Assembly: GCA_905182175.1 (NCBI GenBank)
Contig: CAJJAT010000012.1
Coordinates: 1 to 64,000, forward strand
Direction: 5' to 3'
DNA length: 64,000 bases
Origin: Flavobacteriales bacterium UBA1494
GTDB taxonomy: Bacteria > Bacteroidota > Bacteroidia > Flavobacteriales_E > Vicingaceae
A model generated the notes under the pieces. The model was given only the letters and a program-made list of their open reading frames with translations, searched no databases and was not told where the DNA came from. The translations under genes were made by a program, and so were the position numbers. This document shows positions 1 through 64,000 of the stretch, piece by piece. Each line of letters starts with the position of its first letter. The stretch's first letter is position 1.

Positions 1-1760
1 ACGTAGTTTTTGTTGTTCTCCGTTTTAAAAGCCAATACACTAACTTCCTCCTCATTGGGCAGTTGAGGAAAGATGTACTTTCCTTGTTTAATATACCTAG
101 GGCTTGCGATTCCACGAACGGAGTGCAAGATTAAAGAACAGGCTATTGCTTCATCTTGCTCGATTAGGTTAAACGAACTTTTACCATTGACAGCCAACGG
201 ATAAAGGTCGCAGTTTATGTAACCCAGCTCGGTTGAACTAAGAAGGTACTGACCGGCTTGATCATCCAATTCTTTTCGATTTGAACTTCCCCTTATGATT
301 GCACTTTCTGCATTGTCTTTCTGTATTTTAAGTCTCTTATCAAAATCCACATCCGATGCCTCAGCCATTTCGTTCCTATTTCTTTGCAAAACCTTGTAAT
401 ACTCTTCCAACTCCAACTTTCCGAGCATTTTTGATTGAAAAGACTTATCCAAATCAATCCGAATTTCAAATTCAGTTCTCACGTATTTACCCTCTTTTCG
501 ATACGGAACCATCGGCGGAAGTAGATTCGCTGTTTTTTTCAAATATTCATATGCTTTTAATGTTGCATCACCTGCTTTATTAATAATTGATTTCGAGATA
601 GTTCCGTCTTTTTCTACAATAAAAGAAACATAAACAAAGCCTTTCAATTCAGTCACAGCCATTGATGGTAATCGAAACTGTTCTATCAAGTATTCTTTTA
701 CATCATCCTCTTGCTTGGCAAACATTTTTTTCATCCTTTTATCCTCATCAGCAATTCGCACTCCAATAAAATCAAACTGACGTGAATATGGCTCAACTTG
801 AGATAATGGGTAAGTTTCAGAAGATCCTAACGATAATGCTTCTTCCCAAACAATATTTCCTCTTTCATCTTTTTGTCCTAAAAAGGTTTGCATCCCTTCT
901 TTTTTATTTTTGGCTGGAAACTTTAGATTAATTGCCTTACCTCCTGCCAAGTTTAATTTACTGTCGCCTTGATAAGCTTCAACATTCACCATCCCTCCTG
1001 TTTCAATCAACTCTCCGCCTGCTGTTTGGGTGGTTAAGTTCGCAAAAACCATGTCGCTCAACTTATAAAACTCTTGTAACTTAATTTCAACCTTCTCTTT
1101 CGACTTTGTGTCGAATGCATTGGCGGGGAAATCGATTATAGTTCCTTCTGCTCCGGTAATTGAACTAGCTTTTGTTGGATCAATGCTAAATGTTTGGAAC
1201 TGTTTTACAGGAATTTCGGCTGATTCAAAGTCTTGTCCACTTCGACTATCGCTCAGTGTGACAAACTCTTTATCACCGTTTACCTTGGCTAGACTATCGC
1301 TCAGTGTGACAAACTCTTTATCACCCTTTACCTTGGCTAGACTGTCGCTCAGTGTGACAAACTCTTTACCACCGTTTACCTTGGCTAGACTATTGTTCTG
1401 CATGACAAAATTAGTTGTGTCGTTTTCTGTTACAAGGTTGTTGTTGTTGTTTTGTCCACTTCGACTATCGCTCAGTGTGACAAAATTTGTATAACCCAAA
1501 AAACCTATTGCCGAAAGCATTAACACAACTCCAAACCAAGTCCATACTTTTCGTAGAAATAAATTTCGTTTTGCTATTTGTAGGTCCTTTTTCAATCCAA
1601 TTCGCTCCAAACCAGACATCAATATTTTTTGCAGCTCCACACTTTCGGCCAAGTTAGCGTCTGTTTCTAGTTGCTTTTTAAATTCCGCTTTTTCAGCAGC
1701 GTTCATTTTTCCCATCAGGTAGTTTTCTATGATTTCAATTTCTTGCAATTCTTTTCTCAT
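1..1760 (-). CDS. Anti-sigma-factor-like membrane protein with tandem repeats and TonB-C-like domain (3' end outside window)
   Basis: The frame opens at the ATG at 1760 and is still open at base 1, so the C-terminus is missing. Residues 1-60 are charged and probably cytoplasmic (start MRKELQEIEIIENYLMGK). One membrane segment follows at about 68-86. A low-complexity stretch at about 88-176 holds 16-residue repeats built on FVTLSDSLAKVNGDKE. A TonB-C-like segment lies around residues 365-430 (GFVYVSFIVEKDGTI, then a run ending RTEFEIRID). The gene starts 10 bp after the stop of an ECF sigma gene on the same strand. That order is the usual sigma/anti-sigma pair, so I infer it sequesters that sigma factor. 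The TonB-C-like end is inferred from pattern only. Confidence 0.75.
   Translation of the reverse strand, partial: MRKELQEIEIIENYLMGKMNAAEKAEFKKQLETDANLAESVELQKILMSGLERIGLKKDLQIAKRNLFLRKVWTWFGVVLMLSAIGFLGYTNFVTLSDSRSGQNNNNNLVTENDTTNFVMQNNSLAKVNGGKEFVTLSDSLAKVKGDKEFVTLSDSLAKVNGDKEFVTLSDSRSGQDFESAEIPVKQFQTFSIDPTKASSITGAEGTIIDFPANAFDTKSKEKVEIKLQEFYKLSDMVFANLTTQTAGGELIETGGMVNVEAYQGDSKLNLAGGKAINLKFPAKNKKEGMQTFLGQKDERGNIVWEEALSLGSSETYPLSQVEPYSRQFDFIGVRIADEDKRMKKMFAKQEDDVKEYLIEQFRLPSMAVTELKGFVYVSFIVEKDGTISKSIINKAGDATLKAYEYLKKTANLLPPMVPYRKEGKYVRTEFEIRIDLDKSFQSKMLGKLELEEYYKVLQRNRNEMAEASDVDFDKRLKIQKDNAESAIIRGSSNRKELDDQAGQYLLSSTELGYINCDLYPLAVNGKSSFNLIEQDEAIACSLILHSVRGIASPRYIKQGKYIFPQLPNEEEVSVLAFKTENNKNY
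1222..1490. repeat. In-frame 48-bp tandem repeats flanked by two copies of a dispersed repeat
   Basis: The segment GCTCAGTGTGACAAACTC begins at 1251, 1299 and 1347, an exact 48-bp period (16 codons). A degenerate unit follows at about 1390. A longer variant, in which CACTTCGACTATC precedes GCTCAGTGTGACA, occurs at both ends (about 1238-1265 and 1457-1483). All copies are in the coding frame of the anti-sigma-like gene. Confidence 0.85.
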
Positions 1761-1770
1761 GACAGTTGTA

Positions 1771-2319
1771 TTAAGCGTTTACGGTTTGTATTTCAAAAAC
1801 TCTTTTCCGAGCTCTTTCCAAACACTTGTACTTTTGATTTTTTGCCACTTTTTCAGACTTTAAATCAACTTGTCTTGCAATTTCTTTCATAGAAAATCCT
1901 TTGTAATAAAAGAGTTGTAATATCTCTAGGCACTTCTCACCTATGGAATTCAACACCTCTTCCATCACCTGAAATTTCTTTTCTTTTTGAGCAATTTCTT
2001 CTAGCTCACTTTCAAATTTTAAGTTTTCAACTTCAGCTGTATCGTATTTCAACCCATTCTTTTTCAGCTCATCTTTCCATAAAAAACGAGCAACGGAGTA
2101 CACGTAGGTACTAATGCTTGCCGTTAATTCAAATGCAGGCGCACTCGCTTTCTTATAAAAAATGATGAGCGCCTCTTGAAAGACATCTTCCGCTTGTTCG
2201 GCCGTTCCGCCTTTTGATTGAATTAGCTTTTTGACCACCGGAAAGCCCTTATACAATTGAACAAAAGATTTTTGGCGCTTGCCTGCTTTCAGTTCTTGTA
2301 TAATTTTTTGATCGTTCAT
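1771..2319 (-). CDS. ECF-type RNA polymerase sigma factor
   Basis: A 182-residue protein with the sigma-70 ECF layout. Region 2 lies at about residues 40-95 (AEDVFQEALIIFYKK, then STYVYSVARFLWKDELKK). A charged linker follows. Region 4 at about 115-170 has a helix-turn-helix (CLEILQLFYYKGFSMKEIAR, then VAKNQKYKCLERARKRV). It should direct RNA polymerase to a small regulon in response to an envelope signal relayed by the membrane protein encoded 10 bp downstream. The family call is secure; the stimulus and regulon cannot be read from the sequence. Confidence 0.88.
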   Translation of the reverse strand: MNDQKIIQELKAGKRQKSFVQLYKGFPVVKKLIQSKGGTAEQAEDVFQEALIIFYKKASAPAFELTASISTYVYSVARFLWKDELKKNGLKYDTAEVENLKFESELEEIAQKEKKFQVMEEVLNSIGEKCLEILQLFYYKGFSMKEIARQVDLKSEKVAKNQKYKCLERARKRVFEIQTVNA

Positions 2320-2470
2320 AGTAATTGCTTTCCTTATTAATGGCCAAGTTATGAAAAGGTCACCCTAAATTAGAATGGAGTATAATTTTATTACTGAAGA
2401 ATGAGGCTGAAGCCGGAAAGAGTTGCGTTAAAACGGATGTGCTGAAAGTTCAAAAGAAAAAATTAGAAAG

Positions 2471-2512
2471 CCAAGCTAAATTCTCCATTGTCTTGCAATT
2501 TCTCTAGCTTGG
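2471..2512. terminator. Possible bidirectional terminator hairpin
   Basis: CCAAGCTA at 2471-2478 pairs exactly with TAGCTTGG at 2505-2512, with a 26-nt loop. T-rich tracts lie beyond both ends. It sits between the decayed metallophosphoesterase and the sigma factor promoter region. The long loop makes it only moderately convincing. Confidence 0.4.
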
Positions 2513-2594
2513 TTTTATTTTAATAGACATGAAATATATTTAAACAAAAAATCCCTTTCCGGTACTTTAAAGTCTGTATACGTTGTGGTAGCAT

Positions 2595-3147
2595 CTAAAT
2601 CATATTTCGATTCCGGACTAAATCTAAAATCGACTTAACATCTTCAGGACCCAGAAAACCATGGCTTGGCAAGAATACGTTCCATCTATCGAGATAATCT
2701 TGAATATATCGTTCTTGTCTTTTTACATGTTTCTTACCGCCTTTCCTTTGTCTATACCAATCATGGTTTCCCAACATAAAAGTCAAGTCGGCTTGAAATT
2801 CTTTAATGGCGTTCAACTGAACGTTAATTCTGCCTTCATCTTGGTTGCGAAATTTACTGTCTTTCTTGTGCAGATTTTCAGGATCAATGTTGTGCCCCAG
2901 AAAAATTACTCCTGAATTTCTAGTACTATCAGCAAACAAACTAGTTGTAAGTCCTTTAAGAACAAGCTTGAAATTCGATGTATCTCCACCGGCATCACCC
3001 ATGAGGTATAATAAATAAAGTAACTTGGATGTTGGAGGTTTATTTTTATTCCAGTTTTCATCTGACTTCTTGCAATAAAACTTAGCCGGAGGAACAGGAC
3101 CAGATAACGAGTATAAACAACAGAACACTTAAGAATGTCCTTTTCAT
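2595..3147 (-). pseudogene. Metallophosphoesterase lipoprotein, frameshifted and truncated
   Basis: The natural start is the ATG at 3147. It overlaps the stop of the upstream gene as ATGA and begins a lipoprotein signal peptide, MKRTFLSVLLFILVIWSCSS. That frame stops after about 21 codons. The protein then continues in another frame, with LLYLMGDAGGDTSNF, LTFMLGNHDWYRQ and a stop at 2595. GDAGG and GNHDW are calcineurin-like phosphoesterase motifs. The motif that should read GDNIYP is GHNIDP, so a metal-ligand Asp is lost. Related Bacteroidota proteins are much longer, so the C-terminal part is missing too. A further reading frame (DATTTYTDFKVPERDFL) beyond 2595 may be more of the relic. Confidence 0.75.
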
Positions 3148-3947
3148 ACCTTCTTGTAATCAAGTTGTATAAGGGTCGGGCACGTTTCATTCTTTTCATT
3201 GGAAATGAATAATTTACCGTCATTCGAAAAGGTAATTCCTTCAGGTTGATGATAAATGTAATCACTCAGCTGAACTGTTTTTTTGAACCTACCATTTGAA
3301 GACAGAACCAAAATCGTTTTAGAAAAGGAACTTAACACATAAATATCTTTAGAAATAGGGTGAATCGCTATTCCTGAAGATTTGAAATTGGGATGGATTC
3401 CTTTTCCTTTCTTTAACTTAAAAACGGGATTATAGGAATAAGAATTATCCTTGAAAGAAAATTGATAAATGAACAAATTGTCTCGTTTTTTCTTGTTTCC
3501 ATGCGCCTTGCATGCAACCAGCAAGCGATTATTTAGGGAGTCCAAACAAATTCCTTCAAAATCAAAAGAACCTTCCTTCTTAAATTTATACTCTTTCGCT
3601 TTCCCTTCATTATCTGAAATGAATATATTTCCATCACTTCTTAGCATACAAGTATACTTGCCGTTTACCGCAATTCCTTCAAAGTCTCCATTCTTTCCAA
3701 AATCAATAAATCGAACTATCTTCCCTTTTTTAAAGTTAAAAATATACGCTCGTGCTCTTTCATCTTGAACACAATAAATAGTAGAATCTGAGAGCCATTG
3801 AAGACCTGAGATTTCATTTAGCTGTTTATCCAACTTTATGGTAACTGCAGGATGAGAAAAGTTGTATTCGTTTAACTCATTCTTTAAACAAGAGATGGTC
3901 AAAACTCCAATCAACGCGCTAATTGTACCTATTATTTTTACTCTCAT
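3144..3947 (-). CDS. SdiA-regulated/phytase-like beta-propeller lipoprotein
   Basis: A 267-residue predicted lipoprotein: a hydrophobic N-terminus, then ISCLKN with the lipobox Cys at about residue 20. The rest is a run of beta-propeller blades with repeated aspartate/glycine turns (NEISGLQWLSDSTIYCVQDE, GDFEGIAVNGKYTC, SFDFEGICLD, QPEGITFSNDGKLFISNEKN). The repeated FEGI/PEGI turns are typical of the SdiA-regulated family. It is translationally coupled (ATGA overlap) to the decayed metallophosphoesterase and starts 4 bp after the decayed cyclase. It is the surviving member of what was probably a three-gene operon. Its substrate is unknown. Confidence 0.72.
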   Translation of the reverse strand: MRVKIIGTISALIGVLTISCLKNELNEYNFSHPAVTIKLDKQLNEISGLQWLSDSTIYCVQDERARAYIFNFKKGKIVRFIDFGKNGDFEGIAVNGKYTCMLRSDGNIFISDNEGKAKEYKFKKEGSFDFEGICLDSLNNRLLVACKAHGNKKKRDNLFIYQFSFKDNSYSYNPVFKLKKGKGIHPNFKSSGIAIHPISKDIYVLSSFSKTILVLSSNGRFKKTVQLSDYIYHQPEGITFSNDGKLFISNEKNETCPTLIQLDYKKV

Positions 3948-3951
3948 TTGT

Positions 3952-5000
3952 TTATTTTAAAAATTGCGCTTCTTCCTTCTTACCTCTTCGTGCAATACAT
4001 CCTGCATCTTTAAATTCATGTGATAAATAAGCATTAATAATGTCATACAGCGATTCTGAAACTAAAAACAATGTGCTCAATTTATTGCACATTGATTGGA
4101 TTCGAGCGGCAGTGTTTAATGTGTCCCCATGATAGGCCGGTTATCTCTTTATTTCTCCAACTTCGGTCACAACTGCAGGGCCTGCAAGAACTCCAGCTTT
4201 AAAAACTGGCTGCAAGTCATGGGTTGACATGTAGTGTTCCTTTTTGCTTGCTAATTTAACTTGAAATACAAAGAAGGCAGACAAAAACTATTCATAGTTT
4301 TTGTCTTATTCAATGGCCAGCTAATAACTTCTGCACCTCCTGCATACTGATAAATTTCCGCGTAAAATTTGTCCGCAATATACAAATCATAGAAACAATC
4401 TCTAAGTAATTCACTAAACTTATAATGTCCTATTTTTCGGCAATTCTAGTCGATCTTTGAAGGTGATAAACATAAAAATTCACTCTTCCTTTCGTGGATG
4501 ATAAAATCAACCTATCATAAACTTTCTTAGGTTTCCAAGACCTAGTTTCCGATTCATTTCAATTACCACTCGTGCAAGTGTGATCGAAATCACAATGAAA
4601 AAAGCACTTACTCAAAATTCTTGCATGTTGGCATTAACAGATATTTGATCAGAAAACTTTTCTAAAATAAGTTGTATAAGACTTTTCACAACAAAAGTAA
4701 TCCAACTAGAATCACAATGTTTACAAATAAAGCGGTAAATAGTAATGATAAAAAGACCTGCGATTAATGATTTTGGAGATAATAAAATATCACTCAAAGA
4801 GTGAATTAAGATGACTAAAATCGAAATTACAACAGTTAAGAAAGGTTACAACCAGAGAGCATAAAAACTGAGATGTGGATCATTTCAAAAGGGGTCGTAT
4901 TGTACGAATAGAGTATCCCAAACCGTATAATTATAAATATGGCAGTTGTAATAGGTGCTACCCAAAAATGAATTCTAAATTGTCGTTTAAACTCACGCAT
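3952..5000 (-). pseudogene. Decayed class III adenylate/guanylate cyclase
   Basis: The frame starts MREFKRQFRIHFWVAPITTA at 5000, a membrane-domain start. Cyclase pieces follow in shifting frames: a segment like NRKLGLGNLRKFMIG, then RSTRIAEK, HYKFSELLRDCFYDL, AEIYQYAGGAEVISW, VFKAGVLAGPAVVTEVGEIK, an in-frame TAA, then AYHGDTLNTAARIQSMCNKL and a C-terminus ending at 3952. These match in order the conserved segments of Bacteroidota class III cyclases. I count at least two frameshifts and two stops in the catalytic part. The catalytic GDE is GGA. It cannot be functional. Confidence 0.85.
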
Positions 5001-5139
5001 TATCGGTCCACTTTATCCAGTTATAGGCGCTTTCATTGATCAGAATTTCACCTTCAACTAATTTGTTTTGAATTAATTTCATCTTCCGCTCCTCTTCAAT
5101 TGAGTTTGCTACTTCAACTGTTTCTTTTACATCGTACAT
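4993..5139 (-). CDS. Small ORF upstream of the decayed cyclase
   Basis: A 48-codon frame from the ATG at 5139 encodes MYDVKETVEVANSIEEERKM and ends WIKWTDNA. Its TGA overlaps the ATG of the cyclase relic, which suggests it was translationally coupled and part of the same operon. The product is charged, has no membrane segment and matches no family I recognise. It may itself be a relic of a longer regulator-like protein. Confidence 0.35.
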   Translation of the reverse strand: MYDVKETVEVANSIEEERKMKLIQNKLVEGEILINESAYNWIKWTDNA

Positions 5140-6290
5140 TCTGATATTAATTAATCTTGGTTATCGGTTCTTGTGCCTAGATTATACCCTGTGGGTTCAA
5201 TCATCACTGTTTCAATTCTGAATTATATGTTTGTATTTTTTGCAAGTGTCTCGTTAATTTTACAGTATTCAAATGATTTAATTACACTATAATATAGAAT
5301 AAACAATCTATTTCTACCTAACTTTAAGTGTGTCTCGAAATGTTATCTATTAAACAATTATAGATTTGTCAATCAACAGATATTTTAGACTCCAATTATG
5401 TAATGTGTCCAATTGTAGTTATAACGTCCACTTGTCTTGATTAAATTGAATAACTGTTATGACCAAAAAATGTCATTTACATTTAAGCTATCCTTACATC
5501 AATTAAGTTTAATTATTTAAACTTTATAGCTGAACTTTGAAATAAATACAACATATTTAAAATATATGTATTTAATTAATAATAAAATAATTACATCCAA
5601 AATAAAAGCATTAAAGGTGCCCTCAATAACATAAAATGCCAGCGCCAAAATTAATTCTTTTAAAGCAGTTGAATCTTTATCGATAACCACTGCGGACATA
5701 AAGGGAATTGAACAGCAAGCATAAAAGCCACCTTTCCAAATGTACTATCACATTTAAGCCGGATTGTTCTTATGTAAATTAGGTTCCTAAACAACAACAA
5801 TACGCAACCTTACTTGTAAATTTAAGGTGGTCCCATTGTGCTTGACACGTTTGCAAAAGATTCCTGAACTGCAGTTGTAACACATTCGCTGTCTGTAGAA
5901 TTGTGCTTAAAAATTGAGGCCTCTGTGTCTTTATAGAACCAAAAATAATACGTACTCTTCAAGTTATAAAGAAGTAATAGTTACGCTAATTGAGCCTTTT
6001 GTATTTCCATTTTTTTACACTATAATTCTACAAAAAAGCAGTTTGGGAGTGGTTTATACTGCAAAAAATAAAATTCAATAATACAAACAAAAAAACTTTC
6101 CATTTTTTTTAAGAATTTAGATTTACACGATACATCTAAGGTTTCAAAAATCCTATTTACAATCCTCGAACACAAATCAAATTCTTTAAAATAGTGGTTG
6201 CATAAAATGAGCATGTATCATCCTCCGTAAGTAAAACAGACGAATTGAATTTTAATCAAGTATAGAAAATACAACACAGTTACCAAACAA
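5140..6290. other. Gene-poor stretch with relics
   Basis: No convincing gene. On the minus strand a short frame ending at 5151 (VMIEPTGYNLGTRTDNQD, then stop) reads like the tail of a lost gene. A 60-codon frame at 5517-5699 and a 64-codon frame at 6020-6214 are AT-rich, hydrophobic and resemble nothing I know. The stretch is very AT-rich and looks like decayed coding DNA. Confidence 0.5.
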
Positions 6291-6326
6291 AAAAAGTCCC
6301 ACTGAAAGGCAAGCAGAACTTTTTTA
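6291..6326 (-). terminator. Terminator of dps
   Basis: On the minus strand, AAAAAGTTC (6325-6317) pairs with GGGACTTTTT (about 6299-6291) allowing one G-T pair, and a T-rich run follows. It lies just downstream of the Dps stop at 6340. Confidence 0.6.
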
Positions 6327-6339
6327 AAAAAAAAATATT

Positions 6340-6804
6340 CTATTTCGAGTAAGCTGAATACATCCAAACTAGTTTTTCTTGCTCTCTGATGTAATCGCTC
6401 ATTAAAGCATTGGTTCCTTCATCTTCGATCTCACCTGAAACAGCTAATATATGACGCTGCTTCTTGATTAATACTTCAAAAGCGTCTAAAATTTCACCAA
6501 CGGATTTGTCTCCATCCGTTACACTTTCACTCTCTACTATATCTGAAACTTTCAAATAATCTGAATACTTATAATGTGGTGCGCATGCTAACGTTAATAT
6601 TCGTTCTGCGATTTCATCAATTTTTACAAAAAGGTCATTGTACAATTCTTCAAATTTAATGTGAAGCTCGAAAAACTTTTTTCCTTGTATGTGCCAGTGA
6701 TATCCTCTTGTATTTTGATAAAAAATTGTATAATTCGCTAACAAATCATTTAATAAGTCAGCTAATTCTTCGCTCTTTTTTGGGTCTAATCCTATTCTAT
6801 TCAT
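6340..6804 (-). CDS. dps: Dps-family DNA-protecting ferritin
   Basis: A 154-residue protein, the normal size for Dps. It has the family ferroxidase signature: His36 in GYHWHIQG, His48 and Glu52 in FFELHIKFEELY, and Asp63 and Glu67 in VKIDEIAER. Dps dodecamers oxidise and store iron using hydrogen peroxide and coat DNA, which limits Fenton damage. It lies on the same strand as the thioredoxin/peroxiredoxin genes, about 265 bp downstream of them, and has its own terminator. Together with oxyR and prx it forms a peroxide-defence cluster. I see no obvious double OxyR site directly upstream. Confidence 0.93.
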   Translation of the reverse strand: MNRIGLDPKKSEELADLLNDLLANYTIFYQNTRGYHWHIQGKKFFELHIKFEELYNDLFVKIDEIAERILTLACAPHYKYSDYLKVSDIVESESVTDGDKSVGEILDAFEVLIKKQRHILAVSGEIEDEGTNALMSDYIREQEKLVWMYSAYSK

Positions 6805-7069
6805 GGGTTTAATTTTATGGTTATTGTTGACTCGTCGTGATTACTATGAGGAAATGATTGAGGTGAATGACGTAAAATTGATTCCACTAAGACTCCAATT
6901 TAAGTAACTCATTTTTAATTAAATAACACTGCCAAAGTAAAGTTCTTCGTGAAGATATTTTTCACCACATTGCACAGCCTCGTAGATTCGAACAAGTAAA
7001 TTATTATCCCATTTTTGCAAACCGAGCAAATTCTAAAATTAACTAGTTTGCCGGTAACCATTTCAAAAT

Positions 7070-7327
7070 TTACTGATCGATAGAGCCTAAGACTCGTTTC
7101 ATAAAAATACTTCCAGCTTCTTTCTCTGATTTTCCGTCTTTTACCATTTTAGCAACCTCCAGACCTCCGTACAAATTAGACAACAACTCTCCTATGACGT
7201 CTAACTCTTCGTCTTTTATTGAAGTACTTTCTGATAAGTGTTCTAAGACTGCTATCGCCTCGTTAACATAATCTTCGTCGTTCTCTGCGATAAAACTATT
7301 GATGTGTTTAATTAGTGGTAATCTCAT
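7070..7327 (-). CDS. DUF6952-type small protein
   Basis: An 85-residue, mainly helical acidic protein (MRLPLIKHINSFIAENDEDY start; internal LEHLSESTSIKDEELDVIGE) with no membrane segment and no cysteine. Its ATG at 7327 lies 20 bp inside the thioredoxin gene, so the two are translationally coupled. In Bacteroidota this small protein is regularly found next to a thioredoxin and a peroxiredoxin and is catalogued, as I recall it, as DUF6952. The context suggests an accessory role in thiol-based peroxide defence, but no activity is known to me. Confidence 0.75.
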   Translation of the reverse strand: MRLPLIKHINSFIAENDEDYVNEAIAVLEHLSESTSIKDEELDVIGELLSNLYGGLEVAKMVKDGKSEKEAGSIFMKRVLGSIDQ

Positions 7328-7622
7328 CGATTAATTCTTTAAGGTTCTCAGGTTTATTGGTTTGGATTTGCTTTACCAATTTACCTTCTTTAAATGCAGC
7401 AAAAGTTGGTAAGTTATTCACGTCTGCTAGCTTTCTAGATTCAGGAAATTTCTCTGCATCTACTATTAAAAAAGAGGCATCTTCATGCTCTGATGCAAAT
7501 CGTTTAAATTTTGGTTTAATCATGCGGCAATTGCCACACCAGCCTGCAGAATATTGGACAATTACGGTTCCACCTTCATTTACTTTTGCGGCTAAATTAT
7601 CTTCTGTTAGTTCTTGAAACAT
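7308..7622 (-). CDS. Thioredoxin-family protein (CGNC active site)
   Basis: A 104-residue single-domain thioredoxin fold. The active site is WCGNC (Cys29, Cys32) rather than the classical WCGPC, which should change its redox potential. The cis-Pro loop is NLPTFAAF. There is no signal peptide, so it is cytoplasmic. It follows the peroxiredoxin gene by about 90 bp, with a strong hairpin in between, and overlaps the DUF6952-type gene. The natural inference is that it reduces the neighbouring 2-Cys peroxiredoxin. Confidence 0.88.
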   Translation of the reverse strand: MFQELTEDNLAAKVNEGGTVIVQYSAGWCGNCRMIKPKFKRFASEHEDASFLIVDAEKFPESRKLADVNNLPTFAAFKEGKLVKQIQTNKPENLKELIDEITTN

Positions 7623-7652
7623 TTTTTTATTCGATTTAAGGTTTAAAAGATG

Positions 7653-7696
7653 AAGGATAAAAGATGTTTAGCATGTAAGCTTCATCTTTTATCCTT
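7653..7696 (-). terminator. Hairpin between peroxiredoxin and thioredoxin genes
   Basis: AAGGATAAAAGATG (7653-7666) pairs exactly with CATCTTTTATCCTT (7683-7696), a 14-bp stem with a 16-nt loop. On the minus strand it follows the peroxiredoxin stop by about 15 bp and precedes the thioredoxin start by about 30 bp. It could terminate, attenuate or stabilise the prx transcript. Confidence 0.65.
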
Positions 7697-7710
7697 AGTC
7701 TTTCATCTAA

Positions 7711-8349
7711 TTAGTTATTGCTCAAATAAACTGCTGTGCTTTTGCTATCAGCTTTCATGGCCTCTTTTCCTTCTTCCCAGTTTGCTGGACACACTTCTCC
7801 ATTCTTCTGCACATGAGAATAAGCATCGATCAACCGTAAAAATTCATTTACGTTTCTTCCCAATGGCATGTGGTTAACTCCTTCATGGAATACAGTACCT
7901 TCTTCATCAATTAAATACGTTGCTCTGTACGCTACACAGTCACCTGTAATAATTTCAACATCGTACTCTTCGTTGTAATCAACTGCAGAGACGTCTAAAA
8001 TATCTAAAATTGAAGCTAAATTCCTGTTGCTATCTGCAATTAGTGGATACTTAACACCTTCAATACCACCATTATCTTTTGCTGTGTTTAACCAAGCAAA
8101 GTGAACTTCAGCAGTATCACAAGAAGCACCGATAACCATTGTGTTTCTTTTAGCAAATTCTTCTGATGCTGCTTGAAAAGCGTGCAATTCAGTAGGACAA
8201 ACAAAAGTAAAATCTTTTGGGTACCAGAATAACAATACTTTTTTCTTGTTTTGGATTGCCATATCAAATACGTTAAGTGTCATATTGTCACCCATCTCGT
8301 CTATTGCTTTCACATCTATATTTGGAAATTTTTTTCCTACGATCGCCAT
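7711..8349 (-). CDS. Typical 2-Cys peroxiredoxin (AhpC/Prx1 type)
   Basis: A 212-residue peroxiredoxin. The peroxidatic Cys51 is in DFTFVCPTELHAF and the resolving Cys, at about residue 187, is in GEVCPANWEEG. It reduces hydrogen peroxide and organic peroxides, with electrons probably from the thioredoxin encoded next. It is divergent from oxyR across 99 bp. The -7 box TACTTTTG lies at 8388-8381 on its strand, and a double OxyR site lies 23-59 bp upstream of that box, the position expected for activation. I left the symbol empty because AhpC and other Prx1-type names are used inconsistently for this group. Confidence 0.92.
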   Translation of the reverse strand: MAIVGKKFPNIDVKAIDEMGDNMTLNVFDMAIQNKKKVLLFWYPKDFTFVCPTELHAFQAASEEFAKRNTMVIGASCDTAEVHFAWLNTAKDNGGIEGVKYPLIADSNRNLASILDILDVSAVDYNEEYDVEIITGDCVAYRATYLIDEEGTVFHEGVNHMPLGRNVNEFLRLIDAYSHVQKNGEVCPANWEEGKEAMKADSKSTAVYLSNN

Positions 8350-8380
8350 AATTTTATATTTTTTTGTTTGTATTGAGACA

Positions 8381-8388
8381 CAAAAGTA
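8381..8388 (-). promoter_or_regulatory. -7 promoter element of the peroxiredoxin gene
   Basis: TACTTTTG on the minus strand matches the Bacteroidota consensus TAnnTTTG, about 32 bp upstream of the start codon. The OxyR operator lies just upstream of it. Confidence 0.65.
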
Positions 8389-8410
8389 GGCGCATTGTTT
8401 TATAGAAACT

Positions 8411-8447
8411 AACGATTAAATCTATAACTTTGATAGATAAAATCTAT
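8411..8447. promoter_or_regulatory. Tandem OxyR-type operator
   Basis: The classical OxyR motif is ATAGntnnnanCTAT, a 7-nt gap, then ATAGntnnnanCTAT. Here AACGATTAAATCTAT (8411-8425) is followed by a 7-nt spacer and ATAGATAAAATCTAT (8433-8447). The second half matches every fixed position; the first misses two. The site sits between the divergent prx and oxyR genes and ends 1 bp before the oxyR ATG. The spacer includes most of TAACTTTG (8425-8432), itself a TAnnTTTG box pointing at oxyR. Confidence 0.82.
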
Positions 8448-8448
8448 T

Positions 8449-9393
8449 ATGAATTTTCAACAACTAGAATATGTCTTAGCAGTTCACCGGACCAAACATT
8501 TTGGCAAGGCCGCTGAAAGCTGCAACATCACTCAAGCTACTTTAAGTGCAATGATTAAAAAGCTAGAGAAAGAATTATCAATTCTAATATTTGATCGCAG
8601 TCACCACCCCATTCAAACAACAGATGAAGGAAATTTATTGTTAAAAAAAGCTGAAGACATTTTAGCAAAGCAGCAAGAATTGTTTCAATTATGTGAAATG
8701 GACACATCCGAAATGGTGGGCGAAATCCGATTGGGAGTTATTCCAACCGTCGCGAATTCTCTTTTAGCATTATTCTTACCAAGTCTATTAAAACAGAACC
8801 CAAAACTTAAACTCATTATTTCTGAAATCACGACAGATCAAATTCTATATCAACTGTCACACAACCAACTAGATTTTGGAATACTCTCTACTCCTATTGA
8901 AGATCTAAGCGAAGCGTATGAGGAACAGATATTGTACTATGAAGCAATGATGGTTTATGGTATATCCAACAGTGAAAAGGGCTTTGTAAGTTCAAAAGAC
9001 GTTGAAAACAAAAAGGTTTGGTTACTAGAAGAAGGACATTGCTTTAGAAGTCAAAGCATGACTTTATGTAAGATACGAGAGAAAAAGGAGCAGTCCGGCA
9101 ACTTGCAATTCAAAAGCAACTCATTTGAAACCTTGTTAAATTTAAGCGACCAAATGGGCGGATTGACCTTAGTTCCTGAATTGTATTACAATAACCTCTC
9201 ATCGAAAAGAAAATCAAAAACTCAGTTTTTTCAAAAACCAATACCTGTTCGCGAGATTAGCTTGTTGGCAATTAAACCCATTTCAAAGAAGCGCAGCATG
9301 CAAAAATTAGCAGATCTGATTCAAAAAATCGTGCAACCACAATTGAAAACTGCGAAGTTTAAAAATAAGGACTTAAACATAATCGGTATTTAA
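8449..9393 (+). CDS. oxyR: OxyR, hydrogen peroxide-sensing LysR-type regulator
   Basis: A 314-residue LysR-type protein. An N-terminal winged helix-turn-helix (MNFQQLEYVLAVHRTKHFGK, then AAESCNITQATLSAMIKKLE) is followed by a substrate-binding-like effector domain. Cys198 and Cys207, in GHCFRSQSMTLC, have exactly the 9-residue spacing and local context of the redox pair Cys199/Cys208 of E. coli OxyR, so this is a peroxide sensor. The start is fixed by the canonical LysR N-terminus. It is divergent from the peroxiredoxin gene, and a double OxyR site touches its start codon, which implies autorepression. KatG and Dps elsewhere in the window are plausible targets. Confidence 0.92.
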   Translation: MNFQQLEYVLAVHRTKHFGKAAESCNITQATLSAMIKKLEKELSILIFDRSHHPIQTTDEGNLLLKKAEDILAKQQELFQLCEMDTSEMVGEIRLGVIPTVANSLLALFLPSLLKQNPKLKLIISEITTDQILYQLSHNQLDFGILSTPIEDLSEAYEEQILYYEAMMVYGISNSEKGFVSSKDVENKKVWLLEEGHCFRSQSMTLCKIREKKEQSGNLQFKSNSFETLLNLSDQMGGLTLVPELYYNNLSSKRKSKTQFFQKPIPVREISLLAIKPISKKRSMQKLADLIQKIVQPQLKTAKFKNKDLNIIGI

Positions 9394-9518
9394 GCTGATT
9401 TTTACTGTTAAATGCTTAATTTTTAGATTAATTGAAGTCATCTGGAATGTAGACCATAGAAGAGAGGTAAATTTATTGTTTGCTTAAAAATTAAAAATTG
9501 AAGATTAACCATTGAATT

Positions 9519-10316
9519 ATGTGCGGTAGATATGTCATTGTTAGCAAAGTTGAAGTAATTGAAAAGAAGTTCAATGCGAAGAGTGAAGTTACATTCGAGC
9601 CAAATTTTAATGTTTCAGCAGGTGTGAATGCTCCAATTATTACGAGCGATGATCCTCATAAAATACAATTGTCACATTTTGGTTTCACTCCTTCCTTCGC
9701 TCAAAAAAAAACGTACTTGTTAAATGCCAGAGCTGAAGGAGACCATAATTTAGAAAACAGATCAAATTTTACAGGTGCTAAAGGAATTATTAAAAAACCC
9801 TATTTCAGAAAAGCCATTCGCTCTCAGCGTTGCTTAGTAATTGCAGATGCTTTTATTGAAGGTACTAGCACCAATAAATTGAACGAGCCTTATTTAGTTT
9901 ATCTAAAAGATAAAAAGAGACCCTTTGCTTTTGCAGGAATTTACGATGAGTGGTTGGATTCAAGTACCGGAGAATTACATCTAAATTTCGCCATCATAAC
10001 CTGTCCTCCAAATCAGCTCATGGGAAAAATTCAGCACCACAGGATGCCAGTAATTTTACCCGAAGAGTTCTACAACGAATACTTGAATTTGGATCTCCCA
10101 CTGAGTGATATAACGAGTCTATTAAAAAGCTATCCGTCAGATCAAATGAATGCTTATAAAATAGCGCCTGCCATTAAAAACCCAAAAAACAATGCAAAAG
10201 AATTTATACAGCCAGTTTCTGAATGGGTTCAAATAGAAACGGAACTAAAAATTACCAATCAAATTAATCTATTTGAAATGGGAAAAAGTCGAGCGAAGCG
10301 AAATAGAAACTCTTAG
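9519..10316 (+). CDS. SRAP-domain protein (YedK/HMCES family)
   Basis: A 265-residue protein beginning MCGRY. Cys2, exposed after removal of Met1, forms a thiazolidine crosslink with abasic sites in single-stranded DNA in this family. Other family motifs are LNARAE (about residue 68), RCLVIADAFIEG (the usual FYEW is FIEG but Glu is kept) and HHRMPVIL. The C-terminal tail is basic (KSRAKRNRN). It protects abasic sites during replication. The gene appears monocistronic; a weak hairpin (10322-10344) follows. It lies upstream of the ribonucleotide reductase operon, but a riboswitch leader separates them. Confidence 0.92.
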   Translation: MCGRYVIVSKVEVIEKKFNAKSEVTFEPNFNVSAGVNAPIITSDDPHKIQLSHFGFTPSFAQKKTYLLNARAEGDHNLENRSNFTGAKGIIKKPYFRKAIRSQRCLVIADAFIEGTSTNKLNEPYLVYLKDKKRPFAFAGIYDEWLDSSTGELHLNFAIITCPPNQLMGKIQHHRMPVILPEEFYNEYLNLDLPLSDITSLLKSYPSDQMNAYKIAPAIKNPKNNAKEFIQPVSEWVQIETELKITNQINLFEMGKSRAKRNRNS

Positions 10317-10321
10317 CGAAC

Positions 10322-10344
10322 TTAGAACAACCCCAAAGTTCTAA
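10322..10344 (+). terminator. Weak hairpin after the SRAP gene
   Basis: TTAGAAC (10322-10328) pairs with GTTCTAA (10338-10344) around a 9-nt loop. There is no strong T tract, so termination is uncertain. Confidence 0.35.
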
Positions 10345-10529
10345 CGTCCACAAGTCCAATAATTAAGCGTCAAAATTATTAGAGTAGACGGTTATTATTT
10401 AAATGAAATTAGCAAAAGTTTACGATATTATACTCTAATTAACAATTACTTACAGCAAATTGTTAATAACTGCTGAATAATAAAATTTATACGCTCTACA
10501 TTAAACTTTCATTTGAGACTATGTTTGAA

Positions 10530-10705
10530 TCCGCAAAAAGGTTACAGAAATGTAACAAGAGGGAATTAGGTGAGACTCCTAGACAGTACCCGCTGCTGTA
10601 ACAACCAAAATGTTTTGGATATTATTCCACTTTCAACACTCAAACTTGGAGGGAAGGAGTTCAAAACGGTTGAAGTCAGAAGACCTGCCTTTTAGCAATT
10701 GTTAA
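10530..10705 (+). ncRNA. Cobalamin riboswitch
   Basis: The core landmarks of the cobalamin riboswitch occur in order: GAGGGAATTAGGTGAGACTCC (first core; 10559 onward), CAGTACCCGCTGCTGTAAC, and the B12-box segment AGTCAGAAGACCTGCC ending at 10689. It lies 115 bp or more upstream of nrdB on the same strand. Cobalamin binding normally lowers expression of the downstream genes. The outer boundaries are approximate. Confidence 0.9.
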
Positions 10706-10819
10706 ACCGCTTTCGGGAATAAAAGCAGAGACAATGCTCAGGTATGTAACATTTTACTTTTTTGTAAGAAGAGCACCCTGTTCTTGTCCCTATTATTCTC
10801 CTAGCACAAAAAAAATGCT

Positions 10820-11797
10820 ATGAGTAACATATTTAAAAAAAGAACCAATTACAAACCTTTCGAATACCCCGAAGTTTTGGAGTTTACAGAGGCAATCAAC
10901 AAGTCATTTTGGGTGCACTCAGAAGTTGACTTTACTGCAGATGTTCAAGATTTTCATGCCTATCTAAGTAGAAATGAAAAACAGGTCATTAAAAAAAGTT
11001 TATTGGCAATTGCACAAATTGAGGTAAACGTAAAATCCTTTTGGGGAAGCCTTTACAACCACTTACCGAAACCTGAGTTTAATGGCTTAGGAAGTACATT
11101 TGCCGAATGCGAGTTCCGTCATTCTGAAGCCTATTCGCAATTGTTATCTGTTCTAGGTTACAACGATGAATTTGAAGAATTAGTGGAAGTACCAGCAATT
11201 CAAGAACGAATTAAGTACTTAAGTAAAGCTCTTTCTCATGCTAAATCTGATGATCCAAGGCAATATGTTTTTTCATTAATCCTGTTTTCGATTCTGATAG
11301 AGAATGTATCACTTTTCAGTCAGTTTGGAATTGTTCTTTCATTTACTAGGTTTAAGGGCGTGATGAAAAATGTAAGTAATATTATTGGATGGACCTCTGT
11401 GGATGAGCAAATTCACGCAAATGCGGGCATTTACATTGTGAACAAGATAAGAGAGGAATTTCCTGAGTTTTTCGATGAGGAAACGATTGAAGAGATTAAG
11501 CACATTGTAACGGATAGTATCATTGCTGAGTCCAAGATATTGGATTGGATATTTGAAGATGGTGAATTAGAAATGGTATCTAAAAAGGACCTACTCAACT
11601 TTATGAAGTACAGAGCTGATGAAAGTTTAGAAAAAATTGGTTTGGACAAAATCTTCAACGTTACAGCAGAGGATTATCAGCCAATGTCATGGTTTGAAGA
11701 GGAAATTTTTGCAAATAGTTTAGATGATTTCTTTGCAAAAAGACCTGTAGAATACACCAAGCACGACAAGAGTATTTCTGCCTCAGATTTATTTTAA
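10820..11797 (+). CDS. nrdB: Class I ribonucleotide reductase, beta (radical) subunit
   Basis: A 325-residue ferritin-like R2 protein. Metal ligands are visible as Glu68 (AIAQIEVN), Glu98 and His101 (ECEFRHSEAY), Glu161 (LIENVSLF) and Glu196/His199 (SVDEQIHA). Tyr105 sits four residues after the first His ligand, the position of the radical tyrosine, so it looks like a tyrosyl-radical enzyme. It generates the radical that NrdA uses to reduce ribonucleotides. It is first in an operon with a thioesterase (1-bp gap) and nrdA, behind a cobalamin riboswitch. Class I enzymes do not need B12, so the switch suggests a B12-dependent class II enzyme elsewhere in the genome. Confidence 0.93.
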   Translation: MSNIFKKRTNYKPFEYPEVLEFTEAINKSFWVHSEVDFTADVQDFHAYLSRNEKQVIKKSLLAIAQIEVNVKSFWGSLYNHLPKPEFNGLGSTFAECEFRHSEAYSQLLSVLGYNDEFEELVEVPAIQERIKYLSKALSHAKSDDPRQYVFSLILFSILIENVSLFSQFGIVLSFTRFKGVMKNVSNIIGWTSVDEQIHANAGIYIVNKIREEFPEFFDEETIEEIKHIVTDSIIAESKILDWIFEDGELEMVSKKDLLNFMKYRADESLEKIGLDKIFNVTAEDYQPMSWFEEEIFANSLDDFFAKRPVEYTKHDKSISASDLF

Positions 11798-11798
11798 A

Positions 11799-12188
11799 AT
11801 GACAACGGAAATAGAAAAGAGAATTGCCGAGTCAGAAACAAGCGTTTTTAAGGTTGTGTTTCCGAACACCACAAATCATTACGACACGTTATTTGGTGGC
11901 ACAGCGATGTATTTAATGGACGAGGTTGCATTTATCACTGCTACCCGATTCAGCAGAAAGCGAGTGGTAACTCTTTCTTCCAACAAAATAAATTTTCATG
12001 AACCTATTCCTGCAGATACAATTATTGAATTGAAAGGGAAAGTAGTGAGAATTGGGAATACAAGTTTAGACGTTGAAGTAGAAATTTTTCAAGAAGAAAT
12101 GTACATCAACAAGAGGAAAAGATCGATTAGAGGAGTTTTCACCTTCGTTGCAATCGACGACAATAGAAAACCCATACAAGTTATTTAA
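11799..12188 (+). CDS. Acyl-CoA thioesterase (hotdog fold)
   Basis: A 129-residue single hotdog domain. The signature is HYDTLFGGTAMYLMDEVAF with the catalytic-type Asp, followed by VVTLSSNKINFHEPIPADT and a strand-rich C-terminus. It resembles the YciA/BFIT-type acyl-CoA hydrolases, which cleave acyl-CoA to free acid and CoA. Its ATG is 1 bp after the nrdB stop and it ends 11 bp before nrdA. It is therefore co-transcribed with, and probably translationally coupled to, ribonucleotide reductase under B12 control. No mechanistic link between the activities is evident; it may be an operon passenger or a repair/housekeeping enzyme. Confidence 0.87.
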   Translation: MTTEIEKRIAESETSVFKVVFPNTTNHYDTLFGGTAMYLMDEVAFITATRFSRKRVVTLSSNKINFHEPIPADTIIELKGKVVRIGNTSLDVEVEIFQEEMYINKRKRSIRGVFTFVAIDDNRKPIQVI

Positions 12189-12199
12189 CCGCAGGATTA

Positions 12200-13846
12200 A
12201 TGGAAAGATTATGGTGGCTGAACGATGAGAGTCAGCAAGTATTAAATAGAGGGTATCTTTTAAAAGGTGAAACGGTAACTACTGCCATTGAAAGAATTGC
12301 CAATGCTGCCGCAAAAAGGTTGTATAAACCTGAACTAGCAGAAGCTTTTATTGAAATGATTGAGAAAGGTTGGATGAGTCTAAGTTCTCCAATTTGGGCT
12401 AACATGGGAACCGAAAGAGGTTTGCCTATTTCTTGCTTTAATGTGCATGTTCCAGATAAAATTGAGGGCATAACACACAAACTCGGAGAAGTAATTATGC
12501 AAACCAAAATTGGTGGTGGAACATCTGGTTATTTTGGCGAGCTACGAGAAAGAGGAAGTGCTGTTACTGATAACGGAAAAAGTAGCGGGGCGGTTAGTTT
12601 TATGAAGTTATTTGATACTGCGATGGACACCATTTCTCAAGGGGGTGTTAGAAGAGGTGCTTTTGCAGCATATTTAGACATAGATCATCCAGATATCGGG
12701 GAGTTTTTAAAGATTAAAAGCATTGGAAGTCCAATTCAAAACTTATTCTACGCTGTTTGTGTATCTGATTTTTGGATGCAAGACATGATAGATGGAGATA
12801 CGGAGAAAAGGGCAACTTGGGCAAAAGTGATTGAAAGTCGTCAGCAAAAAGGCTTGCCTTACATTTTCTTCAGTGACAATGTAAATCGCAACAAACCGGA
12901 TGTTTACAAAGATAAAAAGATGCGCATCAATGCGAGTAACCTTTGTTCAGAGATTGCTTTGCCTTCGTCTAAAGAGGAGTCATTCATTTGCTGCCTATCT
13001 TCCATGAATTTAGAATTGTACGATGAATGGAAAGACACGGAAGCAGTTAAACTTGCTATTTACTTTTTAGACGCTGTTTTACAGGAGTTCATTGTTAAAA
13101 CCGAAGATGATTATTATTTGGCTTCTGCAAATAGATTTGCTAAAAGACACCGAGCTTTGGGACTAGGCGTAATGGGTTGGCACTCCTATTTACAAAAGAA
13201 CCGCATTCCATTCGAAGGCTTGGTAGCAAAGCAAAAGACAACAGAAATTTTCAAAGACATTCACGATAAAGCCTATAAAGCAAGTGAAGATTTAGCTCGA
13301 ATTTACGGCGAACCTGAGTTGTTGAAAGATTACGGTAGAAGAAATACCACATTATTGGCGGTTGCACCCACCACCACATCTTCTGCTATTTTGGGCCAAG
13401 CTTCACCTGGAATTGAGCCTTTTAGCAGTAACTATTACAAAGCTGGTTTGGCGAAAGGAAACTTTATGCGAAAAAACAAGTACCTAAAGGAACTTTTGAA
13501 TGAAAAAGGCATAAATGACGAGGAAACGTGGAGAAGTATTATGCTAAACCATGGGAGCGTTCAACACTTAAAGGAATTAACAGCTGAGGAAAAAGCGGTT
13601 TTTAAAACCTTTAAAGAAATCAGTCAATTGGAAATTATACAACAAGCTTCAATTCGTCAAAAATACATTGACCAAGCACAAAGTTTGAATTTAAATATTC
13701 CTTCAACTTTACCCATTAAAGAAGTGAACAAGCTTATGATTGAAGCTTGGAAATTAGGAGTAAAAACACTCTATTACCAACGAAGTCAAAGCGTTTCTAA
13801 AGAATTTGTTGCCAACATGGTGAATTGCTCTAGCTGCGAAGCTTAG
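12200..13846 (+). CDS. nrdA: Class I ribonucleotide reductase, alpha (catalytic) subunit, short form
   Basis: A 548-residue R1 protein. Cys79 (PISCFNVHV) and the Cys of NASNLCSEI are the active-site pair/radical region. Substrate-loop motifs include GGGTSGYFGELRERGS and GGVRRGAFAAYL. YYQRSQS near the C-terminus carries the radical-transfer tyrosines. The C-terminal NCSSCEA provides the redox-exchange cysteines Cys543 and Cys546 that accept electrons from thioredoxin. The protein starts directly with the helical domain and lacks the N-terminal ATP-cone, so it should lack the usual dATP activity switch, at least in the alpha subunit. It is last in the riboswitch-controlled operon and is followed by a strong terminator. 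Confidence 0.93.
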   Translation: MERLWWLNDESQQVLNRGYLLKGETVTTAIERIANAAAKRLYKPELAEAFIEMIEKGWMSLSSPIWANMGTERGLPISCFNVHVPDKIEGITHKLGEVIMQTKIGGGTSGYFGELRERGSAVTDNGKSSGAVSFMKLFDTAMDTISQGGVRRGAFAAYLDIDHPDIGEFLKIKSIGSPIQNLFYAVCVSDFWMQDMIDGDTEKRATWAKVIESRQQKGLPYIFFSDNVNRNKPDVYKDKKMRINASNLCSEIALPSSKEESFICCLSSMNLELYDEWKDTEAVKLAIYFLDAVLQEFIVKTEDDYYLASANRFAKRHRALGLGVMGWHSYLQKNRIPFEGLVAKQKTTEIFKDIHDKAYKASEDLARIYGEPELLKDYGRRNTTLLAVAPTTTSSAILGQASPGIEPFSSNYYKAGLAKGNFMRKNKYLKELLNEKGINDEETWRSIMLNHGSVQHLKELTAEEKAVFKTFKEISQLEIIQQASIRQKYIDQAQSLNLNIPSTLPIKEVNKLMIEAWKLGVKTLYYQRSQSVSKEFVANMVNCSSCEA

Positions 13847-13864
13847 CGGACAAACAGATAGATT

Positions 13865-13901
13865 GGGGAGTTGTTACAAATTGTAGCAACTCCCCTTTTT
13901 T
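13865..13901 (+). terminator. Rho-independent terminator of the nrd operon
   Basis: GGGGAGTTG (13865-13873) pairs exactly with CAACTCCCC (13887-13895), followed at once by six T. It lies 19 bp after the nrdA stop. Confidence 0.92.
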
Positions 13902-13970
13902 GTTCCCGACAAATACCTGTCATACCAACCGAGATCCGAAATTCAAGCAATTTCTATAAATTGCAAATTC

Positions 13971-14342
13971 ATGAGATTGTTAGGCAATATAATTTGGTTC
14001 ACATTTGGCGGTGTATTTATTGCCCTTGAATACTTTGTCGCCAGCTTTTTACTGTGCCTCACTATTGTTGGAATACCTTTTGGCATTCAAACTTTTAAGC
14101 TAGGATTATTGGTGCTTTGGCCTTTTGGGAAAACAATTAAAGAAAAAGAAAACACGAGTGGTTGCCTGTCCATTTTTATGAATGTTTGGTGGATTATTTT
14201 TGGCGGCTTAGCCATTTGTATTTCGCATCTTTTTATGGGAGTCCTGTTCTCTATTACTATTGTTGGCTTGCCTTTTGGAAGGCAACATTTTAAATTAGCC
14301 GGATTGGCATTGGTGCCGTTTGGAAAAGAAATTATATCCTAA
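13971..14342 (+). CDS. YccF-domain inner membrane protein
   Basis: A 123-residue membrane protein with two YccF (DUF307) repeats. Each has an aromatic-rich membrane helix followed by TIVGIPFG or TIVGLPFG and a short WPFGK/VPFGK turn (LLCLTIVGIPFGIQTFKLG; ITIVGLPFGRQHFKLA). The duplicated repeat and length are normal for the family. The molecular role is unknown. The stop codon shares its last base with the ATG of the downstream acetyltransferase (TAATG), so the two are coupled. Confidence 0.85.
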   Translation: MRLLGNIIWFTFGGVFIALEYFVASFLLCLTIVGIPFGIQTFKLGLLVLWPFGKTIKEKENTSGCLSIFMNVWWIIFGGLAICISHLFMGVLFSITIVGLPFGRQHFKLAGLALVPFGKEIIS

Positions 14343-14800
14343 TGATTATACGAACAGCAGGCATTGAAGACATTGACCAATTGGAATTCCTTTTTGACGA
14401 GTACAGATCGTTTTACGGCAAAAAAACAGATAGAAACAAGGGAAGGAAATTTCTTACAAGTAGAATAGAGAATAATGAATCTGAAATCTACATATGTGAA
14501 TTGAAAGACAAAACGCTAGCCGGTTTCGTCCAATTATACCCTTACTTCTCTTCTACCAACTTAAAAAGGTTGTGGATGTTAAATGACTTATTTGTAAAAC
14601 CTTTGCACAGGGGAAAAGGAATTTCAGTTGAATTAATTGAAAGAGCACAAAAATTAGCGAAAGAAACCAACGCTCATGCGTTAATGCTTGAAACTGGAAA
14701 GGACAACAATATTGGAAACAAACTTTACCCAAAAACCGGCTTCAAACTTTACGGTGATGTTAATTTTTACGAATGGCTAAATCCTGAAAATAGCAAATAG
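14342..14800 (+). CDS. GNAT-family N-acetyltransferase
   Basis: A 152-residue GNAT domain. Motif A, LNDLFVKPLHRGKGISVELI, contains the acetyl-CoA pyrophosphate-binding loop HRGKGI. The C-terminal ALMLETGKDNNIGNKLYPKT, GF(K)LY pattern is typical of motif B. The acceptor cannot be predicted. It is translationally coupled (1-bp overlap) to the YccF-type membrane protein. Confidence 0.88.
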   Translation: MIIRTAGIEDIDQLEFLFDEYRSFYGKKTDRNKGRKFLTSRIENNESEIYICELKDKTLAGFVQLYPYFSSTNLKRLWMLNDLFVKPLHRGKGISVELIERAQKLAKETNAHALMLETGKDNNIGNKLYPKTGFKLYGDVNFYEWLNPENSK

Positions 14801-14956
14801 AGTGTTGTTTTGTAGCACTGAATGCGAGCTGCGCTAATGTTGATCAAAATAAGGATACACCGACACCTTTCAGACTGCACTATAAGGAGTGTGCCCCTTT
14901 CGCATTTTACATAAAACGCTAAGTCTATACTTGGCGGAATAAACATTCTACTGTAA

Positions 14957-14975
14957 AAAGAGCGACTGATCGCTC
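14957..14975 (-). terminator. Rho-independent terminator of katG
   Basis: On the minus strand GAGCGA, a CTGA-complement 4-nt loop, then TCGCTC is followed immediately by TTTTT. It lies about 35 bp beyond the katG stop. Confidence 0.82.
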
Positions 14976-15008
14976 AATCGCCCTAACAAGTCATTGTTTT
15001 GTATGCTT

Positions 15009-17809
<2,801 letters not shown>

Positions 17810-18400
17810 ATGAAAATGAGTATCGACGATTCAATTTTAGCCGAAGTATTTAAAGACATTTCTTTTTCTTCGGAAGAAACGACTCTGATCGAATCTAAAT
17901 TCGAAAAAATAGAGTTGACAAAAGGCATCATCTTGTTGAGGGCAGATGAGACTGTGTTGAATCAATATTACGTTCAAAAGGGTTGTTTAAGAACATACTA
18001 TATAGATAGCAAAGGGAAAGAACATACCTTACAATTTGCTATTAACGATTGGTGGATCAGTGACTATACGGCCTACTTTTCATCAACAAAAGCGATCATG
18101 AACATCGAATGCATTCAGGATGCTACCTTGTACAAGATTTCCAAAAAGAACATAGACCGTTTGATTCAAGAAACTCCACGATTAGAAACCTTCTTTAGAA
18201 AGAAGATGGAAAAAGCTTTTGCAAGTTTTCAAAAAAGAATTCTAGCAAGCTTGTCACAGTCTGCGAAAGAAAGGTACATCACTTTTAGAAGTTCCTATCC
18301 TAATATCGACCAAAGCATAAAAAATTACCACGTCGCCTCCTACTTAGGAATTACAACGGAAAGTTTAAGTAGAATAAGAAAAGAATTGACGCATTCTTGA
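17810..18400 (+). CDS. Crp/Fnr-family transcriptional regulator
   Basis: A 196-residue regulator. Residues about 25-115 form a cyclic-nucleotide-binding-like beta barrel (KGIILLRADETVLNQYYVQK, then GCLRTYYID). A long dimerisation helix follows, and the C-terminal helix-turn-helix is YHVASYLGITTESLSRIRKE. The cAMP phosphate-binding Arg motif and Fnr-type cysteines are not apparent, as is usual for Bacteroidota members, so the effector is unknown. The gene precedes a DJ-1/PfpI protein on the same strand (170-bp gap), a possible target. Confidence 0.87.
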   Translation: MKMSIDDSILAEVFKDISFSSEETTLIESKFEKIELTKGIILLRADETVLNQYYVQKGCLRTYYIDSKGKEHTLQFAINDWWISDYTAYFSSTKAIMNIECIQDATLYKISKKNIDRLIQETPRLETFFRKKMEKAFASFQKRILASLSQSAKERYITFRSSYPNIDQSIKNYHVASYLGITTESLSRIRKELTHS

Positions 18401-18571
18401 GTTTATTACCATACATCAATTTTTAAGATTTCTGTAACCTATAATTTTGTTTTAATAATAAGAAATGTTGTTAGAATAAAAAGTTAGCCTCCTGCTTCAA
18501 TTTGTAAAAAGCAGGGAACGGAAACAATTAAATTCTTAAAAAGTAAAATGTAAACTCATAAATAAAAATCG

Positions 18572-19252
18572 ATGAAAAAAGTATTATTTGTATTAACCAG
18601 TCACGAAGATTTAGGAAATACCGGAGAAAAAACAGGATTTTGGATTGAAGAATTTGCAGCCCCTTACTACATGTTGAAAGAGGAAGGAATTGAAATTACC
18701 TTGGCATCTCCTAAAGGAGGACAACCTCCAATTGATCCCAAAAGTAATGAGCCTGACTTCCAGACTCCTGCTACAGTTAGATTTAATAAAGACAAAGAAA
18801 CGCAAGAGGTTTTGTCTAACACAGTAAAATTGGAAACCGTAAATCAGAAGGATTTTGATGCTGTGTTTTATCCAGGTGGACATGGTCCAATGTGGGATTT
18901 AGCTGAGGATAAAAATTCAATTGCTTTAATTGAAGATTTTTACTCCAACAACAAAACTGTTGCCGCTGTTTGTCACGCTCCTGCTGTTTTTAAAAACACA
19001 AAAAACACAGATGGAACGCCACTAGTTAAGGGTAAAAAAGTAACTGGATTTACAAACGGTGAAGAAGATGCTGTTCAATTAACTTCTGTTGTGCCTTTTT
19101 TAATTGAAGACATGATGAAAGACAACGGCGCTATTTATTCTAAGAAAGCAGATTGGAATCCTTACGCGGTTGAAGATGGCTTATTGATTACCGGCCAAAA
19201 CCCTGCTTCTTCTGAATTGGTTGCTGAAATTTTATTGAAAAGGTTGAAGTAA
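18572..19252 (+). CDS. DJ-1/PfpI-superfamily protein (type 1 glutamine amidotransferase-like)
   Basis: A 226-residue flavodoxin-like alpha/beta protein. The nucleophile-elbow Cys134 is in AAVCHAPAVF, followed by His135, with a Glu at position 26 or 27 (GFWIEEF) as the acidic partner and GGHGPMWDL as the oxyanion-region loop. This matches the Hsp31-like/YhbO-type branch, linked to glyoxal detoxification or protein-damage repair. It is cytoplasmic. It follows the Crp/Fnr regulator and converges on the decarboxylase gene, with a 50-bp perfect palindrome between them. Confidence 0.88.
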   Translation: MKKVLFVLTSHEDLGNTGEKTGFWIEEFAAPYYMLKEEGIEITLASPKGGQPPIDPKSNEPDFQTPATVRFNKDKETQEVLSNTVKLETVNQKDFDAVFYPGGHGPMWDLAEDKNSIALIEDFYSNNKTVAAVCHAPAVFKNTKNTDGTPLVKGKKVTGFTNGEEDAVQLTSVVPFLIEDMMKDNGAIYSKKADWNPYAVEDGLLITGQNPASSELVAEILLKRLK

Positions 19253-19266
19253 GATCAACTTTAATA

Positions 19267-19316
19267 AAATAATTGGAGCGGAATTGAACTTAAGTTCAAT
19301 TCCGCTCCAATTATTT
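19267..19316. terminator. 50-bp perfect palindrome between convergent genes
   Basis: Bases 19267-19291 are the exact reverse complement of 19292-19316 with no spacer. The GC-richer core is GGAGCGGAATTGAACTT. In RNA either strand would fold into a stem of about 23 bp. It lies 14 bp after the DJ-1/PfpI stop and about 75 bp beyond the decarboxylase stop, so a bidirectional terminator is the likely role. Confidence 0.85.
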
Positions 19317-19391
19317 ACTGTATTGTTACGATTCAAGATGGTTCAGCAAATAAGGTCTTATGCACCTGTAACTTAAGTGAATTCGATCGTT

Positions 19392-20798
19392 TTATGCTTC
19401 TACCTGAACAGCTTCAGCTACCTTTTTTAAATTGGGATTTTTTGCAGCAAATTCTTCCATTACCTTAAAGAAGTTTAAAATGTCAACTTTCTCATTGTTT
19501 GCATTAATGGTTACTAATCGGACAAAAACTTGGCCTTTAAATGCTCCAAAACCTACTACAGTAATTTTATTTTCATACAATGCGGTGCACAGCGCAGTAG
19601 GGTCTATGTTTTTGTAATTAAAACAGATAGAGATTGACTCATCAAAGCTATATAAGGTGTAGTCCGGATTACTTCTAATGTAATCCAATGCTACATTAGC
19701 CAAATCAAATTGTTGGTCTACTATTTGTTCTAAGCCTTTCGTTCCAACAGATTTCCAAAGCGTCCAAAATTTCAACGCATCGTTTCTTCTTCCGCATTGA
19801 AAGGACGTTTTACCTAAATTAAAATCATCCCCATCCGTTTGGTAAAGGTAATCTGCGTCATTGCTAAAAGAATCGTGCAAATGTTTTTTGTCGTTTACTA
19901 AAATAATAGAGCATGTTAACGGTGTTCCGAGCATTTTATGAGCATTGTAACTGAACGAGTCAGATCGTTCTAATCCATCAACTAGGTGTTTGTATTTTTC
20001 GCTAAAAATAACACTTCCACAGTACGCTCCATCCACATGTAGCCAAATTCCATACTTTTCAGTAATGTCTGCAATCTCATTTATTGGATCAAACGCTCCT
20101 AACACAGTTGTACCGGCTGTAGAATTTACATAGGTAGGAACAAGTCCATCTTCTATGTCTTTTTTTACTTGTTCTTCCAACGCTGATGGAATCATTCGAC
20201 CAACAGAATCCGATTTAATATATCGAATGTTATCCCTACCTATTCCGGCAAAACTTGCATTCTTATCGTTCGAATAATGAGATTCCTTGGAAGTGTAAAT
20301 GATCAATGGCTTCGACATGCCTTTTGTTCTTGCATGTGAATCTTTTGCATCTCGTCCCATTACCAAAGCCATGTAATTACTCATGGAACCTCCTGTGGGA
20401 AAGGTCCCGTTGCTCTTGGAGCCGTACCCAATTATGTTGCAAGATTGTCTTATAATTTCTTGTTCAATACCCACTTGAGGACCAGCGACTTTATAGGTAT
20501 ACATACTGTTATTTAAAACAACAGCCAATAGATCCCCTAACACAGCTTTGCTTTGTCTGCCACCAAATAATTGGTTAAAAAATAAATTTGTTGCCGTTTT
20601 GGGAGTTGAGACAATTACGTCTTTCAGCACTGCTTTAAACTCCTCATCAACCATTGCGGTTTCATTCAACGAAAGATCTATTGCATCGTATAATTTATCC
20701 GCTTGGATTCGATCCGCTACCGGATGCTGCTCCTCTTCATTGATTAAAACTTCAACTAGTTCATTAAATAGAACTAAATCACTACTAATATCAGACAT
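19392..20798 (-). CDS. PLP-dependent decarboxylase, predicted cysteine sulfinate decarboxylase
   Basis: A 468-residue group II decarboxylase (glutamate/cysteine sulfinate/aromatic amino acid family). Lys288 in SFSYNAHKMLGTPL binds PLP. His173 in SKESHYSND stacks on the cofactor and Asp256 in HVDGAYCGS contacts the pyridine nitrogen. FPTGGSMSNYMAL is the phosphate-binding region. The gene starts 11 bp after the cysteine dioxygenase stop on the same strand. From that context I infer the substrate is cysteine sulfinate, giving hypotaurine; glutamate, aspartate or diaminobutyrate cannot be excluded by sequence alone. Confidence 0.85.
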   Translation of the reverse strand: MSDISSDLVLFNELVEVLINEEEQHPVADRIQADKLYDAIDLSLNETAMVDEEFKAVLKDVIVSTPKTATNLFFNQLFGGRQSKAVLGDLLAVVLNNSMYTYKVAGPQVGIEQEIIRQSCNIIGYGSKSNGTFPTGGSMSNYMALVMGRDAKDSHARTKGMSKPLIIYTSKESHYSNDKNASFAGIGRDNIRYIKSDSVGRMIPSALEEQVKKDIEDGLVPTYVNSTAGTTVLGAFDPINEIADITEKYGIWLHVDGAYCGSVIFSEKYKHLVDGLERSDSFSYNAHKMLGTPLTCSIILVNDKKHLHDSFSNDADYLYQTDGDDFNLGKTSFQCGRRNDALKFWTLWKSVGTKGLEQIVDQQFDLANVALDYIRSNPDYTLYSFDESISICFNYKNIDPTALCTALYENKITVVGFGAFKGQVFVRLVTINANNEKVDILNFFKVMEEFAAKNPNLKKVAEAVQVEA

Positions 20799-20809
20799 GT
20801 ATTTTTTTA

Positions 20810-21361
20810 TTATATTTTTTCCTCAATTTCCATACAGGTATCGTAAGACATTTCTTTTCGCACAAATGTTCTTGTATTCTCATCAAATAAATGACAATTT
20901 CGAATTGGTTTTGCGTATAAATGTAGCGATATTGTTCTCCCAGCACTTATATTTTCTAACCGGTGACAGCCCATAAAGTCTATCATATAAGATGTATCTC
21001 CTGTTTTAGAAATAATTGATTTAACAGACTTTAGTTCTCCGTCTTTATCTACTTGGTAAATTGTTTCTTTAAATCCACCTTGAATCACTTTAACCCAACA
21101 TTCTTCGCCACCATGGTCGTGAATAGGAGTTTTCTGACCTTTCTCCCAACAGAGTAAAATCAATTCAAACTCTTCGTTTTCAGCAATACAATTTCTAGTG
21201 TAGCATTTACTACGCCAAGACATATATCGTTCAAAAACAGTACTTGATAAATTAATGGATTCGATTATGTTCGCAAACTCCGTCCTCTCCCCCTCTGAAA
21301 GGGCTGCAACTAATTCCTTTGGAGATTGAATTATTGTTTGATTTTGTTCGGTAGGATTCAA
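20810..21361 (-). CDS. Cysteine dioxygenase type I, with Cys-Tyr cofactor residues
   Basis: A 183-residue cupin. The iron ligands are His81 and His83 (PIHDHGGEEC) and His133 (MGCHRLENIS). Arg56 (TRN) matches the substrate-carboxylate Arg60 of the mammalian enzyme. Cys88 lies five residues after the second His and Tyr149 is in SLHLYAKPI; these match the Cys93-Tyr157 pair that forms the thioether cofactor in animals. It oxidises L-cysteine to cysteine sulfinate with oxygen. It is first in a two-gene operon with the decarboxylase. A -7 box (TACATTTG, 21468-21461) lies upstream. Confidence 0.92.
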   Translation of the reverse strand: MNPTEQNQTIIQSPKELVAALSEGERTEFANIIESINLSSTVFERYMSWRSKCYTRNCIAENEEFELILLCWEKGQKTPIHDHGGEECWVKVIQGGFKETIYQVDKDGELKSVKSIISKTGDTSYMIDFMGCHRLENISAGRTISLHLYAKPIRNCHLFDENTRTFVRKEMSYDTCMEIEEKI

Positions 21362-21460
21362 AATGGATTTTTTTTTCTGTTCATTAAATGCACAGACCCA
21401 AGGTTACTCCCCAAATCCAGCTTATTAATCTGACAACAACTGCCAAAATAATTAACAGCA

Positions 21461-21468
21461 CAAATGTA
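21461..21468 (-). promoter_or_regulatory. Candidate -7 promoter element for the cysteine dioxygenase operon
   Basis: TACATTTG on the minus strand fits TAnnTTTG and lies 100 bp upstream of the dioxygenase ATG. No convincing -33 element is visible at the expected distance. Confidence 0.45.
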
Positions 21469-21637
21469 TTAATTTACCTGTTCTTTAAATTCCTTATCAA
21501 GCAGTTACAAAATACTTTTTTTAGTTTATTTCAATTTTTTTTATCATTTTGCAGTCCGTAAGAAATTTACTTCACCCTAATATTTTTAAGGTCGTGATAC
21601 TTGCGTCAATTTCAAACCAATCAAAATTTAATTAAAG

Positions 21638-23170
21638 ATGATAGATCAAAATTTTATAATCAAAATTGCTGTATTAGCAGGATACGTTGGTATTCTATTC
21701 CTCATTGGAATTCTTGCTTCACGCAGAATTAAGGGCATGAGCGACTATTATGTCGGAGGAAAAAACATGGGATTCTGGGCAGTTGCTTTTTCAGCTAGAG
21801 CAACAGGAGAATCAGGCTGGCTATTAATTGGACTTACAGGAATGGGCGCTATGGCTGGGTTTTCCGGCTACTGGGTTGTGGTAGGTGAATTGCTCGGGGT
21901 CATTGTTTCGTGGCAATTCATGGCGAAACGATTCAAAAAGCGATCTGACAGTTACGGCTCCATTACCATTCCGGATTATCTTACAAGTCATTTTAAATCT
22001 GCCACGAACACCTTACGCATTACGGCAGCTTCCATACTTGTTATCTTTATTGTCATTTATGTTGCTTCTCAAATTGATGTTACCGGCGTTGCTTTTGAGT
22101 CTATGCTAGGAATTGACTACCGACTAGGAGCATTAATTGGATTTTTTATTGTATTGTCTTACATTTTTGTAGGCGGTTTTGTTGCTGCTGTATGGTCTGA
22201 TTTATTTCAGGGTTTTTTAATGTTTTTAGGCCTTGTTTTGTTGCCTATTGTTGTTTGGTTCTCAATGGATCATGGAGCTGGAATTACAGCGGGATTAAAT
22301 GCGATTGACCCTACACTAACACAAGTTATGGGAAGAAGCTCTGACCCATGGATGAACTTGTTTACAATCTTGGGATTTTCCATGATTGGACTTGGCTTTT
22401 TAGGCTCACCACAAGTGTATGTTCGATTTATGTCCATTAAAAATGAGAATGAAATTAACAAGGGAAAGTGGGTTGCTGCTTTCTTTACCCTATTAACGGA
22501 TGCCGCTGCAGTAACTATTGGAATACTTGCCCGAATCTACTTCACGAAGAATGGAGATGATCCTGAAGCTATTTTAGGGAACAATGGCGAAAATGTATTA
22601 AGCATGATTACCGAGAGCTTCTTACCTACTCTATTGGTTGCAATTTTTATTGCCATCGTTTTGTCTGCAATTATGTCGACCATTGATTCACTTTTAATAT
22701 TAGCCTCCAGTGCCATTACGCGAGATTTTTACCAAAAAATATTTCGTCCAAGTATAAAAGACCAAGACCTTACTAAAATTTCCAGAATTTCTACCATTAT
22801 AATGGCCTTTACCGCGCTGATAATTGCAATGATTATGAACTATGTATCTCCCGACAGGCAGATTTTTTGGGTCATTATTTTTGGTTGGTCCGGCATTGCA
22901 GCAACATTTTGTCCAGTCATTATTCTCTCCCTTTTTTGGAAAGGCTATTCTGAAAGGGGCGCTATCGCTTCCATGGTTGCGGGATTTATATCGGTTATCC
23001 TGTTCAATTTTGTATTTAAAGAAATGGCCGACGTTGGAACGTATTTTATTGCGCTCGATGTTCTCGCTCCATCCTTTGCGGTAGCGATGCTTGTTGGCTT
23101 TTTGGTTTCAAAAATATATCCACCAAGAGTCGAAGCCGTAAAAATGATTGAAGAAATTGATGCGCAATAA
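21638..23170 (+). CDS. Sodium/solute symporter (SSS family, PutP-like)
   Basis: A 510-residue protein with about 13 membrane helices. The N-terminus (GILASRRIKGMSDYYVGGKN, then ARATGESGWLLIGLTGMGAM) is the typical SSS start with sodium-site residues in the first core helix, and SAIMSTIDSLLILASSAITRD is the conserved helix-8 signature. The closest named type is the proline symporter PutP; the true substrate is uncertain. It is divergent from the cysteine dioxygenase operon, so an osmolyte or amino-acid role is attractive but unproven. A decayed copy of its last 35 codons occurs at 25090-25194. Confidence 0.88.
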   Translation: MIDQNFIIKIAVLAGYVGILFLIGILASRRIKGMSDYYVGGKNMGFWAVAFSARATGESGWLLIGLTGMGAMAGFSGYWVVVGELLGVIVSWQFMAKRFKKRSDSYGSITIPDYLTSHFKSATNTLRITAASILVIFIVIYVASQIDVTGVAFESMLGIDYRLGALIGFFIVLSYIFVGGFVAAVWSDLFQGFLMFLGLVLLPIVVWFSMDHGAGITAGLNAIDPTLTQVMGRSSDPWMNLFTILGFSMIGLGFLGSPQVYVRFMSIKNENEINKGKWVAAFFTLLTDAAAVTIGILARIYFTKNGDDPEAILGNNGENVLSMITESFLPTLLVAIFIAIVLSAIMSTIDSLLILASSAITRDFYQKIFRPSIKDQDLTKISRISTIIMAFTALIIAMIMNYVSPDRQIFWVIIFGWSGIAATFCPVIILSLFWKGYSERGAIASMVAGFISVILFNFVFKEMADVGTYFIALDVLAPSFAVAMLVGFLVSKIYPPRVEAVKMIEEIDAQ

Positions 23171-23341
23171 CGCATGGTTGCTTTTGCTTTTTAAACTCAA
23201 TTGAATTAAACAGACGTTAAAATTATTTTTAGGCACCCTAACGTTTCACATAGTGCGCTGTTCTTGTAATTTTAAGGTATTCTAAAAACCCTTTTATTTA
23301 CAAGCGCATCCGTCCCGTGGTTTAATGTACAAAATTCAAAA

Positions 23342-24583
23342 ATGAAAAAAACGTTCCTGCTCCTTACTTCCTTGTTCCTTTGGTTCAACTTTACTGCTCA
23401 AAACAAATTAGAGTATTTAGCCGCAAACCGAACGGATCTAACATCGTCAGATTATTTATTTCCACAATCTGACTTTACTCTTGTTGGTTTTGGATCCCTA
23501 CACGGCAGTGCCAAAACTTATGATGCAGAGTTAAATGTAATTAAGGCGCTTAAAAAACAAGGCTTGTTTGAATATTATATTGTTGAAACCAATTATAGCC
23601 AAGCTTTTTACTTTCAAGAATACTTGAACAAGGGCGATGATGAATTATTAAAACAACTCACCCTTAGCTTTCAAACAATGGTTTCTCAAGAAGGAACAAT
23701 AGAAACCTATGCACATTGGAAAAACCTCAGAGCGTTGCACTTGAAGTACCCAAACAACCCAATTAAAGTAGTGGGTTGTGATGTGGTCAATGAATATCGG
23801 TTTCCAATTAAACGCCTGTTGGCATTAACTTCCGATGATACGACTTGGGCGCAAAGAGAAATATTAAAGCAAGTACTAAACGATGAAAACGCAGATTTTT
23901 CATTTTGGAATCAAGACATACAGCAAAAGGTAAAATCGTTTGTACTTGACTACCGCTCCAATAAAAGTAACTATGAAACGTCTATACTCGACCTTGAAAT
24001 ATTTGATCATATAATAACAGGCATTGGACACAACTTTGAGAAGAAAAGAGAGCGGGAAAAAATAATTTTCGATAATTACATGGTTTTACATGCAAAGCTC
24101 GACTTAGCGAATAAAAACCAGTTTGCTAAATACGGTTACTTTCACGTGCAAAAAAACAGAGAAGGTAATTATCCCTCCTTTTTTACGCGATTAATAGAGA
24201 ATAAGGTTTACGATAGAGATAAAGTAATCACTATTATGGGCTATCTTACTAAAAGCAAAGTGTTGTGGGATAAAGTATATGACAAAAACGGAGCGTATAA
24301 ATCCTTCACTACTAGAGCTGGCTTTGGAGTGTCAGATTGTTGGAGAGAGTCCTTTAAAGGCATAAAAAACCTAAAACTACAACGTATTTCCGACCAAACA
24401 ATTTATCGGTTAAACGGGTCAACTTCCCCGTACAATAACGGTACAGATTTAGTTGAACTAAACGTCTTCCTGAAAGACTACAATACAACAAAATTGAAAC
24501 AAAAAAACACCCTACAATTTATAGATTACGCTATACTAATTAGCAGCTCCAACCCTCAACTGCCGCTGGAGGAAATGAAATAA
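23342..24583 (+). CDS. Secreted erythromycin-esterase-like protein
   Basis: A 413-residue protein with a cleavable signal peptide (MKKTFLLLTSLFLWFNFTAQ). The body looks like a divergent member of the erythromycin esterase/ChaN-type fold: VGFGSLHGSAKTYDAELNV with the family His/Glu region, FEYYIVETNYSQAFYFQEYL with an acidic residue, a YAHWKNLRALHLKYP helix and IKVVGCDVVNEY. The function of such proteins in Bacteroidota is unknown; resistance should not be assumed. It stands alone after the symporter gene. Confidence 0.6.
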   Translation: MKKTFLLLTSLFLWFNFTAQNKLEYLAANRTDLTSSDYLFPQSDFTLVGFGSLHGSAKTYDAELNVIKALKKQGLFEYYIVETNYSQAFYFQEYLNKGDDELLKQLTLSFQTMVSQEGTIETYAHWKNLRALHLKYPNNPIKVVGCDVVNEYRFPIKRLLALTSDDTTWAQREILKQVLNDENADFSFWNQDIQQKVKSFVLDYRSNKSNYETSILDLEIFDHIITGIGHNFEKKREREKIIFDNYMVLHAKLDLANKNQFAKYGYFHVQKNREGNYPSFFTRLIENKVYDRDKVITIMGYLTKSKVLWDKVYDKNGAYKSFTTRAGFGVSDCWRESFKGIKNLKLQRISDQTIYRLNGSTSPYNNGTDLVELNVFLKDYNTTKLKQKNTLQFIDYAILISSSNPQLPLEEMK

Positions 24584-25017
24584 CCACCAGTTCATCATAA
24601 TTTTAATTCGTTACAAACAGCAAGTTACGCAAGGATTAAAAGCCGTTTTATCCTTTAGTTTTATCACGTTCTTACGTTTGCACTGGTTTTTCACTGCTTT
24701 CTTAATTACTTCAATTATAAACTACGCATAGCTTGACAGGTGGGTATTCTGTGTTGCTAGTTTGTGGGGCCTGCATTGCACCACCGCTTTATGCCTTTAA
24801 TATTCGCTCGATCATTTAAAAATAGTAGGAAGAAAAAGACTCAGTGTTTCGCTAGTAGCAGGATTTAAAACAAATTGACAGTTCCATCTTGTATTCTACA
24901 AAATGGGCTGATGTTACACCAATTAAATTTTTTATTACTGCATAATCTTGCAAAATCAATAATTTTATAATGTAAAATTGGTAAAAGCCGAATACTTAGA
25001 TAACGAGCAAACAAGAG

Positions 25018-25048
25018 TTTATGCTGAGCGCAGTCGAAGTAGAGTGTG
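25018..25048. repeat. Dispersed repeat copy (GCTGAGCGCAGTCGAAGT)
   Basis: ATGCTGAGCGCAGTCGAAGT with flanking bases matches the unit seen inside the anti-sigma gene (ACTGAGCGATAGTCGAAGTG) at most positions. Confidence 0.55.
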
Positions 25049-25089
25049 CGTCATTAGATGACTATATCGTTATTAGCTAGTATTCTGCG

Positions 25090-25194
25090 GCACTAGTTGC
25101 TCTAATAATTCTAATCCGGGCTTTGGCCGTTGCCGTGCTTGTTCGTTTTTTCGTTTCAAAACTTTATCCACCAAGAGCTGAGGCAGTAAAGTGA
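25090..25194 (+). pseudogene. Relic of the 3' end of an SSS symporter
   Basis: Thirty-four codons read ALVALIILIRALAVAVLVRF and FVSKLYPPRAEAVK, then TGA. They align without gaps to the C-terminus of the symporter at 21638-23170 (LVGFLVSKIYPPRVEAVK). DNA identity is high over the last 60 bases. No upstream part is found, so this is the remnant of a second, deleted symporter or of a partial duplication. Confidence 0.8.
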
Positions 25195-25314
25195 TGAGAG
25201 ATGGGTGGTTAATACTATGTAAAAAGAGCAAATCTTAAACATCGACTTTAATCCTGATTTTAGAGGTAGAAATTTGTTTAAATTCGGTTGCACTTATTAG
25301 ACCATGTTCTTAAA

Positions 25315-27537
25315 ATGAGATTTTTAATTGTTATCCATATTCTTTTAGTTCAATTCTCCTTGACCGCGCAGAATTACAATGGTTGTGCTCAAAACAGTCC
25401 CATTCATGTTCTTGTTTTAGGGAGTTCTACCGCAGCCGGCACGGGACCAAGTTCGTCAGACAGTGCTTGGGTGAACCGTTACCGCAGACACTTGCAGGCT
25501 TTAAATCCTCAGAATGTAGTTACTAATTTAGGGGTTGGCGGCACTACAACTTACAATATAATGCCCGATTGGTTTTCTGCAACTAATCGACCTTCAAGGA
25601 ATACCACAAAAAACATTTCTGAAGCAATTAGGTTAGGCGCAGATGCAGTAATCATTAACATGCCTTCCAATGATGCTTCAAGCGGCATTAGGGCAACGGA
25701 ACAACTTAGAAATTTCAGAACAATTAAAAATTTAGCGGATAGTTTTAACCTTCTATTGTGGGTGTGTACAACTCAACCTAAAAACTTTAATAGTGCCACT
25801 AAAAAACAAATTAAAATAGATGTAAAAGACTCTATTATATTGCAATATGGAAATTATGCCATTGATTTTTGGAATGGAATAGCAGATAGCACAAACGGCA
25901 TAAAGAGCATTTACGATTCCGGAGATGGAACGCACTTGAATGATTTGGCGCATCGAGAATTAAACGAAAGGGTCAATAATGAATTCCTTCCAAATCAGCT
26001 CTCAGACACCCTTAATTACCCTGATTTTACCATTCGTTTAGAGACTAAAATTAATTTATGCGGAGACAGTGCGGAAAAAGTCTCTGCTATTGTTTCCAAT
26101 TTAGGACCCACCTTCCTGTCTGCTGTTTCCGTCAATTTTGAAATTGTCACAGGCCAACAAAGCACAGCCACTGCGCTTTTGCTACAAGGCGGAATAAATG
26201 GCTGCGAGTCGGATACTGTTCTGTTTAACCTTAACAGTTTTATCGGCGGAAATTATAGTGTAAGAGCGTACTTGGATGCAATTGATACGATCTCAACAAA
26301 TGACACGACCAACTTTGTGAACTTAATACGAGTGGGTCATCCAACACTAGCAGCTTCCGACGTTTATTACTGTCCGAATGATAGCGCATTGCTGAGCGCG
26401 GTAGCTGGAAATGGCACAATTGTTTGGTATGATTCTGCAGCTAGCCTATCCTCTATTCACATTGGGTCAACTTACTCAATTTTACCAATTGCTCGGCAAA
26501 CAGACCTTTTTGTAGAGGCAGTCCGTGGGCCATTGCATTTTAAGAAAACATTGAATCTTTCAAGAAATGCAAACGTAAATTGGAACGGGTTTATGTTTTA
26601 TATCATTGCGAATGACACAATTACCTTAGATATTTTAGCTCTTCCAGTCAATTCAATGGGCAACCAGAAAATCATTGCATATTACCGCTATGGGAGTCAT
26701 AAAAGGGTTGAAAATACCATGTTAAAATGGACGTATTGGGGAATTGATAGCAGCACAATAACTACTGCTGGAGAATTTGCTAATTTAAACTACAGCGACT
26801 TGCAACTAGCACCTAACGATACCTTTGCAGTCTATCTCCACTTGCAAAATTCAAACGCTACGCTCTCTTATCAAAGTGCCTCATCTGCAACAGCAAGCTC
26901 TGATTTAAAACTTACTGTTCCAAGTGGTTCGGGAATTTCAAATACTTTTGGCACTATTTATTATCCTCGAAATTTTGGAGGAATAATCAACTACCATCAT
27001 GGTTTTAATCCGCAAGGCGATTGTCAGTCGCCACGAGAGAAGGTTTTCTTGACTGAAAGCCAACCGTACTTGAAGTTGGGAAAGGATACTATAATTTATG
27101 GAAATGATAGTCTCCTTTTAAACCAAAATGGGTTCTCCAATCACGTGTGGAGCAATGGCGATTCAACTGCTCAACTAACGGTAAGTAACTCTACCTTTGG
27201 ATTGGGCAACCATCGCGTTATCCTAGAAGCTATGGATTCTTTAGGTTGCCTAAACCGAGACACTATTCGTATTGTTATCCCGCTAGCAGTCGGTTTAAAC
27301 AAGAATCACGTAACATCCATTGGAGTTTCGCCTAACCCATCAACTGGAATAATTAAACTAAGTGGGTTGAAAAACACAACGGCAGGCATTGAAGTATTCT
27401 CGATACGTGGCAAATCAGTTTATAGAAAAAATACAGTAAGAGAATACCTTAACTTGAATCACTTGCCGAAGGGGTTTTACCATCTTGTAGTTAAACAAGG
27501 CGAATTGAGGAAAGTCAAAAAAATTATATTGAATTGA
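25315..27537 (+). CDS. Secreted SGNH/GDSL hydrolase-domain protein with T9SS sorting domain
   Basis: A 740-residue protein from the ATG at 25315; an in-frame TTG 27 bp upstream would spoil the signal peptide MRFLIVIHILLVQFSLTAQN. Residues 28-230 are an SGNH hydrolase: block I HVLVLGSSTA with the nucleophile Ser, block II Gly in NLGVGGTT, block III Asn in INMPSND and block V GDGTHLND with the catalytic Asp/His. Immunoglobulin-like and cell-surface segments follow. The last 75 residues (VSPNPSTGIIKLSG, ending KKIILN) form a type A T9SS C-terminal domain. It is probably a surface or secreted esterase/deacetylase acting on polysaccharide or lipid. Confidence 0.87.
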   Translation: MRFLIVIHILLVQFSLTAQNYNGCAQNSPIHVLVLGSSTAAGTGPSSSDSAWVNRYRRHLQALNPQNVVTNLGVGGTTTYNIMPDWFSATNRPSRNTTKNISEAIRLGADAVIINMPSNDASSGIRATEQLRNFRTIKNLADSFNLLLWVCTTQPKNFNSATKKQIKIDVKDSIILQYGNYAIDFWNGIADSTNGIKSIYDSGDGTHLNDLAHRELNERVNNEFLPNQLSDTLNYPDFTIRLETKINLCGDSAEKVSAIVSNLGPTFLSAVSVNFEIVTGQQSTATALLLQGGINGCESDTVLFNLNSFIGGNYSVRAYLDAIDTISTNDTTNFVNLIRVGHPTLAASDVYYCPNDSALLSAVAGNGTIVWYDSAASLSSIHIGSTYSILPIARQTDLFVEAVRGPLHFKKTLNLSRNANVNWNGFMFYIIANDTITLDILALPVNSMGNQKIIAYYRYGSHKRVENTMLKWTYWGIDSSTITTAGEFANLNYSDLQLAPNDTFAVYLHLQNSNATLSYQSASSATASSDLKLTVPSGSGISNTFGTIYYPRNFGGIINYHHGFNPQGDCQSPREKVFLTESQPYLKLGKDTIIYGNDSLLLNQNGFSNHVWSNGDSTAQLTVSNSTFGLGNHRVILEAMDSLGCLNRDTIRIVIPLAVGLNKNHVTSIGVSPNPSTGIIKLSGLKNTTAGIEVFSIRGKSVYRKNTVREYLNLNHLPKGFYHLVVKQGELRKVKKIILN

Positions 27538-27636
27538 AAAGATAGAATATGCTTTTTCAATTTTATTGTGATCTAGCTTAAAAATATCAATTTATATACC
27601 ACAAAACGATTGAAAATAGAGCCCAAACTACAAGCA

Positions 27637-28176
27637 ATGAACTACTCCTTAGAAGGACAAGAAACGAAACGGTTAACATTCAGGTTACTCGCAGAGAGCG
27701 ACTTTGAAAGGTGGATGACTTTATTTCTAGACAAAAGCGTTGCGCTCTATTTGGGCATGGACATCACCTTATCAGCAAAAGAACTTTGTCGGTTGTGGTT
27801 TGATAAAATATTTTACAGGTACGACAATAACTTAGGGGTTATGAATGCGCTTGTTGACAAAAGAAGCAATCTACTAATTGGTCAATGTGGACTCCTGGTG
27901 CAAAGCATAGAAAACGAAGGACGATTGGAAATAGGTTATTCCATGCTTCCTGACTACTGGAATCGAGGATTTGCAACCGAAGCGGCGCAGAAATGCAGAG
28001 ATTACGCTTTTGAAAATAGTTTGTGCGAATCTCTTATTTCAATTGTGCATGTGGACAATGTTGGTTCTAAAAAAGTAGCAGTAAATAATGGAATGAAATT
28101 CGAGAAGCACCTGAAAAACTACAAAGGAGCCCCGATGAATATTTTTAGTATAGCCAAAGAGGAATGGAACAAATAA
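27637..28176 (+). CDS. GNAT-family N-acetyltransferase (RimJ/RimL type)
   Basis: A 179-residue protein from the ATG at 27637, preferred over an in-frame TTG 27 bp upstream because MNYSLEGQETKRLTFRLL is the normal RimJ/RimL-type start. The acetyl-CoA loop is LPDYWNRGFATEAAQ, with the W-R-G-ATEA pattern typical of this branch, and HVDNVGSKKVAVNNGMKFE near the C-terminus. It acetylates an amino group, perhaps a protein N-terminus or small amine; the substrate is not predictable. Monocistronic. Confidence 0.88.
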   Translation: MNYSLEGQETKRLTFRLLAESDFERWMTLFLDKSVALYLGMDITLSAKELCRLWFDKIFYRYDNNLGVMNALVDKRSNLLIGQCGLLVQSIENEGRLEIGYSMLPDYWNRGFATEAAQKCRDYAFENSLCESLISIVHVDNVGSKKVAVNNGMKFEKHLKNYKGAPMNIFSIAKEEWNK

Positions 28177-29041
28177 AACGAGAATTCCACTGCAGAAGAA
28201 CGGTACTTTTTTAAGATCAATTGATTGTAATTCTAGACTGTTTAAAAACTATTCTGTGAAAATACCAACTGACGCTTTACCGTTAAAAGCGATAGAAATA
28301 GGGCAACGTTGATTTCAAATTATAGTAGGAAGTGTTTGAAAATAAAACATTTGTTGGTTTCATCAATCCTGCAGTTTACGTCAAAAAATGAAATAGTAAC
28401 GACATATAAAACAAACAGAAGCGTTCTTCATGATTCAACAAAAACGAATCATTCAGCAGGTCTATCATGACGCAATTCCTCATTTGCGAGGTAAGGAAGT
28501 TCAAAAATAGTTACCAGAAGTGATTACTACTAACACCTGTGCTATCAAATCAAAAGAAGCAATCTTAATGGCACTGAAAACGGTGCAATGCTTTCTAAAC
28601 AACCTTAGCATCTCTTAATTCCATGTGAATCAAATGGGGCTACAAATCCATAAAATAGACTACTCTGCTCTACCTTATCGGCAAGTGTGTACCAGGAAAA
28701 TCGAAAGGATTTAGTTGCCTTCAATTCAGATTATAAATTCTTTGCTGTTAAAGCAAACAACACAATTGGATCCTACTTTTCACACCTTCCAATGCAGTTT
28801 TTTAGCGCAATTATAAGTATACCAGCCAAACATGATAGTCATATCTTAAACTTTATTTCAACGAATTCATGCGATATTCCGAGGTATAAAAATCAATACT
28901 GTGGCAAGTAAATTAAAGCGGAAAATGGTATTTTAAAACGCTATTGGAATTAAAAAAACCTTTAAAAAATGTAAAATGGAAAAATATATTAAATAGAAAA
29001 GTATATTTAACTCTTGATTTAAGAACCATGACGTTGATAGA
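28177..29041. other. Long intergenic region, probably decayed coding DNA
   Basis: About 865 bp without a convincing gene. Coding-like fragments on the plus strand occur in broken frames, for example around 28430-28510 (MIQQKRIIQQVYHDAIPHLR, then a stop soon after) and 28690-28910. None is recognisable. Confidence 0.45.
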
Positions 29042-30187
29042 ATGAAATTTAAAACGGTACTACTTTTTTCATTAATTGGAAGTTTTACGCTCCTTACTAC
29101 TAGCCTAGAAGCTCAAGGATTTGCTAAACGATATTTGAACAGTATTTTTAACGACACGAGCAATTTATCAAAATCTCAACTCATTGTATACCCGGTTGTT
29201 GCTTACACTCCAGAAACAAGTTGGGAATTAGGATTTAGCTCATTATTTGTCTACTTCGCCAAGCAAGATACCAACAACAGGTTAAGTGAAATAAGCGGTT
29301 TTACCTTCTTAACCCTAGAAAATCAATACGGTTTGTTTCTTGATCATGCGATCTACTCAGATAAAAATCGTTGGTTTTTTCTAGGCAAATTACGCTTCCA
29401 AAGTTTTCCCTTGTTTTACCATGGCATTGGTGCAAATTCGCCAGAAGAAGCCATCGCAAAGGTTGCCGCAAATCAAATTTTAATAAAGGAACGCGTATTA
29501 AGGCAAATAAAAAAAAACCTATTTGTTGGGTTAGAGTTCGATTTTCAGCGGCTTGCCGCAGTAGATTTTGTATTGCCCGAAGCGATAGAGAAAACGTTTG
29601 ACATGCCGTTGGGTAGCGAAGGGTCTACAAATGTTGGACTTGGAATTGGATTAGTTCGAGACGACCGGCACAATGTATTGAATGTGCGCAAGGGTTTCTT
29701 TTCCGAATTGGCTGTATTACATTACAATTCTGCCTGGGGCAGCACCTTCAACTTTACTTCTATTGTATCAGACACTCGGGTTTTTAAACCCAGCGGTAAA
29801 AACAATGTGTTCGCAGCCCAAGTAATCGGACAGTTCAACGTTGGCGATGTTCCTTTTAATCAGCTTGCATTAATGGGCGGAGAAAGCATGATGCGAGGCT
29901 ACTACTATGGCAGATACCGAGATAACAACCAGGTAGCAGCGCAAGTAGAATACCGCTTTTTACCACTTCCTTTTAGTTTTACCGATAGAGTTGGTGCAGC
30001 TGTATTTACAGGCGTAGGTTCCGTTTTTAATGACGTTTCTGAGGTAACCGTTTCAGAATTTGCCGTCTCGGGTGGCGCAGGTTTGCACTTTCTATTGTTT
30101 CCTAAAAAAGACATTTGGATTCGAACAGATCTTTCCTTCACCAGAGAAGGCTCCGGCTTCTACGTTTTTATAGGGGAATCATTTTAA
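29042..30187 (+). CDS. BamA/TamA-family outer membrane beta-barrel protein
   Basis: A 381-residue protein with signal peptide (start MKFKTVLLFSLIGSFTLLTT, cleavage near LEAQG). It has no POTRA repeats; nearly the whole chain is an Omp85-type barrel with alternating strands. LGIGLVRDDRHNVLNVRKGF is the D-R-N-P-x-P-x-G type turn, and FNQLALMGGESMMRGYYYGR contains the conserved RGY/R motif of loop 6. It ends with Phe, as expected for recognition by the Bam machinery. Stand-alone barrels of this kind occur in Bacteroidota; transport of a small substrate or lipid is possible. Confidence 0.85.
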   Translation: MKFKTVLLFSLIGSFTLLTTSLEAQGFAKRYLNSIFNDTSNLSKSQLIVYPVVAYTPETSWELGFSSLFVYFAKQDTNNRLSEISGFTFLTLENQYGLFLDHAIYSDKNRWFFLGKLRFQSFPLFYHGIGANSPEEAIAKVAANQILIKERVLRQIKKNLFVGLEFDFQRLAAVDFVLPEAIEKTFDMPLGSEGSTNVGLGIGLVRDDRHNVLNVRKGFFSELAVLHYNSAWGSTFNFTSIVSDTRVFKPSGKNNVFAAQVIGQFNVGDVPFNQLALMGGESMMRGYYYGRYRDNNQVAAQVEYRFLPLPFSFTDRVGAAVFTGVGSVFNDVSEVTVSEFAVSGGAGLHFLLFPKKDIWIRTDLSFTREGSGFYVFIGESF

Positions 30188-30363
30188 TAGAACGGCTGCT
30201 CCCTCCACCTTTGAATACCTTCCGTTTTAGACTTCTTATTTTATTGAAATTGATCAAGTACATTTTTTTTAACACTTTAAGATGCACAATAACGGATACA
30301 ACGACAGAGATGAAGTACCAGAATTACTGTTGTGCGGATGTTGTGTTTAATTTTAAGAAAAAA

Positions 30364-31692
30364 ATGAAAGCTATAACTACTTCCCTTATTCTTATGGTTT
30401 CTTTCCAATTGTTTGGTCAATCGTTGGATACAACTTTCTTTCCAAAGTTTACCCCATACGCTCAAAACCCAATAATTGATTGGAATGACTTTATTGTGGG
30501 TTCATGGGCTGATCCAACTGTTTTAAAAGTAAACAATGAATACATTATGTATGCATCAGCGATGCATGGTGGAATCGCCACACCTCAACCCATAAGTATT
30601 TATCGGTTTACCTCACCAGATGGTTATTCATGGGCAATGGATCCGTCTACACCCGTTTTTGAGCCCACTCAAGGAACATTTTACGAAGGAGGGATTGAAA
30701 CCCCCAATGTTGTTTTCTTCAAAGGGGAATATCATATGTACAATTCTGTTTATCTTCAAAATATACCTGCTCTTTTTAAAGTATCCCATGCTACTTCAAC
30801 AGATGGTATCAGCTGGACCATGGACAGCAACCCTACTCTAGTTCCTGATTCAGCAGCTAATTGGATGAGTGAAATTGTTGCTGAACCTGGAGCTTTAGTT
30901 AAAGATGATACCTTATATTTATTCTATACAGCGATTTCAAATATTGGAGATGTAAGTATTGGGCTTCTTCGTAGTTTAAATGGCAGTTCCTTTTTTGACA
31001 CAACACAAGTGGTTACTATTCCTAGAGATATTTACCCTGTTAGTGAGGGGTATTTGGGATTGAGCACTCCTGACGCTACTCTAGTAGGAGATACGATATA
31101 CCTCTTTGCCGGTCTTGTTCGAACGGATATTTTTACGTTCTGGAATCAAGTTGGCTTGCATCAATTCAAATCTTACGGAGACATTAATAAATGGCACCAC
31201 GATACAAGCAGTATACACATGAGTAGTGATTTTCCATGGACAGACGGCAATTATTTATCTCAGTTATTGGGTGCCGCACCATTAATGGATAGCAATAAAC
31301 TCAGAATATGGTATTGGGGTTATGACTTGGCTCAAATTGGCCCTGTAGATACTACCTATCATGTAAACTTGGTAGGATCGGATCTTCATCCCAACCTTGA
31401 TCACTGGGGAATAGGAACTTCAGAATTTATCTTTATAAACACAACTAGCATAACCGAAAATGATCTAACTGATCAAAACATTACAATAAAATACCATCAA
31501 AATAAAGGTGTAATTAAGGTAAATAATACGCAACCATCACTAATCAATATCTATTCCCTTAGCGGACAATTACTTTATCGAAAAACGTTTACAAATACAC
31601 TCAACTTTAATCTTAATTATGGAGGATTAATTTTTATAAATGTGATAAACAAAGACTCAGTAATTACAAAAAAATATATTTCATCTTATTAA
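30364..31692 (+). CDS. GH43-like (five-bladed beta-propeller) secreted protein with T9SS-type tail
   Basis: A 442-residue protein from the ATG at 30364, which starts the signal peptide MKAITTSLILMVSFQLFGQS; a longer in-frame extension overlaps the upstream gene and is unlikely. The catalytic-type Asp50 in WADPTVLKVNNEYIMYAS, the EGGIETPNVVFFKGEYHMY blade, EIVAEPGALVKDDTLYLFYT and PDATLVGDTIYLFAG fit the GH43/GH32/GH68-type propeller superfamily. The C-terminal region (about residues 365-442, INIYSLSGQLLYRKTF, ending KKYISSY) looks like a T9SS sorting domain. It is probably a secreted or surface glycoside hydrolase; the sugar is unknown. Confidence 0.8.
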   Translation: MKAITTSLILMVSFQLFGQSLDTTFFPKFTPYAQNPIIDWNDFIVGSWADPTVLKVNNEYIMYASAMHGGIATPQPISIYRFTSPDGYSWAMDPSTPVFEPTQGTFYEGGIETPNVVFFKGEYHMYNSVYLQNIPALFKVSHATSTDGISWTMDSNPTLVPDSAANWMSEIVAEPGALVKDDTLYLFYTAISNIGDVSIGLLRSLNGSSFFDTTQVVTIPRDIYPVSEGYLGLSTPDATLVGDTIYLFAGLVRTDIFTFWNQVGLHQFKSYGDINKWHHDTSSIHMSSDFPWTDGNYLSQLLGAAPLMDSNKLRIWYWGYDLAQIGPVDTTYHVNLVGSDLHPNLDHWGIGTSEFIFINTTSITENDLTDQNITIKYHQNKGVIKVNNTQPSLINIYSLSGQLLYRKTFTNTLNFNLNYGGLIFINVINKDSVITKKYISSY

Positions 31693-32103
31693 GTAAGAAC
31701 ACAGGTATGTCTATCGACAATGAAAAAGTCGCTTCAATTGTATTTTACTAAACACATCAAGATATAAAAAATACAGTAAGACTTTTCTTATGCTAACCGT
31801 TAGCTTGTATAGCGTAACGTTTCATCATGAGAAGTGTAAAATATTTTATACCCTTTCTTGTTTCCAGAATAAATACGGTTACTAAAATTCTGTAAGACTC
31901 ATTGATCGTTAGCAGGTTCCGTGATTTTGGCTTTTATCGGGTCGTAAAAAAAATCTGTTCCCGAATTTCGTAAGGGTTGAAACCTAGCCGGCCGTGCCCG
32001 AGGTAGGCGGGCAGCAAGAAATACATGCATCCCATTCAAATGGGATTTATATTGATTAGTTAAATGCTAGTAGTATCTTTATCATGCGCCAATCGACTGT
32101 AAA
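31693..32103. other. Intergenic region with small GC-rich hairpins
   Basis: No gene visible. TGCCCG (31995-32000) pairs with CGGGCA (32008-32013), and ATCCCATT (32029-32036) pairs with AATGGGAT (32039-32046). The GC-rich patch stands out from the AT-rich surroundings and may be a dispersed intergenic repeat. Confidence 0.5.
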
Positions 32104-32142
32104 AAGAAGGTAAAAGAATACATATTATTCTTTTACCTTCTT
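32104..32142 (-). terminator. Terminator hairpin downstream of the fasciclin gene
   Basis: Bases 32104-32120 pair without mismatch with 32126-32142 (17-bp stem, 5-nt loop CATAT). It lies about 75 bp past the fasciclin stop on the minus strand and may serve both directions. Confidence 0.75.
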
Positions 32143-32219
32143 AACTACATTAAAAATTTAATTTATAAGAGCCAACCTTGTAGCTTGTGGTTTAAACGAC
32201 ACTACGCGGTTAATTCTTA

Positions 32220-32627
32220 TTAACTAGGCATAATCACTGAATCAATTACGTGAATAACGCCATTTGATGCTTCAAGGTCTGCTGTCGTAACAGTTGCAGT
32301 ATTAACTTTAACACCATCTGCAATAGTAACTGTTACTTCTTGACCATTTACAGTTGAGGCTTTTTGTCCATCCGATAAATCTTTAGACATTACTTTGCCA
32401 GCTACTACATGATACGTCAGGATACCTGCAAGCTTCTCTTTGTTTTCAGGTTTTAGAAGTTCTTCTACTGTACCTGCAGGTAATTTTGCGAATGCTTCGT
32501 TAGTAGGAGCAAACACTGTAAACGGACCGTCACTGCTAAGTGTATCGGCTAAACCTGCAGCTACAACAGCAGCGACTAATGTGCTAAAATCTGTATTTTC
32601 TGATGCAATCTCTACTATGTTTTTCAT
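32220..32627 (-). CDS. Fasciclin (FAS1) domain protein
   Basis: A 135-residue single FAS1 domain with the two conserved boxes: [20 protein letters not shown] (H1) and [15 protein letters not shown] to [14 protein letters not shown] (H2). No signal peptide is evident, so localisation is unclear; many bacterial single-domain FAS1 proteins are secreted. The domain mediates adhesion or protein-protein contact. It is monocistronic with a hairpin terminator. Confidence 0.93.
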
Positions 32628-34115
32628 CTTAGTATATATTTATTTCCTATATCAACTCGATATATTCTCACTCCTTAACGTAACATTTGAATCATTGTTT
32701 AGATACATTTTGAATAAATTTTCGGTTTAATTTAACTATTTCGGACTTTATTATTGAAAGCATTGACTACTGATACGTTAGAAATTGATGACGCTTTCTT
32801 GTACTTTGTTAAATTAGTTTAAAACATGACACTGTGAAAATGATAGATAAAAAACTGTCAAAACGGACAAGGCTTTTTGAAAATATTAATAGACTGTTTG
32901 CCAATTATTTATTTCTTCAATACCTCTCAAAATCAATGCATTATGAACACACGAGGCATGCTCAAAAAACCCAAATGCTAAAGAAGATACTGATTTGGTT
33001 TCTTACGGCAAAGAACAGAAAATAGGAAATAATGTGCACTTCAATTGTTGTAAAGAGAAGCGATTTTATTTTTATTTTGAATAAGGATTTATTTTACACT
33101 TGTAAAAGATATCTCCATCTATTTCTGCTATGTCATCCAACAAAATAAATTCCAAATGATACCAATAAAATAGTTGACTTGCGAGGTACCCTATTTTGAT
33201 GCAATTACAAGGGATACGCTTGCGGCTTTTGCCCCAAATACTTTTGTCATTCCCTATTTCAGAGCAAAAAACAATGTGCCATTCTCTGTGTAGTTATGCA
33301 GCAAATGGTTTGATTTAAGCAAACTCATCTAAAGAATTGTAGATAAAATATTTAAAGTATTTGAAATACAAGAAATTCAATACAGCAGGTCGAGATTGAA
33401 GATTCTTTAACAAGCTAAATAACCAAATAAATCAGGTTAATACTAGGTACACAAAGCCCTAGAAACAATGAATTTGATTCATTAAAAATTAAAAAAACAC
33501 AAAGTAACTATTTGAGACATCCTTTGAAATATAGACAACACACTACCCTATGAGACAGAATACGGTTATGAATTCCATTCTTAATTACAAGCACATATCA
33601 ATACTCGTTCTGAAGTTGCAAAGAACATTCTCTTTGGTGCAAATTATCAACTACTACTCTATTTTTAGAGGCTAAACTACTTGCAATATTTGTGAACTTC
33701 GCAAACTTTGGCAAAGTAGATTTTATTCAAATAAAATCAGTTAATAATCCCTTTTAAAGGTCATATTTCACACACGTCAAACCTCCTTAATGTATTAACT
33801 AAAAGACCTTACATGAACAGATAGAGCGCCGGTATTGAGCGTAATAGCGGCATGTAACGTGCAGAAAAAACATTGAATGTAAGCAAGTTACAGTCGTTTA
33901 GCTTTTATCTGATACTTTAGAAAATATGTTTGCAGATTTCTTAAGGATTGTAACTGTGGCAGACGCTGGCTTGCAGCAGGTAGGAAACACAATTATCCCA
34001 TTCGAACGGAATAATTGTATTTTAGTTGAACATGCTGTTTGCCACCTTGGCGGATTAGCAGTATTTTTATACATTGCCCAACAGTATTTTATAGGAGATT
34101 TAGACAATAATAATT
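32628..34115. other. 1.5-kb stretch without an intact gene
   Basis: The region upstream of the fasciclin gene, then AT-rich decayed sequence. A 36-codon coding-like relic ends at 33293 on the plus strand (EVPYFDAITRDTLAAFAPNT). A 70-codon frame at 33926-34138 overlaps the next gene start and resembles nothing known. No RNA gene seen. Confidence 0.5.
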
Positions 34116-35828
34116 ATGAAACACCTACCTCTATTTAGTGGCATCTTCCTTCTCATTTCGCTGCCTTCTACAGTTGCTATTAGTCAAACGTATGCTCGAA
34201 ACGGCATTGTTGTTTCTAGCAGTAAGATCGCATCCGAAGTAGGAATCGATATCCTTCAAAAAGGTGGAAACGCCGTTGATGCTTCGGTTGCAACTGCTTT
34301 TACATTGGCTGTAACACATCCGGCTGCAGGTAATATTGGCGGAGGTGGATTTTTGGTATTTATGAATTCATTAGGAATAACGACCACCATTGATTTTCGA
34401 GAAAAGGCACCTCTGAAAGCCTCTCCGAAAATGTTTCTTGATGAAGGTGGAACTCTTACAAAAGGAAAAAACCTGTCTGGAAAGGAATCGACTGTTAACC
34501 ACATTGGAGCGAAGTCAATTGGAGTTCCTGGCACAGTGGCAGGCCTTTATCTTGCACATCAAAAATATGGAAGCCTACCATGGGCAGACTTGGTTCAACC
34601 TGCCATTGACATTGCAGAAAATGGCTTTCCGTTAACTTGGAGTCTTTTGCAAGCAGCTACACGTTTTGACGCCAACTCCCCTATTCCATTTCTTAGAGAT
34701 TACTTCAAAAAGGACAATGGGCAGCTAACACAGTTTGAAGAGCTTTGGAAACAACCCGAATTGGCCAAAACCTTATCCGAAATTCGGGATCATGGTCAAG
34801 ACGGATTCTACAAGGGAGTTGTAGCAGCAGAAATCGTCAGCTTTATGGAGAAGAATGGTGGAATTATTACCAAGGAGGATCTGCAGCGATACACAGCGGT
34901 TGAAAGAAAGCCGATCAAAGGAACTTACAAAGACTATGAAATCTATTCCATGCCTCCACCCAGTTCAGGAGGCGTTGCACTAATTGAAATGATGAACCTC
35001 ATGGAGTTGGTGGACCTAGACTCCATCGAATTCAACTCTACCGCATATGTTCACCTGCTAGCTGAAGTCATGCGCAGGGCTTTTGCAGATAGAGCAGAAC
35101 ATTTGGGAGATGCTGATTTTTCTAAAGACATGTCTTTAGAAAAATTGACGTCTAAAGTATTTGCAAGGAAGCGTTTCGACAACATAGATAGATCAATAGC
35201 TTCTATTAGCGACTCTACTAAATTTGGACAAATCTATGATGGGGCAAATACCACCCACTTTTCGGTAATGGATAAAAATGGTAACGCTGTTTCTTTGACC
35301 TTTACATTGGAGCAGGGATATGGCTCAGGTATGGGGTCAGACAAGCTGGGATTTATCTTTAATAATGAAATGGGAGATTTTAATCCTGTGCCTGGAGCAA
35401 CCACTACCACTGGTCAAATTGGAACAAACCCAAACCTTATTCAACCTGAAAAGAGAATGCTTTCAAGTATGACGCCCACAATTGTAGCGAAAAATGGCAA
35501 GCCGTATCTTGTCATCGGAAGTCCCGGAGGAAGAACCATCATTAACACTGTTTTTCAAACAGTATTAAATGTTATCGGCTATGATATTCAAGTTGATAAG
35601 GCTATTGAAGCGATGAAAATTCATCATTCTTGGCTGCCAGATAAAATAGTGTATGAAAAAGGACTGTTATCTCCTGATACCAGAAAAGCATTAGAAGCGA
35701 TGAATCATTCGCTCGTGTCCAAGAATTCGTTAGGTGAATTGATGGGAATTCAAATGGATACAAAGAACAAAATTATGATAGGAGCTTCTGATTCGTCAAG
35801 TCCGGATGGAGCTGCAATAGGATACTAA
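34116..35828 (+). CDS. ggt: Gamma-glutamyltransferase
   Basis: A 570-residue Ntn-hydrolase proenzyme with signal peptide (start MKHLPLFSGIFLLISLPSTV), so exported to the periplasm. The self-cleavage nucleophile is Thr379 in GANTTHFSVMD. The large-subunit motifs SEVGIDILQKGGNAVDASVA, PAAGNIGGGGF and DFREKAP (substrate Arg), and the small-subunit motifs MLSSMTPT and GSPGGRTIINTV (oxyanion-hole Gly-Gly) are all present. It hydrolyses glutathione and transfers the gamma-glutamyl group, supplying cysteinyl-glycine; this may feed the cysteine metabolism encoded elsewhere in the window. Monocistronic. Confidence 0.95.
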   Translation: MKHLPLFSGIFLLISLPSTVAISQTYARNGIVVSSSKIASEVGIDILQKGGNAVDASVATAFTLAVTHPAAGNIGGGGFLVFMNSLGITTTIDFREKAPLKASPKMFLDEGGTLTKGKNLSGKESTVNHIGAKSIGVPGTVAGLYLAHQKYGSLPWADLVQPAIDIAENGFPLTWSLLQAATRFDANSPIPFLRDYFKKDNGQLTQFEELWKQPELAKTLSEIRDHGQDGFYKGVVAAEIVSFMEKNGGIITKEDLQRYTAVERKPIKGTYKDYEIYSMPPPSSGGVALIEMMNLMELVDLDSIEFNSTAYVHLLAEVMRRAFADRAEHLGDADFSKDMSLEKLTSKVFARKRFDNIDRSIASISDSTKFGQIYDGANTTHFSVMDKNGNAVSLTFTLEQGYGSGMGSDKLGFIFNNEMGDFNPVPGATTTTGQIGTNPNLIQPEKRMLSSMTPTIVAKNGKPYLVIGSPGGRTIINTVFQTVLNVIGYDIQVDKAIEAMKIHHSWLPDKIVYEKGLLSPDTRKALEAMNHSLVSKNSLGELMGIQMDTKNKIMIGASDSSSPDGAAIGY

Positions 35829-36634
35829 GTATTTCTAACATTAGCTAAACTACAGTAAAAGGCCGTTTAGTTAAACATTGTTGCGTTCAATAATATGTTG
35901 ACCATCGTTCATGAAAACAATCGTTGTTATAAATCTTTTAACACCCCCCTAAACATGTTGCATTGTAAAAGTTGGAGCCAATCCAACCTGAAAAAATTTA
36001 GGTGACTGTTTTATAATTGACTCAATGCAAAATTTCTCGGAGACCAATACACGCTTCACAAAATAATCGACAACAGTTTAATATCTTCAGTTTAATAATT
36101 TGAAGAAATAAAAACAAGGAATAAAAGCTGCGATTCGATACAAGATTCATTTAGTTTTCTTTGCAAACTAGTTAAACGGCAAATGAAAAGGCTTATATGA
36201 AAGGAAATACCGCTCTAACAAAACATCAAAGCGATTCCCTAAAATCAATTTTTAAAATTTATTCTTACCTGTACTTGGTCGTAAATGATCCGTTTACAGG
36301 TATAATAATATATCCATAAAAGGATGTTTAATGTAATCCCTATTTGTTTGTATATTATGTAATGATTACATCCATATTATTAGGGTCCAAAAAGTCTGAT
36401 TTTAGGTTTTTATAAAAAAGAAAAGCATAGCTCCTATACCAGTGTAGGCGAGCGAAAAGTAGGAGTTAAAAGCTGTTTCGCAGCTTTTATTATTTAGTAA
36501 GTCGCCTGCCAGCTCTTTTTGGTGGGCAAGTCTTATTACTAATTATCTCACAATGGAACTAATCAGGGCTGTAGGCAACCATTCCCTCTACTAATCGTAA
36601 GTGTGTTGTATTTAATCTCTCCAAACCATTTAGA
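35829..36634. other. Intergenic region with stem-loops near 36.4-36.5 kb
   Basis: No gene seen. CTCCTA (about 36431) can pair with TAGGAG (about 36460). AAAAGCTG, a 5-nt loop and CAGCTTTT form a hairpin at about 36468-36488. A GC-richer patch (GTCGCCTGCC to GGTGGGCAAG) follows at 36500-36531. These resemble dispersed intergenic repeats. Confidence 0.45.
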
Positions 36635-36691
36635 ATGATACTAAACATAAAAAATACTTTTTCTGCATTATTGTTTTAGTTACTATCCTTA

Positions 36692-38386
36692 ATGACGTTA
36701 CAAGCGCAGACCTCGTCGGTAGACGTTAACGGAGATGGAACATTAAACATTCTTATACTGGGCACCAGCAAATCGATTCAAAACAATTTTGAGGAGTTTT
36801 CGCCAAACCAAATCACAACTGAATTACAAAACATTTTATCAGCTGATACTTCAATCACAATGAATGTGAACGTAACAGCAGAGAATATCTATAGGTCAAA
36901 AATAGTTAGTACTGGCATCGCAAATCAACTCACTGCTAATCGTAATTACTTTTGCCATTCCTTGATTCAATATTACTATTGGCCGGATAGCAGCGCCACG
37001 ATAATAGATAACTTAAGCGGAAACAACGGCGTAAATTGGGATTATGTTTTCATCGGCTCAGATCCTTTCATTGTATCCAAAATGCCAAGTTACTATTCTC
37101 TTGGAGTCAATAAAATTGCAGCAAAAGTTCACCAAGGTGGTGCCATACCGATGCTTTTAATGGAGTGGCTTAAAGACTCAACACTCATTGATCATATGGA
37201 AGAGTTTACTTATCGAGCTGCAGACGGCTCAAAATTCCCACTTCAAGTCATTCCCGGAGGGCTTGCATGGAGAGCATTACCTGCAAGCATAAAAGACAGC
37301 TCAAACAGTCACCCAACTCCAAACGGATCCTATTTAACCGCAGCTTCAATATACTCTAAACTATTCATTCGCAGTGCCTCGTCATCTTTATATACCTATA
37401 ACGACTCGATTGCAAACATCGCACAAACGACTTCCATTAATTCAAGCAGTCAGACTCACTACACAGGTAATCCAACTTTCATTTCTCCATTCAAAAATTG
37501 CGGAATTAACGACTCTAACCTTATATGCAACCATGGAGGAACAAGCACAGAAAATGGAATCTTAAGTGGTTTACAACGGGTGGTTACCAAAAATCAAAAG
37601 TCACTACAATATGGTGCGAATGCCCCTGTGCACTTTAACTATGGTAGAGCTAGTATGGGGACAACTCATTTATATTCAATTGACTCTACTAAGTTTGACT
37701 ATTCTTTTGGCTATCCATTGCAAGATGATGCAAGTACCGGTTTTATTTCAATGTTGTATGGGATAGACAAACGAAGAAATTCTAATGATGTCGAAACAGA
37801 TTTAGGTACAGCTCGGCAGATGATCAACCAATCTGAATTACCATTTGCCCGCAGTGTACCCTTGCGAACTTTGATTGCTCAAATGATAGAAGAAATACCT
37901 GGAGTTAACATATATCCTAACGGAGACCCATGGCACCTGAGCAATGATGTAAACAACGCAATAGCGTCATACATGTACACTCTGTTAACCAATGACTCTA
38001 CATGTGACCCTATGCCTTTGGGCTTAACACAATGGCGATCTTGGATGGCTCATAAAATTGGACAGAGGACAGCTTGGAATGTGATGCACATGGAAGAACA
38101 AAAGCCTTGTTATACATTGCCATTATCTGCACTAATAACTGATGTTGAAGATGATAACTATTCCATCTATCCAAACCCAACGAATGGAAGCTTTTCAATT
38201 AACTTAGGAGACAACTTCAATTCTGTAACCGTTACTATAAAAGACTTCATTGGGAAGCAAATACTGCTCAAGACATACAGTAATAATCAACTTTTAAACT
38301 TTACACTAAATGAACCAGCAGGAATCTATATAGTTACAATCAAAACAGGTAATAAAAGTAGATCGTTTCGATTGGTAAAATTATAA
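36692..38386 (+). CDS. T9SS-sorted secreted protein of unknown function with an amber codon in its signal peptide
   Basis: From the ATG at 36692 the frame encodes 564 residues. Fifteen codons upstream-open sequence in the same frame begins with an ATG at 36635 and gives MILNIKNTFSALLF, then TAG, then LLSLMTLQAQTSS. That is a normal signal peptide split by a stop at 36677-36679. The mature part begins with NILILGTSKSI, a flavodoxin/SGNH-like strand, and contains no motif I can assign. The last 75 residues (YPNPTNGSFSINLGD, ending SFRLVKL) are a T9SS type A domain. Unless the stop is read through, the protein is probably not exported. Confidence 0.7.
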   Translation: MTLQAQTSSVDVNGDGTLNILILGTSKSIQNNFEEFSPNQITTELQNILSADTSITMNVNVTAENIYRSKIVSTGIANQLTANRNYFCHSLIQYYYWPDSSATIIDNLSGNNGVNWDYVFIGSDPFIVSKMPSYYSLGVNKIAAKVHQGGAIPMLLMEWLKDSTLIDHMEEFTYRAADGSKFPLQVIPGGLAWRALPASIKDSSNSHPTPNGSYLTAASIYSKLFIRSASSSLYTYNDSIANIAQTTSINSSSQTHYTGNPTFISPFKNCGINDSNLICNHGGTSTENGILSGLQRVVTKNQKSLQYGANAPVHFNYGRASMGTTHLYSIDSTKFDYSFGYPLQDDASTGFISMLYGIDKRRNSNDVETDLGTARQMINQSELPFARSVPLRTLIAQMIEEIPGVNIYPNGDPWHLSNDVNNAIASYMYTLLTNDSTCDPMPLGLTQWRSWMAHKIGQRTAWNVMHMEEQKPCYTLPLSALITDVEDDNYSIYPNPTNGSFSINLGDNFNSVTVTIKDFIGKQILLKTYSNNQLLNFTLNEPAGIYIVTIKTGNKSRSFRLVKL

Positions 38387-38818
38387 TTCAATTTATACAA
38401 CGAAGGCCACCGATCCTTTTTGCCGATCAAGCACGAAATTAATCTTTAGTTAAAGTCCTGTCTTAGCCTGATTGTTTCTTCCAAGACTCCGAACACATGC
38501 ATACCTGTTTTTCTTTTAACGCATCGCCAAAACTAGAAAAAACTACTTTTTTAGTTGACTTTCAACCTATCAGAATTATTGACTTGTTTATTTCAAAATT
38601 GATTACTCTCTAACTTTTTTGTTCATTTACTTCAAATTAATTACCTCTTCAAAAAGGCTAAGTCGTGCCTTTTGAATGTAATCGTTTGGGTGGCCTCCTC
38701 CCTACTTATGATTCGATAAGACCTGCTATTAGGGTGTATAAAAAAGAAAACTTTACCCACAATTCCCGGCTGAGGTATAGAACATTTTGCAATCGCTGAA
38801 GAAAGAGCTGGAGCGTAG
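38387..38818. other. Intergenic stretch, nothing recognisable
   Basis: AT-rich. A 66-codon minus-strand frame (38641-38841) is antisense to the relic that follows and is probably chance. Confidence 0.4.
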
Positions 38819-39115
38819 TTTATTGTCGCCACCAAACTCAAATCAAGGGATCCTAAAAACAGTCTGAAGTTTTCTTTTCAACTGCTCGTTTATGTTGCTC
38901 TTGATGGTGGAGGCTATTCATGGTCAGAAAGCAAATATTTATACTTTACTTCTAAAGAAAATATTAGGAGCGAGTATGATCCGACTCTCTAGCCTGAAAA
39001 CCTCTCCGATTTACCAAGTACCTTCAACATTATAGAGGAGGATGAGATTTACACGGTATTTTTAAACGGCAACATATACTATTATAAGGCGCAATGGAAA
39101 CGTATAAGAATATAG
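38819..39115 (+). pseudogene. Relic of an unidentified gene with an internal stop
   Basis: One frame reads coding-like from 38819 (FIVATKLKSRDPKNS, LLVYVALDGGGYSWSESKYL) through an in-frame TAG at about 38990, then LPSTFNIIEEDEIYTVFLNG and YYYKAQWKRIRI to a stop at 39115. A further TAG directly precedes 38819, with similar sequence upstream. The family is not recognised. Confidence 0.55.
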
Positions 39116-39372
39116 TAGTTCCGTTTTTTACTGTGATAATATTCTGACAAGCAACAAACAAAACAATTGATATAGAATTATTTTAGCTCATCCAAACCAA
39201 TACTACCAAAGTAAACTTAAAATGAGTGAATTTTTAATCCTACAAGATTAATCTTTACTACCCTGCTCTCTATTTCTCTGCTATTTTACAAAAATCCATA
39301 CAACATCCGACAGAGCTATTATCCCTTATTTAGTATCAGAATGTTTGCTATTTTTAAAAATTAATTAGATAC

Positions 39373-39885
39373 ATGAAACTGATACCCACAAAGAACGAAA
39401 ACCTACCTTCGGTTATGGATGTTTTAAAAGACGCTCAAGTTTATTTAGCTTCCCTAAATATAGACCAATGGCAAGATGGATATCCCAATGAGGCGGCTAT
39501 TTTGGAAGACATAGCAAATCAGGAAAGTTTTGTTGTTCACAGCGAGAGCAGTGAAATTATAGCAACAGCCATGTTTACCACAAAAGCAGAACCCACTTAC
39601 GCAAGCATTGACGGTACTTGGCTCACGAATGAGAATGGGATGTACGGCGTTATTCATAGAATGGCCGTCGCTAATCAATACAGAAAACAAGGAATTGCAA
39701 AATTCATATTTAGTGAATGTGAGCAAAAACTAAAAGATACTGAGGTAGCATCCATGCGAATAGATACCCATGAGGATAATATGGGGATGCAACAATTACT
39801 CAAAAAATTAGGCTACTCTTATTGTGGCGTTATTTTTTTAGGCAATGGAGATAAACGATTGGCATTTGAGAAATTATTTAAATAA
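39373..39885 (+). CDS. GNAT-family N-acetyltransferase
   Basis: A 170-residue GNAT. The acetyl-CoA loop is VIHRMAVANQYRKQGIAKFI (R-K-Q-G-I), and SMRIDTHEDNMGMQQLLKKL, GY is the usual motif B with the alternate-strand Asp/His. Such proteins in Bacteroidota are poorly characterised and the substrate is unknown. It is followed at 33 bp by a small frameshifted membrane protein on the same strand. Confidence 0.88.
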   Translation: MKLIPTKNENLPSVMDVLKDAQVYLASLNIDQWQDGYPNEAAILEDIANQESFVVHSESSEIIATAMFTTKAEPTYASIDGTWLTNENGMYGVIHRMAVANQYRKQGIAKFIFSECEQKLKDTEVASMRIDTHEDNMGMQQLLKKLGYSYCGVIFLGNGDKRLAFEKLFK

Positions 39886-39918
39886 TTCCATATTTTTATT
39901 TTAATCTACCTAAAAGCT

Positions 39919-40346
39919 ATGGAGATAACGTTAGAATATTGGGGCGCTTTGGCGAATCGAACTATACTGATCAGCTCTTTATTGAGTGGCTTTTCCATTA
40001 CCGTTGGAGCAAATTTATTAATCTCTGATAAAAACGATAAACTCACGAACAGGATTTTAAAATCTGCAACGCTCGCTGCAGGCTGTTTTTTAGTGACTGT
40101 GTTTTCTATGATTCAGATATCAATAATCACAACACCGGTGGCTATTTAAAAGATGTCTTACAAGAGGACTTCTTTCTGCCCCGAGTGATTGCAATGTTCA
40201 CCTTTGTAGTGGGGCTATTTTTATTGGCCATTATGATTTCGCTATCAGGTTGGACAAAATCAAAAAAAAATGGGAGATTTCCTACTTTTGTTGGAGTAGC
40301 AACACTTCTACTTATTTTTATGACCGTAATTAGAATCAATTTTTAA
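39919..40346 (+). pseudogene. Small four-helix membrane protein with a frameshift
   Basis: The first frame (MEITLEYWGALANRTILISS, two membrane helices) ends at 40149. The same protein clearly continues in a second frame from about 40135: GGYLKDVLQEDFFLPRVIAM, a third helix (VVGLFLLAIMISLSG) and a fourth ending VIRINF at 40346. Removing one frameshift near 40130-40142 would give about 142 residues. No family recognised. There is no slippery heptamer at the junction, so a mutation (or base-call error) is likelier than programmed frameshifting. Confidence 0.7.
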
Positions 40347-40355
40347 ACGAGTAAA

Positions 40356-41414
40356 ATGAAAATATCCTTATGTATAATAGTAATCCAAGTGCTTTTAATA
40401 TCGTGTAATCAGGTTGCAACAAAAGAGGTATTACTTGCGGATGATAAGATAATACTGACTGAAAAGAGTCATGATTTGTTGTTTTACAATGTTGAAAATC
40501 TGTTTGATACTTCTGACGATCCAAATACCTACGATGAGGACTTTCTACCCCATTCAAAAAAGCAATGGACGAATGAGCGTTTGCAAGACAAGATTGACAA
40601 ATTAGGAGAAGTAATATTAGCTGTAAACCGCAAAGGACCCTTGCTTATTGGCTTGGTAGAAATAGAAAACAGCTTTGTTGTTGACCAATTATTGGCGAGT
40701 AAAAGGTTAAAGAATATCGATTACAACTATGCTCACTTTGAGAGTCCGGATGAAAGAGGAATTGATGTTGCTTTAATGTATAAAGCAGAATATTTCACAG
40801 TTAAATCAAAAGAACCTCTAACAGTTAACTTAAACGATAATGACAAGACCAGAGACATTTTATACGTAATAGGCACAATTAGTGGAGAAAGTAATCTGTT
40901 CCACATTTTTGTAAACCATTGGCCGTCCCGAGGCGGAGGCGCTGAGAAAAGTGAACCCAAAAGAATATTGGCCGCAACGGTTTTAAGAGGCAAGATAGAC
41001 GAAATACGAGGTATGAATGCCGAAGCTAAAATTATTGTGATGGGAGATTTTAATGATTATCCCAATAACCAAAGTATTCGCGAAACTCTTAACGCTAACA
41101 ACACCATTTCGAACGGTGAACTTTTCAATTTGGCTTCTCAATTAGATGAGGACGATAAAGGCAGTTACAATTACAGAGGCGATTGGGGAATGTTAGATCA
41201 AATGATGGTGAGCGCAGCTGTACTTGATGAAAAGGTTGGTATGTATTCAGTTAAAAAAGAAGGGTTAAGGATATTTGACGAAGACTTTGTACTCTTTTAT
41301 GATAAAAAATACAAAGAGTCTAAACCAAGTAGAACCTACGGTGGCGATAATTATTACGGAGGATACTCAGATCATTTACCAGTATACATTAAACTTTATA
41401 GAGCCACTAAATAA
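40356..41414 (+). CDS. Endonuclease/exonuclease/phosphatase-family lipoprotein
   Basis: A 352-residue protein with a lipobox (MKISLCIIVIQVLLISCNQ), so membrane-anchored outside the cytoplasm. The EEP catalytic set is present: NVENLFDTSDD (Asn), LVEIEN (metal Glu), ERGIDVALMY, VNHWPSRGGGAEKSE, MGDFNDYP (Asp/Asn) and SDHLPVYI (catalytic Asp-His). This branch, with the NVENLFD and HWPSR motifs, is common in Bacteroidota and is thought to act as extracellular nuclease or phosphodiesterase. It starts 9 bp after the frameshifted membrane protein, so they may share a transcript. Confidence 0.9.
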   Translation: MKISLCIIVIQVLLISCNQVATKEVLLADDKIILTEKSHDLLFYNVENLFDTSDDPNTYDEDFLPHSKKQWTNERLQDKIDKLGEVILAVNRKGPLLIGLVEIENSFVVDQLLASKRLKNIDYNYAHFESPDERGIDVALMYKAEYFTVKSKEPLTVNLNDNDKTRDILYVIGTISGESNLFHIFVNHWPSRGGGAEKSEPKRILAATVLRGKIDEIRGMNAEAKIIVMGDFNDYPNNQSIRETLNANNTISNGELFNLASQLDEDDKGSYNYRGDWGMLDQMMVSAAVLDEKVGMYSVKKEGLRIFDEDFVLFYDKKYKESKPSRTYGGDNYYGGYSDHLPVYIKLYRATK

Positions 41415-41593
41415 AAATCAAATTAGCCGAGGTATGTGCTATTCCTTCGACTATTGTCCAGGCAGATTACAAGGAGAAAAGCCGGTATAGCATCGAAGTA
41501 AATCTTGATCAACAAGGATTAAAAGTGGCCTTAATGAGAAGCCTAAATCCAGAGAAAATAGAAAACGAAGTAACGACCTTAAATAAAAGATAA
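41411..41593 (+). pseudogene. Relic of an unidentified gene tail
   Basis: A 60-codon frame without an ATG overlaps the end of the upstream gene and reads VQADYKEKSRYSIEVNLDQQ, then GLKVALMRSLNPEKIENEVT, to a stop at 41593. It ends 1 bp before the ATG of the ankyrin-like gene, like an operon neighbour that lost its 5' end. Family unknown. Confidence 0.5.
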
Positions 41594-41594
41594 C

Positions 41595-41884
41595 ATGTCG
41601 GGAGGAAATTGGAAAGGAATGTTTAAAGCGGTTCAAGATGGCGATTTAGGGTTGGTAGAGTATTATTTAAGAGCGGGAATTGATCCAAATTATCAGCATC
41701 CAGAATTTATGGCATCGGCTGTAGTTGAAAGTATTCGATATAACCACATGGATATTTTGGCAGAACTACTTAAAATGGGGCAGATCCAAAAATTAAAGAG
41801 ATTTTTTGTGGAGATACGCCACTCTCTGTAGCGAAGGAGAAGAACAATCAAAAAGCCATTGACTTGATTAATTCTTATCTTTAA
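41595..41884 (+). pseudogene. Short ankyrin-repeat protein with a frameshift
   Basis: The frame from 41595 gives MSGGNWKGMFKAVQDGDLGL, VEYYLRAGIDPNYQHPEF and HMDILAELLKMG, clear ankyrin repeats. At the GGGG run at about 41776 the ankyrin pattern moves to another frame: GADPKIKEIFCGDTPLSVAK, ending LINSYL at 41884. One base restored there gives a protein of about 96 residues with three repeats. Ankyrin repeats mediate protein binding. A homopolymer-run indel is the simplest explanation. Confidence 0.75.
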
Positions 41885-41910
41885 AAAATGCAATCAGAAT
41901 TACAAAAAAG

Positions 41911-42471
41911 CTAATACATTAGTTGGGGAAAAATTTCATTCTTATAAAATATTGAGGTGGAAGGAAGAGTTTTAACAAAGTTAGCTTCATCCAAAAAAAC
42001 CTCTTCTTGCTTAAATAGCATCTCTACCTGGCTCTTAGTTAAACTGAAATATTGATTTTTATCATTCAACCCATAAATAATAAGGTCATGAAAAGGCTCT
42101 AATAAACCTCTATTCACTTTAACATCTACTTTCGTTACCACTTTTTGGGCCAAATTAACACTCCACAACTCTTTAATTTTCATTATGTCATTCTGATCCC
42201 TCAGATTAACTTCAATCCATTTTTATCCCACATAAAAGTCATTTCTCCTTTTTTCGGTTAAGCCCTGCCCTGACATATAACGTGCTAAGTAAGCTAATTT
42301 AAGTGTGCTATTTTGAAGTAGATCAAAATCAGACGCTTTAACGCTTTTGTAATATTCAATTCTTTTTGGGCGGGTCATCGCTTTTTCTTCCTCCATCATT
42401 TTTGCCTCAACAGTTCCCAACAGAACTGCTAACTTCAATAGTAGAAACTTACTTAAAGCTATCGTTATCAA
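41911..42471 (-). pseudogene. Unidentified protein split by one in-frame TAA
   Basis: From the ATG at 42471 an 82-codon frame (hydrophobic N-terminus MITIALSKFLLLKLAVLLGT, then RPKRIEYYKSVKASDFDLLQ) ends at TAA 42225-42223. The same frame continues with KWIEVNLRDQNDIMKIKELW and KSQVEMLFKQEEVFLDEA to a stop at 41911. Without the stop it would be a protein of about 186 residues with a likely signal peptide. I do not recognise the family. The two halves could also be expressed separately from internal starts. Confidence 0.5.
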
Positions 42472-42521
42472 GTAATGGTTACCCTTTAAAGTCGCAAATA
42501 TTTAGAGAATAAACTAGATTG

Positions 42522-43952
42522 TCAATATACAATCAACTTCCCTTCTGTCATTTCATCCATTGCGTACTTCAGCCCTTCACGTCCTAAGCCAGAGTCTTTC
42601 ACACCTCCATACGGCATGTGGTCAATTCTAAAACCTGGTATGTTGTTCATAATAACACCGCCAACTTCTAACTCGGAAAAAGCATATTTGAAATTTTTCA
42701 GTGAATTGGTAAATACCCCTACTTGCAACCCATATTTCGAATCGTTCGACATCCGAATAGCATCTTCAAAACTATCTGCCTTTTCCAAAACCGCGACTGG
42801 GCCAAATACTTCTTCAGCAGCTACCTTCATTTTAGATGTGCTGTTGGTAATTAGTGTTGGTGCGTACAAGTTGTGCTTGTCACTCGTAATGCTTCCACCG
42901 GTAAGAATAGTCGCTCCTTCGGCTTTTGCTTCTTGCACCCAACTGTCAATTCGTTTCATGTGTCCTTTGTCGATTACAGGTCCAACCAAAACGCTTTCGT
43001 CTTGTGCATCTCCCACTTTCAAGTTACCAATAGATTCTATTAAAGCAGATTGAAAACGATCGTAGACTTTTTCGTGAACAAATATTCGCTGTGTTGAGAT
43101 GCAAATTTGACCAGCATATAGATAAGCTCCTTTTGCAATTAAATCAGAGATTGCCTTTACATCTGTGTCTTCGTCGATAATGACAGCTGCGTTTCCACCT
43201 AATTCTAGCGTCACCTTCTTCTTGCCGCAAATACTCTTCAAGTACCAGCCTACTTTGTCACTCCCTGTAAAAGACAGTTTCGCTACTCTTTCATCTTTTA
43301 CTAGCTTTTCAGCAACAGGAATGTCACAAACTAAAACATTAATTACTCCTACAGGATAACCTACTTCTTCAAACAATTCAGCAAAAGCCAAACAAGACAT
43401 TGGCGCTTGTGGTGCAGGCTTTATAACGGTTGTGCAACCTGTCGCCAAAGCAGGTGCCACTTTGTGCATTACCAAATTCAATGGAAAGTTAAACGGAGTT
43501 ATACAAGCAATTACTCCAATAGGAAATCGGTGCGTGAGTGCCATTTTCCCTTCTCCAGCTCCCCAATCCATTGGTACCATTTCACCACCAAATCGAGTCG
43601 CTTCTTCAATTGCCAACTTCAATGTCATTAAACTTCGGTCTACTTCATTGGTCGCATAAGATCTTGGTTTCCCCCCTTCATTAATAATGATATCAATGAA
43701 TTCATCTTTTCTGGCATCCAAGCGATCATATAATTTCTGCATCATCTCCGCTTTCTTGCAAGCAGACCATTTTTTTGTAATCTCGAAGGCTTCATTTGCA
43801 GCTACAATAGCATCTTCCATTTGCTGCTCCGTAGCCTGTGGAATTTTTCCAATTTCTTTGGCGTGGTATTTATCTAATACAACCAGGAACTCACCTGTTC
43901 CTTCGCTTTGCCACTTGCCTGCAATAAAGTTATGTGATTGGTACTTTTTCAT
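42522..43952 (-). CDS. NAD(P)-dependent aldehyde dehydrogenase
   Basis: A 476-residue ALDH. Asn in ITPFNFPLN stabilises the thiohemiacetal. The cofactor fold contains FTGSDKVGWYLKSICGKKKV. Glu in VTLELGGNA is the general base and Cys284 in GQICISTQR is the nucleophile. The C-terminal EEVFGPVAVL and GGVKDSGLGREG are typical. It oxidises an aldehyde to the acid; succinate semialdehyde is suggested by the decayed GABA-aminotransferase 5' end directly upstream (20 bp), but glyceraldehyde-3-phosphate or lactaldehyde are alternatives. The original operon was probably aminotransferase then dehydrogenase. Confidence 0.9.
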   Translation of the reverse strand: MKKYQSHNFIAGKWQSEGTGEFLVVLDKYHAKEIGKIPQATEQQMEDAIVAANEAFEITKKWSACKKAEMMQKLYDRLDARKDEFIDIIINEGGKPRSYATNEVDRSLMTLKLAIEEATRFGGEMVPMDWGAGEGKMALTHRFPIGVIACITPFNFPLNLVMHKVAPALATGCTTVIKPAPQAPMSCLAFAELFEEVGYPVGVINVLVCDIPVAEKLVKDERVAKLSFTGSDKVGWYLKSICGKKKVTLELGGNAAVIIDEDTDVKAISDLIAKGAYLYAGQICISTQRIFVHEKVYDRFQSALIESIGNLKVGDAQDESVLVGPVIDKGHMKRIDSWVQEAKAEGATILTGGSITSDKHNLYAPTLITNSTSKMKVAAEEVFGPVAVLEKADSFEDAIRMSNDSKYGLQVGVFTNSLKNFKYAFSELEVGGVIMNNIPGFRIDHMPYGGVKDSGLGREGLKYAMDEMTEGKLIVY

Positions 43953-43971
43953 TGTTGGTTCTGTATTTATT

Positions 43972-44271
43972 CTATTTCGTTGAATTTTTGTCTACTTCGA
44001 CTCCAACATATGGCTCATAGGTTACTACATTAAAACTGGTATGAATGTATCTCTGTGCTTGATCAATTATGGCATCAACGACTGGCTAGGGACAATGACC
44101 TGCGTTTATTACACCTATTTCTCCCGTAAAATCGATCAACTCTCTTCCATCTACATCAATTATAATTGCTCCTCTAACAGATTCAACTGTTGCAGTGTTA
44201 AAAACTCAAACACCATTGGCTACTGCATTTTTTCTTCGCTCTAAAAGCAGTTCACTATTCGACTTACTCAT
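43972..44271 (-). pseudogene. Truncated class III (GABA-type) aminotransferase
   Basis: From the ATG at 44271 one frame reads MSKSNSELLLERRKNAVANG, V, a TGA, then FNTATVESVRGAIIIDVDGR, ELIDFTGEIGVINAGHCP, a TAG, PVVDAIIDQAQRYIHTSFNV and VTYEPYVGVEVDKNS, ending at 43972. This is the N-terminal 95 residues of a 4-aminobutyrate aminotransferase-type enzyme with two nonsense codons. The remaining three quarters, including the PLP lysine, are deleted. The last codons overlap a copy of the dispersed repeat AGTCGAAGTAGACAAAA. Confidence 0.85.
43985..44007. repeat. Dispersed repeat fragment at the aminotransferase deletion junction
   Basis: TTTTTGTCTACTTCGACT here corresponds to TTTTGTCCACTTCGACT at 1450-1467, with one mismatch. 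Confidence 0.55.
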
Positions 44272-44354
44272 TTTATAATCAATTATTTACAATAAAAATT
44301 CTGCTAAACAAAAAACCTACAATTAACAGATAAATTTAGAGCAAATTATAATGT

Positions 44355-44400
44355 AAATCGTCATTTATTTTATTTGTAGCAATAAAATAAATGACGATTT
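44355..44400. promoter_or_regulatory. 20-bp perfect inverted repeat between divergent genes
   Basis: Bases 44355-44374 are the exact reverse complement of 44381-44400, with the 6-nt loop TGTAGC. It lies between the start of the aminotransferase relic (minus) and lpdA (plus, 187 bp away). There is no T tract. It could be an operator, an mRNA structure or a palindromic repeat; its position between divergent starts argues against a plain terminator. Confidence 0.6.
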
Positions 44401-44586
44401 GTTATACGAGGAAAACTTATATAAATTATTGATTTATAATAATTTATATCGAGAGTAAGTTATTAACTATGTGTTCACTTAATCAATCTTTAAATTCTCT
44501 TCTCAACTTTAAGTCAAATCGATTTATTTTTTAAGCTTTTTATTAACTTCGCTCAACTAAAATTGAACTCAATTAAATAAATATAT

Positions 44587-45975
44587 ATGGATTTTGATGT
44601 TGTTGTATTAGGAAGTGGTCCAGGAGGATATGTAACCGCTATTCGTGCTGCTCAGTTAGGTTTCAAAACTGCAGTAATTGAAAAAGAGTCGTTAGGTGGC
44701 GTTTGTTTGAACTGGGGTTGTATACCAACCAAAGCTTTATTAAAAAGTGCTAATGTATTTGAATACATTAAACATGCTGCTGATTACGGAATCGAAGTAA
44801 AGGAAAGCAAGGCGAATTTTACTGATGTAATCAAAAGAAGCAGAAGTGTTGCAAACGGAATGAGCAATGGCGTTCAATTTTTAATGAAAAAGAACAAGAT
44901 TGAGGTTGTTATGGGAACCGGAACGTTAAAACCCGGTAGGAAGGTTGAAGTAAAAATGGAGGACGGTTCCATAAAGATGGTGAACGGAAAGCACATCATT
45001 ATTGCTACAGGAACAAGATCTAGAGAATTGCCTAATCTAAAACAAGACGGTAAAAAAGTAATTGGCTACAGAGAGGCCATGACACTTGAGAAAATGCCCA
45101 AGAAAATGATTGTTGTTGGCTCTGGAGCCATTGGTGTTGAGTTTGCGTACTTCTACAATGCCATGGGTGTTGAAGTTACGATAGTAGAATACGCTCCAAA
45201 CATTGTTCCTGTTGAAGATGAAGACATTTCAAAACAATTAGCTAGAACGTTTAAGAAGAACGGAATAAAAATTAAGCTAGAATCTGAAGTAACAAATGTT
45301 GATACTTCTGGTGCAGGTTGTAAAGTGACAGTTAAGACAAAGAAAGGCGAGGAAATTATTGAAGCTGACGTTGTACTTTCTGCAGTTGGTGTTGTTGCTA
45401 ACATTGAAGGAATAGGATTAGAAGAAGTTGGCATTGCAACGGACAAAGGCAAAGTCATAGTAAATGATTACTACAAAACAAACATGGACGGATATTATGC
45501 CATTGGTGATTGCGTTCCCGGTCAAGCCTTAGCTCACGTAGCATCTGCTGAGGGTATTATCTGTGTAGAAAAAATAAAAGGAGAGCAGGTTCAACCGTTG
45601 GATTATGGAAATATTCCTGGATGTACGTATTGTTCTCCAGAAATCGCATCTGTTGGCATGACTGAAAAAGCAGCTAAAGAGGCAGGATATGAGTTAAAAG
45701 TGGGCAAGTTTCCTTTCTCTGCATCCGGTAAAGCAAGTGCTGCAGGTCATAAAGACGGTTTTGTAAAGGTTATATACGATGCAAAGTATGGTGAGCTTTT
45801 AGGAGCACACATGATTGGAGCGAACGTAACCGAAATGATTGCTGAGATTGTAGTTGCTAGAAAGTTAGAAACTACTGCTCACGAAATGTTAAAAGCAGTT
45901 CATCCGCACCCTACCATGAGTGAAGCGATAATGGAAGCTACCGCAGAAGCATATGGTGAAGTGATTCATTTGTAA
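44587..45975 (+). CDS. lpdA: Dihydrolipoyl dehydrogenase (E3)
   Basis: A full-length 462-residue FAD/NAD disulfide oxidoreductase. The FAD loop is VVVLGSGPGGYVTAIRAAQL. The redox disulfide is Cys40/Cys45 in GGVCLNWGCIPTK. The NAD-binding GSGAIGVEFAYFYNAMGVEV and the FAD Asp in YYAIGDCVPG are present. The catalytic His-Glu pair is in HPHPTMSEAIMEA near the C-terminus. It reoxidises dihydrolipoamide in pyruvate, 2-oxoglutarate and branched-chain dehydrogenase complexes. It stands alone here with its own terminator, which is common because one E3 serves several complexes. Confidence 0.95.
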   Translation: MDFDVVVLGSGPGGYVTAIRAAQLGFKTAVIEKESLGGVCLNWGCIPTKALLKSANVFEYIKHAADYGIEVKESKANFTDVIKRSRSVANGMSNGVQFLMKKNKIEVVMGTGTLKPGRKVEVKMEDGSIKMVNGKHIIIATGTRSRELPNLKQDGKKVIGYREAMTLEKMPKKMIVVGSGAIGVEFAYFYNAMGVEVTIVEYAPNIVPVEDEDISKQLARTFKKNGIKIKLESEVTNVDTSGAGCKVTVKTKKGEEIIEADVVLSAVGVVANIEGIGLEEVGIATDKGKVIVNDYYKTNMDGYYAIGDCVPGQALAHVASAEGIICVEKIKGEQVQPLDYGNIPGCTYCSPEIASVGMTEKAAKEAGYELKVGKFPFSASGKASAAGHKDGFVKVIYDAKYGELLGAHMIGANVTEMIAEIVVARKLETTAHEMLKAVHPHPTMSEAIMEATAEAYGEVIHL

Positions 45976-45994
45976 TTTTTAATTGAAAATATTT

Positions 45995-46036
45995 AATGGC
46001 TGAATAGAGTTCTTTTCTGTTCAGCCATTTTTATTT
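45995..46036 (+). terminator. Rho-independent terminator of lpdA
   Basis: AATGGCTGAA (45995-46004) pairs exactly with TTCAGCCATT (46020-46029), followed by a T-rich tail. It is 20 bp after the lpdA stop. Confidence 0.85.
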
Positions 46037-46053
46037 AAAAAGAATTGATAATT

Positions 46054-46061
46054 TACTTTTG
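46054..46061 (+). promoter_or_regulatory. Candidate -7 promoter element for the UbiA-family gene
   Basis: TACTTTTG matches TAnnTTTG and lies 46 bp upstream of the TTG start codon, just past the lpdA terminator. Confidence 0.5.
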
Positions 46062-46107
46062 ACAAAGAACAAGATTAAAAAATAGACCACTAAAAACTAA
46101 AAAATCA

Positions 46108-46959
46108 TTGAAGAACTATCTTTCTCTCATCAAGTTTAGCCACACTATTTTTGCATTGCCTTTTGCTTTGATTGGCTACTTCTTAGCTATTGAATACTCC
46201 ACCTTTAGTTTCGATACTATTTTGCTTTTAAAAGTTGTGTTTTGTATGGTATTTGCTCGAAATGCAGCCATGGCGTTTAATCGCTACATAGACAGAGACA
46301 TTGATAAGGCAAACGAAAGAACAGCTGAAATTAGAGAAATTCCAAACGGAAGCATCCAACCTAAATCTGCGTTAATTTTTGTAATTATAAATTCTGTTCT
46401 ACTTATTGCAACTACTTTCTTCATCAACAGCATTTGCTTTTATTTATCGCCTGTTGCGCTAATCGTTGTTTTGGGATACAGTTTAACAAAACGGTTCACT
46501 GCTTTGTGCCATTTGGTTTTAGGAGTAGGTCTATCGCTAGCTCCAATTGGAGCATATTTAGCAGTAACTGGCAGCTTCGCTTGGCTTCCACTCTATTTTT
46601 CTTTTGCTGTACTGTTTTGGGTAGCAGGATTTGATATGATTTATGCCTTGCAAGATGATGCGTTTGATAAAGAAATGGGATTAAATTCCATTCCAGCTAA
46701 AATTGGCAGAAAAGCTACTTTAAATTTATCAGTTTTATTTCACCTCATTACCGCAGGCTATCTAATAACTGCTGCCTACCAATCAAATGCAGGTATTTTA
46801 TTTTGGATTGGTACGATGCTCTTTCTTGGCTTACTCTCCTACCAGCACTTCATAGTTAAGCCGAATGATTTATCAAAAGTTAACCTAGCCTTTTTTACTA
46901 CCAATGGCGTTGCAAGTGTGGTGTTTTCGGTTTTTGTGATTTTGAGTTTTTATCTGTAA
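46108..46959 (+). CDS. UbiA-family prenyltransferase
   Basis: A 283-residue membrane protein with about nine helices. The two Asp-rich motifs are AFNRYIDRDIDKANERTAEI, R and GFDMIYALQDDAFDKEMGLN, which bind the magnesium-diphosphate of the prenyl donor. The start codon is TTG; no ATG exists before the first motif, and MKNYLSLIKFSHTIFALPFA is the normal family start. In Bacteroidota this 4-hydroxybenzoate octaprenyltransferase-like form usually serves menaquinone synthesis by the futalosine route (MqnP role); the aromatic substrate is inferred. It has its own promoter box after the lpdA terminator. Confidence 0.9.
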   Translation: MKNYLSLIKFSHTIFALPFALIGYFLAIEYSTFSFDTILLLKVVFCMVFARNAAMAFNRYIDRDIDKANERTAEIREIPNGSIQPKSALIFVIINSVLLIATTFFINSICFYLSPVALIVVLGYSLTKRFTALCHLVLGVGLSLAPIGAYLAVTGSFAWLPLYFSFAVLFWVAGFDMIYALQDDAFDKEMGLNSIPAKIGRKATLNLSVLFHLITAGYLITAAYQSNAGILFWIGTMLFLGLLSYQHFIVKPNDLSKVNLAFFTTNGVASVVFSVFVILSFYL

Positions 46960-47266
46960 CTCAAAAAAGCTACCTCTTTTAAAAAAGTAGACGTTTCTAA
47001 TATATAGAGTCTTAATGGTATGCAAAAATTAAGTTTACTTTCAATAAATTATAGAACCACATGCCCCTTGGCATGCAAAGCAAAAGGTAAACATGCCTTT
47101 TGTAGTTTTCTTATGCAGTGTAAGTCGGGAAGGAAAGGAAAAACTCCTGTTTTGGAGGCAAATGTCAACTCCTTGTTTATTAAAAACGATATAATAATAT
47201 TTCATGGCTTTAAAGTAGAAATATAGTAAGGCGATATTTTTAAGTTAAAGCCTTGTCCTTCATGTT
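46960..47266. other. Intergenic stretch, nothing recognisable
   Basis: A 68-codon plus-strand frame (47020-47226) is cysteine- and lysine-rich near its start and has no known pattern; I treat it as chance. The stretch separates convergent genes. A weak A/T-rich hairpin near 46965-47000 may end the prenyltransferase transcript. Confidence 0.4.
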
Positions 47267-48121
47267 CTACAAAAACACATTATTGGCCTCCGCCCTAGCC
47301 TTTTCGAACAATTCATTGTTTAGACCTAGATCTACATTGTTTTCGTTAAAGTAAGAAACTAGGTTTTCTGTCGCCATATTACCTGTTAGATCATCAGCTG
47401 CCATGGGACAACCACCAAATCCTAACATAGCTCCATCAAATCTCTTACAACCATTCTCATAAGCTGCTTTCACTTTCTCTTTCCATGTTTCAGGAGTGGT
47501 GTGCAAATGAGCTCCAATTTCTAAATCAGGATACTCTTCAATTAAAGTTGAAAATAGCCGCGAAATAATTGTTGGCTCAGAAACTCCAATTGTATCGCTT
47601 AATGCAAATATTTTAAGGTCAAATCCCTGAAGTCTGTTTATCCAATTCGCTGCAACATCTTCATGAAAAGGATCCCCATATGGATTTCCAAAACCCATAG
47701 AAATATAGGTTACTAATTCCTTATTATTCTTTACACAAAGCTCCTGTATGGCTTCTAATCTAACTAGTGACTCTTCTATACTCGAATTAGTGTTTCGTTG
47801 CTGAAACGTCTCTGAAATTGAGAATGGATAGCCTAAATATTGAATCTCCTCGAACTTGGTAGCATCCTCTGCTCCTCTCTGATTCGCTACAATTGCCAAT
47901 AATTTCGACTTTGCACCTGACAAATCAAGCTGCGCTAGAACAGCTGCTGTATCTTTTAATTGAGGAATAGATTTAGGAGAAACAAAGGAGCCAAAATCGA
48001 TGGTATCATAGCCAATTCTCAGCAAATGGTTTAGATAGTCAGCTTTTACCTTGGTAGGAATAAACTCATGGATTCCTTGCATCGCATCCCTAGGACATTC
48101 AATAATCTTTACTTGGTCCAT
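47267..48121 (-). CDS. Hydroxymethylglutaryl-CoA lyase
   Basis: A 284-residue TIM-barrel of the DRE-metallolyase superfamily. The N-terminal strand is VKIIECPRDAMQG (ECPRD in place of DVSPRD-type DGLQ). SMGFGNPYGD, FALSDTIGVSEP and IGAHLHTTPE (metal His-x-His) follow, and the catalytic Cys is in MLGFGGCPMA. It splits HMG-CoA into acetoacetate and acetyl-CoA in leucine breakdown. It lies 21 bp downstream of pyrD on the same strand, so the two are co-transcribed. An 18-bp tandem duplication covers its start codon. Confidence 0.9.
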   Translation of the reverse strand: MDQVKIIECPRDAMQGIHEFIPTKVKADYLNHLLRIGYDTIDFGSFVSPKSIPQLKDTAAVLAQLDLSGAKSKLLAIVANQRGAEDATKFEEIQYLGYPFSISETFQQRNTNSSIEESLVRLEAIQELCVKNNKELVTYISMGFGNPYGDPFHEDVAANWINRLQGFDLKIFALSDTIGVSEPTIISRLFSTLIEEYPDLEIGAHLHTTPETWKEKVKAAYENGCKRFDGAMLGFGGCPMAADDLTGNMATENLVSYFNENNVDLGLNNELFEKARAEANNVFL

Positions 48122-48141
48122 ATTCTTTACTTGGTCTATAT
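48104..48141. repeat. 18-bp tandem duplication over the HMG-CoA lyase start
   Basis: On the minus strand GAATATAGACCAAGTAAA is followed directly by GAATATGGACCAAGTAAA. The second copy supplies the start codon (MDQVK); the first has ATA in place of ATG and would read IDQVK in the same frame. Confidence 0.8.
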
Positions 48142-48142
48142 T

Positions 48143-49186
48143 CTAATTCTTAGAGAAATAATCTACCAGCCCCTTATTCATTCGTTTTACCATTCCAGGG
48201 CCTTCATAAATAAAACCGGTATAAATTTGAACTAAATCAGCTCCCGCTTCCAATTTCTCAATCGCATCTTCCGCTGTGTAAATTCCCCCAACGGCAACAA
48301 TTGGAAATGATTTATTCGATTTTTTAGACAAATAACGTACGACATCAGTTGAACGTTGCCTAACCGGCTTTCCACTTAAACCTCCGGCACCCATCTTTTC
48401 TACTTCAAAATCATTCGTTTTTAGATTAGATCGGTCAATAGTAGTATTGATAGCAATTACACCATCAATTTTGGTAGAACTCACAATCTCTACAATATCA
48501 TCTAATTGCTCGTTTGTTAAATCGGGAGCAATCTTTAGCAATATTGCTTTACGTTTTGGTTTTGCGTTATTTTTGTCTTGTAAGGTTTGCAACAGTTTAG
48601 TTAGGGGTTCTTTGTCTTGCAACTCTCTCAAATTAGGAGTGTTGGGAGAGCTCACATTCACCACAAAGTAATCTACATACTCAAATAACTTTTCAAAACA
48701 AATCATGTAATCATTGATAGCTTCTTCATTCGGAGTAACCTTATTCTTTCCAATATTACCTCCAATAATTTGATTTGGATTTCGGTTTTTTAAGCGTTCA
48801 ATCATCTGATCTACTCCACCATTATTAAATCCCATCCTATTAATTAAGGCTTCGTCTTTGGGTAATCTAAACAACCTAGGTTTAGGGTTCCCATCTTGAG
48901 GCAAAGGAGTAACCGTTCCTACTTCGATAAAACCAAATCCTAAACACCCTAACTCCTCGTATAACTTAGCGTCTTTGTCAAATCCTGCGGCAAGGCCAAC
49001 TGGATTTGGAAATTTTAAGCCAAACAATTCCTTCTCCAAACTTTTGCTATTTTCAGAATAAAAAGACTTAACAAGTGACTTTGAAATAACATTATTTAGC
49101 AACAATTTTAACCAATTGAACACTGTATGATGAATTGTCTCAGGATCTTGACGAAATAAAAGAGGTTTTATAATTGCTTTGTACAT
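48143..49186 (-). CDS. pyrD: Quinone-dependent dihydroorotate dehydrogenase (class 2)
   Basis: A 347-residue flavoenzyme from the ATG at 49186 ([20 protein letters not shown]). An in-frame TTG 21 bp upstream is rejected because it lies inside the likely promoter box. FMN-binding and catalytic segments are [35 protein letters not shown] with the catalytic Ser of class 2, GAGGLSGKP and [11 protein letters not shown]. The N-terminal helices bind quinone at the membrane. It converts dihydroorotate to orotate in pyrimidine synthesis. Promoter-like repeats lie immediately upstream. Confidence 0.95.
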
Positions 49187-49202
49187 AGGCTTAAGTGAGT
49201 CC

Positions 49203-49250
49203 TTCAAAAGTAACTAGAAAGTAACTAGAAAGTAACTAGAAAGTAACTTA
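49203..49250 (-). promoter_or_regulatory. Tandem 11-bp repeats containing -7-like boxes upstream of pyrD
   Basis: The 11-bp unit AAAGTAACTAG is repeated four times (49207-49250, last copy imperfect). On the pyrD strand each copy gives TTACTTTCTAG. The copy nearest the gene reads TACTTTTG (49210-49203), a perfect TAnnTTTG box 17 bp upstream of the ATG. The other copies carry the near match TACTTTCT. Confidence 0.65.
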
Positions 49251-50681
49251 AATTTTATCTGAAAAGTAAAATTATGAAGCACTCAATTTTATCAAATGTC
49301 AAAGCCATACTAGACACCAACTTTACATTATTTTTCCTACAGGAATGACAGATACTTTAATTGTTTGCAAGAAGTAATGAACAAATATTGACCCATAAAT
49401 AACTCAAAAGATACCAACCCTCGCATACAATCTTATCCACAATTTAAATTATTAATTATATAATCCATACTACAGCAAATTAGTAAACCAATAATATAAG
49501 ATTAAAGAGAGATGTAAGCCCTCATGAAAGCAACACTGGCTAGAAATAGGAGCCAAATAAAGATAAAGGGTTGCTTTTCGCTTGGTCTGAACACAAACGA
49601 TCCCACAAGAGTTTATAATTTGGAGCAAAAGTGCGGATAGTACAGATTGTAGAAAATAAATTTTAGACAAACATTTGTAAGTTAACCGAAAAATATCTCT
49701 AAAACCAATCATCCAATGCTAACAAATTGCAAATGAATCAGACAACTTAATCACGTCGATTTTTATAAGAATACCTCTGGCGACAATTTATTTGCCAGGT
49801 TTAAAGAATCAACTACTGTTAGTGCAGATATGGTAAACGAATCCCTCGACCTTATTCTCGATTACAAAGCAAGCCAAACGAGCTTACTACCTATGGCATT
49901 AAAGAAGATAGTACCAAGTCCTTACATTTTACTGTTGAGGCCCTAAGCTATTATAGAGAACACATGGTAAAAGATGGAATCATTTTAAATGCTATAGTTG
50001 TTAAAGAGTTGCCAATAAAGTCATAGCTAATATTTACACCCGATTTGACAAACCAAAAATTTCACCTCGAGTATTTACAAGTACGCAGGATGCTATTGAA
50101 TGAATTGACGAAAATAAGTTAGTTCTTTTGTAATCATTGACTCTTTTAATAAGCTACTCTAATCGCCTTGGTCACTAAATACAGCTGCTTTTTAATAGTT
50201 TTAGACCACAAACACCGCAGCTTATGTCTATCTAGCTTTTTAAGCTTAAAGTTCAGGTAATTCAGTCAATTACCGGGAATCAAAAATACCACCCAAAATT
50301 TATTAAGAGAACCAGTTATCTTTTGCAACAATGTACATGAATGAAAGCGTGGTAATGATTCAGTGTTGATAAGATGTTTAAGTCGCAACTGTACGATGAA
50401 ATTATTAGCAGCACTACTTACAACCATCTGGCAAATGGAATAGTGCTAGTCCCAAAGGACAAAAAAGCTACCAATTGACAACATTACCTCTGCATATACA
50501 ATATTAATATCAATACGTTAGTGCTAAAAAATACCTTTTCATTTACTCACAGTTAAAGGGCTTCGTAGTCGTGTAATTACCTGTATTTGATCAAATTTTA
50601 CAGCCCACAATTTCCTAATAATAAGACATTTAATGATCTTAGCAAGACTATTTCCTAATTGGGGAGAGCACTTAGTAATAT
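49251..50681. other. 1.4-kb gene-poor stretch with relics
   Basis: Apart from the relic at 49896-50133 only scattered coding-like scraps appear (around 49770-49870 and 50390-50480). No RNA gene is visible. An 80-codon minus frame at 49470-49712 shows no family pattern. Confidence 0.45.
49896..50133 (+). pseudogene. Relic of a small unidentified protein
   Basis: One frame reads TYGIKEDSTKSLHFTVEALS, YYREHMVKDGIILNAIVVKE, LPI. A frameshift at about 50020 moves it to VIANIYTRFDKPKISPRVFT, STQDAIE, a TGA and IDENKLVLL. The pattern of a polar helix, KELP, a YTRFDKPK segment, then DAIEW resembles small STAS/SpoIIAA-like proteins common in Bacteroidota; this is a tentative recollection. Confidence 0.55.
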
Positions 50682-51086
50682 TTAGCGACTTAAAAACTCT
50701 TCAAACGTTCCATCGTCGTAGAAAGCGACTATTTTTTTAATGCTTTTACTCGGAGCAAGAACTTCAGGTGGTTTAGATTCGCTGCTCTCTCTACTCTTAA
50801 CTTCTTCTCTTATTGTGGTGATTGGTTTACTTCCTTTTTGATTCTCCACTTCTTTAGTTTCGATTTTTGGAACTGAACCAACGTTTGTCTTTCCATTTAT
50901 CAACCATGTTGAATCTACCTTCGGAAAACGATTAATGACCTTTTGAATAAACTCCAAACTAGGTTTATTTCTACCTGAAAGAATGTGCGAAATAGATGAC
51001 CGCTGCACTCCAATTTCATCAGCAAATTGGGAAGCAGTCATGGCATTTAATTTCATTATATATCTAAACCTTTCTATTAAATCCAT
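50682..51086 (-). CDS. XRE-family (Cro/CI-type HTH) transcriptional regulator
   Basis: A 134-residue protein. Residues 5-58 are a Cro/CI helix-turn-helix (MTASQFADEIGVQRSSISHI, LSGRNKPSLEFIQKVINRFP). The WLINGKTNVG segment follows, as in a common Bacteroidota XRE group. A charged low-complexity linker and a short C-terminal motif (KIVAFYDDGTFEEFLSR) end the protein. The C-terminal domain type is unknown. Four TTACATTTGTAA-like palindromes crowd the 85 bp upstream of its start, which suggests autoregulation. No partner gene adjoins it. Confidence 0.85.
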   Translation of the reverse strand: MDLIERFRYIMKLNAMTASQFADEIGVQRSSISHILSGRNKPSLEFIQKVINRFPKVDSTWLINGKTNVGSVPKIETKEVENQKGSKPITTIREEVKSRESSESKPPEVLAPSKSIKKIVAFYDDGTFEEFLSR

Positions 51087-51097
51087 CGTTTCGACTA

Positions 51098-51171
51098 GTT
51101 ACAAATGTTACTTTCTTATTCGATTACAAATGTAACTAAATTATGTTACATTTGTAATTTACATTTGTAAC
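51098..51171. promoter_or_regulatory. Four palindromic operator-like sites upstream of the XRE gene
   Basis: Sites are GTTACAAATGTTAC (51098-51111), ATTACAAATGTAAC (51123-51136), GTTACATTTGTAAT (51145-51158) and TTTACATTTGTAAC (51158-51171). The shared core is GTTACAwwTGTAAC. Each TTACATTTGTAA also contains TACATTTG, a match to the -7 consensus, so the sites overlap possible promoters on both strands. Confidence 0.75.
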
Positions 51172-51342
51172 AAGTGGTCGCTATGGGTTCAATAGTCTTA
51201 AATTTAGTTGTACCTATACTTTATGTAAACCGTACAATCATCTCATATTGATATATTAATTTATAAATTAATGTGAGATAAATAAAAATGTAACTTAAAA
51301 ACGTTAGCAGTGCATACTCCTTAAAATTTGGCACAAAAAAAC

Positions 51343-51378
51343 AGGGGTTACAATTGTAATCCCTGTTACATTTGTAAC
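51343..51378. promoter_or_regulatory. Two more palindromic sites, one within a terminator-like hairpin
   Basis: GTTACAATTGTAAT (51347-51360) and GTTACATTTGTAAC (51365-51378) repeat the motif upstream of the XRE gene. The first is flanked by GGG and CCC and can form a hairpin (51343-51364) about 23 bp past the stop of the outer-membrane protein gene, so it may instead be its terminator. Confidence 0.55.
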
Positions 51379-51386
51379 ATAGTGAC

Positions 51387-52187
51387 TTATTTGGGTAGCC
51401 GTACACTTACGCCTACAGAATGATAATTCATTACACGGTTTAATCCCATTCCGTAAGAATAATCCAGTTGAATATGGTCGGAAATTAGGTATGTCATTCC
51501 CGCGTTTATGTTGCTTTCCAAATCTTCAAACTCTACGTAATTTCCAAATGCTTCCGCGTACAACCCTACCCTTTCACTTAGACCAAATCCATATATAAAA
51601 GTGTACGTAAAGTCGCCATTGCCATATCGAACTAAACCTTCCTCATTAAAATCCAAATTAAAGTTGTTGTATCCAAAGTTGGCGCTGACACTTTTATTCT
51701 CTGACAGGTCATAGGAAATATTTATCCTGCTTACTATTCCATACCGTTTGTTTGAAACACCGGTTGACCCTGTTGGAAGTATTGCATGAGATACCACTCC
51801 TACAGCAATTTTAGCAGCATCATTTGTAACTTGGTATTTTAGACCAATTTGTAAATTTTCTGTTCCAGAAACCTTTCCTGTTTCTTCTTGACTTGAGTTA
51901 TCGATTGTTTTATAATTCACAATCTCATTCACAACTCTCAGTTCTATTCTGTTTGCTACGCCAATTCTAAATAAATTGATGGGGTATACATTGCGATGCT
52001 GAGAAAAACCTCGTGAGATTTCACGCCTCTCAAAAAATAACCCACTTTCTATTTGGATAATTCCTTTGCCAATCACTTTAGGTGACTCAGCTTGACTCGG
52101 CCGATCTGTGATGATGCTATTTTCTGTAATTTGTGAATGGACGCTAAATGCAGTAAAGGATAGAGCAATAATAAATAGTTCTTTCAT
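51387..52187 (-). CDS. Outer-membrane transporter-like beta-barrel protein
   Basis: A 266-residue protein with a signal peptide (MKELFIIALSFTAFSVHSQI). The mature part (ITDRPSQAESPKVIGKGIIQ, IESGLFFERRE, then alternating strands to VGVSVRLPK) resembles the transporter family PF13557 (phenol MetA-type barrels) widespread in Bacteroidota. It is divergent from the MntR-type regulator, and the short intergenic region has a palindrome suitable for that regulator. An outer-membrane channel for manganese/zinc or their chelates is a reasonable inference. Confidence 0.75.
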   Translation of the reverse strand: MKELFIIALSFTAFSVHSQITENSIITDRPSQAESPKVIGKGIIQIESGLFFERREISRGFSQHRNVYPINLFRIGVANRIELRVVNEIVNYKTIDNSSQEETGKVSGTENLQIGLKYQVTNDAAKIAVGVVSHAILPTGSTGVSNKRYGIVSRINISYDLSENKSVSANFGYNNFNLDFNEEGLVRYGNGDFTYTFIYGFGLSERVGLYAEAFGNYVEFEDLESNINAGMTYLISDHIQLDYSYGMGLNRVMNYHSVGVSVRLPK

Positions 52188-52194
52188 TTTTATA

Positions 52195-52210
52195 TTTAGA
52201 TGAGTCTAAA
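52195..52210. promoter_or_regulatory. Candidate DtxR/MntR operator
   Basis: TTTAGATGAGTCTAAA is an exact 6-bp inverted repeat around TGAG. It lies between the divergent outer-membrane protein and mntR starts, 23 bp upstream of the mntR -7 box. A second, imperfect AT-rich repeat (TTATTAGACGATTATAA) follows. Confidence 0.6.
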
Positions 52211-52232
52211 AAATTTATTAGACGATTATAAT

Positions 52233-52240
52233 TAGCTTTG
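52233..52240 (+). promoter_or_regulatory. -7 promoter element of the MntR-type gene
   Basis: TAGCTTTG matches TAnnTTTG and lies 15 bp before the ATG at 52256. It overlaps the alternative TTG start at 52238, which argues that the ATG is the true start. Confidence 0.6.
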
Positions 52241-52255
52241 TATCAAAAATACGCA

Positions 52256-52924
52256 ATGACTTCTTTAACAGAGGAAAATTATTTAAAGGCAATCTACACG
52301 CTCATTCAGTCGGCTGATAGAAAGGCGTCTACTAATGAGATAGCAAACAGAATGGAAACGAAAGCATCTTCGGTAACAGATATGCTGAAACGTTTGAATG
52401 AGAAAAAGTTGGTAAACTATGAAAAATACAAAACAGTTAAAATCACCGAGAAAGGCAAAAAGGTAGCTGTTTCGATAATTAGAAAACATAGACTGTGGGA
52501 ATATTTTTTAGTCGAAAATTTAAATTTCGGATGGGATGAAGTGCACGACATTGCCGAACAACTAGAACACATTGAGTCCGTTGAATTAACAAACAAACTT
52601 GATGAATTTTTAGGTTTTCCAAAATTTGACCCCCATGGCGATCCTATCCCAAATAACCAAGGAGTGTTTCCAAGAAGGGAAAATCAAAAACTAAACGAAA
52701 TAGATGAAGGTTCGACACTAATAATCATTGGGGTTGAAGACTCTTCACCTAGTTTTCTTAATTTTTTAAGTGAAATGAGAATAGAACTAGGAACAGAACT
52801 GTGTTTAAAAACCAGAAACGAATTTGACAACTCAATGATTGTCGTCAATACAAAAGATCAAAAAATTACCTTATCGCAAAAAGTAGCGAGTAACCTTTAC
52901 ATCAAATTTAAAAATGAAAAATAA
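52256..52924 (+). CDS. mntR: DtxR/MntR-family metal-dependent regulator
   Basis: A 222-residue regulator from the ATG at 52256. The winged HTH (LTEENYLKAIYTLIQSADRK, then ASTNEIANRMETKASSVTDM) is followed by the metal-binding dimerisation domain (KHRLWEYFLVENLNFGWDEV, HDIAEQLEHI, GFPKFDPHGDPIP) and a C-terminal SH3-like FeoA domain. With manganese or iron bound it represses metal uptake genes. Its last 11 bp overlap the gene for the binding protein, so the regulator heads the uptake operon. Manganese specificity is inferred from the neighbouring cluster-9 ABC transporter. Confidence 0.88.
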   Translation: MTSLTEENYLKAIYTLIQSADRKASTNEIANRMETKASSVTDMLKRLNEKKLVNYEKYKTVKITEKGKKVAVSIIRKHRLWEYFLVENLNFGWDEVHDIAEQLEHIESVELTNKLDEFLGFPKFDPHGDPIPNNQGVFPRRENQKLNEIDEGSTLIIIGVEDSSPSFLNFLSEMRIELGTELCLKTRNEFDNSMIVVNTKDQKITLSQKVASNLYIKFKNEK

Positions 52925-53831
52925 CATCCTATTAACACTTATAATTACAGCGCTGTTCTCTTGCAAAATGGAACAGAAGCAAACAACGGGAAAAATAGAA
53001 AGCATCGTTTGTACAACAGGCATGTTAGGAGATGCTGTCAGAAATGTTGTAAGTTCAGATGTTAAAGTAATTACCTTAATGGGTCCTGGAGTTGACCCCC
53101 ACTTGTACAAGGCAACTCAAGGAGATTTAAAAGCTTTGACCGATGCTGATGTTATAGTATACAATGGGTTACACCTAGAAGGTAAGATGGGTGATATTTT
53201 TGAAAAACTGGAAGACAGAAAAATAATTATTGCTGCAAGTGACGGAATTAACAAAGAAGAACTCATCAACAACTCTGAATTTAAAGGAGCACAAGATCCC
53301 CACATTTGGTTTGACGTAAAGCTTTGGAGTACTGCTGTGAAACACATCTCTACTGAATTAGCAAAACAAGTAACCGATAGCGTAGCAAATGAAATTAAAG
53401 CCAACGCTAAAAAATACACCGATCAACTGTTAGAATTAGACAAAGCTGTATTTTCTAATTTGAATGCATTGGACTCCAATAAAAAAGTTTTGATTACCGC
53501 TCATGATGCTTTTAGCTATTTCGGAAGAGCTTACAACTTTCAAGTAAAAGGCTTACAAGGTATTTCAACTACTTCAGAATATGGCCTGAAAGATGTGAGT
53601 GATATGGTTAACTTTATAGTAGATCGAAAAATAAAAGCTGTTTTTGTAGAAAGCTCTGTTTCTAAAAAGTCTATTGAAGCGGTCGTTGAAGGTTGCATTG
53701 CAAAAGATCACAACGTATTAATTGGAGGATATTTATTTAGTGATGCTATGGGGGAATATGGAACTCCTGAAGGAACGTACATTGGAATGGTGAAGCACAA
53801 TGTAAAAATGATTGTTACAGGTTTAAAATAA
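52914..53831 (+). CDS. Manganese/zinc ABC transporter substrate-binding lipoprotein
   Basis: A 305-residue cluster A-I binding protein with a lipobox (ITALFSCKMEQ). Metal ligands of the ZnuA/PsaA/MntC fold are seen: His in GPGVDPHLYKAT, His in DPHIWFDVKLW, Glu in AVFVESSVSKK and Asp in GGYLFSDAMGEYG. There is no His-rich loop, which favours manganese (or iron) over zinc. It delivers metal to the membrane permeases encoded downstream. The ATG lies 11 bp inside the regulator gene. Confidence 0.9.
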   Translation: MKNNILLTLIITALFSCKMEQKQTTGKIESIVCTTGMLGDAVRNVVSSDVKVITLMGPGVDPHLYKATQGDLKALTDADVIVYNGLHLEGKMGDIFEKLEDRKIIIAASDGINKEELINNSEFKGAQDPHIWFDVKLWSTAVKHISTELAKQVTDSVANEIKANAKKYTDQLLELDKAVFSNLNALDSNKKVLITAHDAFSYFGRAYNFQVKGLQGISTTSEYGLKDVSDMVNFIVDRKIKAVFVESSVSKKSIEAVVEGCIAKDHNVLIGGYLFSDAMGEYGTPEGTYIGMVKHNVKMIVTGLK

Positions 53832-54113
53832 AAAATAATAAGTCCAAATTTTTCAGTTGCGGATTACGAAGCAAATTTGTGGAATAATGTGCCATGTAAA
53901 ATATTGAGTGAAGAAAAGAAAATGTGACATACAATTTGAAGAAAATTAAATATGAGGTATGGAAAGTTAAATTTTGATTAAAAACGAAGGAAGGAAGAGA
54001 AAAGAACCTGAATTAATTGGACTTTAATTTTTTATCACATGTCTTTTAACTTCTTTATTTAACACTTTCCTTCTCCTTTTTCTCTTTTGCGTTGCACAAT
54101 TAAAACGAACAGA

Positions 54114-54884
54114 ATGATAAGTATAGAAACACACAACCTTACCGTATCCTATAATCGCAGGCCTGTTTTGTGGAACATTGATTTCGAATTACCAACTGGT
54201 AAAATCATAGGAATTATTGGTCCAAACGGGTCTGGTAAAACCACCTTATTGAAAGCCATTATGGGTTTGGTGCCAACAAGTAGTGGTTATGTGAAAATAT
54301 TTGATCAAGATTTAAATGATGTTCGTTCTCGAGTCTCTTATGTTCCACAAAGAGAATCTGTTGATTGGGACTTTCCTGCATCCGTCATGGATATTGTTCT
54401 TATGGGGAGATACAAAAAGAACAACCTTTTCAAACGCATTTCAAAAGCAGACAGAGATATCGCCGCAGAAGCATTGGAAAAAGTAAACATGTTGGAATTT
54501 AGCAAACGACAGATTTCACAATTAAGTGGCGGTCAACAGCAAAGGGTATTTATTGCCCGATCATTAGCGCAGGGCGCAGATCTCTATATCATGGACGAGC
54601 CGTTTATAGGTGTGGATGCAGCAACAGAAGAAGCCATTTTAAAACTTCTATCCGACATGAAAAAAGACGGAAAAACAGTTGTAGTAGTCCACCATGATTT
54701 ACAGACAGCAAAAGATTTTTTCGATTGGATAGTTTTATTGAATACAAGAATGGTCGCAGCAGGGCCAATTGAGGAAATATTTAATGAAACGTTGTTGCAA
54801 GAAGCTTACGGTGGTAAATTAAATGTATTAAGTCAAGTAGGCGATCTTATGAAGGAAAAAGCCTTTGACGTAAGAGAATCGTAA
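54114..54884 (+). CDS. Metal ABC transporter ATPase
   Basis: A 256-residue ABC ATPase from the ATG at 54114; an in-frame TTG 27 bp upstream is less likely. Walker A is GPNGSGKTTLL, the Q-loop is VPQRESVDWDFP, the signature LSGGQQQRVFIARS, Walker B LYIMDEPFIGVD and the H-loop VVHHD. The QRESVDWDFP segment is typical of manganese/zinc (MntB/ZnuC-type) ATPases. It follows the binding protein after a 280-bp gap in which I see no gene. It energises the two permeases encoded next. Confidence 0.92.
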   Translation: MISIETHNLTVSYNRRPVLWNIDFELPTGKIIGIIGPNGSGKTTLLKAIMGLVPTSSGYVKIFDQDLNDVRSRVSYVPQRESVDWDFPASVMDIVLMGRYKKNNLFKRISKADRDIAAEALEKVNMLEFSKRQISQLSGGQQQRVFIARSLAQGADLYIMDEPFIGVDAATEEAILKLLSDMKKDGKTVVVVHHDLQTAKDFFDWIVLLNTRMVAAGPIEEIFNETLLQEAYGGKLNVLSQVGDLMKEKAFDVRES

Positions 54885-54971
54885 ATTAATTTTGCATCTT
54901 AGAAATTAAGCTCGAGAGAACCATTTATTTTTTTGAAAAGCATCTTCTAAAAACACACTAAGCACTTAAAA

Positions 54972-56264
54972 TTGAATAACACTTTCCAATTTCTTTCCTT
55001 TTCAGATCCAAACGTACTTTTTGTGGTGCTTGGAACTATGATTTTGGGAGCGTCTGCTGCTATCGTAGGTTGCTTTTCATTTTTACGCAAACGAGCCTTA
55101 GTTGGCGATGCAATTGCACACAGTATTTTACCTGGTGTTTGTTTGGCATTTATGGTTTCGGGAAGTAAAAACCCACTGTATCTTATAATAGGAGCCTTTA
55201 TTACCGGTTGGCTTTCTCTTTTGCTGATCGATGCAATAACGAGAACAACCAAGCTAAAAAGTGATACCGCAATTGGCATTATACTAAGTGTTTTCTTTGG
55301 TGTCGGGATCTTGCTGTTAACTTCCATTCAGCATTCGGGCAATGCATCGCAGGCGGGGTTAGATAAATTCCTTTTTGGAAAAGCCGCCTCCTTAACAAAA
55401 GATGATGTTTACATTTTTGGAACCATTGCCTTAATTTTAATAGCAGTAGTTATTCTTTTTTATAAAGAATTTAAGCTCATTTCATTCAATCCCGACTATG
55501 CGAAAGTCATTGGATTGCCTGTTCAATTTTTGGAATTTATGTTGGCGACCATAACTGTATTAGCAGTCGCAGTTGGCATACAAGCAGTCGGGGTAGTATT
55601 AATGGCAGCTTTACTCATCACTCCTGCTTCCGGCGCTCGTTTTTGGACGGACAAGCTAAGCGTTATGATTTTGATTGCGACTGCTTTTGGCGCTATTTCA
55701 GGTTTCTTAGGTTCTTATATTAGTTACATTGCACCATCAATGCCAACCGGACCCTGGATTGTGATGTGTTTGTCCATGCTAACAATTGGCTCTATTTGGT
55801 TTGCGCCTAGAACAGGAATGCTTGCAAAGTTTAGGGTACAGAAAGAAAACCAACGTAAAATATTAATTGAAAACGTGTTAAAGCTATTTTATCATTTGGG
55901 CGAAAAAGACGGAACTTTCAAAAAACAGCGAAGCACATCTGTCTTACTGGCTTCTAGAGACTTAAGAATTAAAGAATTAAATCGAGGACTACATCTCTTA
56001 AAAAAAGAGCATTGGTTGCGTAAAAAAGGTGATAATTGGTTGATTACACAAAGTGGGTTAAATGAAGCGAAACGTATCATAAAGCTTCATAGATTGTGGG
56101 AAATGTACCTTAATCAGCGTTTGAAATTAGAACCAGATCACGTTCATAACGATGCTGAGGCTATTGAGCACATTATAACTCCTGAATTAGAGAAACAATT
56201 GGAAAAAGAGTTGAATTACCCAACAAAAGATCCTCACGAAAGTGTAATCCCTTACGCAGAATAG
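54972..56264 (+). CDS. Metal ABC transporter permease fused to a DtxR-like regulatory domain
   Basis: A 430-residue protein starting at TTG (no ATG before the first helix). Residues 1-285 are a cluster-9 permease with about eight helices (GCFSFLRKRALVGDAIAHSI, AVGIQAVGVVLMAALLITPA). Residues 290-430 are cytoplasmic: a winged-helix-like part (STSVLLASRDLRIKELNRGL, LLKKEHWLRKKGDNWLITQ) and then KLHRLWEMYLNQRLKLEPDH, VHNDAEAIEHI and YPTKDPHESVIP, which match the metal-binding dimerisation domain of DtxR/MntR. The fusion could sense cytoplasmic metal and gate transport. The next permease starts directly at its stop codon. Confidence 0.9.
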   Translation: MNNTFQFLSFSDPNVLFVVLGTMILGASAAIVGCFSFLRKRALVGDAIAHSILPGVCLAFMVSGSKNPLYLIIGAFITGWLSLLLIDAITRTTKLKSDTAIGIILSVFFGVGILLLTSIQHSGNASQAGLDKFLFGKAASLTKDDVYIFGTIALILIAVVILFYKEFKLISFNPDYAKVIGLPVQFLEFMLATITVLAVAVGIQAVGVVLMAALLITPASGARFWTDKLSVMILIATAFGAISGFLGSYISYIAPSMPTGPWIVMCLSMLTIGSIWFAPRTGMLAKFRVQKENQRKILIENVLKLFYHLGEKDGTFKKQRSTSVLLASRDLRIKELNRGLHLLKKEHWLRKKGDNWLITQSGLNEAKRIIKLHRLWEMYLNQRLKLEPDHVHNDAEAIEHIITPELEKQLEKELNYPTKDPHESVIPYAE

Positions 56265-57116
56265 ATGGAAGCATTTTGGATCATATTAGTCGGCTCATTA
56301 ATAGCTGTTTCTTGCGCATTACTAGGCTCATATCTTATTTTAAGAAAAATGGCAATGGTTGGCGATGCGATTTCGCATGCCGTTTTACCAGGAATTGTTA
56401 TTGCCTACTTGCTTTCCGGTTCTAGAGAAACGCTACCCATGTTAATCGGTGCTGCTATTTTGGGGGTTTTAACAACCGTTCTCATTGAGCTTTTTTCCAA
56501 GAAAGCTAACTTACAGATGGATGCTTCCATCGGCATTACATTTACCTGGCTTTTTGCAATTGGAATTATTCTCATCTCGTTATTTGCAGGTCAAGTAGAC
56601 CTTGATCAAGATTGTGTTCTATATGGTGAGATTGCCTATGTTCCGCTTGATTTATGGATAACAGATAGTGGCTATAACCTTGGACCTAGAACGGTTTGGA
56701 TCGCCTCAGGCTTACTGTTGTTGCTCCTTCTTTTCATTTGGAAAGGGTATAAAGGACTGTTCATTACTACTTTTAACGAAGAGTTTGCCAAAGCATTGGG
56801 GATTGGTGTTGCCTTTTGGCATTACGCTTTAATGGGAGCTGTTTCATTGACAACTGTGGTTTCATTTGAATCTGTTGGAGCAATTCTAGTCGTTGCATTT
56901 TTAATTGTTCCCCCAGCCACTGCATACTTAATTACAAATGAGCTAAAAAAGATGCTATTCCTCTCCTCTATCTTCGGTATAATCAGCGCTATTGGGGGGT
57001 ATTACTTAGCAGTTTTAATTAACGGTTCTATAGCAGGCGCAATTGCCAGTATTGCCGGATTGCTATTTTTAATAGTTTGGGTAATTACTTTGATACGAAA
57101 ACGACAACCAATTTGA
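56265..57116 (+). CDS. Metal ABC transporter permease
   Basis: A 283-residue cluster-9 permease with eight or more helices (GSYLILRKMAMVGDAISHAV, LPGIVIAYLLSGS; TTVVSFESVGAILVVAFLIV, PPATAYL). It lacks the C-terminal regulatory extension of the preceding permease. Its ATG directly abuts the TAG of that gene, so the two are coupled and probably form a heterodimeric channel with the ATPase. Last gene of the uptake cluster. Confidence 0.9.
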   Translation: MEAFWIILVGSLIAVSCALLGSYLILRKMAMVGDAISHAVLPGIVIAYLLSGSRETLPMLIGAAILGVLTTVLIELFSKKANLQMDASIGITFTWLFAIGIILISLFAGQVDLDQDCVLYGEIAYVPLDLWITDSGYNLGPRTVWIASGLLLLLLLFIWKGYKGLFITTFNEEFAKALGIGVAFWHYALMGAVSLTTVVSFESVGAILVVAFLIVPPATAYLITNELKKMLFLSSIFGIISAIGGYYLAVLINGSIAGAIASIAGLLFLIVWVITLIRKRQPI

Positions 57117-57185
57117 GTAAGCTTTAGTGCACTACTTTATAGAAGATAAAAGAAAAATAAACATTTCTACTAGCGTATCTCTATA

Positions 57186-58499
57186 TCAATTATCGTTTTT
57201 AGGAAGGGGTAATTTAGATGAAGCTTTCCCAAAATATAATATATATGAGTAACAAATAATTACGACCAGAAAAGCAATTTTAAATCCACTGAGGTCGACA
57301 AAATACCCAAATAATGGTGGAATAAAAGCCCCACCTGCAATGGCCGTGCACAAGACTCCAGACCCTTGAGGCCTTAGGTGACCCAAATCCTCAATAGCAA
57401 TGGTAAATATTGTGGGAAACATAATTGAGTTAAACAACCCTACCGCTAGAATTGTCCAAAGAGACAAAATACCTACAGTTGAAATGCTTATCAGAACAAA
57501 AATAATTGCCAGTGCAGCAAACACCATCAATACATTATTCGGTTTGTACACTTTAGTTAAGTATGACCCTATAAATCGACCTACCATCGCTCCACCCCAA
57601 TAAAAAGTGACAAAAGCTGCCACAATAGCCTTATTGTCTACATTCTGCAAACCATCGGAATGAAAAATCGATGCAATTGAACTCATGAATGGATTTTCAC
57701 GAATTACTTCTGCTAAATTCATATCCATAAAATAGTTAACTAAATAACTCCCAATTGTAACTTCAGCACCCACATAAACAAATATTCCAACTGCTCCCAG
57801 CCTAAGCTTAGAATGCTTCAAAGCTTCCGCGTAGTTTCCTTTTATTTTGGTTGAAAGCAACTCTGGTAAATCTGTTTTTAATACAATAAGAGCCAACAAA
57901 ATAATACAGCCAGCTAACACCAAAAAAGGCATTTGAACGGCAGATGCCTCTTCATTCATATATACCTCAAAATCTTGTTTATTAAGGCCATTAATATCAA
58001 CTGATGATTTAATAGAATCACTCAATATAAATATGGCCCCAATGGCAGGAGCAATTGTTGTACCTAGCGAGTTAAAAGCTTGAGACAAAATTAATCTGCT
58101 TGACGCAGTTCTTGGTTCTCCTAAAACAGAAACGTAAGGGTTTGCGGCTACCTGCAAAACCGTCATTCCTGAAGCTAATATAAAGTATCCCACCATAAAA
58201 AGTGGAAACATCCTAAACGATGCTGCAGGCAGAAAAAGCAAACAACCCACTCCCATAATTACCAAGCCCCAAATAATGCCTTTTTTATACCCTATTCTGT
58301 GTAATAAATTTCCTGCCGGAATTGAAATTAGGCCGTAGGCTATGAAAAAAGCAAACTGAACCATGCCAGCTTGAAAAAAAGACAATTCAAAAATTTCTTT
58401 TAATCTAGGTATTAATGAATCAACCAATACCGTCAGAAGCCCGAAGGTGAAAAACAGCGAGGTGATAAGATAAAAGGATTTTTTATAAGATTTAGCCAT
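57186..58499 (-). CDS. Sugar MFS transporter (FucP/GluP type)
   Basis: A 437-residue, 12-helix major facilitator from the ATG at 58499; an open frame continues 123 bp upstream but its polar extension is not typical. The start MAKSYKKSFYLITSLFFTFG, LLTVLVDSLIPRLKE, the loop motif LLHRIGYKKGI, and LQVAANPYVSVLGEPRTASS, RL (helix 4, sugar contacts) place it with the fucose/glucose/galactose:H+ symporters (FHS family). The substrate cannot be told from sequence. Monocistronic. Confidence 0.9.
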   Translation of the reverse strand: MAKSYKKSFYLITSLFFTFGLLTVLVDSLIPRLKEIFELSFFQAGMVQFAFFIAYGLISIPAGNLLHRIGYKKGIIWGLVIMGVGCLLFLPAASFRMFPLFMVGYFILASGMTVLQVAANPYVSVLGEPRTASSRLILSQAFNSLGTTIAPAIGAIFILSDSIKSSVDINGLNKQDFEVYMNEEASAVQMPFLVLAGCIILLALIVLKTDLPELLSTKIKGNYAEALKHSKLRLGAVGIFVYVGAEVTIGSYLVNYFMDMNLAEVIRENPFMSSIASIFHSDGLQNVDNKAIVAAFVTFYWGGAMVGRFIGSYLTKVYKPNNVLMVFAALAIIFVLISISTVGILSLWTILAVGLFNSIMFPTIFTIAIEDLGHLRPQGSGVLCTAIAGGAFIPPLFGYFVDLSGFKIAFLVVIICYSYILYFGKASSKLPLPKNDN

Positions 58500-58784
58500 A
58501 TCAAAAATTAATTGGACAATAATAAACCATTTAAGTAGTAGTTTCAAATTAAACGGTCTAAAGTTTTGATTGATTTTTCGACAATTACCTTTGGTGTTTT
58601 TTTCAAATTTCATTGCGTGCAAATGACACTTGTAAATTTGAAATCCTGTTTATTCAATTAGGCTAAATTAAATAATGAAGCTCTTTGACCTTTTTGTACT
58701 AATATGGTTGAATTAAAAACTCCAATTTTTGATACTCAATTTGCTAACAATACCCTGTTGATCTTTGATTATTGATGTAGAAAA
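58500..58784. other. Upstream region of the sugar transporter
   Basis: About 285 bp with no clear gene. Fragments on the plus strand from 58700 may belong to the decayed T9SS protein that follows. Confidence 0.4.
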
Positions 58785-59310
58785 GTGCTCGGTACGTTAG
58801 ACTCTTTTAATGTTCAAGCTTGTAAAGGAGCTTCTTGGATTACTGTTTTTACAAAATCATCCGGCGCCTTTCCTTTCTACCGAGGAGGTATTTGGTGTCC
58901 CTGCCGTGCGTGCCCCAAAGAAATTATAGGCATAACTACACATAAAACCAATGATTGCCAAGTTCGATTTTTGTACCACGACGCCAACACGAAAACATAT
59001 TACGCAAGTACAGATGACGTTAGAATTTACGAACCTGTCATAAATACAATTAAAAAAATGTTGTTGAGGGTAGCTTAAAGGTTTCCCCAACCCTAGCACG
59101 GGCAACTTAAATCTAAATGTTGTGTAAAAGCAAGTCGGAAAAGAGTACCAAATCTTTGACATAAAAGGTTTCGCAATAGCAACTTATAGAATTAGCACTG
59201 CCCTATCTCAAACTGAATTAAACAATGTGTAAAAAGGAGTACACTTCTTGAAGATTGAAGGAATCAATAAAATGGAGAAATTGGTGATTCAGTATATTGC
59301 AAAAGATTAA
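58785..59310 (+). pseudogene. Decayed secreted protein with T9SS sorting domain
   Basis: A 97-codon open piece (58785-59078) is followed in another frame by an unmistakable T9SS type A domain at 59083-59310: FPNPSTGNLNLNVV, a TAA, KQVGKEYQIFDIKGFAIATY, LSQTELNNV, a TAA, KGVHFLKIEGINKMEKLVIQ and the end. Two in-frame stops and at least one frameshift disable it. The N-terminal part is missing or unrecognisable. Confidence 0.82.
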
Positions 59311-59412
59311 GATGTATTATTAAATGACTCCAATTTGTCGAATGTGTCGGATTGGAGTCTTTTGAAACAAGCAAGCTATCTTATTCGTTATTTTTATTGT
59401 CGATAAAACAGC

Positions 59413-61320
59413 ATGATGAATAAATTATTTTTTTTGATCTTCGGAGCAACTTTACTAACGGATACTAATATTTTAGCACAGCAAGTTCCTACTAAAATAT
59501 TTGACGTTGAAAAACGAGCTGCAAGTGGCAGATTTAATAACAAATCTGCACCACAAACGGCAGAATACGATGTGCATTATTACCAAATAACATTAGAATT
59601 AAACCCTGCAGTTCGCTTTATAGATGGAAATGTAAATGTTCATTTCATTGCACTTATACCGATGGACAGTATGGTTCTTGATTTTGGCAACCAATTAGTT
59701 GTAGATTCTATTGTGTACCAACAAAACACCTACCTCACTGCTAATACATCAGCATTCAATACGTTGAGTTTTGTTTTCCCAAATACAATCAGCGCAGGAA
59801 CCTTTGATTCTATTCAAGTATTTTACAGAGGAACACCTAGAGGAAATCCAAGAGGCACCCCTTTCGCGCAAGTGTCCGTTACAAATGGGAACCTTATTTG
59901 GACTTTGTCTGAACCATACGGTGCTAAAGATTGGTGGCCTTGCAAAAGCGATTTAACAGACAAAGCAGACTCTGTAAGTATTGAGGTTACAGTCCCACAA
60001 GGAAATAAAGTAGCCTCTATTGGTCTTTTACAAGGAATTGATACAGTGGGAACTAATTTAACATACCGATGGAAAACAACCTACCCAACTGTTGCCTATC
60101 TGGTAGCTATTGGCGCAGGAAAATATGACTTTTATCAGGATCAACTTTACCTGAACGGAGACAGTATTTTAATGGAACATTACTTGCTGCAAAATGAAAC
60201 TCAAAGTCAATCCATAACAGACATTGAAGAATTTATGGTTTTCTTCGATTCACTTTTTGGAGAATACCCTTTTATTAAAGAAAAGTACGGTCATGCTTCG
60301 TTTACATTTGGCGGAGGCATGGAGCACCAAACCATGAGCTTTATGGGCAGTTATGGCGGTGAATTAAAAGCACATGAATTGGCTCACCAATGGTTTGGAA
60401 ATAAAGTTACTTGTGGCTCATGGAGTGATTTATGGTTAAACGAATCTTTTGCTACCTATCTAACAGGCCTTACCTATGAGTTTGGAGTTGCTCACAGCCG
60501 AAATTTTTGGAGCGTTTGGTTAAGTCAAACTGAAGGTTCCGGTTTCACCTATCCAAACGGTTCGGTGTATAGATATGATACTACTAACGTAAATAGTTTG
60601 TTTAACAATCAGGTATACAACAAAGGAGCAATTACGTTGCATACACTGCGTTGGAAGATTGGTGACAGTGCATTTTTTGCAGGTGTGCGAAATTACATTA
60701 CCGACACAAGTTTAGCGTATGGCTTCGCCCGAACACCTGACTTTCAAGCTCATTTAGAGGCTTCGTACGGTCAAAGTTTATCTGAGTTTTTTAACGATTG
60801 GATTTATGGAAAGGGATACCCTAGGATTAGCACAAACTGGGCTCAAAACGGAGGTAGTTTTAACTTAACTGTGCAACAAACTCCATCCGATACATCTGTT
60901 TCATTTTTTGAAATTCCAATCCCCTACCGATTGCAAGGTCCTAACCTCGATACTTTTATTGTTGTAGAGCCTAACTCCACAAATGCAAATTTTAGTATTC
61001 CAATTTCTCAAACAATTACAAGCATTACGTTTGACCCCAATCAACAGATCTTTGCGCAAGAGCTTTTTACAACCTCCTTATCCAATAAAATGGAGCATTG
61101 CAATTTTACCATATACCCCAACCCTACTCGCGATTTTATTTATATAGATACAGACCTGAAATTAAATGGCGTAGTTAATATTTACGCCGCAACTGGGAAA
61201 TTAGCTTATTCCAAGTCGGCTACAAAACGATTAGATGTTAAAATGCTAGCTCGAGGAACTTATTTTATTGAACTTATTCTTTCGGATGAAGTAAGCAGAA
61301 ATAAATTTATAAAACGATAA
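59413..61320 (+). CDS. M1-family metallopeptidase with T9SS sorting domain
   Basis: A 635-residue gluzincin with a signal peptide (MMNKLFFLIFGATLLTDTNI, cleavage near LAQQ). Zinc site: HELAHQWFG with the third ligand Glu in LWLNESFATYL, 18 residues on. The exopeptidase loop is GGGMEHQTM (GxMEN-like). An N-terminal beta-saddle domain precedes it (YDVHYYQITLELNPAVRFID). The C-terminal 75 residues (YPNPTRDFIYIDTDL, ending RNKFIKR) form a T9SS domain, so it is secreted or surface-attached. It should act as an aminopeptidase in protein feeding. It follows a decayed T9SS gene on the same strand. Confidence 0.93.
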   Translation: MMNKLFFLIFGATLLTDTNILAQQVPTKIFDVEKRAASGRFNNKSAPQTAEYDVHYYQITLELNPAVRFIDGNVNVHFIALIPMDSMVLDFGNQLVVDSIVYQQNTYLTANTSAFNTLSFVFPNTISAGTFDSIQVFYRGTPRGNPRGTPFAQVSVTNGNLIWTLSEPYGAKDWWPCKSDLTDKADSVSIEVTVPQGNKVASIGLLQGIDTVGTNLTYRWKTTYPTVAYLVAIGAGKYDFYQDQLYLNGDSILMEHYLLQNETQSQSITDIEEFMVFFDSLFGEYPFIKEKYGHASFTFGGGMEHQTMSFMGSYGGELKAHELAHQWFGNKVTCGSWSDLWLNESFATYLTGLTYEFGVAHSRNFWSVWLSQTEGSGFTYPNGSVYRYDTTNVNSLFNNQVYNKGAITLHTLRWKIGDSAFFAGVRNYITDTSLAYGFARTPDFQAHLEASYGQSLSEFFNDWIYGKGYPRISTNWAQNGGSFNLTVQQTPSDTSVSFFEIPIPYRLQGPNLDTFIVVEPNSTNANFSIPISQTITSITFDPNQQIFAQELFTTSLSNKMEHCNFTIYPNPTRDFIYIDTDLKLNGVVNIYAATGKLAYSKSATKRLDVKMLARGTYFIELILSDEVSRNKFIKR

Positions 61321-61349
61321 GGCGTTTCAGTGCGGAAGCAATTTTAATG

Positions 61350-61373
61350 TATTTCAATTGACCGATTGAAATA
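61350..61373 (+). terminator. Hairpin after the M1 peptidase gene
   Basis: TATTTCAAT (61350-61358) pairs exactly with ATTGAAATA (61365-61373), with a 6-nt loop, 30 bp past the stop. The stem is AT-rich and no T tract follows, so it is a weak terminator candidate. Confidence 0.45.
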
Positions 61374-61536
61374 TTCTACAAACCCTAGTTTATTCCAATA
61401 CTACACTAGGAATCAGACATTTTGACCTAACCTAGTAGTAAACTCAAACCAAATATGACATTATTGCATGGAAACAAGCTATTTTCCCTTTGGAAGATAA
61501 TTTGATATGTTTTAATGAATAGCAAAATTAGTGAAC

Positions 61537-64000
61537 ATGAATTTTAAAAACTACACCATAAAATCGCAAGAGGTAATTCAACAGGCCCAACAGATGGCCA
61601 ACAGTTCGAATCACCAAGCGATAGAGAATGGCCATATCTTAAAAGCCATTCTCGATACCGATGAAAACGTTACTCCCTTTCTTTTAAAAAAACTAGGAGT
61701 TAATGTTGGAATTATTAAAAAAGCAACCGATAGTATTCTAAAGGGTTACCCAACCGTTCAAGGTGGTGATCAGTATCTTTCAAAAAACGCATCTTCCACC
61801 CTACAACAAGCCAATGGTTTGTTAAAAGTATTTGGTGATGAATTTATTTCTATAGAGCATATAATTATGGCTTTACTGAAAGGTTCAGACGCTATTGCAC
61901 AGCTACTAAAAGACAGCGGTCTGAATGAAAAGGACTTAAAGGTCGCTATTTTAGAATTGCGTAAAGGTGAAAATGTAACGTCAGCCAATGCCGAAGACAA
62001 TTACAATTCCTTAGAAAAGTATGCGAATAACTTAAATAAGTTGGCCGCTAACAATAAATTAGATCCCGTAATTGGCAGAGATGAAGAAATTAGAAGAGTG
62101 CTTCAAATTCTTTCTCGAAGAACAAAAAACAACCCTATCTTAATTGGTGAACCAGGCGTGGGTAAAACAGCTATAGCTGAAGGTTTAGCGCACCGAATTA
62201 TTAATGAAGATGTGCCTGATAATCTAAAAAGCAAGCAGATTTACTCCTTGGACATGGGAGCTTTAATTGCAGGAGCAAAATACAAGGGAGAGTTTGAAGA
62301 TCGATTAAAGTCTGTAATTAAAGAGGTTACTTCGGCAAATGGAGAAATTGTACTTTTTATTGATGAGATACATACCTTAGTTGGTGCAGGCGGTGGCGAA
62401 GGAGCTATGGATGCTGCTAACATTCTAAAACCTGCATTAGCCCGCGGTGAACTGAGAGCAATTGGGGCAACAACCTTAAATGAATATCAAAAATATTTTG
62501 AAAAGGACAAAGCACTTGAAAGACGTTTCCAAAAAGTATTGATTGATGAGCCAAGTAATGAGGACGCGATTTCCATTTTAAGAGGAATCAAAGAGAAGTA
62601 CGAAACGCATCACCGAGTACAAATTAAGGATGAGGCAATTATAGCAGCGGTAGAACTCTCCCAACGTTACATTACCGATCGTTTTTTACCAGACAAAGCA
62701 ATTGATTTAATTGATGAGGCAGCTGCTAAATTGCGCATGGAGATGAACTCTAAACCAGAAGAATTGGATGAGTTGGACCGGAAGGTGATGCAATTAGAAA
62801 TTGAGCGTGAAGCAATTAAGCGAGAAAAAGACAACGTAAAGTTAAAACTACTTTCTGAGGAAATTGCAAACTTAAATGAAAGGAGAAACGAATTAAACGC
62901 CAAATGGCAAGCAGAGCGTGAAATTGTAGACGGCATTCAAAAAGCAAAAGAAGAAATAGAAAATTACAAGTACGAAGCAGAAGCTGCTGAGCGTGCTGGA
63001 AACTATGAAAAAGTAGCAGAAATACGCTACGGAAAAATTAAAGAGAGTGAAGCTAATTTAGAAAAGTTCAAGGCGCTGCTTATCGAATCTAAAGAAAGGT
63101 CCACTTTAATTAAAGAAGAAGTTGATGCAGAAGAAATTGCTGATGTAGTAAGCCGTTGGACAGGAATACCAATTTCAAAAATGCTGCAAAGTGAGCGAGA
63201 AAAACTACTTTATTTAGAAGATGAACTCCACAAAAGAGTCGTTGGTCAAAATGAAGCAATTGAAGCAGTTTCTGACGCTATTCGAAGAAGCCGAGCAGGG
63301 TTGCAAGATGACAAGAAACCAATTGGTTCCTTTATATTTTTAGGAACAACAGGAGTTGGTAAAACAGAATTGGCAAAATCGTTAAGTGAGTACTTATTCA
63401 GCGATGAAAATGCAATGACACGAATTGACATGAGTGAATACCAAGAACGTCATGCAGTTTCTAGATTAATTGGAGCGCCTCCCGGATACGTTGGTTATGA
63501 CGAAGGTGGACAGTTAACCGAAGCCGTAAGAAGAAAGCCCTACTCTGTTATTTTGTTAGATGAGATTGAAAAAGCACATCCAGATGTATTTAACATTTTA
63601 CTGCAAGTATTAGATGATGGAAGATTAACAGACAACAAAGGTCGAGTGGTAAACTTCAAGAACACCATTATAATTATGACATCTAATTTAGGCTCAGATA
63701 TTATTCAAGAGAAGTTTGAAGACTTAGACGAGAATAAAATTGACACGGTTATGGAGTATGCAAAGAAGGAAGTGATGGCTTTGTTGCGCAAAACCTTACG
63801 GCCAGAGTTCTTGAACAGGATTGACGAAACTATAATGTTTACTCCACTAACAAAAGACAATGTAAAGGAGATTGTGAAAATACAATTAAATGGAATTGAG
63901 AAGTTAGCAGCTAAAAGCAACATAAGTTTAACCGCAACAAACGAAGTAATAAATTACTTATCGGAAATTGGTTATGACCCACAGTTTGGCGCGAGACCGA
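61537..64000 (+). CDS. clpB: ClpB protein disaggregase (3' end outside window)
   Basis: The frame is open from the ATG at 61537 to the window end (821 codons visible of about 860-870 expected). The N-terminal Clp-N repeat domain begins [23 protein letters not shown]1 has Walker [10 protein letters not shown] and Walker B LFIDEIHT. The coiled-coil middle domain lies at about residues 405-525. NBD2 has [13 protein letters not shown], a form of the usual GPTGVGKT with Thr for Pro, and [23 protein letters not shown] is the sensor-2 region. With DnaK it resolubilises heat-denatured aggregates. I see no clear heat-shock promoter upstream. Confidence 0.96.

Follow-up and report, generated by a model that had tools for sequence, protein, structure and literature searches.

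Bacterial synthesis of hypotaurine and taurine by a cysteine dioxygenase (CDO) and a cysteine sulfinate decarboxylase (CSAD) is already published, and the locus described here is of that kind. Agnello et al. 2013 (ACS Chem Biol 8:2264) reportedly presented bacterial CDO-CSAD operons, together with the CSAD of Synechococcus sp. PCC 7335. Two other papers confirm the bacterial CDO-CSAD pathway and the Synechococcus enzyme (PMC8153620, PMC10356861). CSADs are told apart from glutamate decarboxylases (GADs) by a three-residue motif, F, S and Y in CSAD (F-aa19-S-aa-Y), the second and third of which are N and F in GAD (PMC4754659). The same paper traces the CSAD motif to Agnello et al. 2013, and exchange of the motif by mutagenesis in fish CSADs changed the decarboxylation of cysteine sulfinate (PMC4754659). 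With respect to the dioxygenase, bacterial CDOs are said in a 2021 paper to use an unmodified tyrosine (PMC8050391), and according to an earlier review many bacterial CDOs are without the cysteine that lies at position 93 of human CDO (PMC4019311).

The two enzyme genes and their active sites

The window, i.e., the whole stretch of 64,000 nt that was analysed, is from a 3.33-Mb draft genome of the Bacteroidota that is 96% complete; a same-genus genome (L002/G004) is that of an uncultured Flavobacteriales MAG. The CDO gene (20810..21361, minus strand) has a TTG start, which is kept in three of four relatives, and encodes 183 aa. The decarboxylase gene (19392..20798, minus strand) encodes 468 aa and lies downstream of CDO in the same direction, after a gap of 11 bp (20799-20809). 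A third gene, for an SSF-family Na+/solute symporter (21638..23170, plus strand), is divergent from CDO, and the 276 bp that separate it from the CDO-CSAD pair (21362..21637) are the presumed site of both promoters. The sequence-only reading of this DNA had the open reading frames and the 11-bp gap exactly right, and the residues it named in the dioxygenase, Arg56, Cys88 and Tyr149, are all present in the translation. In comparison with the nearest relative, both enzyme genes are under purifying selection, with dN 0.13, dS 0.92 and dN/dS about 0.15 for CDO, and dN 0.09, dS 1.9 and dN/dS about 0.05 for the decarboxylase. Thus both are maintained genes.

The CDO translation matches Pfam CDO_I above the gathering cut-off (E 7.1e-26). 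Its top PDB matches are mammalian CDO1 (E 4e-25), and the next, non-mammalian CDOs, follow at 2e-10. R56, C88 and Y149 align with R60, C93 and Y157 of human CDO. Also conserved are H86, H88, H140, S153, H155, Y58, W77 and C164 (human numbering), so that the window CDO is identical to the human enzyme at all 11 active-site positions checked (YRWHHCHSHYC). The features of an Arg-type enzyme are present, namely the cupin CDO_I domain with its three iron histidines (H86/H88/H140), an arginine and not a glutamine at the carboxylate position (Arg60, here R56), and the S-H-Y motif (S145/H147/Y149 in window numbering). The two residues of the eukaryotic-type Cys-Tyr pair, equivalents of Cys93 and Tyr157, are both found as C88 and Y149. 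By these residues the protein is a predicted Arg-type cysteine dioxygenase with a Cys-type (Cys93) site, and the Cys88-Tyr149 pair may form a thioether cofactor as in mammals.

Cys93 is universal among the decarboxylase-linked Bacteroidota CDOs examined. It is also present, with Arg60, in two Vibrio CDOs (L048, L049) that have no decarboxylase nearby. The sequence-only reading had noted that most bacterial CDOs are reported to have Gly in place of Cys. Position 93 is Gly in the Bacillota CDO examined, from Priestia, but in the Bacteroidota and Vibrio enzymes just named the cysteine is not unusual. At the sequence level the Bacteroidota Cys-type CDOs contradict the generalisation that the tyrosine of bacterial CDOs is unmodified (PMC8050391). 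Such Cys-type bacterial CDOs are natural enzymes in which the purpose of the cross-link could be studied. Two further observations were made in the CDO family. A Streptomyces protein (L051) combines Gln60 with Cys93, an unexpected combination, and four Bacteroidota CDO-family proteins (L035-L038) have F or Y at H88, the second iron histidine, and no Cys93; these are possibly non-enzymatic or differently acting cupins.

The decarboxylase matches Pfam Pyridoxal_deC above the gathering cut-off (E 2.9e-73), and human and mouse CSAD are its top PDB matches (E 4e-82). It is a group II PLP decarboxylase with its catalytic lysine, the PLP lysine being aligned with that of the CSAD NPHK sequence. F78, S98 and Y100, the first two separated by 19 residues (F78-aa19-S98-aa-Y100), form the exact published CSAD motif. 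Because of these three residues and their spacing the enzyme is predicted to be a CSAD and not a glutamate decarboxylase. The glutamate decarboxylase identity was considered and rejected: N and F are absent at motif positions 2 and 3 (S98/Y100), and the GAD model TIGR01788 scores 24 bits against a cut-off of 380. The F-S-Y motif, of which the sequence-only reading made no use, is the strongest single sequence argument for the predicted pathway. Together the two enzymes very probably convert cysteine to hypotaurine. The Fe(II) cupin CDO would oxidize L-cysteine with O2 to cysteine sulfinate, and the co-directional PLP enzyme would decarboxylate cysteine sulfinate to hypotaurine.

Pairing and ancestry of the two enzymes in Bacteroidota

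Nearly every Bacteroidota Cys-type CDO adjoins a decarboxylase with an F/Y-S-Y motif, and the genes are found in two arrangements. The tandem order seen in the window is present in Flavobacteriales, Kordia, Cryomorphaceae, Cyclobacteriaceae and Flammeovirgaceae; the head-to-head order is seen in a second clade. That the pairing is kept in both gene orders speaks for a common function. Among 60 relatives, 14 have both a Cys-type CDO and a CSAD-type decarboxylase, one has CDO alone, five the decarboxylase alone and 40 neither, and among 394 genomes of the phylum the decarboxylase is present in all six with a Cys-type CDO and in two of the 388 others; both sets of counts ignore kinship. No such decarboxylase lies within about 1.5 kb of the CDO-like proteins that lack Cys93. 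A lack of genomic association of the pair in relatives had been named in the sequence-only reading as a result that would speak against it; the comparison was run, the association was found, and the reading stands on this point. Its two-gene hypotaurine pathway is likewise supported by the CSAD motif, the best PDB match and the strong genomic association, but as a pathway it is not new, bacterial CDO-CSAD pairs having been published. A search of viral contigs revealed no relative. In the plasmid collection the CDOs were all distant (<33% identity), and the matches listed included no close decarboxylase of CSAD type.

The pairing has exceptions. Two genomes have only CDO and SSF at the locus (L014/L015), with CSAD encoded elsewhere in the genome. 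A CDO on a short contig (L028, G035) has no adjoining decarboxylase, and the only one found in that genome is 34% identical. F/Y-S-Y decarboxylases without an intact Cys-type CDO are present in G012, G026, G029, G030, G036, G174 and G282, where the enzyme may act on a different substrate or obtain its substrate by another route. The neighbours of the lone F-S-Y decarboxylases, a HAD phosphatase and housekeeping genes, gave no hint of another substrate. At a contig edge in one of these genomes (L103 1-120, G029:C61) a CDO fragment ends shortly after residue 103, with loss of His140 and Tyr157, and is followed by the start of CSAD; this is either a truncation or an assembly artefact.

That F-S-Y enzymes exist without CDO should be considered in relation to the substrate. 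The decarboxylase might act mainly on aspartate, to give beta-alanine, or on cysteate, to give taurine, as GADL1/CSAD-type enzymes can, and CDO would then supply part of the flux only. The motif of the adjoining decarboxylase is F-S-Y throughout with the exception of two linked enzymes (L017, L018), which have a GADL1-like Y-S-Y, and the symporter family is tied to beta-alanine clusters (see below). The window enzyme, however, has the exact F-S-Y motif of CSAD, CDO is adjacent in two arrangements, and both enzymes are retained in the two genomes with separated genes. Mainly aspartate or cysteate decarboxylation is thus quite unlikely, and cysteine sulfinate is the preferred substrate in what follows.

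The dioxygenase had also been termed animal-like. The term holds for the active-site residues, but descent from animals is a different matter. In the decarboxylase tree animal CSAD/GADL1/GAD67 fall in one clade (support 100) and the CSADs of bacteria in a second (99); because these clades are separate and supported, neither set derives from the other by recent copying. In the CDO tree, where branches are long and the human enzyme is the only eukaryote included, human CDO falls among the Bacteroidota enzymes without a resolved placement. The phylogeny suggested at the outset for both proteins thus separates the animal and bacterial decarboxylases but leaves human CDO unplaced. Horizontal transfer of the pair from an animal would explain the animal-like cofactor residues. 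Cys93 is common to both sides, and human CDO, at best 30% identical to those of Bacteroidota, sits among them in the tree; against this, the two decarboxylase clades are well supported, and the genes are varied and occur widely among the orders of Bacteroidota. Transfer from animals, for which the decarboxylase tree gives no support, is very improbable.

The window genome has additional sequences related to both enzymes. A second CSAD-like decarboxylase (G000:C31:40100-41446, L160; 54% identical), which the genus also keeps, has the motif I-S-Y (V-S-Y in sister genomes) and has no CDO nearby; in the tree it groups with the head-to-head-type enzymes of its own family. A decayed CDO-like sequence (G000:C26:49840-50163; L073 4841-5164) is intergenic, has three in-frame stops (E 2.8e-8) and may be what is left of an earlier CDO. 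Both the second decarboxylase and the CDO remnant would fit a lineage that took up the tandem cassette when it already had the older version.

The symporter and the predicted end product

The symporter matches Pfam SSF with an E value of 4.8e-73. It had been described as osmolyte-type; the SSF gene is real, but that label was a guess, the protein being PutP-related and without the PutP substrate-site residues, and new evidence points to beta-amino acids. In a clustering of neighbouring genes an SSF symporter is near CDO or CSAD at 26 of 36 loci, and any other neighbour is found at no more than 6 of the 36. The gene is divergent from CDO in tandem loci and follows CSAD in head-to-head loci. When SSF homologues of at least 63% identity are counted in the 60 relatives, 13 genomes have both CDO and SSF, two CDO only, one SSF only and 44 neither, without regard to kinship; CDO is present in 13 of the 14 genomes with such a close SSF homologue. 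SSF is not adjacent in the CDO-CSAD loci L016-L019, L066, L067 and L070, and SSF genes without CDO are found in G120, G195, G219 and others. The link of the symporter to CDO-CSAD looks new, no report of it having been found in the open-access library searched.

The best NCBIfam model for the symporter is PutP (TIGR02121), at 330.7 bits and below the cut-off of 515.5, and gene order can be common to close relatives without shared function. Both points would suit an ordinary proline carrier (PutP), or an unrelated one, that is adjacent through inherited gene order only. However, the SSF gene is adjacent in both tandem and head-to-head loci and on different sides of the pair, no other neighbour recurs at more than 6 of 36 loci, and D55, W244, Y248, Q251 and H253, which we take to be the proline/Na+ binding positions of PutP, are G, I, F, S and Q in the symporter and are replaced in all homologues. 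An ordinary or unrelated carrier is therefore considered unlikely.

Substrates of SSF proteins are poorly predicted by homology. Distant SSF homologues (about 53-58% identity) lie beside dihydropyrimidinase in eight genomes (L098, L113, L129, L131, L133-L136), and these clusters also carry an NCS1 permease (seven of eight), a nitrilase-family beta-ureidopropionase-like amidase (seven of eight) and a class-III aminotransferase (six of eight); dihydropyrimidinase is the only one of these proteins that passes its NCBIfam cut-off. The clusters make up a predicted reductive pyrimidine pathway that yields beta-alanine. They alone recur; the genes beside the remaining unlinked SSF genes showed no pattern. 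Beta-alanine, hypotaurine and taurine are built on a common skeleton that bears a carboxylate, a sulfinate or a sulfonate. Because SSF homologues are embedded in pyrimidine-degradation clusters, we infer from gene context that the symporter is somewhat more apt to carry small beta-amino acids (beta-alanine, hypotaurine, taurine), driven by Na+, than other solutes. If true, an SSF subfamily that is so far unassigned would gain a substrate.

The same two enzymes could also serve to dispose of excess cysteine or sulfur, in which case hypotaurine would be exported or degraded and the transporter would not be for the product. Mammalian CDO serves in cysteine catabolism, as does that of Bacillus/Streptomyces (PMC4019311), and the loci listed above where SSF is not adjacent are in keeping with disposal. 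But none of the recurrent neighbours of the pair in the 36 loci is a gene for handling hypotaurine or sulfite, and the only one that is widely conserved encodes a Na+ symporter, of a family that normally serves uptake. Disposal is the less likely role, although it deserves some weight.

The preferred reading is that of a hypotaurine module made up of two enzymes and a Na+ symporter for their product, to which we assign a probability of about 0.65. The gene identities, the catalytic and selectivity residues and the conserved association of three genes are established from sequence; the activities of all three proteins, the substrate and direction of transport and the physiological role are predictions. 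The SSF symporter would take up or recapture hypotaurine or taurine, and possibly beta-alanine, and by recapture the cell would keep hypotaurine as an osmolyte and antioxidant. No flavin monooxygenase (FMO, PF00743) above the cut-off was detected in the 96%-complete genome. Hypotaurine and not taurine is thus the predicted end product unless another oxidase acts; without an FMO-type hypotaurine oxidase, taurine would be formed only slowly or by another enzyme. If the reading is true, some Bacteroidota make hypotaurine themselves, with a carrier dedicated to it, and would be not only consumers of an organic sulfur osmolyte but also a source of it. A wider proposal is more doubtful, namely that this is a mobile three-gene Bacteroidota cassette that makes and keeps hypotaurine, whose SSF protein founds a beta-amino-acid transporter subfamily, a functional parallel of the animal taurine transporter though unrelated to it, and whose CDO forms the Cys-Tyr cofactor ascribed in reviews to eukaryotes.

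Comparison with known systems

The symporter is like E. coli PutP in belonging to the SSF family and in keeping the equivalents of S340/T341 and Y140, and it differs at the five binding positions given above and in its score below the PutP model cut-off. The CDO has the same Pfam family and iron site as the Bacillus-type Arg-CDO, but has Cys where the Priestia CDO has Gly at the Cys93 position, and the solved non-mammalian CDOs match it far more weakly than the mammalian ones. In relation to mammalian CDO1 and CSAD, all 11 CDO active-site positions checked, the CSAD F/S/Y motif and the predicted reactions are the same, whereas CDO identity is about 30%, the decarboxylases are in separate clades, the genes are adjacent here, and there is no FMO above cut-off for the taurine step. 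The locus is like the bacterial CDO-CSAD taurine pathway in its decarboxylase of CSAD motif and in its adjacent CDO and CSAD genes, which are conserved among relatives. In contrast to the cyanobacterial system of Agnello 2013, the locus has a Bacteroidota host and a symporter as third partner, and the genes are found in two arrangements.
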